A stretch of DNA of 64,000 nucleotides from Microbacterium sp. Root180 (GTDB taxonomy: Bacteria > Actinomycetota > Actinomycetes > Actinomycetales > Microbacteriaceae): NCBI RefSeq assembly GCF_001428485.1, contig NZ_LMHS01000001.1, positions 620,404 through 684,403 of the forward strand. Direction: 5' to 3'. Both the position numbers and the translations under genes were made by a program. Position 1 is the stretch's first letter. The number at the start of each line of letters is the position of its first letter. Below the pieces are notes generated by a model that worked only from the letters and a program-made list of their open reading frames with translations, was not told the origin of the DNA and ran no database searches. Positions 1-64,000 of this stretch are shown piece after piece.

Positions 1-1
1 G

Positions 2-622
2 CGCAGACAGCCGCGTTCGCGACCGGAGACTCTGCTGCGCCGTCGCGACATCCTCGATGCCGCCACCGACATCTTCGGCGCGAAGGGCTTCACCGGCGGA
101 ACCCTCCAGGAGATCGCCGACCAGGTCGGCATGACCCACGCAGGCATCCTCCATCACTTCGGCTCCAAGGACGCCCTCCTGCTCGAGGTGCTGCGACATC
201 GTGATGAAACCGATGTCGCCGACCTCGAGGAGCAGCACATCCCCGACGGGATGGATCTCTTCCGTCACCTCGTGCGCACCGCGTTCGCGAACGCCGACCG
301 ACCCGGAATCGTGCAGGCATACGCCGTGCTGTCGGCGGAGTCGGTGACCGATGACCACCCCGGCCGCGAGTTCTTCCAGAAGCGGTACGAGACGCTGCGT
401 GCCGAGGTCGCGCACGCGTTCGCCGTCGTGTGCGCCGAGCGCGGCATCCGTGAGCCCGCGACCGTCGCCTACGCGTCGACGAGCATCCTCGCCGTCATGG
501 ACGGTCTGCAGGTGCAGTGGCTGCTCGATCCGACCTCGCTGGACCTGGCGCGCGCGTCGGAGTTCGCGATCGAGGCGATCGTCGCCTCGGTGCTCGAGCC
601 CGTGCCCTCACCGCTCGTCTGA
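2..622 (+). CDS. TetR-family transcriptional regulator (5' end missing)
   Basis: The frame is open from the left edge, so the start codon lies outside the window. The visible N-terminal part reads as a TetR-type DNA-binding domain: a helix with LRRRDILDAATDIFGAKGF, then the helix-turn-helix TLQEIADQVGMTHAGILHHF followed by the usual GSKDALL. The remaining 140 or so residues are a helical ligand-binding domain with no family I can name. The gene ends 21 bases before the stop codon of convergent serC. The regulated genes and ligand cannot be told from this window; they probably lie to the left. Confidence 0.85.
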   Translation, partial: RRQPRSRPETLLRRRDILDAATDIFGAKGFTGGTLQEIADQVGMTHAGILHHFGSKDALLLEVLRHRDETDVADLEEQHIPDGMDLFRHLVRTAFANADRPGIVQAYAVLSAESVTDDHPGREFFQKRYETLRAEVAHAFAVVCAERGIREPATVAYASTSILAVMDGLQVQWLLDPTSLDLARASEFAIEAIVASVLEPVPSPLV

Positions 623-643
623 GCGCACTTCCGGCACGCGGCG

Positions 644-1771
<1,128 letters not shown>

Positions 1772-1847
1772 GGCTCGGCCGATTCGCGGCGCCGCCGGAT
1801 GACGGGCAGTGACGCCGTGAGCGGAACGCGCGCTCTGGCGCCCTGCG

Positions 1848-1942
1848 CCCTCTCAACAGGGCAACCGGGCTTCTACAGGAGCGGTCGGCGCGATTCGGTC
1901 CTGTAGAAGCCCATGCGGCCTGTCGGAGGGGTTCCTCCACAG
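1848..1942. repeat. Palindromic repeat, left copy, upstream of the DUF559 gene
   Basis: A perfect 14-base inverted repeat (1867-1880 against 1899-1912, arm GGGCTTCTACAGGA) with an 18-base loop, preceded by CTCAACAGGGCAACC and followed by two more CCTGT/ACAGG words (1918-1922 and 1934-1940). The 1848-1880 segment closely resembles 2891-2920 on the far side of the DUF559 gene (shared CTCAACAGGrCAACC...CAGGAG). The two copies bracket the gene. Confidence 0.7.
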
Positions 1943-2030
1943 GCATGTGACGGATGCCGCAGCGGGGGAGTTGTTCAGGTTCTGCAGCGGAGTGCGCCCA
2001 GCGCGGTCGGAGAGCCGCGAGTCTGCAGGG

Positions 2031-2864
2031 ATGGTGGATCTGCTTCCCGTGCTGCGAGCCCAGGGCGGCGTCGCCCGGAGGGTCGCTGTCATCGAGGCCG
2101 GCGTGAGCTCGTACGCGATCGATCAGGCCGTTGCCGCGGGGGACCTCGTCAGGCCGCGGCGCGGCTGGGTGGCGCTTGCGGATGCCGATCCGTACCTGGT
2201 CGCGGCGGCGCGGGCGGGCGTGGTGCTGACGTGCATCACGCGGGCGAAGCGACTCGGCCTGTGGGTCCTGGCCGAGGACGGCCCGCATGTGGGGGCCCCG
2301 CCGACCGCGTCGCGGCTGGATCTGCGCAACCACGACGCGACCGTGCACTGGGCACGCCCCGTTCAGCCCCGACCTGCGGGAGTGCTCGAGGACGGCATCC
2401 TGAACACGCTCCTCATCGTCGCGACGTGTCAGCCGCACGAGGCGGCGCTGGCGGTGTGGGAGTCGGCGCTGAACCTCGGTTTCGTGGACAAAGAGGAGCT
2501 CGTCCGCCTGCCGCTCACCGGGTCGGCCCGGCGCGTGCTCGAGGAGGCGAGCCCCTTCGCCGATTCGGGGCTGGAGACCATCTTCCGGACGAGGCTGCGG
2601 TGGCTGCGGCATCCGATCCGCACGCAGATCTGGATCCATGGGCACCGGGTCGACTTCCTCATCGGCGAGCGGCTCGTCGTGCAGATCGACGGTGGGCACC
2701 ACGTCGGCGCGCAGCGGGCGGAGGATGTGGCGCATGACGCCGCGCTGACGCTCCGCGGGTACCACGTGATCAGGGTCACCTACGGCCAGGTGATCGAGGG
2801 CTGGCCCGATGTTCAGGAGCAGATCATGCGCGCCGTGGCGCAAGGGCTGCACCGGCCCGTGTGA
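2031..2864 (+). CDS. DUF559-type (Vsr-like) nuclease domain protein with N-terminal winged-helix-like domain
   Basis: 277 residues. Residues 1 to about 90 resemble the AbiEi-like winged-helix N-domain (VARRVAVIEAGVSSYAIDQAV, then LVRPRRGWVAL). Residues from about 170 carry the DUF559/Vsr-type fold: SGLETIFRTRLRWL, VDFLIGERLVVQIDGGHH, and RGYHVIRVTYGQVI. The position usually held by Glu in VxEIDG is Gln here; family members I remember from Microbacteriaceae share this Q form, so this may be a subtype rather than a defect. The frame stays open to an ATG at 1947, but 2031 begins at the conserved domain. The gene stands alone between two palindromic repeats. Its role is unknown; a DNA repair or genome-conflict nuclease is an inference from the fold. 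Confidence 0.8.
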   Translation: MVDLLPVLRAQGGVARRVAVIEAGVSSYAIDQAVAAGDLVRPRRGWVALADADPYLVAAARAGVVLTCITRAKRLGLWVLAEDGPHVGAPPTASRLDLRNHDATVHWARPVQPRPAGVLEDGILNTLLIVATCQPHEAALAVWESALNLGFVDKEELVRLPLTGSARRVLEEASPFADSGLETIFRTRLRWLRHPIRTQIWIHGHRVDFLIGERLVVQIDGGHHVGAQRAEDVAHDAALTLRGYHVIRVTYGQVIEGWPDVQEQIMRAVAQGLHRPV

Positions 2865-2890
2865 GTGGTCCGCTCCCGCCCGCACTAGGC

Positions 2891-2970
2891 CCTCAACAGG
2901 ACAACCAGTGTTGTGCAGGAGAAACGGGCGTCCGCGGGTCCTGTGGAAACGCGGTTGTCCTGTGGAAGCC
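2891..2970. repeat. Palindromic repeat, right copy, downstream of the DUF559 gene
   Basis: An 11-base perfect inverted repeat (2896-2906 ACAGGACAACC against 2953-2963) encloses an inner, weaker pair built from the same CAGG/CCTGTGG words. It begins 26 bases after the DUF559 stop codon and shares its first 30 or so bases with the left copy at 1848-1880. It may also act as a terminator, but it has no T-tract. Confidence 0.7.
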
Positions 2971-3046
2971 GGGGCCGGCGGAAGAGCCCGGTGTCGGGGG
3001 AGTGGATAGGCTGTCTCTGCCCCTAGGACGAACGAGGACACCGCAC

Positions 3047-3748
3047 ATGACCGACCTGATCGACACCACCGAGATGTACCTGCGGACCATCCTCGAACTC
3101 GAGGAGGAGAACATCGTTCCCCTGCGCGCCCGCATCTCGGAGCGCCTCGGCCACTCCGGCCCGACGGTGTCGCAGACGATCGGCCGCATGGAGCGCGACG
3201 GCCTCGTGATCGTGACCGAGGACCGCAGCCTCGAGCTCACCGATTCGGGTCGTCAGAAGGCGGTCGACGTGATGCGCAAGCACCGTCTCGCCGAGCGGCT
3301 GCTCTCCGACGTGATCGGTCTGGACTGGGCGTACGTGCACGAAGAGGCCTGCCGCTGGGAGCACGTGATGAGCGAGCAGGTCGAGCGCCGTCTCGTCGAG
3401 CTGCTCGGCCACCCGACCGAGTCGCCGTACGGCAACCCCATCCCCGGTCTCGACCAGCTCGGCGACGTTCCGACGAACGGCTTCGACCAGGGTGTGGTCG
3501 GCCTCGTGCGCCGCCTCAACGAGGCGGGCGAGCCCATCTCGGGCACGGTGCGCCGCCTCGCCGAGCCCGCTCAGGTCGATCCCGAGCTGCTTCAGCAGCT
3601 CAAGGGCGCGGGCGTGGTTCCCGGTGCGTCGGGCGACTACCGCTACAACGAGGGCTACGTCCTCGTGCAGATGGACGGCAACGACGAGGGGCTCGAGCTT
3701 CCCGTCGAGGTCGCCTCGCACATCTTCCTCGTCGACGACCGCCGCTGA
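3047..3748 (+). CDS. ideR: Iron-dependent repressor, DtxR/IdeR family
   Basis: 233 residues, the usual length for DtxR/IdeR. The first 140 residues are close to classical DtxR: TEMYLRTILELEEE, the recognition helix SGPTVSQTIGRMERDGL, the metal-site histidine in MRKHRLAERLL, and HEEACRWEHVMS with the Cys, Glu and His of the primary site. A C-terminal SH3-like domain follows after FGNPIPGLD-like NPIPGL. With iron bound such proteins repress uptake genes by binding 19-base palindromes; a matching box lies before efeU in this window at 14085. The ATG at 3047 follows a GAGGAC ribosome site and gives the conserved MTDLIDTTEMY start; the longer open frame upstream is not used. Confidence 0.95.
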   Translation: MTDLIDTTEMYLRTILELEEENIVPLRARISERLGHSGPTVSQTIGRMERDGLVIVTEDRSLELTDSGRQKAVDVMRKHRLAERLLSDVIGLDWAYVHEEACRWEHVMSEQVERRLVELLGHPTESPYGNPIPGLDQLGDVPTNGFDQGVVGLVRRLNEAGEPISGTVRRLAEPAQVDPELLQQLKGAGVVPGASGDYRYNEGYVLVQMDGNDEGLELPVEVASHIFLVDDRR

Positions 3749-3784
3749 CGCGGAGAGCGGATGCCGCGGCATCCGCTCGCACTC

Positions 3785-3990
3785 ATCCTCAGGGACTTGC
3801 CAGGGGATGAGCGTGACATATTCGTTACCTTCAGGTAGCCTCGAAAAGTCCACCAGGCGAGAAGCCCGCCCACCGGACCCCGCGCGGATTGCCTCCCTGG
3901 CTCGTCGTCCGCACGGTGAAGCCCGCATATCGTGCCCCGACACCGAATGCCGACGAGCCAGCGCCACCGGCGCCGAGGCGCCGGAGGACA
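3785..3990 (+). promoter_or_regulatory. Probable cyclic-di-AMP (ydaO/yuaA) riboswitch leader of the M23 peptidase gene
   Basis: The 244-base leader between the ideR stop and the peptidase start carries the two words I associate with this riboswitch in the expected order: a GGTGAAG element (about 3915-3921) and CCGAATGCCGACGAGCCAGC (about 3943-3962), comparable to the GGTGAAG...CCGAACCCGACAGCTAA core of Streptomyces rpfA leaders. Actinobacterial ydaO elements typically precede cell-wall hydrolase genes, as here. A strong hairpin then covers the ribosome site. This was recognised by eye; a covariance-model search was not possible. Confidence 0.5.
3967..3984 (+). promoter_or_regulatory. Hairpin masking the ribosome binding site of the M23 peptidase gene
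   Basis: CCGGCGCC at 3967-3974 pairs perfectly with GGCGCCGG at 3977-3984, and the last two bases of the stem are the first two of the GGAGGA ribosome site (3983-3988). The stem can therefore hide the site, which fits translational control by the leader upstream. Confidence 0.6.
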
Positions 3991-3992
3991 GT

Positions 3993-4889
3993 TTGGCTGA
4001 ACAGAACGATTCGCTCGCGAACGAGCCCCAGAGTGACGCGACGAGTCTGTCTCGTCGTTCGCGTGCGCGCCGCACGCCGGCTCGTCAGACCAAGGCGGCT
4101 GCGCCCGTCGCGACCGCCGCCAGCTCGGTAGCGACTCGTCCCGCCACCCGTGCGCCCAAGCGTGCGGCGAAGCAGCTGCGCAGCCTCTTCGCACTCACTC
4201 TGGTGGGCGGCCTCGTGGCCGCTGCCGCCATGCCCGCCTTCGCCGGCGTGCTGCAGAAGGACGAGGCGATGACCCTTCAGCAGATGGCCGTCGACGACGC
4301 GCAGTCTGTCGTCGTCGCGTCGGACGCCGTCGGCGCCGAGCTCACCCGCGAGAGCTACTCCGCGACGACCTCCGATGAGATCGCGAAGAAGAAGGCCGCG
4401 GAAGCCGCCGCCGAGCGGGCCCGTCTGTCGGCCCAGTCCGCGACGGCGGCGACGAGCTACAACATCGACCTCAACATGGTCGCCCCCGGTTCCGGCGCCG
4501 TGCGCTGGCCGGTCACCAACTTCACGCTCACCGATACGTTCGGCACGCGCGGCGGCGCGCACCGCGGAATCGATCTGGTCGCGCCGGCCGGAACGCCGAT
4601 CTACGCGGCGGCGGCGGGCGTCGTGAAGGTCTCGTCCGAGGCCTACTACGACTACGGCGTGGCGATCACCATCGACCACGTCATCAACGGCGTCACGGTC
4701 AACACGCTCTACGCGCACCAGAGCTACGGCTGCCGCAAGGTGGTCGCCGGCCAGACGGTGCAGGTGGGTCAGGTCATCGGGTGCGTCGGCAGCACTGGCC
4801 GGTCCACGGCCAACCACCTGCACTTCGAGGTGTACATGAACGGCGCGAATGTCGATCCGCTCGCATGGCTGAACGCCAACGCCGGCTGA
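3993..4889 (+). CDS. Secreted or membrane-anchored M23 family metallopeptidase
   Basis: 298 residues from a TTG start at 3993, chosen because GGAGGA lies at 3983-3988, five bases upstream; no ATG or GTG fits. A basic, low-complexity cytoplasmic stretch (RRSRARRTP and similar) is followed by one hydrophobic segment at about residues 59-80, ending in a signal-peptidase-like AFA. The C-terminal LytM domain has the zinc ligands H190 and D194 (HRGID) and the H275-L-H277 pair. Such enzymes cut peptidoglycan cross-bridges outside the membrane. The leader looks like a cyclic-di-AMP riboswitch, which would tie expression to cell-wall or osmotic state. A terminator follows the stop. Confidence 0.85.
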   Translation: MAEQNDSLANEPQSDATSLSRRSRARRTPARQTKAAAPVATAASSVATRPATRAPKRAAKQLRSLFALTLVGGLVAAAAMPAFAGVLQKDEAMTLQQMAVDDAQSVVVASDAVGAELTRESYSATTSDEIAKKKAAEAAAERARLSAQSATAATSYNIDLNMVAPGSGAVRWPVTNFTLTDTFGTRGGAHRGIDLVAPAGTPIYAAAAGVVKVSSEAYYDYGVAITIDHVINGVTVNTLYAHQSYGCRKVVAGQTVQVGQVIGCVGSTGRSTANHLHFEVYMNGANVDPLAWLNANAG

Positions 4890-4904
4890 CGCTTTTCTCG
4901 GACG

Positions 4905-4933
4905 ATCCCCTCGGAGCCCTGCTCCGGGGGGAT
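4905..4933 (+). terminator. Rho-independent terminator of the M23 peptidase gene
   Basis: ATCCCCTCGGAGC pairs with GCTCCGGGGGGAT across a short loop 15 bases after the stop codon, followed by TCTTCGTT. Confidence 0.65.
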
Positions 4934-5037
4934 TCTTCGTTCCTCGACACGCCATGCCGCATTCACCCGCGGCTGCCGCCCTCGCGCTCCCCGGGTGCGT
5001 TAGCCTGATGGCGACGCGAGAGAAGCGGAGGGAGCCG

Positions 5038-5148
5038 ATGGACAGCATTCATCGCATCCGAACCATGGATGCGCTCGGACGCCTCGTCCTCCGGCATTGC
5101 ACGAGCGGATGCCGCGGCCTTGCCGTGGCTCCAAGGCGCTGTCTATAA
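5038..5148 (+). CDS. Possible 36-residue peptide or leader ORF ending inside a terminator loop
   Basis: An ATG at 5038 follows a strong AGCGGAGGGAG ribosome site (5025-5035). The 36-codon frame reads MDSIHRIRTMDALGRLVL, then RHCTSGCRGLAVAPRRCL, with three cysteines and many arginines. Its TAA stop is exactly in the loop of the strong terminator at 5135-5163, so the whole transcript would be about 130-150 bases. This looks like a leader peptide with transcription attenuation, or a small RNA that happens to contain an ORF. No known family is recognised. Confidence 0.4.
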   Translation: MDSIHRIRTMDALGRLVLRHCTSGCRGLAVAPRRCL

Positions 5149-5163
5149 GACAGCGCCTTTTTT
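5135..5163 (+). terminator. Strong rho-independent terminator between the short ORF and the HNH gene
   Basis: Perfect nine-base stem GGCGCTGTC/GACAGCGCC with loop TATAA and a run of six T. It is the clearest intrinsic terminator in the window and lies 77 bases before the HNH nuclease start. Confidence 0.9.
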
Positions 5164-5239
5164 CATGCCCCTGCGCAGATCGATCGTCGCGCAAGTCGAA
5201 TAACCGAGAAGCCGTCCCGGCCATTCGAGAGGATGATCA

Positions 5240-5737
5240 ATGCGCACTCTGGTGCTGAATGCGGGCTACGAGCCGCTCGCCGTCGTGTCGTTCAAACGGG
5301 CCCTCGTGCTCGTGATGAACGAGAAGGCCACCGTCATCGAGCACACCGATGGCGAACCCGTGTGGGGCACGAGACGTGCCTACGATCGCCCCGCGGTGAT
5401 CGTCCTCACGCGCTACGTGAGGGTGCCCGGCGGGCGTCGCGTGCCGGTGACCCGGCGCGGGGTGCTGCGCCGCGATGCGCACAGATGCGCGTACTGCGGA
5501 GCGTCGGCCTCGACGATCGACCACGTGCTTCCCCGCTCCCGGGGCGGTGGCGACTCGTGGGAGAACCTCGTGGCCTGCTGCCTGCGATGCAACAACGTCA
5601 AGGGCGATCGCACCCCGCAGGAGATGAAGTGGGAGCTCCGCTTCACCCCGAACCCGCCCCGCGGTGCGCAGTGGACGGTGCGGGGCACCGAGCGCAGCGA
5701 CCCGAGCTGGGAGCCCTACCTGGCTCTCGCCGCCTGA
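5240..5737 (+). CDS. HNH endonuclease
   Basis: 165 residues, the typical size of the widespread actinobacterial stand-alone HNH protein. The N-terminal MRTLVLNAGYEPLAVVSFKRA is characteristic. The nuclease core has the first zinc pair CAYCG, the catalytic DHVLPRSRGG, the N of ENLVACC and the second zinc pair CLRC followed by NNVKGDRTP. The ATG at 5240 follows GAGAGGATG-type pairing bases. The target is not known; homologues are chromosomal housekeeping-like genes. It is convergent with the MarR gene, one base from its stop codon. Confidence 0.9.
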   Translation: MRTLVLNAGYEPLAVVSFKRALVLVMNEKATVIEHTDGEPVWGTRRAYDRPAVIVLTRYVRVPGGRRVPVTRRGVLRRDAHRCAYCGASASTIDHVLPRSRGGGDSWENLVACCLRCNNVKGDRTPQEMKWELRFTPNPPRGAQWTVRGTERSDPSWEPYLALAA

Positions 5738-5738
5738 G

Positions 5739-6248
5739 TCAGCGCGCGTCCAGCACGCGCAGCCAGCGGGTGAGGATCGGCTCGAGGGACGCGGCATCCG
5801 CTTCTCCCAGCTCCTGCAGCAGCCGGTGCTCGTTCGTGAGGTGAGCGGTGAATGCGCGGTCGATGAGATCGCGGCCGTCGGGAGTGAGTCGCACGAGGCG
5901 ACGACGGGCATCGGATGCCTCGGACCGCCGTTCGACGAGCCCGCGGGCCTCGAGTCGGTCGACGCGCTTGGTCAGTCCGCCGGTCGTGACGAGGGTGTGG
6001 TCGGCGAGTTCGCCCGCCGCGTGCTCGTACGGCTCGCCGGCGCGGCGGAGCGTGGCGAGCACGTCGAACTCTCCCTCGGTGAGGCCGAACTCCCCGTAGA
6101 CGGCCACGAGACGCTCGGTCAGTTCGAGCGCGACGCGGTGAAGGCGGCCGATCACTCCCTGCGGAGAGGGGTCGAGGTCAGGTCGCTCCCGCTGCCACGC
6201 CCGCTGGATCTCGGCGACGCGGTCGAGCTCATCGGAGGAGGCGTCCAT
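5739..6248 (-). CDS. MarR-family transcriptional regulator
   Basis: 169 residues. It has the winged-helix core LTEGEFDVLATLRRAGEPY, the recognition region GELADHTLVTTGGLTKRVDRLEARGLVERR and the wing SDARRRLVRLTPDG. MarR proteins are cytosolic dimers that leave their operator on binding a small aromatic ligand. It is divergent from the EamA transporter gene, with 39 bases between the start codons. Two TATCTT/AAGATA palindromes fill that gap, so it very likely controls both genes. Confidence 0.93.
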   Translation of the reverse strand: MDASSDELDRVAEIQRAWQRERPDLDPSPQGVIGRLHRVALELTERLVAVYGEFGLTEGEFDVLATLRRAGEPYEHAAGELADHTLVTTGGLTKRVDRLEARGLVERRSEASDARRRLVRLTPDGRDLIDRAFTAHLTNEHRLLQELGEADAASLEPILTRWLRVLDAR

Positions 6249-6257
6249 CGGACCATC

Positions 6258-6277
6258 TTATCTTCCCGGTAAGATAA
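6258..6277. promoter_or_regulatory. MarR operator 1
   Basis: TTATCTT, six bases, AAGATAA: a perfect interrupted palindrome ten bases before the marR start. It shares the TATCTTCC half-site with operator 2. Confidence 0.7.
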
Positions 6278-6279
6278 AG

Positions 6280-6297
6280 TATCTTCCATGGAAGATA
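6280..6297. promoter_or_regulatory. MarR operator 2, covering the transporter start codon
   Basis: TATCTTCCATGGAAGATA is a perfect 18-base palindrome whose central ATG is the start codon of the EamA gene at 6288. Binding here would block a leaderless transcript outright. The centres of the two operators lie about 21 bases apart, two helical turns, on the same face. Confidence 0.75.
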
Positions 6298-7244
6298 ATC
6301 GCTGGCGATGGATCGCCGTGACGGCGATCGCGCCGATCGCCTGGGGCAGCACGTACGTCGTCACACGCAACCTCCTCCCGCCAGAGTCGCCGCTGTGGGG
6401 AGGGGTGCTGCGTGCGCTGCCGGCGGGGTTGCTGGTGCTGCTGGCGGCGCGGGTGCTGCCGCGGGGTTCGTGGTGGTGGCGCTCGCTCGTGCTCGGCACG
6501 CTGAACGTGGGCGGGTTCTTCGTGCTGATCTACATCGCCGGCCAGCGGCTGCCGTCGAGCCTGGCGGCGACGCTGATGTCGACGTCGGCGGCCTGCATGC
6601 TCCTGTTCGCGTGGCTGCTGCTGCATCGACGTCCGCGCGCGGCCGCGGTCGCCGGCGCGGGGATCGGGCTCATCGGCGTCGTCGTGATGCTCGGCGTGGA
6701 CGTCGGCGGCGTGGATCCGTGGGGGGTCGCGGCATCCCTCGGCGCGATGGTCGCCTCGTCGATCGGGTTCGTGCTCACGGCCCGGTGGGGGAGTGACGTC
6801 CCCGCGCTGCCGATGACCGCGTGGCAGCTCGTCGCGGGATCACTCGTGCTCCTGCCCGTCGCCCTGCTGGTCGAGGGGGGACCGCCGGCGCTCACGGTCG
6901 AATCGACGCTCGGCTTCGCCTACGTCACGCTCGTCGCGACGGCGGTCGCCTATGCTGCGTGGTTCGCGGGACTGCGTCACCTCGCGCCGGGCGTCGTCGG
7001 CGTGATCGGCCTGCTGAATCCCGTCACGGGCGTCGCGCTCGGCGTGCTCGTCGCGGGAGAGGCGTTCGGCGTGCCGCAGGCCGTCGGTGTGGCGCTGGTC
7101 CTGGCCGGGATCGCGCTCGGCGCCCTGCCGCCGCGGCGGGGTCGGGTTCGTGTGTCCGCGAGTGGGGCCTGGGGCCAGGAAACTGTGTCGGAGGTACGAA
7201 CTAACGTCAGTCCTGGGATTGATTCATTAGAACAAAGATTCTAG
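6288..7244 (+). CDS. EamA-family (drug/metabolite) transporter
   Basis: 318 residues with about ten hydrophobic segments in two EamA halves; the first half shows APIAWGSTYVVTRNLLPP and the second half ends around LLNPVTGVALGVLVAGE. These carriers export small metabolites or drugs across the inner membrane. The substrate is not visible; control by a MarR protein suggests a toxic aromatic or a metabolite. The last codons and the TAG stop run into the LexA box of the next operon. No ribosome site precedes the ATG, so it is probably leaderless. Confidence 0.88.
   Translation: MEDNRWRWIAVTAIAPIAWGSTYVVTRNLLPPESPLWGGVLRALPAGLLVLLAARVLPRGSWWWRSLVLGTLNVGGFFVLIYIAGQRLPSSLAATLMSTSAACMLLFAWLLLHRRPRAAAVAGAGIGLIGVVVMLGVDVGGVDPWGVAASLGAMVASSIGFVLTARWGSDVPALPMTAWQLVAGSLVLLPVALLVEGGPPALTVESTLGFAYVTLVATAVAYAAWFAGLRHLAPGVVGVIGLLNPVTGVALGVLVAGEAFGVPQAVGVALVLAGIALGALPPRRGRVRVSASGAWGQETVSEVRTNVSPGIDSLEQRF
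7228..7243 (+). promoter_or_regulatory. LexA (SOS) box of the imuA-imuB-dnaE2 operon
   Basis: TAGAAC, AAAG, ATTCTA: a dyad with two differences from the actinobacterial consensus TCGAAC-N4-GTTCGA. It overlaps a TAGGAT -10 box (7242-7247) that lies six bases before the imuA ATG, so LexA would cover the promoter of a leaderless mRNA. The downstream genes are classical SOS genes. Confidence 0.75.
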
Positions 7245-7253
7245 GATGATCGA

Positions 7254-7997
7254 ATGACGGCAGTGCGTGATCGTGCCGGCGTGGCGGGAGACGTAGCGTC
7301 CCTGCGCGCTCAGCTCGAGCGAGTGCAGGGCCGCCGCCTCGACGCTCCGGTGCTTCCCGTTCATCCGGCGCTGGCGTCTCTCTTGCCGGGCGGCGGACTG
7401 CGCCCCGGTGCCGCCTATTCTCTCTCGCGTTCCACGTCGCTGCTGCTCGCGCTCATGTCGCAGCCCTCGCAGGCGGGGTCCTGGTGCGGGGTGGTGGGGA
7501 TGCCGCGGCTCGGCGCCGAAGCAGCCGAGCGGCTGGGCGTCGATCTCTCCCGGCTGGTACTCATCCCCGAGCCCGGCACGCGGTGGCTCGCGATCACTGC
7601 GACGATCGCCGAGGTGCTCCCGGTGGTGGCGGTCCGTCCGTCCGGCCGGGCGCCCGACGCCGAGATCTCCCGGCTGGCGGCCCGGCTGCGCGACCGCGGA
7701 GCGGTGCTCCTCGTGCAGGGGTCGTGGCCGCAGGCGGAGGCGGTGATCGAGGTCGATGCCCCGGAGTGGACGGGTGTCGGCCGCGGTCACGGCTACCTCG
7801 CCGGGCGCGAGGTCACGGTCACGACCTCGAGCCGCCGCTGGCCACGGCCACGCCGGTCGCGCCTGCTGCTGCCCGACGCCACCGGAGCGATCGCCGCCGT
7901 CGCCGAGCCGGTGCCGACCCTCGCCGCCGTGCCGGCGGGCACCCGCTGGGGCGCCGAGGCCACCGACGCCACCCTCGAGGCCAGGGCGGTGGGCTGA
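7254..7997 (+). CDS. imuA: ImuA-type RecA-like protein of the SOS mutagenesis cassette
   Basis: 247 residues. The protein resembles a shortened RecA/SulA-type fold (LPVHPALASLLPGGGLRPGAAY, later GVVGMPRLGAEAAERLGVDLSRLVLIPEPG). There is no good Walker A lysine, as is usual for actinobacterial ImuA'. In mycobacteria the matching protein links the recombinase to ImuB and DnaE2 in translesion synthesis. The gene starts ten bases after the SOS box and is followed after one base by imuB. Confidence 0.85.
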   Translation: MTAVRDRAGVAGDVASLRAQLERVQGRRLDAPVLPVHPALASLLPGGGLRPGAAYSLSRSTSLLLALMSQPSQAGSWCGVVGMPRLGAEAAERLGVDLSRLVLIPEPGTRWLAITATIAEVLPVVAVRPSGRAPDAEISRLAARLRDRGAVLLVQGSWPQAEAVIEVDAPEWTGVGRGHGYLAGREVTVTTSSRRWPRPRRSRLLLPDATGAIAAVAEPVPTLAAVPAGTRWGAEATDATLEARAVG

Positions 7998-7998
7998 C

Positions 7999-9687
7999 AT
8001 GACCATGGTCTCTCCCGTGCGCAGCCTCGTCCTGTGGTTCCCCGACTGGCCGGTGACGGCGCTGCTGCACGGTGCCGGTTCGGACGCTACGGCCGGGAGC
8101 GCCGGTGCGGGTGCCCCGCCCGGCACGGCCGCCTCCCCGCCCCTCGATCCGTCCCGGCCGATCGCCGTGGTCGAGCGCAACCTCGTCGCGGCGTGCTCGG
8201 CGGCTGCTCGGGCCGAGGGGGTTCGCCGGGGACAGCGGCGACGCGACGCGCAGGCGCGCTGCCCCGGACTCACGGTCGTGCCCGCCGATGCCGCGCGCGA
8301 TCACCGGGCCTTCGCCCCCGTCGTGTCGGCGATCGAGGAGCGCGCTCCGGGCGTGCAACTGGTGCGACCGGGCCTGTGCGCGCTGCGAGCGAAGGGCCCC
8401 TCCCGCTACTACGGCGGCGAGACCGAGGCGGCACGGGTGCTGCTCGACACGCTGCGGATGCTCGGCCTGGGCGACGTCCGCGCGGGGGTCGCCGACGGTC
8501 CCTTCACGGCCGAGCAGGCAGCCAGGTCCGGAGCGAGCATCGCCGAGCCGGTCTGCGTCATCCCGGCAGGCGGCGCGGCGGGCTTCCTCGCACCGCTGTC
8601 GGTGGCGGTGCTCGACGCCTCCTCCCTCGGCGCAGGCGCAGCGCCGTCGGCATCCGACGACCTCGTCGGGCTCCTCGCGCGGCTGGGTGTGCAGACGCTC
8701 GGCGAGTTCGCGGCGATGCCTCCCGATCGGGTCCGAGAACGGTTTGGGGAGCGCGGCATCCGTCTGCACAGCCTCGCCGGTGGGCGCGACTCGCAGCCCG
8801 TCCAGCCCCGTACGCCACCTCCCGAGCTGCAGCGTGAGATCGCATTCGAGCCGCCGCTCGAGATCGCCGACCAGGTGGCGTTCGGCATGAGGGTGACGGC
8901 CGACGACTTCATCGCGGGGCTCGGCGCGATCGACCTCGTGTGCACCGAGCTGCGCGTCGAGCTCATCGGCGATCGGGGCGAGCACAGCGAGCGAGTGTGG
9001 TTGCATCCAGGGTCCTTCGACGCCGCGGCGGTCGTCGACCGGGTGCGCTGGCAGCTCTCCGAAGAGGTCGGCGACCACGGCGGCGGGGGAGATGACAGAG
9101 CACCGCTGCGCAGCGGGGTCGCGCTCGTGAGGATCTCTCCCGAGGCGGTGGATGCGGCATCCCACCACGCCCCCGCCCTCTTCGGCGGCGGACCCGAAGA
9201 GAAGGTGCACCACGCCCTCTCGCGCGTGCAGGCGATGCTCGGGCATCGCGGGGTGCTCACCCCCGCGATCGGCGGCGGGCGCTGGCTCGTCGAGCGGCAG
9301 GTGCTCGTACCGTGGGGCGACCGGCATGCGAAGGGTCCCGACGGGCTCGCGGCGCAGCGTGCCAGGCCGTGGCCGGGGAGCCTTCCCGATCCGCTGCCCA
9401 CGACGGTGTTCGCCGAGCCGATCCCGGTCGACGTGCGCGCGCTCGGGGGCGAGCTGATCGACGTCGACGAGCGGGGAAGCGTGTCGGCCGTGCCGGCGGT
9501 CCTGATCGAGAGCGGGCGGAGGCGGCGGATCGAGGCGTGGGCGGGTCCGTGGCCGGTGGTGGAGAGGTCGTGGGATGCCGCGCGCTCGCGTCGTGCGCAC
9601 CGGTTCCAGGTCGTCGACGCCGACGGCGGCGCGTGGCTGCTGGTGTGCGAGGGCGACAGCTGGATGGCGGAGGCGACCTATGACTGA
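7999..9687 (+). CDS. imuB: ImuB, inactive Y-family polymerase homologue
   Basis: 562 residues. The Y-family N-terminus is altered to LVLWFPDWPVTALL, so the first catalytic acidic residues of an active polymerase are absent, as expected for ImuB. Palm and finger remnants follow (GVRRGQRRRDAQARCPGL, AKGPSRYYGGETEAA), then helix-hairpin-helix-like and little-finger regions and a C-terminal part ending MAEATYD. ImuB acts as a hub binding the sliding clamp, ImuA and DnaE2. The ATG at 7999 lies one base after the imuA stop. The stop is 27 bases before the dnaE2 start. Confidence 0.9.
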   Translation: MTMVSPVRSLVLWFPDWPVTALLHGAGSDATAGSAGAGAPPGTAASPPLDPSRPIAVVERNLVAACSAAARAEGVRRGQRRRDAQARCPGLTVVPADAARDHRAFAPVVSAIEERAPGVQLVRPGLCALRAKGPSRYYGGETEAARVLLDTLRMLGLGDVRAGVADGPFTAEQAARSGASIAEPVCVIPAGGAAGFLAPLSVAVLDASSLGAGAAPSASDDLVGLLARLGVQTLGEFAAMPPDRVRERFGERGIRLHSLAGGRDSQPVQPRTPPPELQREIAFEPPLEIADQVAFGMRVTADDFIAGLGAIDLVCTELRVELIGDRGEHSERVWLHPGSFDAAAVVDRVRWQLSEEVGDHGGGGDDRAPLRSGVALVRISPEAVDAASHHAPALFGGGPEEKVHHALSRVQAMLGHRGVLTPAIGGGRWLVERQVLVPWGDRHAKGPDGLAAQRARPWPGSLPDPLPTTVFAEPIPVDVRALGGELIDVDERGSVSAVPAVLIESGRRRRIEAWAGPWPVVERSWDAARSRRAHRFQVVDADGGAWLLVCEGDSWMAEATYD

Positions 9688-9714
9688 GGAGTGCGCGGCG
9701 GGGAGGGGCGGCTG

Positions 9715-12700
9715 ATGGGGTTCGACAATCCGTCCGTGCCCTGGTCCGAGATCGAGCGGGTGCTGAGCGACCGGCGCCGCCCGACCGGCCGTCCGGCCGG
9801 AGCCGACGGCGGCGACAGCCCGGCGTGGTCGCACAAGCGGGGGCCGTACGTGCCGCCGGGCATCCCGCGGCCGGCCGAGGCCATCCCGTACGCCGAACTG
9901 CACGCGCATTCGTCGTTCTCTTTCCTCGACGGCGCCTCCTCGCCCGAAGAACTCGCCGAAGAGGCCGAGCGGCTCGGCCTGCACGCGCTGGCGGTGACCG
10001 ATCACGACGGCTTCTACGGCATCGTGCGCTTCGCCGAGGCGGCCGAGACCCTCGAGCTCAAGACCGTCTTCGGCGCCGAGCTCTCCCTCGAGCTGCCGGG
10101 TCCGCAGAACGGCGCGGCCGACCCGGTCGGGGCGCACCTTCTCGTGCTCGCGCGCGGTGAAGAGGGCTACCACCGCCTTGCAGGGGCGATCACGCACGCA
10201 CAGCTGCAGGGCGCCGAGAAGGGGCGCCCGGTCTACCGTCTCGATGAGCTCGCCGACCAGGGCCGCGACCACTGGGCGGTGCTCACCGGGTGCCGCAAGG
10301 GGGCGGTGCGCCGTGCGCTGGCAGAGGAGGGTGCAGACGGGGCGGCGCGGGAGCTCGACCGCCTCGTCGACCTGTTCGGACTCGACGCCGTGCACGTCGA
10401 GCTCATCGATCACGGCAATCCGCTCGACACCCGCGACAATGACGTGCTCGCCGGCCTCGCCCGTGAGCGCGCGCTGCCGCTCCTGGCGACGAACAACGTG
10501 CACTACGCGGTGCCGCGGCGGCAGCTGCTGGCCGCAGCGGTGGCGGCCGTGCGTGCGAACCGCGGACTCGACGAGCTCGACGGCTGGCTGCCGTCGCACG
10601 CCGGCGCGCACCTGCGATCGGGCGCCGAGATGGCGGAGCGGTTCGTGCGGCATCCGGATGCCGTCGCCCGCACCGTCACCCTCGCCGACGAGCTCGCCTT
10701 CCCGCTGCGCCGCGCCAAGCCCGCCCTGCCGAAGCAGAAGGTGCCCGAGGGGCACACACCGATGTCGTGGCTCCGGCAGCTCGTGTGGGACGCCGTTCCC
10801 CGCAAGTACCCCGACCTGACGGACGACAACCGGGCGCGCATCGAGAAGGAGCTCGGGGTCATCGAGCTGAAGGATTTCCCTGGCTACTTCCTGATCGTGC
10901 ACGGCATCGTGCAGGAGGCCCGGCGCCGCGGCATCCTGTGCCAGGGTCGCGGCTCCGCCGCCAACAGTGCGATCTGCTACCTGCTCGACATCACCGCGGT
11001 CGACGCGATCGCCTACGACCTGCCGTTCGAGCGGTTCCTGTCGAGCCTGCGCGAGGAGGAGCCCGACATCGACGTCGACTTCGACTCCGATCGCCGGGAA
11101 GAGATCATCCAGTGGGTCTACGGGCAGTACGGACGGGACCGCGCCGCGCAGGTCGCCAACGTCATCCAGTACCGGCCGAAGAACGCCGTGCGCGACATGG
11201 CCAAGGCGCTCGGGCACTCGCCCGGGCAGCAGGATGCCTGGTCGAAGCAGGTCGAGGGCTGGGGTGCGCACCTCGAGACCGGGCCGGGCCACGACATCCC
11301 CGACCGGGTGCTCGAATTCGCCGGCGAGCTGCTCAAGGCGCCGCGCCATCTCGGAATCCACTCCGGCGGCATGGTGCTCACCGATCGGCCGGTGGGCGAG
11401 GTGGTGCCGATCGAGCACGCGCGCATGGAGAACCGCACGGTGATCCAGTGGGACAAAGACGATGCGGCGTGGATGGGGCTGGTCAAGTTCGACCTGCTGG
11501 GGCTCGGGATGCTGGCTGCCCTGCAGTACTGCTTCGACATGATCAGCGCCTCGACGGGCGAGGAATGGGAGCTCTCGACCCTGCCGAAGGAGGAGAAGGC
11601 GGTCTACGACATGCTGTGCCGGGCGGACTCCATCGGGGTGTTCCAGGTGGAGTCCCGCGCGCAGATGGGACTGCTGCCGCGCCTGCAGCCACGGCGGTTC
11701 TACGACCTCGTCATCGAGATCGCGCTCATCAGGCCCGGACCCATCCAGGGCGGCGCGGTTCACCCGTTCGTCAAACGCAAGCTCGGGCTCGAGAAGGTCA
11801 CCTACGCCCACCCGAAGCTCCAGCCGGTGCTCGAGCGCACGCTCGGCATCCCGGTGTTCCAGGAGCAGCTCATGCAGATGGGTATGGCCGTCGGAGGGCT
11901 CACCGGCGAGGACGCCGACCTGCTGCGCCGGGCCATGGGCTCCAAGCGCGGCGTCGAACGCATCGATTCACTGAAGGAGAAGCTGTACGCGGGGATGGCT
12001 TCGAACGGCCTGGTGGGGGAGGACGCCGATGCGATCTACGCAAAGATCCAGGCCTTCGCGAACTTCGGGTTCGCCGAGTCCCATTCGCTGTCGTTCGGGC
12101 TGCTGGTCTACGCGAGCTCGTGGATCAAGCTGCACTACCCGGCCGCGTTCCTCGCCGGGCTGCTGCGCGCCCAGCCGATGGGCTTCTACTCACCGGCATC
12201 CCTCGTGAACGACGCGCGGCGCCACGGAGTCGAGGTGCGCCGCCCCGACCTGCACCTGTCGGGCGTCGAGGCCGTGCTGGAACCGGTGGGTGATCAGCCC
12301 CGGTCGTTGAGCGAGGAGCGCAGCGACGAGACGAAACGCCCCGAGCGTCCCGAAGACGTTTCGTCTCGCTTCGCTCGCTCAACGGCCGGGCTCGGAAACG
12401 CCGCCCCGCTCGGTCACACCGGGCTGGACTCGTGCGCCGAGCGCCATCAGCCGCCGGTCGGCGGGTTCGACATCGACGTACCGGACGAGTCCGCCGCCCA
12501 CCGTCGCGACGGACGCTTCTCGGTGCGTCTCGGGCTCGCCGGGGTCAAGGGCATCGGCGCGAAGGTGGCCGAGCGCATCGTCGCTGCGCGCGAGGCCGAG
12601 GGGAGCTTCCGCGACCTGCGCGACCTCGTGCGGCGCACGAGTCTCACCGCCGTACAGGTCGAGGCGCTCGCGACCGCCGGAGCGTTCGAGGGGCTCGGCC

Positions 12701-13221
12701 TCGGCCGCCGTGAGGCGATCTGGCTCTCGGGGTCGGCCGCGTTGGACCTGCCCGAGTATCTGCCCGACTCCCTCGTGGCGGTGCAGCCGCCGCTGTTCGC
12801 CGACCCCACCAGCTACGAGCGCCTCGCGGCCGATCTGTGGGCGACGGGGGTCTCCACCGACGACCATCCGATGACCCACTACCGCTCCGGCCTCGACGCC
12901 CGGGGAGTGCTCACCTCGCGCGAGCTCCGCGGTCACGAGACCGACCGGCGCATCGAGGTGGGCGGACTCGTCACCCATCGGCAGCGGCCGGCGACGGCAT
13001 CCGGGGTCACGTTCCTCAACCTCGAGGACGAGCATGGCCTCGTCAATGTGATCTGCTCGGTCGGGGTGTGGAACCGCTATCGCCGCGTGGCCAGGGAAGC
13101 CCCCGCGCTCATCGTGCGCGGAGTGCTCGAGCGCTCGCCGGAGGGGGTGATCAACGTGCTGGCCGACCGTTTCGAGGACCTCCGGGTGGGGGTGCAGCAC
13201 CAGTCCCGCGACTTCCGGTGA
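9715..13221 (+). CDS. dnaE2: Error-prone DNA polymerase III alpha subunit DnaE2
   Basis: 1168 residues, somewhat longer than usual. The PHP domain begins near residue 61 (YAELHAHSSFSFLDGASS), the catalytic carboxylates are in PDIDVDFD (D451, D453), and the C-terminal part has helix-hairpin-helix (VKGIGAKVAERIV) and OB-fold regions (IEVGGLVTHRQRPATASG). DnaE2 performs mutagenic synthesis past DNA damage with ImuA and ImuB. The ATG at 9715 is preferred over the GTG at 9691 because GGGAGGGG precedes it. About 60-70 residues after LEPVGDQ (from residue 863) are low-complexity and are encoded by a palindromic repeat inserted in frame. Confidence 0.93.
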   Translation: MGFDNPSVPWSEIERVLSDRRRPTGRPAGADGGDSPAWSHKRGPYVPPGIPRPAEAIPYAELHAHSSFSFLDGASSPEELAEEAERLGLHALAVTDHDGFYGIVRFAEAAETLELKTVFGAELSLELPGPQNGAADPVGAHLLVLARGEEGYHRLAGAITHAQLQGAEKGRPVYRLDELADQGRDHWAVLTGCRKGAVRRALAEEGADGAARELDRLVDLFGLDAVHVELIDHGNPLDTRDNDVLAGLARERALPLLATNNVHYAVPRRQLLAAAVAAVRANRGLDELDGWLPSHAGAHLRSGAEMAERFVRHPDAVARTVTLADELAFPLRRAKPALPKQKVPEGHTPMSWLRQLVWDAVPRKYPDLTDDNRARIEKELGVIELKDFPGYFLIVHGIVQEARRRGILCQGRGSAANSAICYLLDITAVDAIAYDLPFERFLSSLREEEPDIDVDFDSDRREEIIQWVYGQYGRDRAAQVANVIQYRPKNAVRDMAKALGHSPGQQDAWSKQVEGWGAHLETGPGHDIPDRVLEFAGELLKAPRHLGIHSGGMVLTDRPVGEVVPIEHARMENRTVIQWDKDDAAWMGLVKFDLLGLGMLAALQYCFDMISASTGEEWELSTLPKEEKAVYDMLCRADSIGVFQVESRAQMGLLPRLQPRRFYDLVIEIALIRPGPIQGGAVHPFVKRKLGLEKVTYAHPKLQPVLERTLGIPVFQEQLMQMGMAVGGLTGEDADLLRRAMGSKRGVERIDSLKEKLYAGMASNGLVGEDADAIYAKIQAFANFGFAESHSLSFGLLVYASSWIKLHYPAAFLAGLLRAQPMGFYSPASLVNDARRHGVEVRRPDLHLSGVEAVLEPVGDQPRSLSEERSDETKRPERPEDVSSRFARSTAGLGNAAPLGHTGLDSCAERHQPPVGGFDIDVPDESAAHRRDGRFSVRLGLAGVKGIGAKVAERIVAAREAEGSFRDLRDLVRRTSLTAVQVEALATAGAFEGLGLGRREAIWLSGSAALDLPEYLPDSLVAVQPPLFADPTSYERLAADLWATGVSTDDHPMTHYRSGLDARGVLTSRELRGHETDRRIEVGGLVTHRQRPATASGVTFLNLEDEHGLVNVICSVGVWNRYRRVAREAPALIVRGVLERSPEGVINVLADRFEDLRVGVQHQSRDFR
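12302..12387. repeat. REP-like palindromic repeat inserted in frame inside dnaE2
   Basis: Left arm 12302-12338 (GGTCGTTGAGCGAG...GACGAAACG) and right arm 12357-12387 (CGTTTCGTCTCGC...CAACGGCC) are inverted copies, the left one six bases longer, around an 18-base loop. The word GTTGAGCGAG..GACGAAACG is a dispersed intergenic palindrome I remember from many Microbacteriaceae genomes. Here it lies within a coding sequence without breaking the frame. Confidence 0.8.
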
Positions 13222-13351
13222 GTGCCTCCGGTCTCGCCCGTCACCGGCCGTGCACCGGGCGTACAGACGCGGGAGGTAACCTCGAAGGACTGCACCGGTC
13301 GCTCGACGCCGCGGTTCTCGCGCAACCACCGGATGCAGGGAAGGAAACACC

Positions 13352-13741
13352 ATGCGGATCGTCGCGAGCTCGGACTGGCGCGACGGACTCGCGTTCGAGA
13401 CGCCGGTTCTGGTGTCCGAGCTCTCACCCGGCGAGGATGCGCGCTGCTTCGTGTGCGGCGCCGACGCCGCCCCCGTTCCCCGCACCGAGCTGTGGGCGGT
13501 CAAGCACCGGCATCCGAAGAACCACAGCGGCTACGTGCGCTTCTACTGCCTCGAGCACCGGCCTGCGCCGCCGCGGCTCACGCCCACGGTGGACCCGCGC
13601 CGCAGCACGGGGGAGCGCCGCGCCGCACCGCGTCGCAGCACCCCGACCGTCGAGCGTCCCGCCGTGCTGTGCCCGGACTGCTTCGTCGAGGTGCCCGCGA
13701 CCGGCGTGTGCGGCATCTGCGGCAACACCGTCGTCGCCTAG
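13352..13741 (+). CDS. Small zinc-ribbon-like protein of unknown function
   Basis: 129 residues. Two cysteine pairs stand out: CFVCGAD near residue 31 and CPDC...CGICGN near the C-terminus, which could form one or two zinc ribbons, separated by an arginine- and proline-rich linker with a repeated RRSTxxxR pattern. The ATG at 13352 follows GGGAAGGAAAC. It is downstream of dnaE2 by 130 bases and may be co-transcribed. Related actinobacterial proteins are often mis-named glucose-6-phosphate dehydrogenase; nothing here supports that. Confidence 0.7.
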   Translation: MRIVASSDWRDGLAFETPVLVSELSPGEDARCFVCGADAAPVPRTELWAVKHRHPKNHSGYVRFYCLEHRPAPPRLTPTVDPRRSTGERRAAPRRSTPTVERPAVLCPDCFVEVPATGVCGICGNTVVA

Positions 13742-13829
13742 TCCGACGCTTCTCTGCCGCTCGGCTCCGGCGGTGCGGTCAGCGTGAACGCCCGAGGGTG
13801 TCGAGCGCGCGGAGACTTCCCCACCATGG

Positions 13830-13934
13830 GGGCACCCGCAACGGTCAGGCTCCCGCCTTCACGTCGGCGACGTCGGAAACGTGGGCACCCGCAACGGTCA
13901 GGCTCCCGCCTTCACGTCGGTGACGTCGGAAACG
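13830..13934 (+). repeat. Tandem duplication of a 53-base unit
   Basis: GGGCACCCGCAACGGTCAGG... occurs at 13830-13881 and again at 13883-13934 with one difference (GGCGACG versus GGTGACG). The duplicated unit ends GACGTCGGAAACG. It lies in the 391-base gap between the zinc-ribbon gene and efeU, which otherwise holds only the IdeR box and a loose GGAGGAAAC...GTTTCTCCTC inverted pair around 13935-13992. Confidence 0.85.
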
Positions 13935-14084
13935 GAGGAAACTCGCCGAGCGGAGCGCTGCCGCAGCCGCCCGTCGTCGGCGTTTCTCCTCGATTCCTTA
14001 CGGCTACGCCGTGACAACGGGTCTGCACAGGGGCGTGACGCCCGGCCGTAACCGGATTCGCACCGTGCAACGCGCGCGGCTAGG

Positions 14085-14103
14085 GTAGGTGAGGCTCGCC
14101 TAA
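14085..14103 (+). promoter_or_regulatory. IdeR/DtxR iron box of the efeUOB operon
   Basis: GTAGGTGAGGCTCGCCTAA matches the 19-base IdeR palindrome TTAGGTTAGSCTAACCTAA at most positions and lies 30 bases before the efeU start. With iron the IdeR-like protein encoded at 3047 would repress this operon. Confidence 0.85.
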
Positions 14104-14132
14104 CCTGGCGGTCGAGATCGACCGGAATCCCT

Positions 14133-15188
14133 GTGCTCGCAACCTTCCTCATCGGCCTGCGCGAAGGCCTCGAAGCGGCGCTCGTCGTCGGCATCCTCGT
14201 CGCATACCTCACGCGCCTGCAGCGTCGAGACGTGCTTCCCCGTCTGTGGATCGGTGTCGGTCTCGCGATCGGTCTCGCCCTGACGATCGGCGCCGTGCTC
14301 ACCTTCGGGACGTACACGCTGACGTTCGAGGCGCAGGAGCTCCTCGGCGGCACCCTGTCGCTCCTCACCGTCGCGATGGTGACCTGGATGATCTTCTGGA
14401 TGCAGCGCACCGCGCGCACCCTCAAGCGCAGCCTCGAGGAGGGGATCGACCGGGCGCTCGCCGCGAGCAGCCTGTGGGCGGTCGTCGCGATCGGCTTCGT
14501 CTCGGTCGCGCGTGAAGGCGTCGAGACGACGCTGCTGCTGTGGTCGATGGTGCAGACGTTCGGCGATGGCCCGACCGCTCTCGTCGGCGCACTGCTCGGA
14601 CTGGCCGCCGCCGTCGTGCTCGGCTGGCTGCTGGCGCGGGGGATGCTGCGCCTCGACCTGCGTCGCTTCTTCACCTGGACCGGTGCCTTCCTCATCATCG
14701 TCGCGGCGGGTGTGCTCGCCTACGCGATCCACGATCTGCAGGAGGCCGGGGCGCTGCCCGGTCCGTTCACGACGGCTGCGCCGATCGACCCCCTCACCGG
14801 CGCGGTCGCCGTGGGCTGGGCCGCCTTCCCCTTCGGCTGGGCGTTCGACGTCAGCGCGGTGATCCCGCCGACCTCGCCCCTCGCCGCGATCCTCCAGGCA
14901 ACGGTCGGCTTCATGCCCCGTATGTCGTGGCTGCAGGTCGTCGCCTGGGTCCTGTACGTCGGCGTCGTCGGTGCGATCTGGGCGCGCGGACAGTTCCGCC
15001 CGCCGAAGAGCCCCGCCGCAACCGAGCGAGCACCGGAGCCCGACACCGCACACGTGCCCGCCGCCGCGCCCGCGCCCGTCGCGCCGTCGCCGGCCGCATC
15101 CGTGCCCATCGCCGCCGACGCGCCGAACATCCCGGCCACGACCACCGCGGCATCCGTCCCCACCCCGTCACAGCAAGGAGCACCATGA
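14133..15188 (+). CDS. efeU: Ferrous iron permease EfeU (FTR1 family)
   Basis: 351 residues with seven likely membrane segments. The two REGLE-type iron motifs are visible: LREGLEAAL near the N-terminus and AREGVETTL in the middle. A proline- and alanine-rich C-terminal tail of about 60 residues follows the last membrane segment. EfeU moves iron into the cell with EfeO and EfeB. The GTG at 14133 is used because the first membrane segment (MLATFLIGLREG) begins there. The stop codon overlaps the efeO start as ATGA. Confidence 0.93.
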   Translation: MLATFLIGLREGLEAALVVGILVAYLTRLQRRDVLPRLWIGVGLAIGLALTIGAVLTFGTYTLTFEAQELLGGTLSLLTVAMVTWMIFWMQRTARTLKRSLEEGIDRALAASSLWAVVAIGFVSVAREGVETTLLLWSMVQTFGDGPTALVGALLGLAAAVVLGWLLARGMLRLDLRRFFTWTGAFLIIVAAGVLAYAIHDLQEAGALPGPFTTAAPIDPLTGAVAVGWAAFPFGWAFDVSAVIPPTSPLAAILQATVGFMPRMSWLQVVAWVLYVGVVGAIWARGQFRPPKSPAATERAPEPDTAHVPAAAPAPVAPSPAASVPIAADAPNIPATTTAASVPTPSQQGAP

Positions 15189-16414
15189 CCACTCGCCGCC
15201 TTCTCGCGGGCCTCGCCGTCGCCGGCGCGGGCGCGCTCATCCTGTCCGGCTGCGTCGCGAAAGCCGACCCGGCCGCCTCCGACGCGCTGGCGGTCGCCTC
15301 CACGGCCGACGGGTGCGCCGTGTCGAGCGCGACCGCGGAGAGCGGCACCGTCGCCTTCGAGGTCACGAACTCCGGCGACGAGGTGACGGAGTTCTACCTC
15401 CTCGCCGACGACGGCCTGCGGATCGTCGGCGAGGTCGAGAACATCGCGCCGGGCGCCTCGCGCACGCTCACCCTCACGGCCCAGCCCGGCGAGTACTTCA
15501 CGCTGTGCAAGCCGGGCATGATCGGCGACGGCGTCGGGCGCGCGGGCTTCACCGTCACGGGCGACGACGTCGCCGTCGACGGACCGGATGCCGAACAGAA
15601 GCAGCAGGCGGTCGACCTCTACGCGGCCTTCGTCAAGGACCAGGTCGGTCAGCTCCTTCCCGCTGTCGAGGCCTTCGCCATGGCGTACGAGACAGGTGAC
15701 GACGAGGCGGCGCGGGAGCAGTTCCCGCAGGTGCGCGCATACTACGAGCGCATCGAGCCCGTCGCCGAGGCGCTCGGCGACCTCGACCCGCGCATCGATT
15801 ACCGTGAGGTCGACGCCGTGGCCGAGGGACTGGACTGGACCGGCTTCCACCGCATCGAGAAGGACCTGTGGGTCCCGGCGCAGGACGCCCTCAATGCGGA
15901 CGGCGAGACGCCGGCGTGGCAGGACTGGGCTCCCTCGACCGAGGATGAGCGTGCCGGCTACGGCGACCAGCTCATCGCCGACGTGCAGGAGCTCTACGAC
16001 TACGTGCACTCCGCCGACTTCCAGGCCGCGCTCGACGCGCAGGGCGTCGCGGGCCTCTCCAACGGCGCGCGGGCGCTCCTCGACGAGGTCGCCACCGGCA
16101 AGATCACCGGCGAGGAGGACTGGTGGTCGGGCACCGACCTGTGGGACTTCGCCGCCAACGTCGAGGGCTCCCAGATGGCGTTCTCGCTCGTCGAGGACTT
16201 CGCTGCATCCAAGGGCGACGAGGGCGCCGCGCTGGTCGAGGAGATCGACGAGGGCTACACCGCGCTCGAGGAGGCGCTCGCCGAGCACGGCTCGCTCGCT
16301 GCCGGGTTCGTGACCTACACGGCCCTCACCGAAGCCGACAAGCGCGAGCTCACCGACCTGCTCAACGCGCTCGCCGAGCCGATCTCGCAGCTCACGGTCA
16401 CCGTCCTGGAGTGA
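15185..16414 (+). CDS. efeO: Iron uptake lipoprotein EfeO
   Basis: 409 residues. A lipoprotein signal peptide ends LILSGC; a cupredoxin-like N-domain (residues about 40-130) and an M75 imelysin-type domain follow, the latter with the HxxE metal motif in GFHRIEKDLW. EfeO is thought to bind periplasmic or surface iron and pass it to EfeU. The ribosome site AAGGAG lies just before the ATG, inside the end of efeU. Confidence 0.93.
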   Translation: MTTRRLLAGLAVAGAGALILSGCVAKADPAASDALAVASTADGCAVSSATAESGTVAFEVTNSGDEVTEFYLLADDGLRIVGEVENIAPGASRTLTLTAQPGEYFTLCKPGMIGDGVGRAGFTVTGDDVAVDGPDAEQKQQAVDLYAAFVKDQVGQLLPAVEAFAMAYETGDDEAAREQFPQVRAYYERIEPVAEALGDLDPRIDYREVDAVAEGLDWTGFHRIEKDLWVPAQDALNADGETPAWQDWAPSTEDERAGYGDQLIADVQELYDYVHSADFQAALDAQGVAGLSNGARALLDEVATGKITGEEDWWSGTDLWDFAANVEGSQMAFSLVEDFAASKGDEGAALVEEIDEGYTALEEALAEHGSLAAGFVTYTALTEADKRELTDLLNALAEPISQLTVTVLE

Positions 16415-16415
16415 C

Positions 16416-17708
16416 GTGACCGGACAGACGAACCACGAAGAGGCCTCGGCGGGCGTGTCCCGCCGAGGCCTGCTCGGGCTCGCCATCGGGGCGGGTGCCG
16501 CCGGTCTCGCGATCGGCGCCGGTGCGGGCGCGTCGGCCGGCGTTGCGGTCGGACGGGCGAGAGAGGCGGATGCTGCGGCATCCCGCTACGACTTCTACGG
16601 CGTCCACCAGGCCGGCGTGACGACACCCGTGCAGGACCACCTGCACTTCGCGTCGTTCGACATGATGCCCCGCACCGATCGGGACGACCTCGTGTCGCTC
16701 CTGCAGGACTGGACGTATGCCGCCGCGCGCATGACGCAGGGGCTCGAGGTCAGCGCGAGCGGGGCTGTCGGCGGGTCGCTGCAGGCACCGCCCGACGACA
16801 CCGGCGAGGCACTGGGGCTCGCTGCCAGCGGGCTGACGATCACCTTCGGCTTCGGCCCGACGCTGTTCGCGCTCGACGGCGAGGACCGCTACGGGATCTC
16901 TGCTTCGCGACCGACCGGACTCGAACGGCTGCCGGCGTTTCTCGGCGACGACCTCGATCCCGAGGCCTCCGGCGGCGACCTGTGTGTGCAGGCGTGCGCC
17001 GACGACCCCCAGGTGGCGGTGCACGCGATCCGCAACCTGAGCCGCATCGCGTTCGGCCGTGCCCGCCTGCGGTGGTCGCAGCTCGGCTTCGGACGCACCT
17101 CGCGCACGACGTCGGCGCAGTCGACCCCTCGCAACCTGTTCGGATTCAAGGACGGCACCGCGAACATCCTCGCGAGCGACCGGGAAGGGCTGGACGAGCA
17201 CGTGTGGGTCGCGGCATCCGACGATCCTTCGTGGATGGCGGGAGGTTCGTACCTCGTCGCCCGCAAGATCGCGATGATGATCGAGACGTGGGACCGGGTG
17301 CCGCTCAGCGAGCAGCAGACGATCGTCGGCCGGGACAAGGGCGCGGGCGCGCCGCTGTCGGGAGGCGACGAGTTCACCGAGCCCGACTTCGCCGCGGTCG
17401 ACGCATCCGGAGCCACGGCGATACCCGAGACCAGTCATGTGCGGCTCGCCCACCCCGAGCTCAACGGCGGCACCCGCATCCTGCGCCGCGGCTACAACTT
17501 CGTCGACGGCAACAACGACCTCGGGCGCCTCGACGCCGGCCTGTTCTTCCTGTCGTTCCAGCGCGACCCCGAGCAGTTCGTCCGGCTCCAGCGCTCGCTG
17601 TCCACCGACGTGATGAACGAATACATCAGGCACGTCGGCTCGGGGGTCTGGGCGGTGCCGCCCGGCGTCGCGCCCGGCTCGTACGTCGGGGCCGGACTCT
17701 TCGGCTGA
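16416..17708 (+). CDS. efeB: Dye-decolourising peroxidase EfeB
   Basis: 430 residues. A twin-arginine signal (SRRGLLGLAIGAG) predicts folded export with haem. The DyP motif GFKDGTANI and the proximal-histidine region ETSHVRLAHPE are present. EfeB oxidises ferrous iron or releases iron from haem as part of the EfeUOB importer. The GTG start at 16416 begins one base after the efeO stop codon, so the three genes form one operon. Confidence 0.93.
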   Translation: MTGQTNHEEASAGVSRRGLLGLAIGAGAAGLAIGAGAGASAGVAVGRAREADAAASRYDFYGVHQAGVTTPVQDHLHFASFDMMPRTDRDDLVSLLQDWTYAAARMTQGLEVSASGAVGGSLQAPPDDTGEALGLAASGLTITFGFGPTLFALDGEDRYGISASRPTGLERLPAFLGDDLDPEASGGDLCVQACADDPQVAVHAIRNLSRIAFGRARLRWSQLGFGRTSRTTSAQSTPRNLFGFKDGTANILASDREGLDEHVWVAASDDPSWMAGGSYLVARKIAMMIETWDRVPLSEQQTIVGRDKGAGAPLSGGDEFTEPDFAAVDASGATAIPETSHVRLAHPELNGGTRILRRGYNFVDGNNDLGRLDAGLFFLSFQRDPEQFVRLQRSLSTDVMNEYIRHVGSGVWAVPPGVAPGSYVGAGLFG

Positions 17709-17709
17709 G

Positions 17710-17753
17710 GCCGGGCGATGCGTCGCGATCCGGCGACGGATGCCGCGCCCGGC
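17710..17753. terminator. Convergent hairpin between efeB and corA
   Basis: CCGGGCG (17711-17717) can pair with CGCCCGG (17746-17752) across a long loop, filling the 46-base gap between the two stop codons. There is no T-tract, so this is a weak call. Confidence 0.35.
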
Positions 17754-17754
17754 G

Positions 17755-18753
17755 TCAGAGCCAGTGCCGGCGTTTGAACGTCACGTAGAGCGCGGCGCTC
17801 GTCGCGGCCATCAGGGCGAGCGCCATCGGGTAGCCGAACACCCACTCGAGCTCGGGCATGTAGACGAAGTTCATGCCGTAGATGGTGCCGACGAGCGTCG
17901 GACCGAAGAGGATCGCGGCCCACCCGGAGATCTTCTTCACCTGCTCGTTCTGCACGAGCGCGGTGTCGGTCTGGCGCTGCGTGACGAGGGTCGCGTTGAC
18001 GGTGAGCGCGTTGTCGAGGATCACGCGGAACCCCGCGATGCGCTCGATGGTCTTGAGGGCGTGGTCGTGCACGTCGCGCAGGGCGCGCTGCAGTTCGATG
18101 TCGACGCCGTGCTTGTCGCCGCCGCGGAGAAGGCTGTCGAGCATCTCGGCGAGCGGCTGAGTGGCGCGCTGGAACGCGATCGTCTCGCGGGAGAGCTCGT
18201 AGATGCGCTTCGAGAGGCCGGGGTCACCGCTGCCGAAGAGGGCGTCCTCGATCTCGTCGATGTCGTTCTCGACGCCGTCGACGACCGGCGTGTACTCGTC
18301 GACCACTTCGTCGAGGATCGCGTAGAGCACGGCCTCCGGTCCCTTCGCGAGGAGTTCGGGCTGGCTTTCGAGGCGGTGGCGCACGCGCGCGAGGTCGGGC
18401 GACTCGGCGTGGCGGATCGTGACGACGAAATCAGGTCCGACGAACACGTGGAGCTCGCCGAACTCGACGGTCTCGGACGCGTCGTCGTACCGCGCCGGCC
18501 GCAGCACGGTGAACAGGATCTCGCCGTACCGCTCGATCTTGGACCGCTGGTGACCGGTCAGGGCGTCTTCGACGGCCAGCGGGTGCAGCGAGAACTCGTT
18601 CGCGACCTGCTGGATCTCCTCGGGCGTCGGGCGGAACATCCCGATCCACGCCATGCCGTTCTGCGCGCGCATGTATTCGAAGGTGTCCTCGAGGCTCGAG
18701 GGGTTCTCGATACGGCGCCCGGCGACGTACACAGCGTTGTCGATGATCGGCAT
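17755..18753 (-). CDS. corA: CorA-type magnesium/cobalt transporter
   Basis: 332 residues, the usual length. A cytoplasmic N-domain precedes two C-terminal membrane helices joined by the signature YGMNF, followed by MPELEW and the basic tail KRRHWL. CorA forms a pentameric divalent-cation channel in the inner membrane. The ATG at 18753 begins the conserved MPIIDNAVYV and has CACAAT six bases upstream, so it is probably leaderless; the frame stays open for 350 bases further but that stretch is not protein-like. It is convergent with efeB. Confidence 0.93.
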   Translation of the reverse strand: MPIIDNAVYVAGRRIENPSSLEDTFEYMRAQNGMAWIGMFRPTPEEIQQVANEFSLHPLAVEDALTGHQRSKIERYGEILFTVLRPARYDDASETVEFGELHVFVGPDFVVTIRHAESPDLARVRHRLESQPELLAKGPEAVLYAILDEVVDEYTPVVDGVENDIDEIEDALFGSGDPGLSKRIYELSRETIAFQRATQPLAEMLDSLLRGGDKHGVDIELQRALRDVHDHALKTIERIAGFRVILDNALTVNATLVTQRQTDTALVQNEQVKKISGWAAILFGPTLVGTIYGMNFVYMPELEWVFGYPMALALMAATSAALYVTFKRRHWL

Positions 18754-19031
18754 AGGCCCATTGTGAGGGGTGCCGGTGTCCCCGAGCCGACGCGCGCGGG
18801 GACATGGGGTTCCCGGCGTCCGCCTGCCTGAAGCGCTAGCGTCGAGCTTGCAGGTGTCCCCAGCACCTGCGGCGGAGGACGGGTCCCCACCCTCCTCTGT
18901 ATGAACCGGGTGCGTTCGTGAGCCTTGGAGGTGCGAGCGCGCTGTCGGTAGCCGGATCTCGGGCGTCCCCAGCGTCCGGGATTCGGTGCGCCCCGACACG
19001 CGGCGTCGAGCGATCGCGCGGCGGGTGACGA

Positions 19032-19068
19032 GAGACCTCCGCCCCGCGGAACGCGGAGCGGAGGTCTC
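19032..19068 (-). terminator. Hairpin downstream of the alpha/beta hydrolase gene
   Basis: GAGACCTCCGC (19032-19042) pairs perfectly with GCGGAGGTCTC (19058-19068), 38 bases past the hydrolase stop on the minus strand. The rest of the 353-base gap 18754-19106 holds the corA promoter near 18760 and nothing else I recognise. Confidence 0.55.
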
Positions 19069-19106
19069 GGGGGTTGTGCGCGGTGGGCGGGCGCGGCATC
19101 CGATCG

Positions 19107-19823
19107 TCACGCGGCGGCGTCGAGAGCCCCGGAGATGAAGGATGCGACGGCCTGAGGCTGCGCGATGAAGCCGACGTGGCTGGCCGGGATCTCCTCGGTC
19201 TGAGCGCCCATGCGGGCCGCCATGAAGCGCTGCGCCTCGGGGGCGATCGCGTGGTCCTGCGCCGAGACGAGGTACCAGGTGGGCACGTGCGTCCAGCCGG
19301 CGTGGCTCAGCGGCTCGGCGGCCGCGGCGCCCGCGAGTGGACGCTGTGAGACGGCCATCACGTCGGAGAGCTCGATCGACAGGTCGGCGGCGAACGCCTC
19401 GTGGAACAGGGAAGGCTCGATGACCAGGTCGGGACCGCCGACGGCGCCGACGGCGTCGTAGGGGGTGGGACGGATCGCGCTGGCAAGGAGCGGAGCCGGG
19501 AACGGCTCCTGCACACTGCCGACGCTCTCGCCGACGGCCGGCGCGAAGGCCGCGATGTAGACGAGGCCCGAGAGGTTCTCGAGGCCCTCGGCGGCCTGCG
19601 TGATGACGGCGCCGCCGTATGAGTGGCCGACGAGCACGACGGGTCCGTCGATCGCGGCCGCGACGCCGCGAATGGCCGTCGCATCGCTGCCGACTCCGCG
19701 CAGCGGGTTGGCGGGCGCGACGACCCGGTGGCCGCGGGCGGTGAGCTCGCGAATGACGCCGGCCCAGCCGGAGGCGTCTGCGAAGGCGCCGTGGACGAGG
19801 ACTGCGGTGGGAGTGGTGTTCAT
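19107..19823 (-). CDS. Alpha/beta hydrolase
   Basis: 238 residues. The fold is seen in AVLVHGAFADASGW near the N-terminus, the nucleophile elbow GHSYGG, the acid in SAQDHAI and the histidine in ASHVGF. It resembles the EstC/salicylate-esterase-like hydrolases that are often TetR-controlled in actinobacteria; the substrate is unknown. ATG 19823 is chosen because AAGGAAAG precedes it on the minus strand. The promoter region has two copies of the CTTGACA-TGTCAAG operator, so it belongs to the regulon of the TetR protein at 20677. Confidence 0.9.
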   Translation of the reverse strand: MNTTPTAVLVHGAFADASGWAGVIRELTARGHRVVAPANPLRGVGSDATAIRGVAAAIDGPVVLVGHSYGGAVITQAAEGLENLSGLVYIAAFAPAVGESVGSVQEPFPAPLLASAIRPTPYDAVGAVGGPDLVIEPSLFHEAFAADLSIELSDVMAVSQRPLAGAAAAEPLSHAGWTHVPTWYLVSAQDHAIAPEAQRFMAARMGAQTEEIPASHVGFIAQPQAVASFISGALDAAA

Positions 19824-19844
19824 GATCTTTCCTTCCGGTAGAGG

Positions 19845-19859
19845 CTTGACACTGTCAAG
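19845..19859. promoter_or_regulatory. TetR operator O1
   Basis: CTTGACACTGTCAAG, a near-perfect palindrome 22 bases before the hydrolase start codon. It contains TTGACA, which may serve as a -35 box. Confidence 0.75.
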
Positions 19860-19888
19860 CGAATGGATGCTTCGATTGTGCATCATCC

Positions 19889-19905
19889 ACTTGACAGTGT
19901 CAAGT
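19889..19905. promoter_or_regulatory. TetR operator O2
   Basis: ACTTGACAGTGTCAAGT, the same palindrome extended by one pair on each side, centred 45 bases from O1. It touches the stop codon region of the SDR gene. Confidence 0.75.
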
Positions 19906-19906
19906 C

Positions 19907-20680
19907 CTAGGGAAAGACGGTCGGGATGAGGCCGCCGTCGACGCCCACGGCGCGCCCGGTGGTGGCCGAGGAGTAGTCCGAGGCGAGGTAGGTCACGAGG
20001 TTCGCGATCTCGTGCGGGCGGATCACGCGACCCAGGAGCGACCCTGCCGCGCGTCCCTCGGCGATGAATCGGGCCTCCTGATCCTCACGCGTGAGGCCCG
20101 GGTAGAGGTCGTCCCACATCGCGAGCACTCCGTCGCTCATCGTCGGACCCGCGAGCACGCTGTTGACGGTCACGCCCGTGCCTGCGAGCGCCTGTGCGAA
20201 CCCGCGCGCCGCGGCGGACTGCGCCGTCTTGGAGACGCCGTAGTGCACCATGTTGGTCGGCGGCTGGACGCCCGCCTCGCTCGCGATGAAGAGGACGCGG
20301 CCGTGCCCGCGCTCGGCCATGAGGGGCGCGTAGTGCCGCGTGAGGCGGACGCCCGAGATGACGTTGACCTCCAGCATCCGCCGCCAGCCGTCGTCGTCGA
20401 TCTCGAACACCGGCTGAGCGGTGAAGGTTCCGGTGTTGTTGACGAGGATGTCGACGAACGGGACGTGGTCGAAGATCTCGTTCGCTCCCTCGGCCGTCGA
20501 GACGTCGGCGGCGATGCCTTCGGCGCCGAGCTCGGCGGCGACAGCCGCCACTCGTGCGGGGTCGCGCCCGTTGACGATGACGCTCGCGCCGGCCGCGGCA
20601 AGGCCGTCGGCGATGGCCCGGCCGATGCCGGCCGTGGATCCCGTGACCAGGGCGGTGCGGCCCGACAGGTCGATTCTCAT
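19907..20680 (-). CDS. Short-chain dehydrogenase/reductase
   Basis: 257 residues, a classical SDR. The cofactor loop TGSTAGIG, the NNTG motif and the catalytic YGVSK (Tyr and Lys of YxxxK) are present, and the protein ends with the usual VDGG. It oxidises or reduces a small alcohol or ketone with NAD(P); the substrate is not evident. ATG 20680 overlaps the tetR stop as ATGA, so the two genes are translationally coupled in a tetR-SDR operon. Confidence 0.92.
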   Translation of the reverse strand: MRIDLSGRTALVTGSTAGIGRAIADGLAAAGASVIVNGRDPARVAAVAAELGAEGIAADVSTAEGANEIFDHVPFVDILVNNTGTFTAQPVFEIDDDGWRRMLEVNVISGVRLTRHYAPLMAERGHGRVLFIASEAGVQPPTNMVHYGVSKTAQSAAARGFAQALAGTGVTVNSVLAGPTMSDGVLAMWDDLYPGLTREDQEARFIAEGRAAGSLLGRVIRPHEIANLVTYLASDYSSATTGRAVGVDGGLIPTVFP

Positions 20681-21300
20681 GATGCTCCTCCGGGAGACTC
20701 GGGTGGCGTGGTCCGGGGCCAGACGCCGTCGGCGTAGAGGCCGACGAGTCGATCGACGAGGGCGGGCGCGGCATCCGGCTCCACCTCGGCGATGCGGGCG
20801 AGGACGCCCTCGTGCACGAGCACGACGAGGCCGTGCACGACGGCCCAGCTGATGAGCGACCACTCTTCGGGGTCGATGATCGTGACGCCGGCGACGGCCC
20901 CGCGCAGGCCGCCGAGCGATCGGCGCTGTGCGGCGACGAGCTCCGGGTCGTCGCCGATGAGCTCGGCGCGGCGGAACATGAGGTCGAACAGGGCGGGATG
21001 CCGCAGCCCGAAGTCGACGTATGCGCGGCCCAGCGCGACCAGGCGCTCGCTTCCCGGCGCGGCGGTCGTGGTCGATGCGTCGTCGAGCGCGTGGGCCAGC
21101 ATCCCGAACCCCTCCGTCGCGACGGCGGTGAGCATGCCCGCGCGGTCGCCGAAGAAGTGGGCCGGTGCGGCATGCGAGACACCCGCGCGGCGGGCGACCG
21201 CGCGCAGGCTCACCGAGGCGTGACCTTTCTCGGAGAGTTCTTCTCGTGCGGCTCGCAGGAGTGCCTCGCGAGCGGATGCGGTGGGTTCGACGGATTCCAT
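20677..21300 (-). CDS. TetR-family regulator of the CTTGACA/TGTCAAG regulon
   Basis: 207 residues. The DNA-binding domain is clear: AREALLRAAREELSEKGHASVSLRAVARRAGVSHAAPAHFFGDRAG, of the ArsR/WHG-like TetR subfamily with a long C-terminal ligand domain. Four copies of one 15-17-base palindrome lie at its own promoter, at the divergent membrane-protein operon and at the hydrolase gene, so it is the natural candidate to bind them. The first ATG that gives the conserved domain is at 21300. Confidence 0.9.
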   Translation of the reverse strand: MESVEPTASAREALLRAAREELSEKGHASVSLRAVARRAGVSHAAPAHFFGDRAGMLTAVATEGFGMLAHALDDASTTTAAPGSERLVALGRAYVDFGLRHPALFDLMFRRAELIGDDPELVAAQRRSLGGLRGAVAGVTIIDPEEWSLISWAVVHGLVVLVHEGVLARIAEVEPDAAPALVDRLVGLYADGVWPRTTPPESPGGAS

Positions 21301-21321
21301 GTGACCATTTTCCCGAAAGGG

Positions 21322-21336
21322 CTTGACAGTGTCAAG
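21322..21336. promoter_or_regulatory. TetR operator O3 (tetR side)
   Basis: CTTGACAGTGTCAAG, 22 bases upstream of the tetR start. O1 has exactly the same distance to its gene. Confidence 0.8.
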
Positions 21337-21364
21337 TCCGCGTGCCACAGTGCTCATATCAATC

Positions 21365-21381
21365 ACTTGACACTGTCAAGT
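21365..21381. promoter_or_regulatory. TetR operator O4 (membrane operon side)
   Basis: ACTTGACACTGTCAAGT, 20 bases upstream of the start at 21401. O3 and O4 are 43-44 bases apart centre to centre, as are O1 and O2 (about 45). Confidence 0.8.
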
Positions 21382-21400
21382 ACGACGAAAGGAAAAGGAC

Positions 21401-21739
21401 ATGACCACCTTCACCGCACACCGGTCCGAGTTCGCCGCCACCGCCGGCCGCACGACGCGCCCCGTCGCGACGAACCACCGTTCGCCGCGCTCCGTGCTGT
21501 CGTCGCTGTCGTTCGCGTCGGCTCTCAGCTGGCTCTCCGTCGCGAGCGCCGGGTCAGCGGCATCCGTCTTCAGCACCGCCTCGATCGGCTCCATCGGATC
21601 GATCGGCTCCGTCGGCTCGTTCCTGTCGATCGGCTCGGCCGGGTCGGTGCTGTCGATCGGATCGACGGGCCAGTTCGGCGCCATTGCCGACACCCCGGTC
21701 CTCGTTCCCGTGCTGCGGGCGCTCGGCCTGGTCTCCTGA
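21401..21739 (+). CDS. Small xGS-tripeptide-repeat protein
   Basis: 112 residues. After a 50-residue N-terminal part rich in Ser, Arg and Ala comes an unusual run from about residue 60 to 92 built of triplets IGS, VGS, FLS, AGS, VLS and TGQ, then a hydrophobic C-terminus (VLVPVLRALGLVS). The ribosome site AAAGGAAAAGGA precedes the ATG. The regular three-residue period suggests a glycine/serine-rich helix packing or a polyglycine-II-like fold rather than disorder. Function unknown. It is the first gene of a TetR-controlled operon with the ABC-2-like gene 11 bases downstream. Confidence 0.7.
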   Translation: MTTFTAHRSEFAATAGRTTRPVATNHRSPRSVLSSLSFASALSWLSVASAGSAASVFSTASIGSIGSIGSVGSFLSIGSAGSVLSIGSTGQFGAIADTPVLVPVLRALGLVS

Positions 21740-21750
21740 GCGGCGTCGCC

Positions 21751-23109
21751 ATGAAGACCAACGGGCCGCTCACATCACGTCGCACCTGGCTCACTTCCAT
21801 CCTGCTCATCGCCGGGGTCGCGAGCGCCCTGCCCGCGATCTACTTCGCGGCGACGGCGAACCCGCAGGGAAGTCTCGCCGACCTGCCGGTCGCGCTCGTC
21901 ATCGAAGAGCAGACCGATGCCGGCGGCCCGGCTTTCGCGGAGCAGGTCGGCGCGGCCGTGGCGGAAGGGGCGTCCGGGTCGATCGCGATCACGCGGCTTT
22001 CCCCGGCTGAGCTCGTCGACGCGATGCGCGAGGACCGCATCGCGGGCGCTGTCGTCGTGCCGGCCGACTTCGATGTCTCGATCGCGAGCCTGCTTCCGGG
22101 CGGCACCGACGTCGCGGCGCCCACCGTGAGGCTCGTGACCAACGCCGGCGACGGGGGAGTGAGCAGCGGTCTGCTCATCGGCAATCTCACTCCCGTGCTG
22201 CACGCCGTCTCGGCCGACCTCGGCGATCAGCTCGAGGGCGCGGTGGGATCGCTGCCCGAGGCGAACCGGGCGCTGCTTGCCGAGCCGTTCCGTGTCGCAT
22301 CGGCGCCGTTCGAGCCGCTGCCCGAACACTCCGGGCTCGGAACGAGCGCCTTCTACCTCGCGCTCGCTCTCGTCCTCGTCGCGTTCATCGGGGCCTCGCT
22401 CGTCGGACCCCTCGTCGACGGTGCGCTCGGATTCCTCCCGAGCGAGATCGGGCCGCTCGTCGCCCGCCGCCCCTACACGCCCGTGACGCGGCGGCGGACG
22501 TTCGTCGCGAAGGCGGCGATCCTCGCTGCGTCCGCGCCGGTGGCCGCGCTCGCGGTCCAGCTCATCGCGGCAGCGAACGGAGTGACGACAGGGACCCCTG
22601 TGCTGCTGTGGCTGTTCTCGACGACGGTCATCGCCGGGGTGGGCGCCGCCGTCCTTGCAGTGTTCGCGGCGCTCGGCGCGGGAATCGGATCCCTCGTGAA
22701 CACGCTCTTCTTCGTCGCCCTCGCCATGGTCTCGTCCGGCGGGATCGTGCCGCTCGAAGCCACGCCGCCGTTCTTCCGCTGGGCGTCCGCGATCGCGCCG
22801 TTCCACCATGTCGTCGAGGGCACGCGCTCCTTCCTCTACTTCGATTCGGGGTGGGAATCCGGGCTCGGCGATGCATGGATCGGCATCGCCGGGGTCGCGG
22901 TGATCGGGTTGGCCCTGGGCCTGCTCGTGACGACGGGGTACGACCGGGTACCGCGGTTCAGCCGCCACCCGCGGGAGGATGGCGGTCCTGGCGAAAGTCG
23001 AGGAGGATCATCGCATGGACGAGAACTGGTCGGGTGCGGGCACGAAGGACGACCCGTGGAACCTTCGGACACCACCGCTGTCGTCGGCGTTCACCATCTA
23101 TCGCGATGA
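21751..23109 (+). CDS. ABC-2-type / YhgE-Pip-like membrane protein
   Basis: 452 residues. One N-terminal membrane helix (TSILLIAGVASALPAIYFA) is followed by an extracytoplasmic domain of about 165 residues (with the LADLPVALV...  and GGVSSG patterns typical of the YhgE/Pip and DUF3533 group) and about five or six membrane helices from residue 205. Such proteins are exporters or phage-infection-type membrane proteins. No ATPase partner is nearby. The last 45 or so residues (from SRHPREDGG) are hydrophilic and overlap the next gene by 95 bases, which suggests loss of an original earlier stop codon. Confidence 0.75.
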   Translation: MKTNGPLTSRRTWLTSILLIAGVASALPAIYFAATANPQGSLADLPVALVIEEQTDAGGPAFAEQVGAAVAEGASGSIAITRLSPAELVDAMREDRIAGAVVVPADFDVSIASLLPGGTDVAAPTVRLVTNAGDGGVSSGLLIGNLTPVLHAVSADLGDQLEGAVGSLPEANRALLAEPFRVASAPFEPLPEHSGLGTSAFYLALALVLVAFIGASLVGPLVDGALGFLPSEIGPLVARRPYTPVTRRRTFVAKAAILAASAPVAALAVQLIAAANGVTTGTPVLLWLFSTTVIAGVGAAVLAVFAALGAGIGSLVNTLFFVALAMVSSGGIVPLEATPPFFRWASAIAPFHHVVEGTRSFLYFDSGWESGLGDAWIGIAGVAVIGLALGLLVTTGYDRVPRFSRHPREDGGPGESRGGSSHGRELVGCGHEGRPVEPSDTTAVVGVHHLSR

Positions 23110-23443
23110 GGAGTCCGATCCGCCGCTGCTGGTGTGCCAGGTCGGGAGCACGAAGCTGACCTACCTCGCCCGCGCCGTCGACGACCTGCACGACATGCTT
23201 CTCGCGCACGGGGACTGGATGCCGCTCGGTGCCGCCGACGAGCAGAAGGATGCCGCTCCCGGCACCGTCGAGGCGTGGGGTCGATCGCCCGAGAATCCGG
23301 TCGGGGGGTGGTACGGGCAGCGCAAGGGGTACCGCGGCCGGTTCGGCATGTACGTGCCGCCGCTGATGGAGGCGCTGGGGCTCGTCGAGCTCGAGCACAA
23401 CCCCCGCAACAACCGCGTGCGCGCGATCGATCAGCGCGGCTGA
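23015..23443 (+). CDS. Conserved actinobacterial protein of unknown function (142 residues)
   Basis: The start at 23015 is set by AGGAGGA at 23001-23007. The protein has a compact globular look: GTKDDPWNLRTPP, then VCQVGSTKLTYLARAVDDLHDML, EAWGRSPENPVGGWYGQRKGYRGRFGMYVPPLMEALGL and NPRNNRVRA. I recognise this as a conserved stand-alone family of actinobacteria (I believe annotated DUF6855, not verified). No catalytic motif is obvious. The ribosome site and first 32 codons lie inside the 3' end of the ABC-2-like gene, so the two are probably co-expressed. Confidence 0.75.
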   Translation: MDENWSGAGTKDDPWNLRTPPLSSAFTIYRDEESDPPLLVCQVGSTKLTYLARAVDDLHDMLLAHGDWMPLGAADEQKDAAPGTVEAWGRSPENPVGGWYGQRKGYRGRFGMYVPPLMEALGLVELEHNPRNNRVRAIDQRG

Positions 23444-23475
23444 GCCGAGCATCCGGCCCGCGCGCCCGTCCGACG

Positions 23476-23500
23476 CCCGCGGACCTCGCCGGCGGTTTTT
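23476..23500 (+). terminator. Possible terminator after the 142-residue protein gene
   Basis: CCGC...GCGG stem with a run of five T at 23496-23500, 33 bases after the stop codon. The stem is short. Confidence 0.35.
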
Positions 23501-23582
23501 GGACTGCGACTGACCGATCCCGACCAGCGGGGGTTATCGTTCCTTCACCGGTCCTCACGCGGGCAGGTGGGAGAGGGAATCG

Positions 23583-24899
23583 GTGGACGACGGCGGCGCG
23601 GCCGCGCTTCGGGTCGGCGTGGTGCACGTCGACCGGCGAGGCGTGATCAGGGAGGCGAACGACTGGTTCGCGGAATGGGTCGGCACGACCCCCGCTCAGC
23701 TGATCGGCCGGCCGATCGACGAGCTGCTCGTGCATTCTCGCGACGACCTGCTGCCCGCAGAGTCGGGCGCCGGCCCGTGGATGATGCTGGATGCCGCCAC
23801 GCTCGACCGCGCGGTCATGGTGACCCGTCAGCGCGAGGTCGACCACGAGGTGCTCGTCATCTCGGAGGCGTCGGCGCGGTGGCAGGCGCTGACCGATCTG
23901 CGTCTCCGGTATTCGCTCGCCGACCGCACCCGCACGCGACTGCAGCTGGTCATGGACTCGGCGATCGCGCTGTCGTCGGCGACGACCGAGGAGCGGTTGG
24001 CCGAAATCCTCGCCGACACGTCCGCGCGTGCGTATCGCGCCGAGGAGTCCACGGTCTACCTGCACCAGCCCGACGGCACGACCGCGGTGGCGGCGGGGCA
24101 GAATCCTCTCAACGACACGATCGACCCCGAAGCTCTGATCGCCCTGGTGAACACCCCGCGCCAGGTGCGGAAGGTCGTGGGGGAGTCCGAAGCCGAAGAC
24201 CTCATCCCCGGACTCGGCGCGGCCATGAGCAAGGCCGGGGTCCATTCGCTGGTCGCGGCGCCGCTGCATCACGAGGAGATCGACTTCGGCGCTTTCGTGA
24301 GCTGGTTCCACCACGATCGCACGTTCGACGACGAGGCCGCACCGCTCGCCGAGGCGCTCGCCAATCAGGCCGCTCAGGCGCTCGCGACGCTGCGACTCCA
24401 GACGCGCCTGGCTCACGCGGCGACGCACGACGAGGTGACGGGACTTCCGAACCGCCGGCTGCTCGAGGCCGAGCTGGGCGACATCATCGGCACCTCCGCG
24501 TGCGCGGCGATCTTCATCGATCTCGACGGGTTCAAATCCGTCAACGATCGCCTGGGGCACCAGGCGGGAGACCGGATGCTGCGCGACGCCGGCCTGCGGA
24601 TCCTCAGCGCCGTCCGCGCCGACGACCTGGTGGCCCGGTACGGCGGCGACGAGTTCGTGCTCGCCTGCCGGGTCACCGATCCAGCCGTCGCGAGGGAGAT
24701 CGCCGGGCGGATCCTCGACGAGCTGCGGGGCGACCCCGAGCATCCGGCCGCTGCGCCGCCGCTGCGCGCGAGCATCGGGGTCGCGGTGGCGCCGGAGGGG
24801 TCGAGGCTGCTCGCCGAGCAGCTGATCCGGCGCGCCGACCTGGCGATGTACCGTGCGAAGTCGTCGGGCGGGGACCGGATCGTGCTCGCCGAGGAGTGA
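23583..24899 (+). CDS. PAS-GAF-GGDEF diguanylate cyclase
   Basis: 438 residues, no membrane segment. A PAS domain (residues about 5-105, VVHVDRRGVIREANDWFAEWVG), a GAF domain (about 120-270) and a GGDEF domain (about 280-435) follow in order. The active loop is an intact YGGDEFV, and the product-inhibition site RADD lies at the standard distance before it, so the enzyme should make cyclic-di-GMP from GTP and be feedback-controlled. The GTG at 23583 follows GGGAGAGGGA. It is a single gene with no EAL partner in the window. Confidence 0.93.
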   Translation: MDDGGAAALRVGVVHVDRRGVIREANDWFAEWVGTTPAQLIGRPIDELLVHSRDDLLPAESGAGPWMMLDAATLDRAVMVTRQREVDHEVLVISEASARWQALTDLRLRYSLADRTRTRLQLVMDSAIALSSATTEERLAEILADTSARAYRAEESTVYLHQPDGTTAVAAGQNPLNDTIDPEALIALVNTPRQVRKVVGESEAEDLIPGLGAAMSKAGVHSLVAAPLHHEEIDFGAFVSWFHHDRTFDDEAAPLAEALANQAAQALATLRLQTRLAHAATHDEVTGLPNRRLLEAELGDIIGTSACAAIFIDLDGFKSVNDRLGHQAGDRMLRDAGLRILSAVRADDLVARYGGDEFVLACRVTDPAVAREIAGRILDELRGDPEHPAAAPPLRASIGVAVAPEGSRLLAEQLIRRADLAMYRAKSSGGDRIVLAEE

Positions 24900-25086
24900 C
24901 GCGCCCGGTGCTCGCCGGGGAAGCGCCTGCGGTGCGAGCCGCTCGGGCTGACGTCGCGGGCTGACGTCGCGGCCGGTTCTCGGCGTCGTGGATCCGACCG
25001 CCGGATTCGTCGGCTCTCGTGCGTCGCCGCTCGCGGATGTACCCTGCCGATCAGATCCACCACATCCACCAGCGGAGGAGGATCTC

Positions 25087-25740
25087 ATGCCCGAACCCGG
25101 GGCGACGCCGCCTCTTCGAGCCCAGCCTGCCGTCACCGACGAGCGCAGACCGGACAGCCGAGGCATCGCCGCAACGCCGTCGATCCTCCTCGGCGTGGTG
25201 CTCGGAATCACCTGGGCAGCTGGCTTCCGCGCGTTCATGGCGGAGATCGCCGGTCGCGAGTCCACGTTCGGCTGGTATCCGACGTTCGTCGCCGTGCTCG
25301 GTGGCGCAGGGATCGTCGGCGGGCTGCTGGGCTGGGCGGACTACGTCCGCCGCACCGGCGGCCGGCCGCACTGGCGGTGGCTCGCAGCGTCGCCGCTCAT
25401 CCTGGGCCTCCTTCCCCTCACCGTGCCGGGTGCGATCGCCCAGTTGTCGCAGGGCATCGGCACTGCTGGGATGGCCGTCGCGCTCGTCGCCATCGGACTC
25501 GGCTACGCCTTCGGCGGCCGACGGACATGGCTGCGCGTCGTTGTCGGCGTCATCTCGGCTGGTGCGGCTGTCGCCCTCGTCGCCTTCACTCCGCTGATCA
25601 GCGAGGGGCGGATCTCGTTCAGCGACCCGCGCGGCGCCTGGGCGGCAACGCTGGCCCTCGGCTCCATCGTCGTGCTCGGTCTCGCGACCTCGATCCCGTT
25701 CAGACCGGTGGTCCCGGTGACCGCGAACGACCGCGGCTGA
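25087..25740 (+). CDS. Integral membrane protein of unknown function
   Basis: 217 residues with about five hydrophobic segments (for example LLGVVLGITWAAGF, PTFVAVLGGAGIVGGLLGW, GMAVALVAIGLGYAFGG, VVGVISAGAAVALVAF, TLALGSIVVLGLA). No family motif is recognised. The ATG at 25087 follows GCGGAGGAGGA, a very strong ribosome site. It is transcribed alone between the diguanylate cyclase and the tRNA-Arg gene. Confidence 0.7.
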   Translation: MPEPGATPPLRAQPAVTDERRPDSRGIAATPSILLGVVLGITWAAGFRAFMAEIAGRESTFGWYPTFVAVLGGAGIVGGLLGWADYVRRTGGRPHWRWLAASPLILGLLPLTVPGAIAQLSQGIGTAGMAVALVAIGLGYAFGGRRTWLRVVVGVISAGAAVALVAFTPLISEGRISFSDPRGAWAATLALGSIVVLGLATSIPFRPVVPVTANDRG

Positions 25741-25885
25741 GGCCGAGGCGCGGATGCCTCGCATCGGCGTCGCCGGGCAGGCGTATGGTGACCGCGATGA
25801 TGGCGCCGCGACCGCCGGGATGGACCAGCGCAGCGCCGCACCGGCCGCATGCGGGCAGAATGCCCAGTCGCATGAGAAAGCACGG

Positions 25886-25957
25886 TGCCCCTGGAGGGAT
25901 TCGAACCCCCGACCCTCTCCTTAGGACGGAGTGGCTCTTCCACTGAGCTACAGAGGC
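25886..25957 (-). tRNA. tRNA-Arg (anticodon CCT)
   Basis: A full cloverleaf reads on the minus strand: acceptor GCCTCTG/CAGGGGC, D-arm GCTCAGTGGAAGAGC, anticodon stem CTCC/GGAG with loop GTCCTAA, and T-arm GGGGGTTCGAATCCCTC. The anticodon CCT reads AGG codons. The CCA end is not encoded (the sequence continues CCG). Confidence 0.95.
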
Positions 25958-26013
25958 TGGCCTCGAAAGTCTACCCTCGCGCCGACGTCACCCCCGTGAG
26001 GTAGCGTCGCGCC

Positions 26014-26823
26014 ATGGGCATCGGGAGGGGTGCGGCATCCGTCGTCGTCGTCGCCATGGCTGCGCTGGTGCTGACCGCCTGCGCGCACGGCGACCCGGCG
26101 GTCACGCTGCCGCCGGAGGACGCTGCGCCGGACTACCAGCTCGGCGAGCCGTATCCGCCCGAGCCCGAGGTCGGCATCGTCGTGCGCGACCGCACCGCGG
26201 CGCCCGCCGAGGGCCTCTATTCGATCTGCTACGTCAATGGGTTCCAGACGCAGCCGGGGGAGCTCGACGCGTGGCCGGACGACCTTCTCCTCACGGACGC
26301 CGCCGGCGACACGGTGTTCGATGCCGACTGGCCCGACGAGGCCCTGCTCGACACCTCGACGGACGACAACCGCGCGGCCATCGTCGAGATCGTCGCGCCG
26401 TGGATCCGCGAGTGCGCCGACGCCGGATACCAGGGCGTCGAATTCGACAACCTCGACACGTATGCCCGCAGCGACGGCGCGCTCACGTTCGAGCAGAACG
26501 CCGCGCTCGCCGCACTCCTGGTCGACGTCGCCCACGACGCCGGTCTCGCGGCCGGGCAGAAGAACGCCGCCGAAGACGCCGAGGCGCTGCGGGCAGCATC
26601 CGGATTCGACTTCGCCGTCGTCGAGGAGTGCGCGCAATTCGAGGAGTGCGAGGCTTACGAGGACGTCTACGGCGACCATGTCATCGCCATCGAGTACGAC
26701 GAGGCCACATTCCGCGCTGCGTGCGACGAGGAGCGGATGCCGGAATCCGCCGTCTTGCGAGACCGCGACCTCGCCGCGCCCGGCGACCCTGCTTACGTCT
26801 TCGCACTCTGCCTCGACGACTGA
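26014..26823 (+). CDS. Lipoprotein with GH114-like (endo-alpha-1,4-polygalactosaminidase) fold
   Basis: 269 residues. A signal peptide with lipobox LTAC (residues 19-22) anchors it outside the membrane. The body matches the TIM-barrel GH114/TM1410-type family: YSICYVNGFQTQPGE, then W-P-D-E-x-L-L-D-TS, GYQGVEFDNLDTY with the conserved acidic pair, and GLAAGQKNA. Related enzymes cut galactosaminogalactan-type polymers. The ATG has TAGCGT six bases upstream, so the gene is probably leaderless. It ends at a shared convergent terminator. Confidence 0.85.
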   Translation: MGIGRGAASVVVVAMAALVLTACAHGDPAVTLPPEDAAPDYQLGEPYPPEPEVGIVVRDRTAAPAEGLYSICYVNGFQTQPGELDAWPDDLLLTDAAGDTVFDADWPDEALLDTSTDDNRAAIVEIVAPWIRECADAGYQGVEFDNLDTYARSDGALTFEQNAALAALLVDVAHDAGLAAGQKNAAEDAEALRAASGFDFAVVEECAQFEECEAYEDVYGDHVIAIEYDEATFRAACDEERMPESAVLRDRDLAAPGDPAYVFALCLDD

Positions 26824-26844
26824 GCCGGACGCCCCGTACGACGA

Positions 26845-26872
26845 CGGCCCCGACGCCGAAGCGCCGGGGCCG
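26845..26872. terminator. Convergent terminator between the GH114 and HesB-like genes
   Basis: CGGCCCCGACGC pairs with GCGCCGGGGCCG (one mismatch) around loop CGAA, in the 62-base gap between the two stop codons. Confidence 0.7.
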
Positions 26873-26885
26873 CGTCACCGAGCGG

Positions 26886-27167
26886 TCAGGTCTGGGTGCC
26901 GAGGGCGAACCGCACGGCGCCATCGTCGGCGAGTTCGGCGTCGAGCACGCGGTCGTCGAGCGCGTGCGCGGCGGACTCGTCCAGGAACACGCGTGCGCCG
27001 TCGGTCACCACGACCGTGTCCATCGGCTGAGGATCGGGCGCGACGCTCAGCTCGAACCCGGTGTCGGCTCCCGTATCGCGGATGCGCACACCTCCGTCTT
27101 CGGCCTGCGGAACCCGTGCGACGATCTGCTTGACGGCCTCGGCGGCGGTCTGGGTCATCGTGAGCAT
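26886..27167 (-). CDS. HesB/IscA-like fold protein lacking cysteines
   Basis: 93 residues. It resembles A-type iron-sulfur carrier proteins in outline (TAAEAVKQIVAR..., VRI..., FELSVA..., VVVTDGARVFLDESAAHALDDRVLDAEL), but there is not one cysteine, so the CxC and upstream cysteine that hold iron-sulfur clusters are absent. A carrier role is therefore unlikely; similar cysteine-free members are common in actinobacteria and uncharacterised. The ATG at 27167 follows AAGGAAGAAC. It is divergent from pntA across 284 bases in which I see no clear operator. Confidence 0.8.
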   Translation of the reverse strand: MLTMTQTAAEAVKQIVARVPQAEDGGVRIRDTGADTGFELSVAPDPQPMDTVVVTDGARVFLDESAAHALDDRVLDAELADDGAVRFALGTQT

Positions 27168-27451
27168 GATGTTCTTCCTTCCGTAGCGGACTGCGGACCG
27201 GCCACGATTCCGAGAATCGGGGCCGAACTCAAACGTGAGGCGGCATTCGGAGGGGATTCCCACGTTCCGTCCCGGAGCGCGACCAGCGTTTCGCCACGTC
27301 GACTCGCGCAACGTCCGGAATTCGCAAGATCGAGGATTCTTGCCGCCGCGCCGGGAGAAATGCGAGGCTGAACGTCCCCGCCCTCTGCCAGGGTGGAGGC
27401 GTCGTCCCGGCCGACAAGCCCGCGACATCCGCACCAGAGCCCGAGGAACGC

Positions 27452-29002
27452 ATGACCCGCATCGGCATCGTCGCCGAGGCGCCCGGTGAGAACCGGGTGG
27501 CCGCGACGCCCACCACCGTCCCCAAGATCATCGCGCTCGGCTACGAGGTGGTCGTCGAATCCGGCGCCGGCGCGGGATCGTCGTTCCCCGATGCCGCCTA
27601 TGCCGCGGCCGGAGCATCCGTCGTCGACACGGTCACCGCGTGGGCGTCGCCGATCATCCTCAAGGTGAACGCGCCGAGCCAGGGCGAGATCGATCGCCTC
27701 GCCGACGGCGCGACGATCGTGGCGACGCTGAGCCCGTCGCTGCGGCCCGACCTCATCGAGGCGCTCGCGACCCGGGACATCACGGCGATCGCGCTCGACG
27801 CCGTGCCCCGCATCTCGCGGGCCCAGTCGATGGACGTGCTCAGCTCGATGGCGAACATCTCGGGCTATCGCGCCGTGATCGAAGCTGCGCACGAGTTCGG
27901 CCGCTTCTTCACCGGCCAGGTGACGGCGGCCGGCAAGGTGCCCCCGGCCAAGGTGCTCGTCGCCGGAGCCGGTGTCGCCGGCCTCGCCGCGATCGGCGCG
28001 GCCTCGAGCCTCGGGGCGATCGTGCGCGCGACCGACCCGCGGCCCGAGGTGGCCGACCAGGTCGCGTCGATCGGCGGCCAGTACCTCGCGGTCGTCGTGC
28101 CCGAAGAGGCCGCGCAGGTCTCGGCCGACGGCTATGCCAAGGCGACCAGCGACGCCTACAACAAGCGCGCGGCCGAGATCTACTCCGAACAGGCTGCCGA
28201 TGTCGACATCATCATCACGACGGCGCTCATCCCGGGGCGTCCGGCTCCCCGCCTGATCACGGCGGCGGATGTCGCCACCATGCGACCCGGGAGCGTCATC
28301 GTCGACATGGCCGCCGCCCAGGGCGGCAACGTCGAGGGATCGGTCGCGGGTGAGCGGACGGTCACCGACAACGGCGTGGTCATCCTCGGCTACACCGACC
28401 TGCCCGGACGCCTGCCGCAGCAGGCGTCGCAGCTCTTCGCGACCAACCTCGTGAACCTGCTCAAGCTCCTCACCCCCGCCAAGGACGGCGCGCTCACGCT
28501 CGACTTCGACGACGTCGTGCAGCGGACGGTCACGGTCGTGCAGGACGGCGCGGCCACGTGGCCCCCGCCGCCCGTGCAGGTGTCGGCGGCCCCTGCGGCG
28601 AAGGCCGCGGCCCCCGCAACCGCGCCCGTGCCCGAGAAGAAAGTGATGTCGCGCGGCGCGAAGACCGGACTGGTCGTCGCCGGCATCGCGGCCCTCTTCG
28701 CGATCTGCGCCTTCGCGCCCCCACCCCTGCCGCAGCACTTCCTGGTGCTGACGCTCGCGATCGTCGTCGGCTTCTACGTCATCGGCCACGTCGCGCACGC
28801 GCTCCACACGCCGCTCATGAGCGTCACCAACGCCATCTCGGGCATCATCGTCGTCGGTGCCATGGTGCAGATCACCGCTCCCGACCTGACGGTGCAGATC
28901 CTCGCGGCGATCGCGGTGCTGCTCGCGAGCATCAACATCTTCGGCGGCTTCGCCGTCACCCGCCGAATGCTCGCCATGTTCCAGAAGGGTGAGAGCCGAT
29001 GA
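27452..29002 (+). CDS. pntA: NAD(P) transhydrogenase, alpha subunit
   Basis: 516 residues. Residues 1 to about 370 form the NAD(H)-binding domain I ([54 protein letters not shown]), then a linker of Ala/Pro, then four membrane helices (about 405-505). Proton-translocating transhydrogenase moves hydride between NADH and NADP using the proton gradient, supplying NADPH. The ATG at 27452 follows CGAGGAAC. The stop overlaps pntB as ATGA. Confidence 0.95.
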
Positions 29003-30423
29003 CCGTCGACGCCGGCCAGGTCGCCGGCGCCGCGTACATCGTCGCGGCGCTGCTGTTCATCCTCAGCCTCGCGGGGCTGAGCAAGCACGAGACCAGCCGT
29101 CGAGGCGTGGGCTACGGCATCGCCGGCATGGTCATCGCGCTCGTCGCCACGGTGTGGGTGGTGGCGGCGAATGCCTGGGGCGACCCGCAGGCGATGACCG
29201 GCCTGATCCTGCTCGTGGCGGCGGTGCTCGTGGGCGGTGCGATCGGGCTCTGGCGCGCGCGCATCGTCGAGATGACCGGGATGCCGGAGCTCATCGCCCT
29301 GCTCCACTCCTTCGTCGGCCTCGCGGCCGTGCTCGTCGGCTGGAACGGCGCGCTCTACGACACCGGACTCGAGGGCGCGCTCGCCGACATCCACCACGCA
29401 GAGGTCTTCATCGGCGTTTTCATCGGCGGCGTGACCTTCACCGGTTCGATCGTCGCGTTCCTCAAGCTCTCGGCGCGCATCTCGTCGAAGCCGCTCATGC
29501 TGCCGGGCAAGAACGTCCTCAACCTCGGCGCGCTCGTCGTCTTCGTGATCCTCACGGTCTGGTACGTGATCACGCCCGAGCTGTGGCTGCTCATCGCGGT
29601 CACCCTGCTGGCGCTCGCACTGGGATGGCACCTGGTGGCCTCGATCGGCGGCGGCGACATGCCCGTGGTGGTCTCGATGCTGAACAGCTACTCCGGCTGG
29701 GCCGCCGCCGCGGCGGGATTCCTGCTGAACAACGACCTGCTCATCGTCACCGGCGCCCTCGTCGGGTCGTCGGGTGCCTACCTGAGCTACATCATGTGCA
29801 AGGCGATGAACCGGTCGTTCCTGTCGGTGATCGCCGGCGGCTTCGGCATCGAGGCGCCCAGCGGCGCCGAGGCCGAGTACGGCGAGCACCGCGAGATCGA
29901 CGCCGAGAGTGCCGCCGACATGCTCGCCGGGGCATCCAGCGTCGTCATCACGCCCGGCTACGGCATGGCCGTCGCCCAGGCGCAGCACGGCGTGGCCGAC
30001 CTCGTGCAGAAGCTCCGCGAGCGCGGAATCGACGTGCGGTTCGGCATCCATCCCGTCGCAGGCCGCCTGCCCGGGCACATGAACGTGCTCCTGGCGGAGG
30101 CGAAGGTGCCGTACGACATCGTGCTCGAGATGGACGAGATCAACGACGACCTCTCATCGACCGACGTCGTGCTCGTGATCGGGGCGAACGACACGGTGAA
30201 TCCGGCCGCCGCCGAGGATCCGTCGAGCCCCATCGCGGGAATGCCGGTGCTGCGCGTGTGGGAGGCCCAGAACGTCATCGTGTTCAAGCGCTCGATGGCG
30301 TCGGGATATGCGGGCGTGCAGAATCCGCTGTTCTACCGCGAGAATGCGCAGATGCTGTTCGGCGACGCGAAAGACAAGGTCGACGAAATCCTCATGCAGC
30401 TCGCGCAGGTGCCGCAGAGCTGA
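28999..30423 (+). CDS. pntB: NAD(P) transhydrogenase, beta subunit
   Basis: 474 residues, usual length. The N-terminal half has about nine membrane helices; residues from about 300 form the NADP(H)-binding domain III with [39 protein letters not shown] and [10 protein letters not shown]. It forms the membrane proton channel and NADP site with PntA. It is translationally coupled to pntA. Confidence 0.95.
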
Positions 30424-30431
30424 CGTACCGA

Positions 30432-30459
30432 GAGGCGGCGTGGGTTACTGCGCCGCCTC
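30432..30459. terminator. Bidirectional terminator between pntB and lsr2
   Basis: GAGGCGGCG pairs perfectly with CGCCGCCTC around a ten-base loop. Its right arm encodes the last codons of lsr2, so the convergent genes share the hairpin. Confidence 0.6.
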
Positions 30460-30801
30460 GTAAGCCTCGAGAACGGATGCCGGGACCCGTCCCCGCTCCG
30501 ACACCTTGTGACCGTTCGCCTTGGCCCACGCGCGCACGGCCGAGTAGTCCTGCTGACCGGTGCGGCGACGCTTGCGGGCACCGGCCGACGAACCGCCGCT
30601 CCCGCTGCCTCGCGAGGACACGCTGCGTGCGGCGTCGATGTACGACGCGAGCGAGTCGCGCAGGCGGGCGGCGTTCTCGCTGGTGAGGTCGATCTCATAC
30701 GCGACGCCGTCGAGCGAGAAGAGAACGGTCTCGCCTTCGCCGACTTCGAGGACGGTGCCGTCGAGGTCGTCGACGAGCTGATGCACGATTCTGCGGGCCA
30801 T
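30445..30801 (-). CDS. lsr2: Nucleoid-associated protein Lsr2
   Basis: 118 residues. The N-terminal dimerisation domain (VHQLVDDLDGTVLEVGEGETVLFSLDG..YEIDL) and the C-terminal AT-hook-like DNA-binding domain with VRAWAKANGHKVSERGRVPASVLEAY are both complete; the RGR motif that enters the minor groove is intact. Lsr2 silences AT-rich, often foreign, DNA. The ATG at 30801 begins MARRIVHQL. A 21-base inverted repeat lies 50-110 bases upstream and may bind a regulator or Lsr2 itself. Confidence 0.95.
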   Translation of the reverse strand: MARRIVHQLVDDLDGTVLEVGEGETVLFSLDGVAYEIDLTSENAARLRDSLASYIDAARSVSSRGSGSGGSSAGARKRRRTGQQDYSAVRAWAKANGHKVSERGRVPASVLEAYEAAQ

Positions 30802-30850
30802 GAAAAGCACATTACGCCGAATTGTCGCCGCGGGGCGGTGCGACTTTTCG

Positions 30851-30910
30851 ATTCATCTGTGCGAAATCGACTTTCCCAGCGGTGTGCACGTCGATTTCGT
30901 ACGGATGAAT
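30851..30910. repeat. Long inverted repeat upstream of lsr2
   Basis: Arms 30851-30871 (ATTCATCTGTGCGAAATCGAC) and 30890-30910 are inverted copies with two differences; the inner ten bases CGAAATCGAC/GTCGATTTCG pair perfectly around an 18-base loop. It is AT-rich for this genome. It lies 19 bases downstream of the GAF-LuxR stop and upstream of lsr2, so it could be a terminator, an operator, or a transcribed hairpin. Confidence 0.75.
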
Positions 30911-30929
30911 GAGGAAATGTCCGCCCTCG

Positions 30930-31790
30930 TCAGGGAAGAAGGCCGGCGCGGCGGGCGCGGGCGACGGCGGCGTGGCGGGTGGAGGCATCCAATTTGGCCA
31001 TCGCGGACTGCAGATACGACTTGACCGTTCCCTCGCGCAGCGACAATGCGGCGGCGATCTCGGAATTCGTCGAGCCCAGCGCCGCGCACGCGAGCACATC
31101 CGTCTCGCGGGGAGAAAGGCGCACGTCCAGGTCGAGGGGAGCCTCGGTCTCGGACTGCGACAGTGCGGCCAGCCGACGCTCGATACCCGCGAGCCGCTCA
31201 CGCACGCCGGGGTCGTCGACGACGGCCGCGATGCTCCGCAGCTCGGCATAGGTCTCGCGCAGCTCTTCGCGCGCGGCGGGGGCGAGGGCGGATGCCTCGG
31301 CCGGCGCAGGCACCGCGCTCAGGCGACGGCGCACCTCGTCGCGGATGCGCAGCTCGGACGACAGCTCGTCGGCCACCGCGAAGGCCGGGCGGGCGACGAC
31401 ATCGCCGACCGGCGACTCGGCCCACGATCCGCAGTAGATGACGCCGCGGGCGCGAGCGCCGACGATCACCGGCACGGCGAAGAGCGTGGCGATGCCCTCG
31501 CCGAGGACGGCGCGGTCGTAGTCGTGCGTGATGCTGCGCGACGAGCGGTAGTCCAGCGCGAGACGCGGGCGCTTCTCGACGAGCGCCCGGCCACCGAGTC
31601 CCCGCGAGGCCTGCACGACGAGTCCGTCGAGGCTGCGCGTGCGGGCTCCGACGACCGACGTGACGTGGACGGCGTCGTCGTACTCGAGGCCGCCGAAGGC
31701 GACGGGGAAGCGGGTGCGGCGCACGAGCTCGGAGACGGCGACGGCGAGAACCCGCGCATCGCTCTGACTGTTGCCGGTCAGGGTGCCCAC
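30930..31790 (-). CDS. GAF-domain regulator with LuxR-type helix-turn-helix
   Basis: 286 residues. A GAF-like domain (residues about 15-155, GLGGRALVEKRPRLALDYRSSRSITHDYDRAV...IATLFAVPVIVGARARGVIYCG) is followed by a helical linker and a LuxR HTH (LSPRETDVLACAALGSTNSEIAAALSLREGTVKSYLQSAMAKL). There is no receiver domain, so a small ligand or redox state is the likely signal. It is divergent from the DUF485/acetate-symporter operon, which it may control. Confidence 0.9.
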   Translation of the reverse strand: MGTLTGNSQSDARVLAVAVSELVRRTRFPVAFGGLEYDDAVHVTSVVGARTRSLDGLVVQASRGLGGRALVEKRPRLALDYRSSRSITHDYDRAVLGEGIATLFAVPVIVGARARGVIYCGSWAESPVGDVVARPAFAVADELSSELRIRDEVRRRLSAVPAPAEASALAPAAREELRETYAELRSIAAVVDDPGVRERLAGIERRLAALSQSETEAPLDLDVRLSPRETDVLACAALGSTNSEIAAALSLREGTVKSYLQSAMAKLDASTRHAAVARARRAGLLP

Positions 31791-31931
31791 GCACTACCTA
31801 CTTCCGGGGGTGACGGCATCCTCGCCGCTTTTCGTAGCGTCGACCTTACCACCCGGCCTGGCCGCTCGCCCCGCCGTCCGGGGTCCCCACTGGGCGCATC
31901 GCCGCGCCCGTTCATGAGGCAAGGAGGCCAC

Positions 31932-32285
31932 ATGTCCGATCCCCGGATCGACACCGCCCCACCGGGCGGAATCGACTACATCGCGGTCGAGGAATCGCCC
32001 CGGTTCGTCGAACTCAAGCGCCGCCATCGGGGGTTCGTCTTCCCCATGGCGATCGCATTCCTCGTCTGGTACTTCGCATACGTGCTGCTCTCGTCCTTCG
32101 CACCGGAGTTCATGGCCCAGCGCGTGTGGGGTGACATCACCGTCGGGCTGATCTTCGGGCTCGGCCAGTTCGTCACCACCTTCGCGATCACGATGACCTA
32201 CGTCTGGTACGCCAACCGCAAGCTCGACCCGATCTCCGAGGAGCTCCGCGACGGCCTCGAGCAGCAGCAGGAGGTGTCCGCATGA
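31932..32285 (+). CDS. DUF485 membrane protein (acetate symporter partner)
   Basis: 117 residues with two hydrophobic segments (FVFPMAIAFLVWYFAYVLLSSF and VGLIFGLGQFVTTFAITMTYVWYA). The SPRFVELKRRHRGFVFP start is typical of DUF485. In many bacteria this gene precedes actP and is co-transcribed with it. Ribosome site AAGGAGG precedes the ATG. The last codons overlap the symporter start as ATGA. Confidence 0.92.
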   Translation: MSDPRIDTAPPGGIDYIAVEESPRFVELKRRHRGFVFPMAIAFLVWYFAYVLLSSFAPEFMAQRVWGDITVGLIFGLGQFVTTFAITMTYVWYANRKLDPISEELRDGLEQQQEVSA

Positions 32286-33895
32286 ACGAGTTCTTCGCTT
32301 CCGTCGAGGCGGCCGTGACCACGGTCGAGAACAACCCCATCCTGAACATCTCGATCTTCGGCGCGTTCGTCGCGGTGACGCTGTTCATCGTGATCCGGGC
32401 GAGCCGCAACAACAAGACGGCGGCGGACTACTACGCCGCCGGACGGTCGTTCACCGGACCGCAGAACGGCTTCGCGATCTCGGGCGACTACCTGTCGGCC
32501 GCGTCGTTCCTCGGCATCTGCGGCGCCATCGCCATCAACGGCTACGACGGCTTCCTGTACTCGATCGGCTTCCTCGTGGCCTGGCTGGTCGCGCTGCTCC
32601 TCGTCGCCGAGCTGATGCGCAACACCGGCAAGTTCACGATGGCCGACGTGCTGTCGTTCCGCCTCAAGGAGCGCCCGGTGCGCATGGCGGCGGCGATCAC
32701 GACCCTCGCCGTCTGCTTCTTCTATCTGCTCGCGCAGATGGCCGGCGCCGGCGGCCTGGTGTCGCTGCTGCTGGGCATCACCGATCAGCTCGGGCAGTCG
32801 CTCGTGGTCGCCGTGGTGGGCGTGCTCATGATCGTCTACGTGCTCGTCGGCGGTATGAAGGGCACGACGTGGGTGCAGATCGTGAAGGCGTTCCTCCTCA
32901 TCGGCGGCGCGCTCGTCATGACGATCTGGGTGCTCGCGATCAACGGCTTCAGCCTCAACGCGCTCCTCGAGAGCGCCGTCGCCGCATCGCCGAATGGCGA
33001 GGCCATCCTCGGACCGGGCCTGCAGTACGGCTCGAACCCCTGGGACTTCATCTCGCTCGCGATCGCCCTGGTACTCGGCACCGCGGGCCTGCCGCACGTG
33101 CTGATGCGGTTCTACACGGTCCCGACCGCCAAGGAGGCGCGTCGCTCGGTGGTGTGGGCGATCTGGCTGATCGGCCTCTTCTACCTGCTGACGCTCGTGC
33201 TCGGCTACGGCGCCGGCGCGCTGGTCGGACCGGAGGCGATCGCCGCCGCCCCGGGCGGCGTGAACTCGGCCGCCCCGCTGCTCGCGCTGCACCTCGGCGG
33301 ACCGATCCTGCTCGGCTTCATCTCGGCAGTGGCGTTCGCGACGATCCTCGCGGTCGTCGCGGGTCTCACGATCACCGCCGCGGCGTCGTTCGCGCACGAC
33401 ATCTACGCCAACGTCGTGAAGAAGGGGAACGTGGCGCCGGACGGCGAGGTCAAGGTCGCCCGTCGCACGGTCGTCGTGATCGGCATCCTCGCCATCCTGG
33501 GCGGCATCGGCGTGCAGGGTCAGAACGTCGCGTTCCTCGTGGCGCTCGCGTTCGCGGTGGCCGCCTCGGCCAACCTCCCGACGATCCTTTACTCGCTGTT
33601 CTGGCGGAAGTTCACCACGCGCGGGGCGGTGTGGAGCATGTACGGCGGACTGGCGGCCGCGGTGATCCTCATCTTCCTCTCGCCGGTGTTCTGGGGGAGC
33701 GAGACGAGCGTTTTCAAGGTGGGCACGCCCATCTGGCCGCTCAACAACCCCGGCATCGTCTCGATCCCGCTCGGATTCTTCCTGGGCTGGCTCGGCTCGG
33801 TGACCTCGCGCAGGGCGGAGGACCGTCGCAAGGCGGCCGAGATGGACGTGCGCTCACTGACCGGCTTCGGTGCGGAGAAGGCCAGCAGTCACTGA
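32282..33895 (+). CDS. actP: Sodium:solute symporter, ActP-type acetate/monocarboxylate permease
   Basis: 537 residues with about 13 membrane segments. SSS-family motifs are seen in ADYYAAGRSFTGPQNGFAISGDYLSAASFLGICG and GLPHVLMRFYTV. It matches the ActP/MctC cation:acetate or short monocarboxylate subgroup. It is coupled to the DUF485 gene and ends before a perfect GC hairpin. The divergent GAF-LuxR gene is the likely local regulator. Confidence 0.9.
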   Translation: MNEFFASVEAAVTTVENNPILNISIFGAFVAVTLFIVIRASRNNKTAADYYAAGRSFTGPQNGFAISGDYLSAASFLGICGAIAINGYDGFLYSIGFLVAWLVALLLVAELMRNTGKFTMADVLSFRLKERPVRMAAAITTLAVCFFYLLAQMAGAGGLVSLLLGITDQLGQSLVVAVVGVLMIVYVLVGGMKGTTWVQIVKAFLLIGGALVMTIWVLAINGFSLNALLESAVAASPNGEAILGPGLQYGSNPWDFISLAIALVLGTAGLPHVLMRFYTVPTAKEARRSVVWAIWLIGLFYLLTLVLGYGAGALVGPEAIAAAPGGVNSAAPLLALHLGGPILLGFISAVAFATILAVVAGLTITAAASFAHDIYANVVKKGNVAPDGEVKVARRTVVVIGILAILGGIGVQGQNVAFLVALAFAVAASANLPTILYSLFWRKFTTRGAVWSMYGGLAAAVILIFLSPVFWGSETSVFKVGTPIWPLNNPGIVSIPLGFFLGWLGSVTSRRAEDRRKAAEMDVRSLTGFGAEKASSH

Positions 33896-33930
33896 TCGCA
33901 CCACCTGATCGCCCGATCTTTCGGGAACAC

Positions 33931-33960
33931 ACGGCCCGGGCGGCTCGCCGCCCGGGCCGT
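33931..33960 (+). terminator. Terminator hairpin after actP
   Basis: ACGGCCCGGGCGGC pairs perfectly with GCCGCCCGGGCCGT around a two-base loop, 36 bases after the stop. There is no T-tract. Confidence 0.65.
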
Positions 33961-34065
33961 GCTGCGCGCGGGCGGCCTACACGCCCGCAGTCCGGATGCC
34001 GCGGCTCCCCGCAGCCGCGTCATCGGCGACCGCTGCTCCCCATCGCGGCCGTGCCCTCGGTCGAC

Positions 34066-34644
34066 TTAGCCCGCAGCGCGCTCCAGGTCGATGAGGTACT
34101 GCTTCACGTCGGGGCGGCCGCCGTACTCGCCGAGCGAGCCGTCGGCCCTCACCACGCGATGCACCGGCACGACGATGGAGAACGGGGTCGTGGCGCACGC
34201 CGTGCCGACCGCCCGCGCCGCCCTCGGGCTGCCGGCGCTGATCGCGACCTCGCCGTACCCGGCGGTCTCGCCGTACGGGATGTCGCACACGGCCTCGAGG
34301 GCGGCGCGGGTGAACCCGCGCACGAGGCGCCAGTCCAGAGGAAGGTCGAAGTCGCGGCGCTCGCCGTCGAAGTACTCGTCGAGCTGCTGGGCCGCAGCCT
34401 GCGCGACGACGGTCGCAGCCTCGCCGGCCGCGACCCCGCCCGCGCCCGCCGGGACGCCGGGCCCGGCATCCGACTCGACCGGAAGGGGAAGCTCACGCAG
34501 CGCGAGTGCGACGCGCTCGAGCTCGGCGCCGAGGGGACCGTCGAACGGGTGGAGGGTGACGACGCCTTCTTCGGTTGCGACGATGATCACGTCGCCGACG
34601 GGGGAGGCGTGGACGAGGAACCGCGGGGAGCTGGGCGAGGTCAT
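34066..34644 (-). CDS. O6-alkylguanine-DNA alkyltransferase homologue with Val in place of the catalytic Cys
   Basis: 192 residues. The C-terminal DNA-binding domain is clearly MGMT-like (IPYGETAGYGEVAISAGSPRAARAVGTA, then IVVPVHRVVRADGSLGEYGG), with the arginine finger and helix-turn-helix. The acceptor motif PCHRV reads PVHRV here: the codon is GTG, at least two changes from any Cys codon, so this is not a simple sequencing error. It cannot take up alkyl groups by the normal route and is more like the alkyltransferase-like (ATL) proteins, which bind lesions and flag them for excision repair. The N-domain has an Ala/Gly-rich insert. ATG 34644 begins MTSPSSPRF. Confidence 0.85.
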   Translation of the reverse strand: MTSPSSPRFLVHASPVGDVIIVATEEGVVTLHPFDGPLGAELERVALALRELPLPVESDAGPGVPAGAGGVAAGEAATVVAQAAAQQLDEYFDGERRDFDLPLDWRLVRGFTRAALEAVCDIPYGETAGYGEVAISAGSPRAARAVGTACATTPFSIVVPVHRVVRADGSLGEYGGRPDVKQYLIDLERAAG

Positions 34645-34840
34645 GCGACCATCCTGGCGCGCCCCGTGGACGGACGCCGTGAGCGGCCCCGGACTGTGCG
34701 CAGCGGGAGGTTCGGATGCGGTGGGGAGGAACGGCTGATCACTCGGCGTGTCCAATACCGCGAAACTCGGCCCCGCTGCAAGTGGCCCGGGAGGAACCGC
34801 GCTTAGGGTGGCTCGTGTGTGGCGAGCAGAAGGCAGCGTC

Positions 34841-37800
34841 GTGGCCGGCGACGCAGAGAACGCTGTGCACGGCAACGCGGTGACGCCCGGGGATCTGGGC
34901 CTCGCCGATCCTGACGTGACCGTGGCGCACATCGCCGACCCAGAGCGCGAGCGACTGCGGCGGGAGTCGGCCGAGCTCGGCGGACGCTCCACCCTGCTGC
35001 ACTTCACCGATGCGCTGGACTCGTCGATCGAGATCACCAAGGCGCACCCCGGAAGCCTTCCGCAGTTCATCACCGGGCGTTCGACCCTGCTGTCGAACCT
35101 GTTCCGCGACGAGGTGGCCCTGCGCAATGCCCGGCTCGCCGCCGAGCGCATCACCGCCAAGAACGTCGAGCTGCGCACCACGCGCGGCCTCGAGTCGGTG
35201 CACCTCGCCGTCGGCCTCGCCGAATGGCGCATCGGCGGCCTCGAATGCTCGGCGCCGATCCTGCTGCGGCCCCTCGCCATCCGCCGCCACCATGCCGACT
35301 TCGAGCTCAAGCTCCACGGATCGTTCATCGTCAACCCCGAGCTGGTGCGCGCCATGCTCGCCCATTTCTCGATCGAACTCGACGGCGCCGGCCTCGCCGC
35401 GCTCGCCTACGAGGGCGGCGTCTTCAAGCCGCAGCCCGTGATCGATCACCTGCGCGCCCTCACGTCGTGGATCGACTCCTACACCGTGAAGCCCCGCCTT
35501 CTCGTCTCGAGCTTCGCCGACGTCGCCGGGGCCATGACCCGCGACGCCGCCGACCTCGACCACCCGATCCTCAACGCGCTCGCCGGTCACCCGGCCGATC
35601 GCGAGACGCTGACGATGCACCGCGACACCGTCGAGCCCGCGAGCCCCGACGAGAGAGCGCCCGCCGCCGACACGCTCCTCCTCGATGCGGACTCCGAGCA
35701 GGAGCGCGTGCTCGCCCGCATCGCGGCCGGCCAGTCGCTCGCGGTGCACACCCTCCCCGGCACCGGCGGCACCCAGACCGTGATCAACGCCGTCGGCGCG
35801 CTCGTGCGCGACGGCAAGCGCGTGCTCGTCGTGAGCGCCCGCAGCTCGACGATCGACGGCATCCGTCACCGCCTCGCGGGCATCGGGCTTCCGGGCCTCG
35901 CCGTGTCCCCCCGTCGCCTGCGCGCCGACCTCATCCGCGCGATCGGCCGCAATGAGAAGGCCGAGAAGCCCAAGGTCGCCGACATCGATGACGCTCTCGT
36001 GCGCCTTCGCGGCGTGCTGCGCGACTATCGCGGAGCGGTCACCGCGCAGCATCCGTCGCTCGATGTGTCGGTGCTCGAGATCCTTCGTGCGCTCGCCACC
36101 CTGTCCGGGCGTGAGACGCCGCCGTCCACCGCGGCGCGGTTCGGTCACGGCACACTCGAGCGGCTCGCTCACACGCGCGCCGAGGCCGCGGGCAAGCTCG
36201 CCGCCGCCGCACGCCTGGGGGAGTTCCGCTTCGGCCCCGACGACTCGCCCTGGTACGGCGTCTCGTTTGCCACGACCGAAGAAGCCCGGGCCGCCCACGC
36301 GCTCGCGGGCAAGCTCCAGCGCAGCGACCTGCCGAGCCTGCTCGAGCGGGGGTATGCGCTTATCGCGCAGACGCGCATGCGGCCGTTCCAGACCATCTCC
36401 GAGCTCGGCGCGTACCTGCGGGTGCTGCAGGGCATCCGCGACTCGCTCGATAAGTTCAGCCTGACCGTGTTCGAGCGTCCGCTGGGCGAGCTGATCCAGG
36501 CGCACGGCCCTCGCCGCGACGCCCCGTCGATGAGCGGACCGAACCGCCGTCGCCTGCGCCGCCTCTCCCGCGAGTACGTGCGCCCGGGCGTGCACGTGCC
36601 CGACATGTACGAGGCGCTCGTGCGCATCCAGCAGCAGCGCACGGAGTGGCAGCGCTTCGTCGAGCCCGGGGTCACCCCCGAGGTGCCGATCGGCCTGTCC
36701 GACGTGCACGTCGCGTGGTCACGCGTCGAGGCCGAACTCGGCGAACTCGACGCGATCCTCGGACGCGCCGACCCCGACCGCCTCGCGACCCTGCCCGTGA
36801 AGCAGCTCGTGCGCACGCTCGCCGGGCTCGCCGCCGACTCCGACGTGTTCGACAACCTCAAGGAGCGCGCGACGCTGCGCACCGAGCTCGCTGCGCTGGG
36901 CCTCGAGCCGCTGCTCACCGAGCTGTCGGTGCGGCACGTGCCCGAGGAACTCGTGGCCGACGAACTCGAGTTCGCGTGGTGGCAGTCCGCGCTGGAGCAG
37001 CTGCTGCGCAGCGACCGTGCCGTCCTCGGCGCCAACACGGCCGTGGTCGACCGTCTGGAGCGCGACTTCCGTCTCGTCGACGAGGCGCATGCCGCGGCAT
37101 CCGGACCGCTTCTCGCCGCGCAGCTCGCGACGCAGTGGCGCATCGGCATCGTCGACGAGCCCGACGAAGCTTCCGCGCTCAAGCTCGCGCTGAAGAACGG
37201 CGAGGTCACCCCTGCCCGCCTCGCCGAGGTCGCGCCGACGCTCTCGCGCACGCTCGCGCCGGTGTGGCTCGCCTCTCCCTACGACGTTCCGCTCCTCCCG
37301 TCGGACGCCTTCGACGTGGTCGTGATCGCGGATGCCGCGGCCCTGTGCCTCGCGGAGGCCGCCCCTGCGCTGCGCCGCGCGCGGCAGGTCGTCGTGTTCG
37401 GCGACCCCGTCACGCAGAAGCCGACGCCGTTCCGCGTGGCCGCCGGAGTGCCTGCGGACGCGCCCGAGGCATCCGAGTTCGACACGCCGTTCGACGCGGC
37501 GAGCGTGTTCGAGCGGCTGGCCGAGCTGCTTCCCGTCGAGACGCTCACCCGCAGCTACCGTGCCGGCGGTGAGGACCTGGCCGAGCTCGTCAACGACGCG
37601 TTCTACGGCGGCGAGCTCGTGTCGCTCCCGTGGGCCGGCTCGTACCTCGGACGCGGCAGCCTCAGCGTGGACTACGTCGAAGGCGGCACGGGAGCCCCCG
37701 ACCCCGTCACCGGCGCCGTCGAGAGCCCCGACGCCGAAGTACGCCGCGTCGTCACGCTCGTCGTGGAGCACGCCGTCAACCGCGGCTCGGAGTCGCTCAT

Positions 37801-38551
37801 GGTCGTCACCGCGAGCACGCGTCACGCCGAGCGCATCCGCGCGGCGGTCGAGGCAGCCTTCGCCGGACGTTCGGATGTCGCGGACTTCCTCTCGCGCGAC
37901 ACGGCCGAGCCGTTCGCGGTGCTGAGCCTCGAGGAGTCCGTCGCTGAGAGCCGCGACCGCGTGATCTTCTCGCTCGGATTCGGGCTCACGAAGCACGGAC
38001 GTGTGCTCAGCGACTTCGGCGACCTGTCGACGCCCGACGGTGAGCGACTCCTGACGGTGGGTATGACGCGGGCCCGGCGGTCGATGGTGATCGTGTCGTC
38101 CATCCGCCCCTCGTCCTTCGACGATGGGCGCCTCGAGCACGGCGCCGCGACCCTCATGTCGATCCTCGGCGGGATCGCCGCCCGATCGCGGGACGCCCGC
38201 CTCGAAGACCTCGCCGACCCGCTGACGCTCGGGCTCGCCCGGGAGCTGCGCCGTCTCGGACTCTCCGTCGACGTGCACTACCGCGGACTGCTCCCGCTCG
38301 TCGCGCAGTACGACGGCAAGGCGGTCGTGGTGGAGAGCGACCCCGAGACGATCGGCGAATCGCTGCGCGAGTCGCTGCGTCTGCGTCCTCAGATCCTGCG
38401 ACGTCTCGGCTGGCACTACGTGCGCGTGCACTCGTTCGACCTGTACAGCGACCCTGCGGGCGTCGCGCAGCGCATCGCGACGATGCTCGGCCTGCCGCCG
38501 GACGCGCCGCGCGTCGAGTCAGACACGCAGCCGCTCGATGTCTTCGACTGA
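34841..38551 (+). CDS. Giant degenerate SF1-helicase-like protein with C-terminal restriction-endonuclease-like domain
   Basis: 1236 residues from the GTG at 34841 (a GTG at 34748 is also in frame). Residues about 295-1110 follow an SF1 (UPF1-like) helicase layout: P-loop region LPGTGGTQT (306-312), a Walker B region VVVIADAAAL (D831), VVFGDPVTQKP, LTRSYRAGGEDLAELVNDAFYGGEL, and GERLLTVGMTRARRSMVIVSS. The P-loop lysine is Gly310 and the DE pair of Walker B is DA, so ATP hydrolysis is doubtful. Residues about 1140-1215 resemble the MTES_1575 endonuclease-like domain (VVVESDP...ILRRLGWHYVRVHSFDLYSDP) with part of the acidic triad missing. It overlaps the next small gene by 14 bases. Function unknown. 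Confidence 0.8.
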   Translation: MAGDAENAVHGNAVTPGDLGLADPDVTVAHIADPERERLRRESAELGGRSTLLHFTDALDSSIEITKAHPGSLPQFITGRSTLLSNLFRDEVALRNARLAAERITAKNVELRTTRGLESVHLAVGLAEWRIGGLECSAPILLRPLAIRRHHADFELKLHGSFIVNPELVRAMLAHFSIELDGAGLAALAYEGGVFKPQPVIDHLRALTSWIDSYTVKPRLLVSSFADVAGAMTRDAADLDHPILNALAGHPADRETLTMHRDTVEPASPDERAPAADTLLLDADSEQERVLARIAAGQSLAVHTLPGTGGTQTVINAVGALVRDGKRVLVVSARSSTIDGIRHRLAGIGLPGLAVSPRRLRADLIRAIGRNEKAEKPKVADIDDALVRLRGVLRDYRGAVTAQHPSLDVSVLEILRALATLSGRETPPSTAARFGHGTLERLAHTRAEAAGKLAAAARLGEFRFGPDDSPWYGVSFATTEEARAAHALAGKLQRSDLPSLLERGYALIAQTRMRPFQTISELGAYLRVLQGIRDSLDKFSLTVFERPLGELIQAHGPRRDAPSMSGPNRRRLRRLSREYVRPGVHVPDMYEALVRIQQQRTEWQRFVEPGVTPEVPIGLSDVHVAWSRVEAELGELDAILGRADPDRLATLPVKQLVRTLAGLAADSDVFDNLKERATLRTELAALGLEPLLTELSVRHVPEELVADELEFAWWQSALEQLLRSDRAVLGANTAVVDRLERDFRLVDEAHAAASGPLLAAQLATQWRIGIVDEPDEASALKLALKNGEVTPARLAEVAPTLSRTLAPVWLASPYDVPLLPSDAFDVVVIADAAALCLAEAAPALRRARQVVVFGDPVTQKPTPFRVAAGVPADAPEASEFDTPFDAASVFERLAELLPVETLTRSYRAGGEDLAELVNDAFYGGELVSLPWAGSYLGRGSLSVDYVEGGTGAPDPVTGAVESPDAEVRRVVTLVVEHAVNRGSESLMVVTASTRHAERIRAAVEAAFAGRSDVADFLSRDTAEPFAVLSLEESVAESRDRVIFSLGFGLTKHGRVLSDFGDLSTPDGERLLTVGMTRARRSMVIVSSIRPSSFDDGRLEHGAATLMSILGGIAARSRDARLEDLADPLTLGLARELRRLGLSVDVHYRGLLPLVAQYDGKAVVVESDPETIGESLRESLRLRPQILRRLGWHYVRVHSFDLYSDPAGVAQRIATMLGLPPDAPRVESDTQPLDVFD

Positions 38552-38735
38552 CCGCCAGCGCATCGAGCGGGTGCCCGGCTCACGCCGGGTGAAGCTCACT
38601 CCTGCCCCCGGCACGAGCGCCGAGCCGGTGCCGGGCGATGAGGCGCCGGCGGACGTCACCGGGGACGCGGCATCCGGCGGCGCTTCCGGCCCGAACGACG
38701 ACCGCCTGCGGCAGGACGTCCCGCCCCACTACTGA
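38538..38735 (+). CDS. Small conserved protein coupled to the helicase-like gene
   Basis: 65 residues. A basic N-terminus (RQRIERVPGSRRVKLTPAPGT) leads through an acidic low-complexity middle to a conserved-looking tail NDDRLRQDVPPHY. From memory, short actinobacterial proteins with a VPGS..VKLTPAPG start and an NDxxLxxDxPPHW/Y tail sit beside this helicase-like gene in many genomes; this was not searched. The ATG lies inside the last codons of the large gene, which indicates coupling. Confidence 0.7.
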   Translation: MSSTDRQRIERVPGSRRVKLTPAPGTSAEPVPGDEAPADVTGDAASGGASGPNDDRLRQDVPPHY

Positions 38736-38767
38736 CCCGAGCCGGGTCGGGCCGTCGGTTGCGCGCC

Positions 38768-38960
38768 GAGCACAACGTCGGCGATCGGCCGCGGTGCGAT
38801 CGCCGTGCGCCGGACTTGGGAGACCAGCTGACCGAGTCGCCGACGTTGTTCTCGCGCAGAACTCCTCACGGTCGCCGATCCGGGCCGAGCGGAGTCGCGT
38901 GATTCTGCGAACCCGGGCCGCACGGGGCGCCGATCCTGAGGAGTTGTGCTCGCGGGCGGA
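38768..38960. repeat. Cluster of four degenerate palindromic repeat units
   Basis: Units at about 38768-38790 (plus), 38832-38853 (minus), 38853-38887 (plus) and 38926-38956 (minus) share the words ACAACGTCGGCGATCGG or AACTCCTCA-GGTCGGCGATCC in alternating orientation. Unit 1 and unit 2 form a 21-base inverted repeat with few mismatches. They fill the 246-base gap between the small gene and mscL; nothing else is seen there. Confidence 0.6.
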
Positions 38961-38981
38961 GCGCAGCGACGACGGGTCGGG

Positions 38982-39395
38982 TCAGGCCTTCGGCTGCGCG
39001 GCGAGCAGGTCGCGGATCTGAATGAGCAGCTCCTGCTCGGTGGGGAGGTCGGATGCCTCCTCCTCGGGGATGCCGCGCTTGGCGGCGGCCCGCTCCTTGA
39101 AGCGGTTCATGGGGTATACGAAGACGAAGTACACGACGACCGCGACGGCGAGGAAGTTGATGATCGCGCCGAGGATCATGCCGAACCCGAAGAACACCTC
39201 GTCGCCGGCCAGGTTGGTCACCGTCCAGCCGACCTGGTCGAGGCTGCCCGCGTTGAAGACGAGTGCGATCAGGGGGTTGATCAAGCCCGCGACGATCTGG
39301 TTGACGATCAACGTGAATGCGGCGCCGATGACGACCGCGACAGCGAGGTCGATGACGTTGCCGCGGAGGATGAATTCCTTGAAGCCTTTGATCAT
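38982..39395 (-). CDS. mscL: Large-conductance mechanosensitive channel
   Basis: 137 residues. MIKGFKEFILRGNVIDLAVAVVIGAAFTLIVNQIVAGLINPL is the typical N-terminus and first membrane helix; the second helix is GAIINFLAVAVVVYFVFVYPMNRFKER, followed by a cytoplasmic helix bundle. MscL opens under membrane tension to release solutes on sudden dilution. Ribosome site GAGGAGCATC-type bases precede the ATG at 39395. Confidence 0.96.
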   Translation of the reverse strand: MIKGFKEFILRGNVIDLAVAVVIGAAFTLIVNQIVAGLINPLIALVFNAGSLDQVGWTVTNLAGDEVFFGFGMILGAIINFLAVAVVVYFVFVYPMNRFKERAAAKRGIPEEEASDLPTEQELLIQIRDLLAAQPKA

Positions 39396-39428
39396 GTGAT
39401 GCTCCTCACTGTCGCCGGCTTCCGCCGA

Positions 39429-39746
39429 TCAGGTCCCGGTCGAGGCGGGCGAGGACTTCGCCTCGGTCTTCGATGATGCCGAAGTCGACGAGGTGCCGCC
39501 ACTCGACGACGAACCGCCGGCCGCGGTGGAGCCGCCGGCCGAGGCATCCGAGCCACCCTTCGATCCCGCGGCTCGCGAGTCCGTGCGATAGAAGCCCGAG
39601 CCGTTGAAAGTGACGCCGATCGAGCCGTACTCCTTTCGCAGCGGCCCGCCGCACTCGGGGCACTCGGTGAGGGTCGGGTCGGCGAAGGACTGAACCGCGT
39701 CGAAGCGGTGGCCGCACTGCTTGCAGGCGTAGGCGTAGGTCGGCAT
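39429..39746 (-). CDS. FmdB-family zinc ribbon protein
   Basis: 105 residues. MPTYAYACKQCGHRFDAVQSFADPTLTECPECGGPLRK is the FmdB-type zinc ribbon with CxxC pairs at about residues 8-11 and 29-32, followed by VTFNGSGFYRTD and a Ser/Gly/Thr-rich tail. The family is associated with formamidase regulators but its role is not established. It lies 14 bases after the cyclo-ligase stop and is probably co-transcribed. Confidence 0.9.
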   Translation of the reverse strand: MPTYAYACKQCGHRFDAVQSFADPTLTECPECGGPLRKEYGSIGVTFNGSGFYRTDSRAAGSKGGSDASAGGSTAAGGSSSSGGTSSTSASSKTEAKSSPASTGT

Positions 39747-39760
39747 GGATCTCTCGGGAG

Positions 39761-40357
39761 TCAGCGCCGCACGGGCGCGAGGTCAAGGGTCTGCGTGGGG
39801 GTGACGATGCCGGTGACGCGCTGGTCGTGCACGTCGCCGGGGACCTCGTCGAGGACCTCGGAGTCGAACACGACGGCGTACACGGGCGGGCAGCGGTGCA
39901 TCGAGCCGATCGTCTTGTCGTAGTAGCCGCGACCCCAGCCCAGGCGCATGCCGTGATGATCGACGGCCGCGGCCGGGATCACGAGCAGATCCACGTCGTT
40001 CACGGCGATGGGGCCGATCACCTCGGCGACGGGTTCGGGGAGTCCGAACATGCCCTCGGCGATGTCGAGGTCGGGGGTGGCGACGGCCCAGTCCAGCAGG
40101 CCGTCCGTGCGCGTGACGGGAAGGAGCACCCGGATGCCGCGCTCCACGGCCGCCGCAACGAACTCCCGTGTGCCCGGTTCGGTCATCGTGGACAGGAAGC
40201 ACGACATCGACGTGACGCCCAGGCGGTCCACGAGCGCATCGAGCTGGGAGCGGATGCCGGCGGCCGCGCGCTCGCGCTGCTGCGGCGTCAGCAGCTGCCG
40301 GCGCTCGCGGAGCTCGGCGCGCAGCGCGCGCTTCGCATCGGCGATCGCGTCGGACAT
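39761..40357 (-). CDS. 5-formyltetrahydrofolate cyclo-ligase
   Basis: 198 residues. The family signature LGWGRGYYDKTI near the C-terminus and the RxxLRAELRERRQLLTPQQR start are present. It converts 5-formyl-THF to 5,10-methenyl-THF with ATP in the cytosol. ATG 40357 is chosen because TAGAAT (40365-40370, minus strand) lies seven bases upstream, marking a leaderless promoter. It is divergent from galU. Confidence 0.93.
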   Translation of the reverse strand: MSDAIADAKRALRAELRERRQLLTPQQRERAAAGIRSQLDALVDRLGVTSMSCFLSTMTEPGTREFVAAAVERGIRVLLPVTRTDGLLDWAVATPDLDIAEGMFGLPEPVAEVIGPIAVNDVDLLVIPAAAVDHHGMRLGWGRGYYDKTIGSMHRCPPVYAVVFDSEVLDEVPGDVHDQRVTGIVTPTQTLDLAPVRR

Positions 40358-40364
40358 GCCCTCG

Positions 40365-40370
40365 ATTCTA
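40365..40370 (-). promoter_or_regulatory. Leaderless promoter (-10 box) of the cyclo-ligase gene
   Basis: TAGAAT on the minus strand, seven bases before the start codon. A second TAGAAT on the plus strand (40469-40474) has the same distance to galU, so both divergent genes look leaderless. Confidence 0.5.
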
Positions 40371-40481
40371 GGCGGCGCGGCAGGGATGAGCGTCGCGGTG
40401 GGCATGCCGGCTCGGTATCGGCCGGCGGCCGGCCTGTCAACGCGCGCGGCCCCGGGCGGTCGGCGCCTTAGAATGCCAGGC

Positions 40482-41369
40482 ATGCCCCATACCTCCATGA
40501 AGGCCGTCATCCCCGCCGCCGGACTCGGCACGCGGTTCCTGCCGGCCACCAAGGCGATGCCCAAGGAGATGCTGCCTGTCGTCGACAAGCCGGCCATCCA
40601 GTACGTCGTGGAAGAGGCCGCGCAGGCCGGCATCGACGACATCCTCGTCATCATCGGGCGCAACAAGAACGCGATCTCGAACCACTTCGACTCGGTTCCC
40701 GAGCTCGAGGAGAAGCTGAAGGACAAGGGCGACGACGATCGCCTGCGCCGCGTGATGGCTTCGAGCGACCTCGCCGACATCCACTTCGTGCGCCAGGGCG
40801 AGCCGAAGGGTCTGGGTCATGCCGTGCTGCGGGCGAAGGCCCACGTCGGCAACGCCTCCTTCGCCGTGATGCTCGGCGACGACCTCATCGATGAGCGCGA
40901 CCCGCTGCTGACGACGATGATCTCCGAGCACGAGCGCACCGGTGCGACCGTCATCGCCCTCATGGAGGTCGATCCGGACCACATCCACCTCTACGGCGCG
41001 GCCGCCGTCGAGCAGACGGACACCGACGGGATCGTGCGGGTCACGGGCCTCGTCGAGAAGCCGAAGAAGGAGGACGCACCCTCCAACCTCGCCGTGATCG
41101 GCCGGTACGTGCTGACCCCGGAAGTCTTCGACATCCTCGAGCGCACCGAGCCCGGCAAGGGCGGCGAGATCCAGCTCACCGACGCGCTCCAGGAGCTCGC
41201 CGCGAACCCCGAAGGCCCCGGCGTGTACGGTGTCGTTTTCGGCGGTCGTCGATACGACACCGGCGATAGGGTGGACTACATCAAGGCCATCGTCCAGCTC
41301 GCCTCGGATCGCGACGATCTCGGACCCGAACTGCGGCCCTGGTTGAAGGAGTTCGCGGCGAAGCTCTGA
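40482..41369 (+). CDS. galU: UTP-glucose-1-phosphate uridylyltransferase
   Basis: 295 residues, the usual length. The nucleotidyltransferase start KAVIPAAGLGTRFLPATKAMPKEMLPVVDKPAIQYVVEEA is complete, with the catalytic lysine region GLVEKPKK and the GGRRYDTGDRVDYIKA end. It makes UDP-glucose for cell-wall and glycan synthesis. A TAGAAT box seven bases upstream suggests a leaderless mRNA from ATG 40482; the next ATG (40497) would remove only five residues. The acetyltransferase gene follows after 23 bases. Confidence 0.95.
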   Translation: MPHTSMKAVIPAAGLGTRFLPATKAMPKEMLPVVDKPAIQYVVEEAAQAGIDDILVIIGRNKNAISNHFDSVPELEEKLKDKGDDDRLRRVMASSDLADIHFVRQGEPKGLGHAVLRAKAHVGNASFAVMLGDDLIDERDPLLTTMISEHERTGATVIALMEVDPDHIHLYGAAAVEQTDTDGIVRVTGLVEKPKKEDAPSNLAVIGRYVLTPEVFDILERTEPGKGGEIQLTDALQELAANPEGPGVYGVVFGGRRYDTGDRVDYIKAIVQLASDRDDLGPELRPWLKEFAAKL

Positions 41370-41392
41370 CGCCGCCCGTACGAGGGATCACT

Positions 41393-42022
41393 GTGGATCT
41401 GACGGCGCCACGCCGGCACGGGCCGGTGTCGATTCGGCTGGTGCGCCAGCGCGATGCGCGCGCGCTCCAGAGCGAGTTGATGTCCAACCGCGACTGGCTC
41501 CGGCCGTGGGAGGCCACCAGCCCCGACGGGCCTGTCTCGTTCGACATGCGCCTCGGGGTGCGGCGCCTGCTGCAGCAGTACCGCGACGGCGCCGGGGTCC
41601 CCTTCGTCATGGAGCACGACGGCAACCTCGCCGGCCAGCTCAACGTGTGGGGCATCGCTCGCGGCTCGCTCGCGTCCGCCACCATCGGGTACTGGGTGAG
41701 CAAGCGCTTCGCCGGACGCGGCATCACCCCCGCTGCCGTCGCCCTCGCCACCGATGTGTGCTTCACCGAGCTGCGGCTGCACCGCATGGAGATCTGCATC
41801 CGGCCCGAGAACATCGCGAGCCTGCGCGTGGTCGAGAAGCTCGGCTTCCGCTACGAGGGCTTGCGCCGCCGCTACATCCACATCGACGGCGACTGGCGCG
41901 ACCACTACTCCTTCGCCCTCGTGCGCGAAGAGGTCCCCGAGGGCGTGCTGCGCCGGTGGGCAGATGGTCGCGCGCCGCAGGACGCCGCGACCGTTCCACC
42001 TGCGGATCGCCTGCACGCATAG
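41393..42022 (+). CDS. GNAT-family acetyltransferase, RimJ/RimL type
   Basis: 209 residues. The GNAT core shows VSIRLVRQRDARALQSELMSNRDWLRPWE at the start, the acetyl-CoA site IGYWVSKRFAGRGITPAAVALAT and NIASLRVVEKLGFRYEGLRRRYIHIDGDWRDHYSFAL at the end. RimJ/RimL enzymes acetylate N-terminal amino groups, often of ribosomal proteins. The GTG at 41393 follows GAGGGAT. It appears to be in an operon with galU and the next membrane protein gene. Confidence 0.92.
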   Translation: MDLTAPRRHGPVSIRLVRQRDARALQSELMSNRDWLRPWEATSPDGPVSFDMRLGVRRLLQQYRDGAGVPFVMEHDGNLAGQLNVWGIARGSLASATIGYWVSKRFAGRGITPAAVALATDVCFTELRLHRMEICIRPENIASLRVVEKLGFRYEGLRRRYIHIDGDWRDHYSFALVREEVPEGVLRRWADGRAPQDAATVPPADRLHA

Positions 42023-42078
42023 GGCGACACGCGATCGGATGCCGGGAGGAGGCGTCCACTGCACATACCTTTGTCGAC

Positions 42079-43095
42079 ATGGACGGGCAAGTGCTGGGCG
42101 GGGGCGTCATCATGCTCGTCGCCGTGCTCCTGTGGCTGGTCTACCTGCTGCCGACCTGGTCCAGCAGGCGCCAGTACGACGCGGCCGAGCGCAATGCCGT
42201 CCGCCTGAACCAGGCCCTGCGCGTTCTCGCCGAGACGAGCGAGACGCCCGCAGAGGTGCGCCTCGAGCTCAACGCCCGCACCGCCATGGCGCAGCAGCGC
42301 CTCGCGCGGCAGGCGCTGGCAGAGCGCGAGTCGGCGGCCCTCGAGCACGCGAAGGTCGATTTGGAGCGCGCCCGCACCGACCGCGTGACGAGTGAGGCGC
42401 ACGCGAAGGTCGAGCTCGAGCGCGCCCGCGGTGAGCGCGCGGCGGCCGAGGCGTCGGCGCGTGCCGAGGTCGCCGCGGCCCAGGCTGCAGCGCGGGCTGA
42501 GATCGCGGCGGCGCGGTCGATGCCGTCCGCGCGGCGGGCACGGGCGCGCCGCTGGTTCCGCTTCGCCGCGACGCTGATCGGCATCGCCGGACTCGCGATC
42601 GCCGGGTGGGGCGCCGTCCTGGTCGTGAACACCGGTGCGCAGCTGTGGCTGTGGGCCGGCGTCGCCGTGGCCGCGGCATCCGCTGTCGTTCTCTCCCGTC
42701 TCTCGCGCGTCGCTGCGCGGGCCGCCGTTCGCGTGGCCGAGCCCGTCGCGCGCCCCGCTGTGCGGGTGCAGGACGTCGAGCTCGAGCAGGCGTCGCGCGC
42801 GTGGGCGCCGCGCGAACTGCCCCGGCCGCTCACCGCTTCGGCCGGATCCCGTGCCGCCGCAGTGCTTGAGGCCGAGGCCGCACGGGACTCCGTGCGCCAG
42901 GCGGCGCGCGAAGAGGCGATGCGGGAGCTCGCCGAGGCGCAGCGTCCGCCGTCGATCGACACCGCGCGGGTCGCGCGCGCCGAGGGCGCCGCGGGGGCCG
43001 GGGATGCGGACTTCGCGCGGATGGGGTACGTCGATGACGCCGAGATCGAGGCGCACGTCCGCGGCCTGCTCGCCCGCCGCGCCGTCGGGGAGTAA
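42079..43095 (+). CDS. Membrane protein with coiled-coil segment, unknown function
   Basis: 338 residues. One N-terminal membrane helix (VIMLVAVLLWLVYLLP) is followed by WSSRRQYDAAERNAVRLNQALRVLAETSE, a long Ala/Glu/Arg-rich coiled coil (residues about 60-150), two further hydrophobic segments (about 165-205) and a charged C-terminal region ending in HVRGLLARRAVGE. The GalU-RimJ-this-protein order recurs in Microbacteriaceae as I remember it. No enzymatic motif is visible. Its last 43 bases and the stop codon are duplicated 86 bases downstream. Confidence 0.75.
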   Translation: MDGQVLGGGVIMLVAVLLWLVYLLPTWSSRRQYDAAERNAVRLNQALRVLAETSETPAEVRLELNARTAMAQQRLARQALAERESAALEHAKVDLERARTDRVTSEAHAKVELERARGERAAAEASARAEVAAAQAAARAEIAAARSMPSARRARARRWFRFAATLIGIAGLAIAGWGAVLVVNTGAQLWLWAGVAVAAASAVVLSRLSRVAARAAVRVAEPVARPAVRVQDVELEQASRAWAPRELPRPLTASAGSRAAAVLEAEAARDSVRQAAREEAMRELAEAQRPPSIDTARVARAEGAAGAGDADFARMGYVDDAEIEAHVRGLLARRAVGE

Positions 43096-43189
43096 TCCCG
43101 CTCGGAGTCGACGCCCCCGGTGGAGTCGGTCGGACTCCGCACGTGTGCGGTCTGCTCGCCCGCCGCGCCGTCGCGAGTAATCTCGCTCA
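43053..43189 (+). repeat. Direct duplication of the 3' end of the membrane protein gene
   Basis: 43053-43103 (GCACGTCCGCGGCCTGCTCG...) is repeated at 43139-43189 with a handful of differences, a period of 86 bases. Between the copies CGGAGTC (43103-43109) can pair with GACTCCG (43133-43139). The second copy ends on the stop codon of the convergent amidohydrolase gene. Confidence 0.85.
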
Positions 43190-44392
43190 GCTGCGGTGGA
43201 GGATGCGGCCGCCGCCGAGCACGAGGTCGCGCGGGGGCGTGCGCACCAGGGCGTCCATCGGGTTCTCGGCGTCGAGCAGTATGAGGTCCGCGCGGTCGCC
43301 GGGAGCGAGGGTGTTGCGGGCGCCGCCGGCGAAGGGGCCGCCATCGGTCGTGGCGAGCTCGACGACGCGGCGCAGGTCCTCGTCGCGGACGAGGCTCGAC
43401 GAGCGCGCGTACTGCCACGCGATGCCGAGCAGGTCGCCCGTGCCGTAGGGGCTCCACAGGTCGCGGATGCCGTCCGTGCCGAACCCGAACCGCACACCGG
43501 CGGCGTCGAGCTCGTGCAGCGGCAGCTGCGGCAGGCGCAGCGGCCCGACCGTGGTCATGGTGACGTCGAGTTCCGACATCGCGCGCAGCAGGTCGCGGCG
43601 ACGGGATGCCTCGACCTGCGCCAGCGCGAAGCCATGGGCGATGTTCACCCGGCCGCCGAGGCCGAGGGCCTGCGTACGGTCGATGATGAGGTCGAACTGG
43701 AATGCGCCGAGCTCGGACGGGTCGTGGAGGTGGATGTCGATCCCCGCGCCCGTGTCGGCGGCGATGGCGAAGATGGCGTCGAGCTGGCCCACCGGATCGC
43801 GATCGATGCTGGCGGGATCGAGCCCGCCGATGTGCTCGACCCCGGCTTCCGCTGCCTGGCGCAACAGGTCGAGCACGCCGGGGCGGCGCAGCACGCCGTC
43901 CTGCGGGAACGCGACGATCTCGGCCGTGAGCGCGCCGTCGTACTCCGCGACGGCCTCGCGCACGATCTCGACGCCGCGCAGCCCGATGCCGAGGTCGACG
44001 TCCACATGGGTGCGGATGGCCGTCGTGCCGAACCGCACGAACTCGGCGAGCACGCGCCGCGTGATGTCGAGGCCGGGGATGCCGAGTTCGTCGCGACGCG
44101 CGCGCTCGTGCCGGATGCGCCCATCGGTGCCGCCCTCGCCGCCGTAGGACTGCCACGGATGACCGATCCAGGACTTGTCGACGTGGGCATGCGTGTTGAC
44201 CAGTCCGGGGAGGGCGAGCTGTCCGCGCCCGTCGATCTCGTCGGCGCCGATCGGGGCGTCCGAGGCCGGAACGACGGCCATGATCGCGCCGTCCGGGTCA
44301 ATGCGGATGTCGCGCAATTCCGCCGACGGATCACCCACCCCGAGGCGGATGCTGCGGACGGCGGAGACGCGGGGGAGGGCTGCGGACGGCAT
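43187..44392 (-). CDS. Amidohydrolase, cytosine-deaminase-like
   Basis: 401 residues. The metal-dependent amidohydrolase fold is shown by PGLVNTHAHVDKSW, IRTHVDVDL, GIDIHLHD, NIAHGFAL and FGFGTDGIRDLWSPYG with the catalytic Asp. The overall motif order is that of CodA-like deaminases; the precise substrate (cytosine, creatinine or another cyclic amide) is not decided by sequence. ATG 44392 begins MPSAALPRVS. It is transcribed alone, toward the duplicated repeat. Confidence 0.88.
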   Translation of the reverse strand: MPSAALPRVSAVRSIRLGVGDPSAELRDIRIDPDGAIMAVVPASDAPIGADEIDGRGQLALPGLVNTHAHVDKSWIGHPWQSYGGEGGTDGRIRHERARRDELGIPGLDITRRVLAEFVRFGTTAIRTHVDVDLGIGLRGVEIVREAVAEYDGALTAEIVAFPQDGVLRRPGVLDLLRQAAEAGVEHIGGLDPASIDRDPVGQLDAIFAIAADTGAGIDIHLHDPSELGAFQFDLIIDRTQALGLGGRVNIAHGFALAQVEASRRRDLLRAMSELDVTMTTVGPLRLPQLPLHELDAAGVRFGFGTDGIRDLWSPYGTGDLLGIAWQYARSSSLVRDEDLRRVVELATTDGGPFAGGARNTLAPGDRADLILLDAENPMDALVRTPPRDLVLGGGRILHRS

Positions 44393-44480
44393 ACCTCCAT
44401 CCTCCCCCGAGGGGGTCGCCGCGCGGGACCGCACCGGTGCGGAGGGTCTCCGCGAGCGTGATAATCTAACGGAGGTTTAC

Positions 44481-44556
44481 GGGCCTGTAGCGCAGTTGGT
44501 AGCGCGCCTCGTTCGCATCGAGGAGGTCAGGGGTTCGATTCCCCTCAGGTCCACCA
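44481..44556 (+). tRNA. tRNA-Ala (anticodon CGC)
   Basis: Acceptor GGGCCTG/CAGGTCC contains the G3-U70 pair that identifies tRNA-Ala. The D-arm is GCGCAGTTGGTAGCGC, the anticodon stem CCTCG/CGAGG has loop TTCGCAT (anticodon CGC, reading GCG), and the T-arm is AGGGGTTCGATTCCCCT. CCA is encoded. A GATAAT-type -10 box lies about 17 bases upstream. Confidence 0.95.
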
Positions 44557-44562
44557 CCGCAC

Positions 44563-44589
44563 GAAGACCCCCGCTTGTCGGGGGTCTTC
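44563..44589 (+). terminator. Terminator of tRNA-Ala
   Basis: GAAGACCCCCG pairs with CGGGGGTCTTC around a short loop, seven bases after the CCA end. Confidence 0.8.
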
Positions 44590-44742
44590 GTGGGTTAACG
44601 GGGTGCGGTGATTCGAGGGGAAGGGCCGTCTGCGGCGACCCGACGGAGTCTCCTCAGGTCCACCGCTCGCAGGAGTCTTGCGGTTCCCACCAGGGAGCGG
44701 GTCCGGACCTACACTGGTCCGACATCACCCCGGGGAGGCCCG

Positions 44743-44985
44743 ATGTTCGGCAAGGATCAGCGAGACCCGCTCGAGCGTGCGCTGGAAGGCGCGGCCGGCC
44801 TCAAGGCGGGCACGTGGGAGAGCGTGGAGACGCTCTCGATGCTGGCCATCGAGATCTCCGATCGGCCGGAGGCCCGCGAACTCGTCGCACGCGCGCGTGC
44901 CGCAGCGGAGTCGTTGAAGTCGGGAGCCTGGGACGGCACGCGTGCGCTCGTGTGGCTGGCCCGCGCGATCCGGGAAGTGGGCTGA
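44743..44985 (+). CDS. Small protein with an internal duplication, unknown function
   Basis: 80 residues. Two halves resemble each other: LKAGTWESVETLSMLAIEI (residues about 20-38) and LKSGAWDGTRALVWLARAI (about 58-76), each ending in a helix. The ATG at 44743 follows CGGGGAGG. A TACACT box about 30 bases upstream may be its promoter. No family is recognised. Its codon use is like the surroundings. Confidence 0.65.
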   Translation: MFGKDQRDPLERALEGAAGLKAGTWESVETLSMLAIEISDRPEARELVARARAAAESLKSGAWDGTRALVWLARAIREVG

Positions 44986-45096
44986 GACTCCGCCGCACCG
45001 CGCTGGCGCCCGGATCAGGAGATCCGCCCGAGGAATGACGTCGAGCGCTCGATTCGTCCTGCGCCGGGCAGATGTCCTGAGCTCGGCGGCCGGTCC

Positions 45097-46410
45097 TCAG
45101 CCCGGCGACGCCTCGGCGGCGGCGCGGGCGGCGGCGGGGAGGGCATGGACGATCTCATCCACGGCCTCCTCGTCGTGGGCGGCCGAGACGAACCATGCCT
45201 CGAAGACCGACGGCGGCAGCGAGACGCCCTGATCGAGCATCGCCCGGAAGAACGGCGGATACCGGAACGCGTCCTGCGCCTTCACCGTGTCGTAGTCGGT
45301 CGGCGCCGTCGCCGTGAACTGGATCGAGAACAGGTTCCCGGAGCGCTGGACGACGTGCGCGACACCGGCGTCCGAGAGAGCGGATGCCGCGGCATCCGCG
45401 ATCCGCGCAGCGGCGGCGTCGATGCGGGCGTAGGCGTCCGCGTCGAGGTGGTCCAGCGTGGCGCGTCCGGCGGCGACGGCGAGCGGATTGCCGCTCAGCG
45501 TGCCCGCCTGGTACACGGGGCCGAGAGGCGCGAGCAGCTCCATGAGCGCCGCGGATCCGCCGAGCGCCGCGAGCGGGAGACCGCCGCCGACGACCTTGCC
45601 GAACGTGATGAGGTCGGGGGAGAAGGGCACCGGGTCGATGCCGTACCAGCCGGCCGGGCCGACGCGGAACCCCGTGAGCACCTCGTCGAGGATCAGCAGC
45701 GCACCGTGCGCGTGGGCGAGGTCGGCGATCGCGGCGTTGAACCCGTGCGCAGGCGGCACGATACCCATGTTGGCCGGCGCCGCCTCGACGATGATCGCCG
45801 CGATGTCGGCGCCGCGGGCGGCGAACACCTCGCGCAGCGCGTCGAGATCGTTGTAGGGCACGACGAGCGTCTGCGCGGCGATCGGGGCGGGAACTCCCGC
45901 CGAGCCCGGCATCGCGAGCGTCGCGACGCCCGACCCCGCCTCGGCCAGCAGGCCGTCGGAGTGCCCGTGGTAGTGCCCGGCGAACTTCACGATGAGATCG
46001 CGGCCGGTTGCGCCGCGGGCGAGGCGGATCGCGGTCATCGTCGCCTCGGTGCCCGTCGAGACCAGGCGCACGCGCTCGATCGGGCGCGCACCGTCACGCG
46101 TCACGCGCGCCGTGAGCAGCTCGGCTAGCTGGGTCTCGCCCGGGGTGCTGGCACCGAAGCCTAGGCCGTGGGATGCGGCATCCTGCACCGCTTTCACCAC
46201 GGCGGGATGCGCGTGCCCGAGGATCGCGGGACCCCACGAGCCGACGAGGTCGACGTACGCGCGCCCCTCGACATCGGTCACTCGCGGACCCGACGCCGAC
46301 ACGAAGAAGCGCGGCGTCGTGCCGACGGAACCGAAGGCGCGCACGGGGGAGTTGACCCCTCCCGGCATCGCACCGCGGGCGCGCGCGAACTCCTGCTCGT
46401 TGGTCGTCAT
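45097..46410 (-). CDS. hemL: Glutamate-1-semialdehyde 2,1-aminomutase
   Basis: 437 residues, usual length. [11 protein letters not shown] at the start, [17 protein letters not shown], the aspartate in [14 protein letters not shown] and the PLP lysine in [15 protein letters not shown] are present. It converts glutamate-1-semialdehyde to 5-aminolevulinate in the C5 haem pathway. ATG 46410 overlaps the hemB stop as ATGA (an ATG nine bases earlier is possible). It is the last gene of the minus-strand haem operon. Confidence 0.95.
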
Positions 46411-47390
46411 CGGATCCATCCCGCCAGCTCGACGGCCCAGTAGGTCAGCACGGCGTCCGCGCCCGCACGACGGATGCCGAGCACGGACTCCTCGATCGCT
46501 CGGCGGCGGTCGATCCAGCCGTTGGCCGCAGCGGCCTCGATCATCGCGTACTCGCCCGACACCTGGTACGCCCACACCGGGACGGGGCTGGATGCCGCGG
46601 CATCGGCCAGCACGTCGAGGTAGCTCATCGCCGGCTTGACCATGACGATGTCGGCGCCCTCGGCGACGTCGAGGTCGATCTCGAGCGCGCCCTCGCGGCG
46701 GTTCGCGGGGTCGAGCTGGTAGGTGCGGCGATCGCCCTCGAGCGAGGACTGCACGGCTTCGCGGAACGGGCCGTAGAACGCCGACGCGTACTTCGCGGCG
46801 TAGCCGAGGAGCGGCACGCGGGAGTGCCCGGCGGTGTCGAGAGCGTCGCGCACGGCCGCGACCTGGCCGTCCATCATGCCGCTGAGCCCGAGCAGCTGTG
46901 AGCCCGCCTCGGCCTGCGCCACCCCCATCTCGCGGTAGCGCTCGAGCGAGGCGTCGTTGTCCACGCCGCCGTTCGCGTCCAGCACGCCGCAGTGGCCGTG
47001 GTCGGTGAACTCGTCGAGGCAGAGGTCGGTCTGCACCACGAGCGCGCTGCCGGCCTCGGCCACCGCGATGCGCGTGGCGACGTTGAGGATGCCGTCGGGA
47101 TCTGTCGCGCCCGATCCGGTCGCATCCTTGTGCTCGGGAACCCCGAACAGCATGATGCCTCCGATGCCGGCGGCTGCGGCATCCGCCACCGCCCCCTTGA
47201 GGCTCTCGGTGGTGTGCTGCACGACGCCCGGCATCGATGAGATCGGCACCGGCTCGCTCGCGCCCTCGCGGACGAACATCGGGAGCACGAGGTCGGCGGG
47301 ATGCAGGCGGGTCTCGGCGACCAGACGGCGCATGGCGGGTGTGGCGCGCAGGCGGCGCGGGCGCACCACGGGGCCGTCCTGACGGGTCAT
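46407..47390 (-). CDS. hemB: Delta-aminolevulinic acid dehydratase (porphobilinogen synthase)
   Basis: 327 residues, usual length. The zinc-site region reads [14 protein letters not shown], the two active-site lysines are in [16 protein letters not shown] and [10 protein letters not shown]. It joins two aminolevulinate molecules into porphobilinogen. The start overlaps the hemC stop and the stop overlaps the hemL start, both by four bases. Confidence 0.96.
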
Positions 47391-48301
47391 GGGCGGGCTC
47401 CGGTGAGGTCGGCGGCTCCGCCGTCGAGCAGTTCGCGGGCGGCGCGCGCGGCGACCTCGCGCGACGGGTCACCGTCGTCGGGCCAGGCGGCGGCGTGGGA
47501 CGCGGTGAGGACGGTCTGGCCATCGAGGCTGTACACACTCGCCGAGAGGAAGAGGAGTCCCGCGTCGACGACCGCCCGGGCGCCGACGGGCGCCGAGCAG
47601 CCGGCCTCGAGCAGGGCGAGCACGCCGCGCTCGGCATCGACCGCGGCACGGGTCTCGGCGTGGTCGAGGGCTCGGACGAGCTCCTCGTCGCCGGCGCGCA
47701 CCTCGACCGCGAGCGCGCCCTGCCCCGGGGCGGTCGGCCAGCGGTCGGCGTCGAGGTACTCGGTGATGACGTCGGTGCGGCCGAGGCGGCGCAGTCCCGC
47801 CGCGGCGAGCACCACTGCGTCGAGGTCGCCCGGCGCGACGCGACCGAGGCGGGTGTCGACGTTGCCGCGGATGTCGACGACGTCCAGGTCGGGCCGTTTA
47901 GACCGCAGCTGAGCCATGCGCCGCGGCGATCCGGTGCCGACCCGGGCGCCCTGGGGGAGCTTCTCGAGGGTGAGGCCGTCGCGCGCGCACAGGGCGTCGC
48001 GCGGATCCTCGCGAGCCGGGATCGCGGCGACGACGAGGCGGTCGTGGGGCGCCGTCGGCAGGTCCTTGAGGGAATGCACGACGAGGTCGCAGCGATCCTC
48101 CAGCAGCGCGTCGCGCAGCGCCCCGGTGAACAGGCCCATGCCGCCGGCGCGCGAGAGCGGCTCATTGGTGCGGTCGCCGTCGGTCGTGATCGTGACGAGC
48201 TCGGTCTTGACTCCGGTCGCGTCGGACAGGTCGCTGGCGACCATCCCGGTCTGGGTCAGCGCGAGGGCGCTGCCGCGGGTGCCGATCCGCAGCGTCGTCA
48301 C
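47387..48301 (-). CDS. hemC: Hydroxymethylbilane synthase (porphobilinogen deaminase)
   Basis: 304 residues from a GTG at 48301, overlapping the hemQ stop as [49 protein letters not shown] and the cofactor cysteine in [11 protein letters not shown] are present. It builds the linear tetrapyrrole from four porphobilinogens. No hemD (uroporphyrinogen III synthase) gene follows. Confidence 0.95.
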
Positions 48302-48987
48302 GACAGCACCTCGGCGATCTCGTCGAGGCCGATGCGGCGGCCGGTGTAGAACGGGACCTCCTCGCGCACGTGGCGCCGAGCCTCGGTCTGACGCAGGTGG
48401 CGCATGAGGTCGACGAGATCGACCAGTTCGGGAGCCTCGAGCGCGAGAATCCACTCGTAGTCGCCGAGCGCGAACGACGCCACCGTGTTGGCGAGGACCT
48501 GGCGGTACTCGGAACCCTTGCGGCCGTGATCGGCGAGCATCTCACGGCGCTCCTCGTCGGGCAGGATGTACCACTCGTAGGACCGCACGAACGGGTAGAC
48601 GGTGAGCCACGCCTCGGGGTCCTTCCCGCGCATGAACGCCGGCAGGTGGTTCGCGGTGAACTCGGCATCGCGATGCACGCCCATCGCGTTCCACACGGGC
48701 ACGAGCGAGGCGAGAGGCTCGGCGCGGCGGAGCGTGCGCAGCGCGGCCTGCAGCTTCTCGGGGGCGACGTCGGTGGCGTGCAGCCACACCATGAGATCGG
48801 CGTCGGAGCGCAGGCCCGACACGTCGTACCAGCCGCGGACGGTGACGCCGGACGCCTCGACCTCGGCGACCGCGGCGGTCAGGTCTCCTGCGGAGGCGGG
48901 GTTCGCGTGATCACGGCGGAACACGGCCCACAGCGTGTAGCCGAGCGCCTCGTTCTCGGACGGGGGAACAGCCGAGGTTTCGCTCAT
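48298..48987 (-). CDS. hemQ: Coproheme decarboxylase HemQ (ChdC)
   Basis: 229 residues. The chlorite-dismutase-like fold is seen in YTLWAVFRRDHAN, VRGWYDVSGLRSDADLMVWLHA, the catalytic tyrosine region VYPFVRSYEWYILP, the histidine in LADHGRKGSEY and FALGDYEWILALEA. HemQ removes two carboxyl groups of coproheme in the last step of the actinobacterial and firmicute haem pathway. It lies 237 bases after hemY with a GC-rich repeat between them. Confidence 0.95.
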   Translation of the reverse strand: MSETSAVPPSENEALGYTLWAVFRRDHANPASAGDLTAAVAEVEASGVTVRGWYDVSGLRSDADLMVWLHATDVAPEKLQAALRTLRRAEPLASLVPVWNAMGVHRDAEFTANHLPAFMRGKDPEAWLTVYPFVRSYEWYILPDEERREMLADHGRKGSEYRQVLANTVASFALGDYEWILALEAPELVDLVDLMRHLRQTEARRHVREEVPFYTGRRIGLDEIAEVLS

Positions 48988-49131
48988 GGATCCATTGTTT
49001 CACCCCGCCACCCGGCCCGAGTCTCGCCTCAGTGCCGCGGTCGTCAGGCCGCAGTGCACGGAACGGAGGAGAAACGCCGCGTCGTCGGGCTGCATCACCG
49101 GCGGAGGCGGCCCTTTTCCTTCGTTTTCGAC

Positions 49132-49207
49132 GGCCTGGCGGCGGCGGGTCGCCCGGGCGACGGCAGGTCGGCCTGGCGGCGGCGGGTCGGCCGGGCGGCG
49201 GCGGGCC
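49132..49207. repeat. Four tandem 19-base repeats between hemY and hemQ
   Basis: Units GGCCTGGCGGCGGCGGGTC at 49132-49150 and 49170-49188 are identical; those at 49151-49169 and 49189-49207 differ at a few positions. The rest of the 237-base gap 48988-49224 shows nothing I can name; hemQ probably has its own promoter here. Confidence 0.85.
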
Positions 49208-49224
49208 GCTCGGGCCGAGGCGCG

Positions 49225-50430
49225 TCAGCGGACGAGCAGATCCCGGGCGGTGCGCTCGGCGTGGGCGATGATGCCGGCCAGGCCCGACCCGGCGACGGTC
49301 TCGCCGACGACGATCGAGCGCAAGGCGGACGCCGGGTCGGGGCGGGTCCACACGACGTGCGCGGCGTCGACCACGATCGGCAGCGGCACGCCGAGCAGCT
49401 CCTCGGCGTCGGCGCGGGCGGTGGCGACCGGATCGGCGGGCACGGCGTCATACGACAGGCGCACGACATGGCGCCCGCCGGCGGCCTCACGCAGCCACTC
49501 CCACTTCGCGGTGGCGTGGGTGAGGGCCCTGGCGGCCACGGGGGCTCCGGCGGCGACGAGCAGGCCGCTCCCTCGGGGTGCGGCATTCAGCGCGTCCTGC
49601 TCCACGACCAGCGTCACGAGGTCGATCCGCCGTCCGGGAGCGGGTCCGGATGCCGCCACCGGCGCCGCCACGACCACCCGGCCGGGCATCGCCGCGACGT
49701 CGTCGACGCGCGTGCCGAGGCGGATCGTGCCGCCGTGCGCCTCGATGTCGGCGGCCAGCGCGGGCACGAGCCGGTGCATGCCGCCGCGGATGCCGGCCAC
49801 GGCCGATCCCGGGGGAGCAGCGGCACGAAGCCGCGACACCGCCCCCGTGAGCGACCCCGTCGCGACGAGTTCGGCCGGCAGTGCCGGGTGCGCGCGCGAC
49901 AGGGGGACATCGTCCGGATGCTGCGAGTGCACCCCGTGCACGACGGGCGCCACGAGCCGCTCGAGCACCGCGTCGCCGAGCCGTGCCCGCACGAGGGCGC
50001 CGAGCGTGAGGGTGTCCGATCCGGGCGTGAGCGGCAGCGCATCCCGCCGCACGGCGTCGGCCGCCGCCGCGGCGCCGACGACCCGCACGACGTCGTCCGC
50101 GGCCGGATCGGCCGGGATGCCGAGCAGGGCTGTCGCGGGCAGCGGCACGGCCGGTCCGTCCGCGGGCTGCAGCCACGCCGGGCCGGGCCGCGGCTCGACG
50201 ATGTCGGCCGCGAGACCGAGCTCTTCGAGCAGGGCCGCCACCGTGCCGCCGCGCACGGCGAAGCTCTCGGCTCCGGCATCCAGCGCGATTCCTGCCACGA
50301 CATGCCGGGCGACCGGTCCGCCCAGGCGGTCGGATGCCTCGACCACCGTCACGTCGATCCCCGACAGCGCGAGCCGCCGGGCCACGACGAGCCCCGCGAC
50401 TCCGCCGCCGACGACGGTGATGTCAGCCAT
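49225..50430 (-). CDS. hemY: Coproporphyrinogen III oxidase (HemY/CgoX; older name protoporphyrinogen oxidase)
   Basis: 401 residues. The FAD-binding N-terminus [35 protein letters not shown] is followed by a flavin-amine-oxidase-type fold. In bacteria with HemQ this enzyme oxidises coproporphyrinogen III to coproporphyrin III. The start overlaps the hemE stop by eight bases. The C-terminal flavin motif [13 protein letters not shown] is present. Confidence 0.92.
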
Positions 50431-51481
50431 GCGCGTGGACGAACTCCACGATCCGCGTGAGCACGGCGGGGTCGGTCTCGGGCGGGACCCCGTGACCGAG
50501 GTTCACGACGTGGGCGGGCGCCGCGCGGCCGCGGTCCAGTACGCCGCGCACATGCGCCTCGAGCACCGGCCACGGCGCCGCGAGCAGGGCCGGATCGATG
50601 TTGCCCTGCAGCGGCACGTTCCCGCCCAGGCGGCGCGAGGCCTCATCGAGCGGGAGGCGCCAGTCGACGCCCATGACGTCGACGCCGACGCCGTGCATCG
50701 CGGCGAGGAGCTCGCCGGTGCCGACGCCGAAGTGCACGAGCGGAACGCCGAGCGCACGCGCGCGCTCCAGCGCTCGCGACGAGTGCGGCGCGACGTGGGC
50801 GGTGTAGTCGGCGAGGCTCAGTGAGCCCGCCCAGGAGTCGAACAGCTGCCCGGCCGACGCCCCGGCCTCCAACTGCGCCTCGAGGAACGCCCCGGTGATG
50901 TCCGCGCACCACGTGAGCAGCGCCGACCAGGTGCCCGGATCGGAGTGCATGAGCGCGCGCGTCTTCAGCTGCTCCTTCGACGGGCCGCCCTCGACGAGAT
51001 ACGACGCGAGCGTGTACGGCGCCCCCGCGAAGCCGATGAGCGGCGTGGCGCCGAGCTGGGCGACCGTGAGGCGCACCGCTTCGCGCACGGGCGCGAGCGC
51101 GGCCGGATCGAGAGCGGGCAGGGCTGCGACATCCGCCGCCGTTCTCACCGGCTCCGCGAGCACCGGTCCGCGGCCCGCGACGATGCGCACGTCGACGCCG
51201 GCGAGCTTCACCGGGATCACGATGTCGCTGAAGAAGATGCCCGCATCCACGCCGTGGCGTCGCACCGGCTGCAGGGTGATCTCGCTCGCGAGCTGGGGGT
51301 TCAGGCAGGCGTCGAGCATGTCGGTGCCCACGCGCAGCTCGCGGTATTCCGGGAGGGATCGGCCCGCCTGGCGCATGAACCACACCGGCGTCGTCTCGGG
51401 GCGCTCGCCTCGGTAGGCGCGGATGAGCGGCGGCGCGACGTAGCCGTCGGCGCGGGTCGGGTGGGAATCTTCCAGAGGCAC
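50423..51481 (-). CDS. hemE: Uroporphyrinogen decarboxylase
   Basis: 352 residues, usual length. [16 protein letters not shown], the catalytic Asp in IFFSDIVIP and [17 protein letters not shown] are present. It removes four carboxyl groups from uroporphyrinogen III to give coproporphyrinogen III. It is the first gene of the minus-strand haem cluster, 58 bases from divergent hemA. Confidence 0.95.
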
Positions 51482-51539
51482 CCGACAACCTTAGGCACAC
51501 CTTCCGAAACGGCACTCCGGGGTGCCTTAACATGGAGGG

Positions 51540-52805
51540 GTGCTCCTCTGTCTCACCGCGAACCATCGGAACGCGAGTCTCGACGTCCTGGAGCGACTCT
51601 CCCTAGGGGCCCCTGCCGCCACACGCGCGCTGGTCGACGACGAGCTCTTCGTCGCCGGAGCCGTCGTGCTCGCGACCTGCAACCGCTTCGAGGCCTACCT
51701 CGACATCGACGAGCCGCTCACCGGCGGCGAGGCGGTCGCGGTCGAGTCCGTCGTCGAGGCGATGGCCGCGGCATCCGATGTCCCCGTCGAGCTGCTGCGC
51801 TCGTCCGTCGAGGTGCACCAGGGAGCGGATGCTGCCGCCCACCTCTTCGCGGTGACCAGCGGACTCGAGTCCGTCGTCGTCGGCGAGGACGAGATCTCAG
51901 GTCAGGTGCGTCGCGCGCTCGATGCCGCGCGCGCCGACGGCATGACCAGCGGCGAGCTCGAACGGCTCTTCCAGAAGGCGACCCACACCAGCCGCGGCAT
52001 CCGCAATCGCACCGGCCTGCGCGGCACCCACCGTTCGCTCGTGCGCTTCGCGCTCGACCTCGCCTCCTCGCGCGTCGCGGACTGGGCCGCCGCCCGCGTG
52101 GTCGTCGTGGGCACCGGCCGCTACGCAGCGCGGACCGTCGAGGCCGTGCGCGCCCGTGGTGCGAGCGAACTGCAGGTGTTCTCACCCTCCGGCCGCGCGA
52201 GCGCGTTCGCCACCCAGCACGGGCTCACCCCTGTCGAGGACTTCGCCGCCGCGGCCGCCGAGGCCGACGTCGTGATCACTTGCACCGCCGACGCGGTCGT
52301 GCACGCCGACGCGTTCACGCCGGGTCACCGCGTGCTCGTGATCGACCTGGGCCTGCCGCGCAACGTCGATCCCGAGGTCGGACGCGTCGACGCGGTCGAG
52401 CTGCTCGATCTCGAGACCATCCGCCTGCACGCTCCTCTCGAGGAGTTCAGCGCGCACTCCGATGCCCGCGCGATCGTCGGCGATGCCGCGACCGAGTTCG
52501 CGGCCGATCGTGCCGCCGGCCCCGCCATCACGGCGCTGCGCAGCGATGTGCTCGGGATCGTCGAGGCCGAGATCGCCCGGGCGCGCGCACGGGGCGCTGG
52601 AGACGAGACCGAGGCCGCACTGCGCCACCTGGCGGGTGTGCTGCTGCACCGCCCGTCCGTGCGCATCCGCGAGCTGGCCGTCGACGGGCGCCTCGACGAG
52701 GTGCACGCCGCGCTCGAGACGCTGCATGGGCTCGCCGTCGACGATGCCGGCGACACCGGCGACGCCGGCGACACGCGGGCCGATCCGTGGTCCGCTTCGG
52801 CCTGA
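51540..52805 (+). CDS. hemA: Glutamyl-tRNA reductase
   Basis: 421 residues. LTANHRNASLDVLERLS is the typical start, the nucleophilic cysteine lies in LATCNRFEAYLD, and SGLESVVVGEDEISGQVRRAL, RTGLRGTHRSLVRFALDLA and DLGLPRNVDPEV follow. It reduces glutamyl-tRNA to glutamate-1-semialdehyde, the first committed step. The GTG at 51540 follows TGGAGGG. The C-terminal tail has a short GDTGDAGDTR repeat. Divergent promoters for hemA and hemE must fit in 58 bases. Confidence 0.95.
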   Translation: MLLCLTANHRNASLDVLERLSLGAPAATRALVDDELFVAGAVVLATCNRFEAYLDIDEPLTGGEAVAVESVVEAMAAASDVPVELLRSSVEVHQGADAAAHLFAVTSGLESVVVGEDEISGQVRRALDAARADGMTSGELERLFQKATHTSRGIRNRTGLRGTHRSLVRFALDLASSRVADWAAARVVVVGTGRYAARTVEAVRARGASELQVFSPSGRASAFATQHGLTPVEDFAAAAAEADVVITCTADAVVHADAFTPGHRVLVIDLGLPRNVDPEVGRVDAVELLDLETIRLHAPLEEFSAHSDARAIVGDAATEFAADRAAGPAITALRSDVLGIVEAEIARARARGAGDETEAALRHLAGVLLHRPSVRIRELAVDGRLDEVHAALETLHGLAVDDAGDTGDAGDTRADPWSASA

Positions 52806-52892
52806 GCCCGGCTCGCGCCTGAGTCCGCCGACCGCGCTCTGCGTGCGCGCTGGTCGCGACGGTGTCGGGATCGCGCTCGTCCGGACTTCCGC

Positions 52893-52923
52893 TTGACCCT
52901 CTCCTTGTGTGAGGGTCGATCGT
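52893..52923 (+). promoter_or_regulatory. MerR-type promoter with dyad operator
   Basis: TTGACC (-35, 52893-52898), then GACCCTC-N9-GAGGGTC (52895-52917) and a GATCGT -10, giving the long 19-base spacer typical of MerR/BmrR-type promoters. It lies directly before the MerR gene, so it should be autoregulated. Confidence 0.7.
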
Positions 52924-52933
52924 GGTCTCCAAC

Positions 52934-53755
52934 ATGTACACCATCGGAGAGTTCGCGGCCCTCGGGCGCGTGAGCGTGCGGATGCTGCGGCACTACGACG
53001 CGATCGGGCTCCTGCAGCCCGCCCGCGTCGACGATCGCACCGGCTACCGGCACTATTCGGCCGCGCAGCTCGGGACGCTGGTCCGCATCGTCGAGTTGCG
53101 CGAGATCGGCTGCGGTCTGGACGAGATCGGGGCGGTGATCTCGGCGCCGGACGAGCACGCTGTGCTGCGCGAGGTGCTCGTGCGCCGCCGCGTCGAGCTC
53201 GAAGCGTCGATCGAGGCCGATCGAAGCCGCATCGAGCGGATCGCCGAGCGTCTTCGTCGTCTGGAAGGAGAAGGAACGATGTCGGAAGTCGAGTATCGAT
53301 CGCTGGAGGCCGCCACGGTCTACGCCGTGGAGGGCCGAGCGCCGGGGATGGGCCCTGAGAATGTCGGGCCGATGATCGATCCGCTGCTGGGGAGGCTGAT
53401 CGGCGCCATCGAAGGGGCCGGTCGATCTCCGATCGAGCCCGGTGTGTTCTGGTACGAGGCCGTGCCCGACTCGGAGGAGCTCGCCGTGCACGTGTCGTTC
53501 ACCGCCGACACCCCGGCTCAGCCCGCCGACGGCTACGAGGTCGTGTCGCTCCCCGCGGTGGAGACGGCTGCCGTGCTGGAGCATCGCGGAGACATGCCGA
53601 GCATCGGCGGCTCGTGGATGGCGCTCATGGGACAGATCGCGGAGGACGGCTACCGCATCGTCGGTCCGACGCGCGAGGTCTACGTCCACGCCCCGGATGA
53701 CCGCCCGCAGTCCGAGTGGGTGACCGAGCTCATCGCGCCCGTCGAGAAGGGCTGA
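52934..53755 (+). CDS. MerR-family regulator with GyrI-like effector-binding domain
   Basis: 273 residues. The MerR DNA-binding domain is YTIGEFAALGRVSVRMLRHYDAIGLLQPARVDDRTGYRHYS, followed by a coiled-coil dimer helix (about residues 75-115) and a C-terminal GyrI/BmrR-type ligand domain (about 125-273, ending YVHAPDD...WVTELIAPVE). Such proteins sense hydrophobic cations or drugs. ATG 52934 is preferred to GTG 52922 because the promoter would start transcription after 52922. No target gene other than itself is adjacent. Confidence 0.92.
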   Translation: MYTIGEFAALGRVSVRMLRHYDAIGLLQPARVDDRTGYRHYSAAQLGTLVRIVELREIGCGLDEIGAVISAPDEHAVLREVLVRRRVELEASIEADRSRIERIAERLRRLEGEGTMSEVEYRSLEAATVYAVEGRAPGMGPENVGPMIDPLLGRLIGAIEGAGRSPIEPGVFWYEAVPDSEELAVHVSFTADTPAQPADGYEVVSLPAVETAAVLEHRGDMPSIGGSWMALMGQIAEDGYRIVGPTREVYVHAPDDRPQSEWVTELIAPVEKG

Positions 53756-53862
53756 CGCCGGGGAGCGGATGCTGCGCCGTGGCGGGCGCGCGGAGGGTCC
53801 GGCGCCGGCTCGCCACGGTGTGCGATGTCTGTCCCGGCGGGTGTGGATAACTCCATTGAGTG

Positions 53863-53878
53863 TCGTACATATGTTCTA
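53863..53878 (+). promoter_or_regulatory. LexA-like (SOS) box of the DUF222/HNH gene
   Basis: TCGTAC-ATAT-GTTCTA matches TCGAAC-N4-GTTCGA with two differences and lies 11 bases before the ATG; TAGGCT overlapping its end could be the -10 of a leaderless transcript. SOS boxes before DUF222/13E12-type HNH genes are usual in actinobacteria. Confidence 0.65.
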
Positions 53879-53889
53879 GGCTCGAAAGT

Positions 53890-55206
53890 ATGGCGCTGAA
53901 CCCGGATCCTGTCGACGAAGAGGACTTCCTCGATCGCGACGTGGATGACTTCGTGCCACCCGTGCCCGATGCGGTTGATCTCGTGATCGAGGTCGCGACG
54001 ATGATGTCGGTGTTCGCGGCCGATCGGTTCGAGCGCGTGCACGGGATGCGGCGGGAGGCACTCGATGACGCTGCCCGTCACGGCGTCGCGCTGACCGATG
54101 TGGTCGAGCGTGGAATCCGTCTCGAGCTCGCCGCCGCGCTGCGGATGACCGAGCATGCCGCCGGCGCGCTGATCGCGCGGGCCGAAGCGCTCGTGCGCCG
54201 ATTCCCGGACATGCTCGATTCTCTCGGCGGTGGGCGCACGACCGAGCGCCATGCGGAGATCTTCGTCGATGCGATGGTCGAGGTCGAGGTCGAGCTGTGC
54301 GACACGTTGGTCCCCCGGGCGGTTGCGCTCGCCGAGGTCGAGGCGGCGGGAACTTTCCGGCGCTCCCTCGCGCGACTGATCGAGACGGTGCGGGCGCAGA
54401 CGCTCGATGAGCGGCACGCGGCAGCGGTGACTCGTCGCCGGGTGCATGTCGAGCGGGTCGATGACGGCATGGCTTGGCTGATGGCGTATCTGCCGGCCGT
54501 CGAGGCCCACGCGATCCACTCGCGCCTGACGTCGATGGCGAAGGCGATCGTGGCCGATGATGGCGAGAGTCGCACGCTCGACCAGGTGCGCGCCGACGTT
54601 CTCGGCGATCTGCTCATCGAAGGCGACACGACTGCCCTCCCCGTGGCTGCGCGGGGGATGAAGGCGTCGGTCGTGGTCACTGTTCCGGCCCTTGCGCTGG
54701 TGAAGGAAGAGCTCGTGCCCGGTTCTGAACCGGCCAGTGTCGAGGGTGTCGGGCTGATCTCGCACGCGCGTGCTCGGGAACTGTGCGGCGGATCGGACGG
54801 ATGGATGAGGGTCCTCACCCATCCCGAGACCGGGATGGTGATCTCGGTCGGTCGCGACCGGTATCGTCCGCCGCCGGAGTTGCGCAAGCTCGTCCGGTGG
54901 CGGGCGGACCGGTGCATGGCTCCCGGATGCGGTATGCCGGCGTCGAGATGCGAGATCGATCACTCGATCGCGTGGGAGCACGGTGGGCGCACAGCGCTGT
55001 GGAACCTCTGTCCGCTGTGCAAGGGCCATCATCGGGTGAAGCATCACGGCGGCTGGACCGTGCGTCAGCTCGAGGGCAGCGGCGGATCACTGGAGTGGAT
55101 CTCACCCACCGGACGGCGGTATGTGGTCGAGCCGGCGAGGCGGGTGCCGGTCTTCCGGGTGAACGAGGTCGCCGATGCGGATGCCGTGGGCGCGCCACCG
55201 TTCTGA
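53890..55206 (+). CDS. DUF222 / HNH endonuclease (13E12-type)
   Basis: 438 residues. The DUF222 domain fills about residues 50-330 (LRMTEHAAGALIARAEAL, FRRSLARLIETVRAQTLDERHAAAVTRRRVHVERVDDGMAWLMAYLP). The C-terminal HNH core has RCMAPGCG, CEIDHSIAWEHGGRTALWNLCPLCKGHHRVKH. These genes are multi-copy in actinobacteria and often damage-inducible; their role is unknown. A LexA-like box precedes the ATG at 53890, which follows a CGAAAGT stretch without a good ribosome site. A GC-rich minisatellite follows the gene. Confidence 0.92.
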   Translation: MALNPDPVDEEDFLDRDVDDFVPPVPDAVDLVIEVATMMSVFAADRFERVHGMRREALDDAARHGVALTDVVERGIRLELAAALRMTEHAAGALIARAEALVRRFPDMLDSLGGGRTTERHAEIFVDAMVEVEVELCDTLVPRAVALAEVEAAGTFRRSLARLIETVRAQTLDERHAAAVTRRRVHVERVDDGMAWLMAYLPAVEAHAIHSRLTSMAKAIVADDGESRTLDQVRADVLGDLLIEGDTTALPVAARGMKASVVVTVPALALVKEELVPGSEPASVEGVGLISHARARELCGGSDGWMRVLTHPETGMVISVGRDRYRPPPELRKLVRWRADRCMAPGCGMPASRCEIDHSIAWEHGGRTALWNLCPLCKGHHRVKHHGGWTVRQLEGSGGSLEWISPTGRRYVVEPARRVPVFRVNEVADADAVGAPPF

Positions 55207-55303
55207 ACCGGGGCCGAGTGGCGGTGGAGCGGGGCGGCCGCCTCGAGCTCGGCTGCGTGGGCCGGCGTGGGTCGGTCGGTGGGTGTGGATCGGCGTGCGG
55301 ATC

Positions 55304-55436
55304 GGTGGGTGTCGAGCGCGGGTGTGTGGGCTGGCGCGGGTCGGTGGGTGTCGAGCGCGGGTGTGTGGGCTGGCGCGGGTCGGTGGGTGTCGAGCGCGGC
55401 TGTGTGGGCTGGCGCGGGTCGGTGGGTGTAGAGCGG
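55304..55436 (+). repeat. 39-base minisatellite (three full copies and a partial)
   Basis: GGTGGGTGTCGAGCGCGGGT... repeats at 55304-55342, 55343-55381 and 55382-55420 with almost no change, then a partial copy from 55421. Diverged pieces extend the array to the left (about 55270). A second short array of 13-base units (GGTTCGCGTCGCG) lies at 55624-55660. Together they fill the 473-base gap 55207-55679, in which I see no gene; the multiple-of-three period keeps several frames open by chance. Confidence 0.9.
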
Positions 55437-55679
55437 TGGATCGGGGCGCGGCGGGTGTGGGGCGGCGGGCGGATCGCGCATCGTCGGCGGGTATGACTCG
55501 GCGGGAGTGACTCGGCTGGTGCGGATCGGCTGGTGCGGATCGGCAGAGGTTCGCGCGCGTCGAGCGATGAGGGTGAATCGGCCGCTGGGTCGGTGCTGGA
55601 TCGGCGGCTGTGACTCGGCGGGCGGTTCGCGTCGCGGGTTCGCGTCGCGGGTTCGCGTAGTCGCGCTCGGGCCGCGTCC

Positions 55680-56456
55680 TCAGGCGAGCTCGTGCAGAAG
55701 AAATGCGGCCAGGAAGCCGATCGTCGCGTAGAGGCCGGTGAGGGCGCGCTGCTCCGCGAAGGCCTCGGGGATCATCGTGTTGCAGACCATGGCGAGGAGG
55801 CCGCCGGCGGCGATCGTCGTGATCAGCGCGATGAGTTCGGGCGGCGCCGACTGGAACGCGACAAGGCCCAGCACGGCCGCGAGGACGGTCACGAGAGCGA
55901 TGCCCGACCAGAGGAGGGCGATCGCGCGACCGCTCGATCCGCTGCGCTTCAGGGCGGCGGTGGAACCGAGTCCCTCGGGGATGTTGCTGATCGCGATGGC
56001 CGCGACGATCGGGATGCTGATGCCGCCCTGCAGCACCGACAGACCCATCACGATGGACTCGGGGATGCCGTCGATGAGCGCCCCGATCGCGATGGCTGCG
56101 CCGGTGCCGCCGGCGAGCTTGGCGCGCCTCGCCACGATGTTCGCAGAGGGCTCGACGGAGACGCCAGCCGCCGGTTTCGCCGGTCGCCGCCTCGGACGCG
56201 ACACCAGCCAGTCCGCGACGATGTAGATGATCGCGCCCGCCAGGAACCCCACGGCCGTCGGAACAAGCCCGCCGACATCCGCCGCCTCTTCGACGAGCTC
56301 GAATGCCAGCGTCGAGATGAGCACACCCGAGCCCAGCGCCATGATCCCGGCGACGACCCGCTGCGGGATGTCCACGAACCACGCGACGACGGCGCCGAGA
56401 AGAAGCGCGCCGCCCCCGATCAGCCCGCTCAGCGCCGCGAGCCACACATTCGCCAT
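55680..56456 (-). CDS. ZIP-family metal transporter
   Basis: 258 residues with about eight membrane segments. The metal-site helices read GAAIAIGALIDGIPESIVMG and IVAAIAISNIPEGLGSTAALKRSG, with the His of the usual HNxPEG replaced by Ser and the first motif HxxPE-like site as DGIPES. A basic loop (SRPRRRPAKPAAG) lies after the third helix. ZIP proteins carry zinc or other divalent metals into the cytosol. The start at 56456 is the ATG nearest the first helix; the promoter region contains an 18-base repeat array. Confidence 0.85.
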   Translation of the reverse strand: MANVWLAALSGLIGGGALLLGAVVAWFVDIPQRVVAGIMALGSGVLISTLAFELVEEAADVGGLVPTAVGFLAGAIIYIVADWLVSRPRRRPAKPAAGVSVEPSANIVARRAKLAGGTGAAIAIGALIDGIPESIVMGLSVLQGGISIPIVAAIAISNIPEGLGSTAALKRSGSSGRAIALLWSGIALVTVLAAVLGLVAFQSAPPELIALITTIAAGGLLAMVCNTMIPEAFAEQRALTGLYATIGFLAAFLLHELA

Positions 56457-56562
56457 GGCGTCAACCTAACCCCGGACGAACGCCGGATGCCCCGGCCACG
56501 CGGGTCGGAGCATCCGCGCTCGCTGGGTCACGCCCGGGAGTCAGGCCATCGGATGCCGGGCA

Positions 56563-56671
56563 CCTGTCAGTCCATGGGTTCCCGTCAGTCGATGGATAAC
56601 CCGTCAGTCCCCGGGCACCCGTCAGTCCCCGGGCACCCGTCAGTCCGTGGATACCCGTCAGTCCGGGGTTC
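56563..56671. repeat. Array of six 18-base repeats upstream of the ZIP transporter
   Basis: Six units of CCCGTCAGTCCNNGGNNN follow each other at 56563, 56581, 56600, 56618, 56636 and 56654, with one extra base between the second and third. Units 3 and 4 are identical. The conserved core is CCGTCAGTC. It lies in the 227-base gap between the dehydrogenase stop and the ZIP start. Confidence 0.9.
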
Positions 56672-56683
56672 GGCGCTCGGTCG

Positions 56684-57760
56684 TCAGTGAGCCAGCGCGT
56701 GCCCGCGGTCGCCGGCGGCGAGGCGCTCGGCGGCGAGACCCTCCGCCGCCTCGAGCGGCGTGACGCCCCGCGTCTCGGCCTCGTCGAAGATCGTGCGCAG
56801 CGTGTCGCCGATGCGGCCGACCCGCTCCATGATCTCGGGTCGCGAGCCGAGCCTCTTCGCCTCGAGGTCGAGGTAGATGACACCGCCCGCGTTGACCACG
56901 AAGTCGGGGGCGTACAGGATGCCGCGCCCGGCGAGGCGGTCCGCGCCCGAACGTGCCGCGAGCGGGTTGTTCGCGGGTCCGCACACCGACTTGGCGTTGA
57001 GGGCATCGATGACGTCGTCGGTCAGCAGTCCGCCGATTCCGGCGGGAACGAAGACGTCGGCGGGCACGAGGTGCTCCTCGCCCGGCATCGCCCAGTCGGC
57101 ACCCAGCTCGAGCGCGAGGTCGCGCTTGGCCGGGTTGACGTCGGTCACCGTGAGCACGGCGCCCTCGGCGGCCAGACGCACGGCGAGGCGACTGCCGACC
57201 TGACCGAGGCCCGACACCGTGATGCGACGGCCCGAGAGGTCGGCGGAGCCCGTCACGCGCTCGAGCGTCGCGCGCAGCGACTCGTAGACGCCGAGGCTCG
57301 TGGGGCCGGCCGGCTCGCCCGAACCGCCCACCGCATCGGGGAGGCCCACGACGTGCTCGGTGCGCTCGCTCACGATGAGCATGTCCTCGGTCGTCGAGCC
57401 CACGTCCTCCGCCGTGCGGTACAGGCCGTGCAGCGACTCGACGGCATCACCCAGGTCGAGGAAGGCGGCACGGCGACGCTCGGCGTCGAGCACGGTGCCC
57501 TCGGGCAGCGCGATCACGGACTTGCCCCCGCCCGCGTCGAGCCCCGCCGCCGCGTTCTTGAGCGTCATCGCCGCCGACAGACGCAGGGCGTCGCCGAGAG
57601 CATCGCTCCAATGCGGGTACGTCCACAGCCGCGCACCGCCCAGAGCAGAACCGAGCACCGAGGAATGAAGGGCCACGACGATGACGAGACCACTCCGCCG
57701 GCCGGTGATCACCTCCACGCGCTCGTGCGTGAAATCGGGCAGGGGCAGGGTGTGCGTCAT
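56684..57760 (-). CDS. Branched-chain amino acid (valine/leucine) dehydrogenase
   Basis: 358 residues. It belongs to the Glu/Leu/Phe/Val dehydrogenase family: LGGARLWTYPHWSDALGDALRLSAAMTLKNAAAGLDAGGGKSVI includes the catalytic lysines, and VSGLGQVGSRLAVRLAAEGAVLTVTDVN is the NAD site. Length and the GGARLW region point to the valine/leucine branch, which deaminates branched-chain amino acids to 2-oxo acids. ATG 57760 follows CCGAAGGAAGAAC on the minus strand. Confidence 0.92.
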   Translation of the reverse strand: MTHTLPLPDFTHERVEVITGRRSGLVIVVALHSSVLGSALGGARLWTYPHWSDALGDALRLSAAMTLKNAAAGLDAGGGKSVIALPEGTVLDAERRRAAFLDLGDAVESLHGLYRTAEDVGSTTEDMLIVSERTEHVVGLPDAVGGSGEPAGPTSLGVYESLRATLERVTGSADLSGRRITVSGLGQVGSRLAVRLAAEGAVLTVTDVNPAKRDLALELGADWAMPGEEHLVPADVFVPAGIGGLLTDDVIDALNAKSVCGPANNPLAARSGADRLAGRGILYAPDFVVNAGGVIYLDLEAKRLGSRPEIMERVGRIGDTLRTIFDEAETRGVTPLEAAEGLAAERLAAGDRGHALAH

Positions 57761-58004
57761 CGCGGTTCTTCCTTCGGCGGGCCTTGTGGGCAGTGCGCTG
57801 CGGACGCCGCGGCTTTGCGGCATCCCTCCCTATTGCACCACTGTGTGACGAAGTGTTCAACCGTGTCGCGTCGCACCGCGCAATGTGCGCAGCCAGGGAC
57901 TGTCGATCGGCGCATGTCATGCGCACGCTGATGCCCGCGCGCGTCGCCGTGCCATCGAACGTCATCCAGTGTCGAACGCACGAGTGCGGCGTTACTGTCG
58001 GACC

Positions 58005-58805
58005 ATGCCCGAGCAGTACACGCACGGCCACCACGAGAGTGTCCTGCGATCCCACGAGAAGCGCACCGTCGCGAACTCGGCCGCCTACCTCATCCCGTCG
58101 CTGAAGCCGGGGCTGCGCATCCTGGATGTCGGGTCCGGGCCCGGCACGATCACGATCGATCTGGCCGAACGAGTCGCGCCGGGAACGGTGACAGGGTTGG
58201 ATGCCGCCGCCGACGTCGTCGCGAAGGCCACGGCGCTTGCCGCACAGCGCGAGGTGGGCAACGTCTCCTTCGCCGTCGGCGACGCCTACGCGCTCGAGGC
58301 GCCGGCGGGTTCGTACGACATCGTGCACGCGCACCAGGTCCTGCAGCATCTCTCTCGTCCGGTCGACGCGCTGCGCGAGTTCCGGCGCGTGCTCGCCGCC
58401 GACGGCATCGTCGCCGCTCGCGACGTCGACTATGCCGGCGTCATCTGGTTCCCCCTCCTGCCGGGCCTCGATGAATGGCACGAGGTCTATCTGCAGGTCC
58501 ACCGCGCCGTCTCGGGCGAACCCGCGGCGGGCCGCCGGCTGAAGGCCTGGGCGCGCGAAGCGGGCTTCGCCGAGGTCGCCTCGTCGGCGTCGCTCTGGCT
58601 CTTCGAGTCGCCCGAGGCCCGCGAGTGGTGGGGCGGTGCATGGGCGGAGCGCGCACTGCACTCCACGTTCGCGCAGCACGCCATCGACCTCGGCATCGCC
58701 GATCGGGCCGGTCTCGAGCGCATCGCCGACGGGTGGCGGGAGTGGGCGGCCTCGGAGGACGGCTGGTTCTTCATGCCGCACGCCGAGATTCTCGCCCGCG
58801 GCTGA
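58005..58805 (+). CDS. Class I SAM-dependent methyltransferase
   Basis: 266 residues. Motif I is ILDVGSGPGTITIDLAERV, motif post-I VTGLDAAADVVAKA, motif II region YDIVHAHQVLQHLSRP and post-motif LREFRRVLAADGIVAARDVDY, typical of UbiE/arsM-like methyltransferases. The substrate is unknown. The ATG at 58005 has no ribosome site and a GTTACT box a few bases upstream, so it is probably leaderless. Its last 12 codons belong to a repeat unit that is copied twice downstream. Confidence 0.9.
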   Translation: MPEQYTHGHHESVLRSHEKRTVANSAAYLIPSLKPGLRILDVGSGPGTITIDLAERVAPGTVTGLDAAADVVAKATALAAQREVGNVSFAVGDAYALEAPAGSYDIVHAHQVLQHLSRPVDALREFRRVLAADGIVAARDVDYAGVIWFPLLPGLDEWHEVYLQVHRAVSGEPAAGRRLKAWAREAGFAEVASSASLWLFESPEAREWWGGAWAERALHSTFAQHAIDLGIADRAGLERIADGWREWAASEDGWFFMPHAEILARG

Positions 58806-59014
58806 ACCCGTGGGCTGAGCCTGTGTCCGCCCGTGTCTCGTGCCCGCGCCGACATGCTCGCCCACGCCGACATGCTCGTCCCGCGGCGGAACTCATAGGC
58901 TGAGCCTGTGTCCGCCGGCGTCATGCCCACGCCGAGATCCCCGCCGCCGACATCCCCGCCCGCGCCGACATGCTCGCCCCGCGGCGGAACTCATAGGCTG
59001 AGCCTGTGACCGCC
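58783..59014 (+). repeat. Triplicated unit: gene end plus leaderless promoter of the YbaK gene
   Basis: Copies at 58783-58831, 58867-58916 and 58965-59014. The shared core is CGCGG-GGAAC--ATAGGCTGAGCCTGTGNCCGCC, which holds the -10 box (TAGGCT, last copy 58994-58999) and the GTG start codon of the YbaK gene. The first copy lies over the last codons of the methyltransferase. The last two copies are 98 bases apart and almost identical over 50 bases. Confidence 0.85.
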
Positions 59015-59482
59015 CACCTTCCCGCACGCAGCCGCCTCGTCCACGACTCCCTCCGCGCAGCCGGCATCACCGGCGACATCGTGGTGCTCCCGGATGCCGC
59101 GTCCACCGCCTCCCTCGCCGCAGCCGCCCTCGGGGTCGAGGTCGGCGCGATCGCCAACAGCCTCGTGTTCTGGTCGGACGACGAGCCTCTCCTCGTGATG
59201 ACGAGCGGCGCGCACCGCGTCGACACGGCGGCGCTCGCCGACCGCCTCGGCCGGACGAGCGTCCGCCGCGCCACCCCCGAGCAGGTCCGTGAGGCGACCG
59301 GCCAGGCCATCGGGGGAGTCGCCCCGACGGGGCATCCGTCTGCGCTCACCACGGTGATCGACGAGGACCTCGCCGGCTACCCCGAGATCTGGGCCGCCGG
59401 CGGCACGCCGCACACGGTCTTCCCGCTGACGTACGACGAGCTCGTCGCCCTCACCGGCGGAACGGTCGCGAAGGTCGACTGA
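59006..59482 (+). CDS. YbaK/EbsC-family protein (prolyl-tRNA editing domain type)
   Basis: 158 residues. The YbaK fold is seen in LPDAASTASLAAAALGVEVGAIANSLVFW, LVMTSGAHRVDTAALADRLG, ATPEQVREATGQAIGGVAPTGH and IWAAGGTPHTVFPLTYDELVALTGG; the conserved lysine of active deacylases (usually in VKSL) is Asn-Ser-Leu here. Family members clear mischarged tRNA. The GTG at 59006 is set six bases after a TAGGCT box; two upstream copies of the same promoter and start codon precede it. Confidence 0.9.
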   Translation: MTAHLPARSRLVHDSLRAAGITGDIVVLPDAASTASLAAAALGVEVGAIANSLVFWSDDEPLLVMTSGAHRVDTAALADRLGRTSVRRATPEQVREATGQAIGGVAPTGHPSALTTVIDEDLAGYPEIWAAGGTPHTVFPLTYDELVALTGGTVAKVD

Positions 59483-59493
59483 CCAGGTCCGTT

Positions 59494-59547
59494 CGTGCGG
59501 GCGAATGCGCGCGTTCCTCGCGTGAGTTCCGTGCATTCGCCCGCACG
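59494..59547. terminator. Convergent terminator between the YbaK and glycosidase genes
   Basis: CGTGCGGGCGAATGC (59494-59508) pairs perfectly with GCATTCGCCCGCACG (59533-59547). It fills the 76-base gap and may serve both genes. Confidence 0.7.
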
Positions 59548-59558
59548 ATCGGATGTGC

Positions 59559-61475
59559 CTAGGTGAGGATCTCGAGGCACACCACCGCCGCTGCGGCCGA
59601 CCACGCCTGTGGACGGCAGGCGGCGGGGTAGGGCGTCGGCACGGACGTCTGCGACGCGGGATCGCCCGCGTGCAGCTCGGGCACGCGGTAGGCGAAGCCG
59701 TCCGCCGCGGCGAGGAGGCCCTCCGCGACGGCGCTCGCGTGCGAGGCGAGCCCGGCGCGATGCAGCCCGCGCGCGATGATGGCGGTGTCATGCGTCCACA
59801 CGCTGCCGCCGTGATACGACAGCGGCCAGTAGCCGGCGGCGCCGGTGGACATGGTGCGGATGCCGTACCCCGACGTCATCGACGGTCCGGCGAGCAGGTC
59901 GGCGACGTCGATCTCCTCGTGCGGATCGAGGATGCCGGTGCCGATCAGATGCCCGATGTTGCTCGTGAGCGCATCGACCGGACGCTTGTGGCGATCGAGC
60001 GCGATCGCGGGATACCGGCCCTCGGGCGTGCGCACCCAGTACGCCGCACGGAACCGCTCGCGCAGCTCCGCCGCCCACGCACGGAGCGCCTCAGGAGCCA
60101 GTGCCCCCTCGTCCGCACCGCCGAACTCGGCCAGCAGGTCGGCACCGGCCCGGGCGGCCTCGTAGGCGTAGCCCTGCACCTCGCACAGGGCGATCGGCCC
60201 CTCGGCCAGGCTCCCGTCGCGCCACTGGATCGAGTCGCCGGAATCCTTCCAGCCCTGATTCGCGAGCCCGCGGCCGCTGCGGTCGATGTAGTCGAGGAAG
60301 CCGTCGCCGTCACTGTCGCCGAACTCGAGGATCCAGCGCAGCGCACCGCGCAGCGCGGGGAGCAGGTCTCGCACCTCGGCATCGGGCATCCCCGCCCGCC
60401 ACGCATCCGCGAGCAGGCACACCCACAGCGGCGTCGAGTCGACGCTGCCGTAGTACTGCGGCGGAAGCACGACGCCCTCGTGGGGAATCTCGAGCGCCGA
60501 CGAGCGCAGCTCGTGCAGGATCTTGCCCGGCTCCTGGGCCGACGTGGGGTCGTCCTGCGTGCCCTGCATCGCCGCGAGGGCGCGCAGAGTGGATGCCGCG
60601 ACCCCCGCATCGAGAGGGAGCACCAGCCTCGCGGCCCAGAGCGAATCGCGGCCGAACAGGGTGAAGAACCACGGCGCACCCGCGGCGAAGAACTCGTCGC
60701 CGCCGCCACCGGAGGTCGTCAGCCGCAGCGCATCGAGATCACCCAGCGCGACATCGAGCCAGCGGTCGAGCCGCGGCTCGCGTGTCGCCTCCCGACGCGC
60801 GGTGCCGCCCGCCCACGGCTCCGCGGCGCCGTGCACGACGAGCGAAGCGTCGTGCAGCGCGACAGTGAAGGAGACGGATGCCTCGCCCCCGGCGTCCACA
60901 TGCACCGGCCACTGCGCAGTGATGCGCTCGACGTCTGCGCTCAGCGCCGCGCCCTCGGCCGTGAGCGTGAACGACACGACGCCCGAGCGTGCCGTGACGG
61001 CGGCATCCGTCGTCTGCACGTCGACGGGCTGCCGCTGCGCGATACCCGCCTTCACGTCGTGGAGGGACGCGAACTCGGGATCGAGGGTGAGCTCGAGGAC
61101 GGTGTCGATCGGCTCCGGCAGGCGTGACCGCACAGTCCACGTCTCGGTCATCGAGCCGTCGGCCACGCGCCGATCGCGCGTGATGCGCACCTTCGGGTCG
61201 GGGGTCGGGTCGTCGAGGCCGCGGAGGAGTCCGCTGAACACGACGCGGGACGGACCGTGCGGGGCCGTCGAGATCCACTCGACGCTTGAGTCGCGGCACG
61301 CCGCATGGAGCGCGTGGATGTGGCGGACGTCGCCGTGGTAGACGCCGTCGATCGCCTGCGCGCCGAGGTCGCCGTAGCGGCCAGACCACACTTGCGTCGG
61401 AGCGCGGAGCACGATGACGGCGTCATCGAGGAGGGGCTGGAGGGGCGGCGCGGCCGCGTCGCGGGCGGGGGTCAT
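59559..61475 (-). CDS. Glycogen-debranching/amylo-alpha-1,6-glucosidase-type protein
   Basis: 638 residues. An N-terminal beta-sandwich of the debranching type (residues about 20-270, GDLGAQAIDGVYHGDVRHIHAL) precedes an (alpha/alpha)6 barrel: FFTLFGRDSLWAARLVLP, the GDSDGDGFLDY-type loop, NQGWKDSGDSIQWRDGSLA and GYWPLSYHGGSVWTHDTAIIARGL. This matches GH63/GH133-like enzymes that act on oligosaccharide branches. No signal peptide, so it acts on imported sugar. The ATG overlaps the permease stop as ATGA, placing it in the ABC operon. Confidence 0.88.
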   Translation of the reverse strand: MTPARDAAAPPLQPLLDDAVIVLRAPTQVWSGRYGDLGAQAIDGVYHGDVRHIHALHAACRDSSVEWISTAPHGPSRVVFSGLLRGLDDPTPDPKVRITRDRRVADGSMTETWTVRSRLPEPIDTVLELTLDPEFASLHDVKAGIAQRQPVDVQTTDAAVTARSGVVSFTLTAEGAALSADVERITAQWPVHVDAGGEASVSFTVALHDASLVVHGAAEPWAGGTARREATREPRLDRWLDVALGDLDALRLTTSGGGGDEFFAAGAPWFFTLFGRDSLWAARLVLPLDAGVAASTLRALAAMQGTQDDPTSAQEPGKILHELRSSALEIPHEGVVLPPQYYGSVDSTPLWVCLLADAWRAGMPDAEVRDLLPALRGALRWILEFGDSDGDGFLDYIDRSGRGLANQGWKDSGDSIQWRDGSLAEGPIALCEVQGYAYEAARAGADLLAEFGGADEGALAPEALRAWAAELRERFRAAYWVRTPEGRYPAIALDRHKRPVDALTSNIGHLIGTGILDPHEEIDVADLLAGPSMTSGYGIRTMSTGAAGYWPLSYHGGSVWTHDTAIIARGLHRAGLASHASAVAEGLLAAADGFAYRVPELHAGDPASQTSVPTPYPAACRPQAWSAAAAVVCLEILT

Positions 61476-62383
61476 CCCTTGACGGCTCCTTCGGAGGTGT
61501 TCATGATGTGCCGCTGGAAGATGAAGAACATCACCGCGACGGGAATGGTCATGATCGCGGCGGCCGCGAGCTTGATCGGATACTGCTGCCCCTGGCCCAG
61601 CTGATTGGACGCGAGCGAGGCCACACCCTTGGTCAGCGTCGTCAGGTCGGGGGACTGGGTCGACACGATGAAATGACTCAGCTCGTTCCACGATCCCTGG
61701 AACGACAGGATCACGATCGTGATGAGGGCCGGACGCGCCATGGGGAGCACCACCGACCAGAAGATGCGGAAGGCACCCGCGCCGTCGATCCGCGCCTGCT
61801 CCTCGACGGAGACGGGGATGGATTCGAAGAAGTTCTTCATGATGAACACGCCCGCGGCGTCCACGAGCAGCGGGATGATCATGCCGGCGTACGTGTCGTA
61901 GATGCCGAGCTGGTTGATCACGAGGAACTTCGGAATGAGGAGCACCACGCCGGGGACGGCCATGACCGCGATGACCGCGGCGAACACGACTCCGCGCCCG
62001 CGGAACTGCAGCCGCGCGAGGGCGTAGCCGGCGAGCGACACGAAGAACACCCGGCCGAGGGTCACGAAGACCGTCACGATCGCGGAGTTCGCAAACCACA
62101 CCGGGTAGTCGCTGTTGCCGAACAGTCGCTCGTACGCGGCGAACGTGATGGTCTGCGGGATGAGCGAGATCGGATCGGCGGCTGCCTCGGCCTCGGTCTT
62201 GAACGACGTCGCCACCTGCACCAGGAACGGGTAGATGTAGATCAGGGCGAGGACGACGAGCAGGGCGTAGAGCAGGATCTGCCACACGACGCGGCGGGAG
62301 AGGATCCGCTGACGCGTGGGCTTCTCCGAGCGTGGAGCCTCCTGATTGAGCACCAGCGACTCGGACAGGGTCGTGCCGGTCAT
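61472..62383 (-). CDS. Sugar ABC transporter permease (MalG type)
   Basis: 303 residues with six membrane segments and the EAA loop EEQARIDGAGAFRIFWSVVLPMARP, which contacts the ATPase. After TSFKTEAE comes the MalG-typical region. The start overlaps the upstream permease stop by four bases. No ATPase gene is in the operon; a shared MsiK-type ATPase encoded elsewhere is usual in actinobacteria. Confidence 0.93.
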   Translation of the reverse strand: MTGTTLSESLVLNQEAPRSEKPTRQRILSRRVVWQILLYALLVVLALIYIYPFLVQVATSFKTEAEAAADPISLIPQTITFAAYERLFGNSDYPVWFANSAIVTVFVTLGRVFFVSLAGYALARLQFRGRGVVFAAVIAVMAVPGVVLLIPKFLVINQLGIYDTYAGMIIPLLVDAAGVFIMKNFFESIPVSVEEQARIDGAGAFRIFWSVVLPMARPALITIVILSFQGSWNELSHFIVSTQSPDLTTLTKGVASLASNQLGQGQQYPIKLAAAAIMTIPVAVMFFIFQRHIMNTSEGAVKG

Positions 62384-63480
62384 CGCTTCGCCTCCTTCAC
62401 CTGGTACTGGCGTGCTCGCCGCTTCGACACCGGGCGCTCGCGGAGCACCCAGCGCTGGAAGGCCGTGAACGCCACGATGATCGCGAAGAGGATGAAGGCG
62501 ATGGCGGCACCTTGACCCCAGTCCTGATCGAGGAACGCGGACGTGTAGGAGAGGTACGCGGGGGTCATCGTCGTCTTGGCGGGAGTGCCCTGCGTGCCGG
62601 TGTAGATCTGGTCGTAGACCTGCCAGCAGCCGATGAGGCCGAGGGTGATCACGGTGAAGAGGGTCGGGCGCAGCTGCGGCAGCGTCACGCGCCAGAAGCG
62701 CTGCCATCCGTTCGCCCCGTCGATCATCGCCGCCTCCTGGATCTCGCCGCCGATGTTCTGCAGGGCGGCGACGAAGAGGAGCATGAAGGTGCCGCTCGTG
62801 GTGAACACCGCCATGAAGATCAGCGCCGTCATCGCCACGGACGGCCCGGCCAGCCACTGCCACCACGACAGCCCGAGGAAGTCGTTTCCGGTGAGCCACG
62901 CGGGACCGTCCACGATGCCGACGGACGCGAGGCCGTTGTGGACGATTCCGCTGGGGTCGTTGAACCAGTTCGGCCCGTTGATGCCGACCCACGAGAGGAC
63001 CTCGTTCACGACACCCGAGGCGGAGAAGAGGAACAGCCACAGCACGGTGATGGCGACGGTGCTCGTCACCGAGGGGAAGTAGAAGGCGGTGCGGAAGAAT
63101 CCCCGCCCGCGGAGGATCGCGCGGTTCACGAGCACCGCCAGGAAGAGAGACAGGGCGGTCTGCAGCGGCACGACCAGCAGCACGTACCAGCCGTTGTTGC
63201 GCAGCGCGATGCCGAAGTCGCGGGTGGGGAGGCCGCCGTCCACCGTGACGGCGGCGTAGTTGTCGAGCCCGACGAAACCGACCTGGCTCGAGAAGGGGCT
63301 CCCGCGTCCCGACCAGTCGGAGAAGCTGACCCACAGCGCCATCAGCACGGGGATCAGGAGGAAGACGCCGAGGATGACGAGCACGGGACCCGTGAACAGC
63401 CATCCGGCGAGCGTCTCCCCGCGCCGGAGCCCGTTGCGGGGGCTCCGGACGCGGGAAGGCGACGTCGCTGTCGCGGTCAT
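62380..63480 (-). CDS. Sugar ABC transporter permease (MalF type)
   Basis: 366 residues with six to seven membrane segments. The EAA loop reads EIQEAAMIDGANGWQRFWRVTLPQLRP. An extra extracytoplasmic stretch of about 60 residues (SASGVVNEVLSWVGINGPNW..) lies before it, longer than in many UgpA-type permeases. It pairs with the MalG-type permease downstream. The ATG at 63480 is four bases from the binding-protein stop. Confidence 0.92.
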   Translation of the reverse strand: MTATATSPSRVRSPRNGLRRGETLAGWLFTGPVLVILGVFLLIPVLMALWVSFSDWSGRGSPFSSQVGFVGLDNYAAVTVDGGLPTRDFGIALRNNGWYVLLVVPLQTALSLFLAVLVNRAILRGRGFFRTAFYFPSVTSTVAITVLWLFLFSASGVVNEVLSWVGINGPNWFNDPSGIVHNGLASVGIVDGPAWLTGNDFLGLSWWQWLAGPSVAMTALIFMAVFTTSGTFMLLFVAALQNIGGEIQEAAMIDGANGWQRFWRVTLPQLRPTLFTVITLGLIGCWQVYDQIYTGTQGTPAKTTMTPAYLSYTSAFLDQDWGQGAAIAFILFAIIVAFTAFQRWVLRERPVSKRRARQYQVKEAKR

Positions 63481-63484
63481 GGGG

Positions 63485-64000
63485 TCAGCCCACGACCGCT
63501 TCGGTGTTGGACTGCACCGTGTCGAGGATCTCCTGCGGGTCGCCGGCCTTCAGCCCCTCGAGCGAGGCGTTGAAGTCGGTGATGACCGCGGCGATGCCGT
63601 CGTTCGTCGGGACACCCTTGGCGTACTCGGCGCCGGCGAGGAACGCCGCCATCGCGGGGTTGTCGCTCGTCCACTGGTCCGCGGCCGACTGCACGGACGG
63701 CATCGGGCCGAACGCCTCCGAGAAGGCGAGCTGCTGCTCGGCGCTGGTCAGGTACTCGATGAGCTCGAGCGCGGCCTGCTGGTTCGGGCTGTCGGCGGCC
63801 ATGCCCCAGCAGTTGGTGAACTGCAGCGTGCCCTTTCCTGCCGGACCCTCCGGGAGCTCCGCAACGACGTACTCGACGTCGGGGAAGTCGTTGGACATCG
63901 CGCCGGTGATCCAGTTGCCCTCGATCGTCATCGCGGCCAGCTCCTTGCCGAACGCCTCGCCGCCCCAGCCCGCACCCAGGTCGGTGGTGGCGTAGGCGAA
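63485..64000 (-). CDS. Extracellular sugar-binding protein (partial; N-terminal part outside window)
   Basis: The last 171 codons of the gene are visible; the start lies beyond the right edge. The stretch MTIEGNWITGAMSNDFPDVEYVVAELPEGPAG, then LQFTNCWGMAADSPNQQAALELIEYLTSAEQQLAFSEAFGPMPS, is the typical C-lobe of a family-1 sugar-binding lipoprotein. It supplies substrate to the two permeases that follow at four-base spacing. Confidence 0.9.
   Translation of the reverse strand, partial: FAYATTDLGAGWGGEAFGKELAAMTIEGNWITGAMSNDFPDVEYVVAELPEGPAGKGTLQFTNCWGMAADSPNQQAALELIEYLTSAEQQLAFSEAFGPMPSVQSAADQWTSDNPAMAAFLAGAEYAKGVPTNDGIAAVITDFNASLEGLKAGDPQEILDTVQSNTEAVVG

Follow-up and report, generated by a model that had tools for sequence, protein, structure and literature searches.

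A catalytically degenerate helicase-nuclease relative and its small neighboring gene at a vertically inherited core locus of an actinomycete order

Defence proteins are commonly regarded as mobile and short-lived. The window analysed here (the whole stretch of 64,000 nucleotides from Microbacterium sp. Root180) contains a relative of anti-phage helicase-nucleases that is nearly universal and vertically inherited in a whole order and whose catalytic motifs have been dismantled in parallel, which raises the question of what a helicase is used for once it is no longer a helicase. Since intact and dead orthologues occur at one locus, this question becomes directly testable.

A helicase-nuclease fold without its catalytic residues

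The large gene occupies positions 34841..38551 of the forward strand, from a GTG at 34841 to a stop codon at 38549-38551, and encodes 1236 amino acids without an internal stop. GC content by codon position (0.76/0.49/0.91) is of coding type, and the exact position of the GTG start is uncertain, homology beginning from about residues 13-45. The reading frame, weak domain matches, matches to defence profiles, and a UPF1-like fold in the predicted model identify the product as a UPF1-like helicase that carries an MTES_1575 (Vsr-type) domain at its C-terminus. A Pfam search of the kind proposed in the initial annotation did recover AAA_12 (22.3 bits), AAA_11 (17.1 bits), and MTES_1575 (24.3 bits, cut-off 38.2), along with a DUF4011-like stretch at residues 100-170 (35138..35350, forward strand; 18.6 bits, cut-off 22.2), although all four lie below their gathering cut-offs; an intact orthologue at the same locus in another genome clears all four. 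Among defence profiles, the protein matches PDC-S37 (5e-85), antiphage_ProA (4e-82), and Hhe (1e-40). For PDC-S37 of PADLOC it scores 284.4 bits, with the best stretch covering profile positions 755-1337 of 1550, and an intact orthologue scores 849.7. Its 276.6 bits for ProA (NF058533) and 138.7 bits for Hhe (NF042953) fall under the cut-offs of 1500 and 2000, respectively; a relative from the same genus that is a full-length ProA, which served as positive control, reaches 1715 for ProA.

Alignment with intact orthologues reveals what has been lost. Motif I (residues 305-313; 35753..35779, forward strand) reads LPGTGGTQT, with Gly310 in the column of the Lys of intact GPPGTGKSQT, and motif II (residues 827-835; 37318..37344, forward strand) reads VVIADAAAL compared with VVIFDEASQ, the catalytic Glu being absent whether the alignment is gapless (A-D) or slipped by one residue (D-A). 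In the nuclease domain (38255..38485, forward strand; recognized by Pfam, alignment, and model), the first Asp is replaced by Pro (GLLPLV versus IDLAV) and E-x-D is retained as VESD, leaving the Asp...Glu-x-Asp acidic triad of PF18741 incomplete. The fold itself persists. A structure model of a 970-residue version of the protein has a pLDDT of 86.3 and a complete UPF1-like core, with a Z score of 18.6 to Ighmbp2 and about 18 to UPF1; its nuclease domain contains the strand-strand-strand-helix element, and its two-RecA fold lacks the motif I Lys and the motif II Asp-Glu pair. The UPF1-type layout, broken ATPase motifs, and degenerate nuclease that the initial annotation had read from the sequence are therefore all borne out.

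Vertical descent and repeated loss of motifs in a core gene

The gene is present in 243 of the 248 genomes of the order (231 of 233 good ones), representing 84 of 85 genera and 20 families, and open reading frames of about 1200 amino acids are retained even in genomes of 0.8-0.9 Mb that are 99-100% complete. In a sample of the phylum that includes members of the order, its presence is patchy (32/296). The gene tree tracks families with 18 changes against a minimum of 17. Homology-based synteny across families places it at one conserved locus, facing mscL (38982..39395, reverse strand, convergent) and a gene for an FmdB-type zinc ribbon protein (39429..39746, reverse strand). These neighbors, the PPHW peptide described below, and residues R569 and L593 mark the window gene as a member of the orthologous group. 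The patchy presence and defence neighbors of a mobile defence system were not observed in the order, and the gene, which had been put forward as an undescribed system, is instead a vertically inherited core gene.

Sequence identity between families is about 30%, indicating fast divergence; dN/dS is 0.035 and 0.068 for the two close pairs with low dN. A helical middle region (36500..36940, forward strand), compared in 120 orthologues versus five outgroup rows, contains the group-fixed residues A554, R569, G583, L593, and R698; A554 (99%), R569 (99%), and L593 (100%) are conserved in live and dead proteins alike and not in the outgroup. That the gene is the remnant of a defence gene in decay, as broken motifs and fast divergence might suggest, is hardly credible: among the matches listed for about 150 genomes there are no internal stops, save a single TGA flag, probably the terminal stop, and the low dN/dS, full fold, and near universality rule out a pseudogene. 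The earlier impression of a complete version kept free of decay was correct.

The LPGTGGTQT P-loop is identical in 20 of 20 aligned genus members, in line with the conservation of Gly asked about in the initial annotation, and judged from the alignment the ATPase loss is family-wide. Some families (Knoellia, Phycicoccus, Pedococcus, and others) retain intact GKS, DEAS, and nuclease motifs, and intact and dead orthologues share the same locus, sometimes within one family. An intact GKT among close relatives had been named as grounds for abandoning the reading; such motifs were found only when other families were compared, where they mark the ancestral state, so that the finding stands. Considering that older lineages of the order have intact motifs, the loss must have happened repeatedly. 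Parsimony requires at least four state changes for the ATPase and nine for the nuclease on a quick tree that carries long-branch warnings, and three ATPase losses can be read from the states on a smaller mixture-model tree in which the rows of one family (f102) were left out. A separate ATPase loss in every family is not supported, because parsimony needs just four changes. ATPase and nuclease losses mostly coincide: both sets of residues are intact in 23 rows and lost in 88, while 13 have lost the ATPase and kept the nuclease acids and one shows the reverse; only two independent pairs are available, which is too few for a test of linkage between the losses. Micrococcaceae and Kineosporia keep all three nuclease acids with the ATPase lost, implying that the nuclease may live on there. 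This history of vertical descent and repeated motif loss is well supported.

It might be argued that the motifs were rewritten and that ATP is still bound or hydrolysed by an unusual motif set. Among the 101 dead rows the Q-motif Gln (81%) and the motif III Asp (98%) are largely kept, family f102 has Arg at the Lys column, and the window protein retains TRAR of motif VI and YR of motif IV. However, the motif I Lys, motif II Glu, motif III Gln, and motif V Q/E have disappeared jointly (Lys is present in none of the dead rows, Glu in 4%, and motif III Gln in 6%, compared with 95-100% conservation of the corresponding residues in 19 live orthologues), and 13 other letters now occupy the Lys column, making such rewriting very improbable.

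A putative small partner gene conserved across the class

A 65-residue protein with a basic head (GSRRVKL) and a NDDRLRQDVPPHY tail is encoded at 38538..38735 of the forward strand (ATG at 38538, stop at 38735), overlapping the large gene by 14 bases, as initially described. It is the best match of a PPHW-tail profile in its own genome (E 7.5e-4) and is conserved at the level of genus, order, and class, which answers the question of a conserved small neighbor posed in the initial annotation and rules out a chance open reading frame. No match was found in Pfam, NCBIfam, or PADLOC, nor any solved relative. The C-terminus reads PPHW or PPHY, and the gene either follows the helicase gene directly on its 3' side or extends the helicase C-terminus as a fusion. 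The protein is apparently a short, disordered peptide; in a natural fusion, the tail is predicted as a short helix (pLDDT about 60) that follows a disordered linker. The proposal that it is the effector of a conflict system is not supported, since the peptide is class-wide, also occurs without the helicase, often forms merely the helicase's C-terminal tail, and has no database match pointing to such a role.

The small protein may also be no physical partner at all, but the product of an ancient gene at the mscL locus whose fusions reflect stop-codon losses between neighbors. In Streptomyces-like genomes this gene stands beside mscL with no helicase gene, and it lies at some distance from the helicase gene in families f102 (0.3-4 kb) and f20 (2-5 kb), suggesting that it also has another role or that the link is partly synteny. 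Nevertheless, the genes overlap or are directly adjacent in most families, 78 loci are fused with nine fused/separate changes on the tree, and every fusion retains the tail motif, and we regard this alternative as rather unlikely. The gene pair offers a handle on the role of an undescribed class-wide small protein.

A possible scaffold or sensor and its known relatives

We slightly favor the explanation that the large protein was domesticated from the clan of DUF4011-SF1B helicase-Vsr nucleases, which also includes Hhe, ProA, and PDC-S37, that it is catalytically dead, and that it acts as a scaffold or sensor with a docking peptide. In an ancestor of the order, a helicase-nuclease would have been fixed at the mscL-fmdB locus beside the small-protein gene, which is the older of the two; this probably preceded the divergence from a Micromonosporaceae-like family. 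The helicase-nuclease was then inherited vertically, and ATPase and nuclease residues were lost repeatedly, while purifying selection maintained the fold, a middle region specific to the lineage, and the small partner. The resulting protein would neither turn over ATP nor cut, and its two-RecA core and dead nuclease may act as a scaffold or sensor that binds nucleic acid, comparable to RecC. The disordered acidic/basic PPHW/PPHY peptide could be a docking module, working in cis in the fusions and in trans elsewhere, which would connect the protein with itself or with a further partner.

It is conceivable, though unlikely, that the protein is still immune, namely a core non-catalytic guard or sensor that passes a signal to another effector and whose intact relatives are the catalytic form. 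Its nearest families are anti-phage, its genus has a ProA relative above the cut-off, and it diverges fast between families; however, a vertical, single-copy gene that is nearly universal in the order, lies at a fixed locus without defence neighbors, and is kept in the 0.8-0.9 Mb genomes speaks against an immune guard. The structural or sensing role suggested in the initial annotation is the better reading of the domesticated protein, and the data suggest that a virus-defence type of enzyme became a core cellular part with no catalytic function. More tentatively, the locus may represent a new core component of Actinomycetes, in which a helicase-nuclease of defence ancestry has turned independently at least four times into a dead scaffold or sensor with an older, class-wide PPHW peptide, its non-catalytic function being selected.

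Searches of the open-access literature found no account of the gene pair; an essential-gene study of Bifidobacterium breve lists 53 essential hypothetical genes (PMC5514069). MTES_1575 of Microbacterium testaceum, the SF-I helicase with a Vsr REase that named PF18741, is a multidomain HEPN/transglutaminase/wHTH protein of about 2160 residues described as active (PMC3710099); that bacterium probably belongs to the same family as ours, and the protein matches in size the ProA-like L131 (the positive control) and not the window gene. ProA and PDC-S37 are homologous to the window protein over about residues 600-1216 and share the DUF4011-SF1-Vsr order, whereas the window protein is shorter, catalytically dead, encoded by a core gene, accompanied by a PPHW partner, and, for ProA, far under the cut-off. 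Hhe, a DUF4011 anti-phage protein, has a homologous helicase region, but its motifs are intact. In RecC, a UvrD/RecB-type component of RecBCD, helicase and nuclease folds are both inactive and reused for reading DNA, and we consider it an analogy for how the window protein might work rather than a homologue. UPF1-like SF1B helicases (Ighmbp2/SMUBP-2, UPF1, SEN1, and DNA2) have the two-RecA fold in common with the window protein; they are active ATPases, whereas the window protein is without the catalytic residues and bears, in addition, a dead nuclease and a large helical insert.

The gene pair and its altered motifs

ORF reading of the window places both genes where the initial annotation had put them, both on the forward strand: the large ORF (1236 aa) starts with GTG at 34841 and has its stop codon at 38549-38551, and the small ORF (65 aa) starts with ATG at 38538 and extends to 38735. 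They overlap by 14 bases, and their GC contents by codon position (0.76/0.49/0.91 and 0.77/0.62/0.88, respectively) are typical for coding genes of their own genome. The broken motifs described earlier were also seen (motif I LPGTGGTQT and motif II VVIADAAAL), as was the missing first acidic residue of the C-terminal MTES_1575 (Vsr-type) domain, in which Pro occupies the position of the first catalytic Asp and E-x-D is kept. In a Pfam search of this protein, DUF4011, AAA_11, AAA_12, and MTES_1575 each remained below cut-off. A UPF1-like SF1B core emerged both from a profile search, in which the sequence matches were SMUBP-2, UPF1, DNA2, and SEN1, and from structure models. The model of residues 267-1236 (pLDDT 86.3) gave Z 18.6 to Ighmbp2, and that of an intact fused orthologue gave Z 24.8 to UPF1 and Ighmbp2; according to the prediction, the inactive protein retains a complete fold that includes a large insert of helices and, at the C-terminus, a nuclease-like domain.

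Relatives from other classes (outgroup) carry GPPGTGKSQT, FDEAS, and IDLAV/ETDG. The initial annotation had named homologues with an intact GKT scattered among close relatives as evidence against its reading. Intact motifs do occur at the same locus, but in other families, where they mark the ancestral state (Knoellia, Phycicoccus, Pedococcus, Leekyejoonella, and family f5), whereas LPGTGGTQT is identical in all 20 aligned members of the genus, so that the P-loop Gly is conserved there. In one orthologue (L157), all four domains scored above their Pfam cut-offs. The motifs are lost in all remaining families, with letters differing per family: motif I reads GTGGTQT in the window's own family, which gene content suggests to be Microbacteriaceae, GTGQTQT in Arthrobacter relatives, GTGATQ/GTGNTQ in f7, and APTGSDVTGT in Cellulomonas. 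Family f102, apparently Micromonosporaceae, has GTGRTQT with VEDAG. Within the intact clade, motif loss was also found in five single lineages (L083, L108, L133, L139, and L140). Parsimony on a 125-row tree with catalytic columns left out gave nine changes of nuclease state and four of ATPase state, the latter an estimate given the quick LG+G4 inference and long-branch warnings. Because the outgroups are intact, these changes are naturally read as losses.

Retention of the large gene

The large gene was intact in all 19 relatives of the first search. A sample spread evenly over the order gave matches in 243 of 248 genomes, from 84 of 85 genera and 20 families, among them 231 of the 233 good genomes; only 32 of 296 genomes matched in a phylum sample, order members included. 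Families of the order named via loci are Intrasporangiaceae, Dermacoccaceae, Micrococcaceae, Cellulomonadaceae, Brevibacteriaceae, Promicromonosporaceae, Jonesiaceae, and Kineosporiaceae. The gene tree agrees with families (18 changes versus a minimum of 17, 65 rows), and mscL (38982-39395, reverse strand) faces the pair, with fmdB (39429-39746, reverse strand) beyond, in nearly all families and the reduced genomes; this neighbourhood also occurs in small-gene-bearing families outside the order. Tree, common neighbourhood, and near-universal presence in the order together identify a vertically inherited core gene. Versions of ~1200 residues are retained in two genomes of 0.8 and 0.9 Mb that are 99-100% complete. 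At L124 and L125, loci of such strongly reduced genomes, the inactive helicase, a diverged LPPHF peptide, mscL, and fmdB are retained together.

Neither surviving catalysis nor ongoing decay is a likely explanation. Among 101 inactive rows, the motif I Lys is kept in 0%, the motif II Glu in 4%, and the motif III Gln in 6% (motif III Asp in 98%), and Gln and Glu of motif V are mostly gone; joint loss across motifs I, II, III, and V suggests that the entire ATP cycle, rather than a single residue, was dismantled. In Micrococcaceae (L163-L228), motif I Lys is Gln at all loci, the nuclease acids (D...E-x-D) are retained in most, and the nuclease half may still work. As to decay, dN/dS was 0.035 and 0.068 for two low-dN pairs in the genus and ~0.22-0.39 for higher-dN pairs at dS 0.5-0.6, a range where the simple method is less reliable. 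Outside the motifs, six residues (A554, R569, G583, L593, R698, and P898) are fixed across active and inactive orthologues, at 91-100%, and not in the outgroup, which points to a middle region with a function common to both forms. A TGA flagged by the genome search at L029 (G080:C3:633986-637648) is probably the terminal stop, because query residues 1-1233 are open without a stop.

The PPHW peptide and the proposed role of the pair

Conservation of the small neighbour, a further point of the initial annotation, was borne out: where the flank is long enough, almost every order locus has, immediately after the large gene, a peptide with a PPHW, PPHY, or closely similar end (~190 loci, some genomes entered twice). 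At 78 of these the peptide forms an in-frame C-terminal extension of the helicase; this fused form covers f10 and f19 entirely, most Micrococcaceae, and some of Intrasporangiaceae and f14. The tree shows nine changes between fused and separate states. The fused tail is modelled as a short helix (pLDDT ~60) after a disordered linker. In f20 the peptide gene is found 2-5 kb downstream of the helicase gene, in the same orientation; in f102 the two genes are 0.3-4 kb apart. Across the class, the tail profile matches 165 of 247 genomes, nearly always once, and searches of Pfam and NCBIfam found no model for the family. Seven Streptomyces-like genomes have the peptide gene without the helicase, convergent with mscL and near fmdB; at these loci (L249-L255) a protein of 50-60 residues ending in DEKPPHH(I/L) adjoins mscL. 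Its solitary occurrence there and class-wide presence show that the peptide predates the helicase or at least does not depend on it. This speaks against the effector role first suggested for it and in favour of an adaptor with more than one partner.

The large protein may act on nucleic acid as a scaffold or sensor, without catalysis, and the PPHW peptide may serve as a docking module. Taken as a whole, we hold this statement to be slightly better than an even bet; its historical part is strongly supported, and nucleic-acid binding and peptide docking are proposed on the strength of the preserved fold, the record of fusions, and analogy (not homology) with RecC. One main rival, that the small gene is a mere neighbour, which would affect the partner claim only, seems rather doubtful beside the recurrent fusions, even with solitary copies known. 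The other main rival, a role as core immune guard, appears rather unlikely, although the best whole-protein matches of the large protein are anti-phage models (PDC-S37, a PADLOC candidate, 5e-85; ProA, 4e-82; Hhe, 1e-40).

Comparison with known systems

Hhe (NF042953), ProA (NF058533), and PDC-S37 share a clan with the large protein. However, it falls under the cut-offs of both ProA (277 bits versus 1500) and Hhe and lacks the catalytic features of both an active helicase and an MTES_1575 nuclease, and is therefore not filed in those systems. The protein MTES_1575 differs from the large protein, being multidomain and much larger (PMC3710099); in size it fits a ProA-like paralogue, L131. This separate 2196-residue protein (L131:1829-8416, genome G007 of the same genus) has intact GPPGTGKSQT and FDEASQ and scores 1715 bits to NF058533 (cut-off 1500). 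G007 also has the inactive core gene. In the open literature that was searched we found no description of the gene pair, and it may have a categorically new core function. A possible parallel is known from cDHS1 of Pseudomonas aeruginosa, where a large DUF4011 gene, next to which sits a conserved small hypothetical gene, is core in all P. aeruginosa isolates of that study (PMC10250203).
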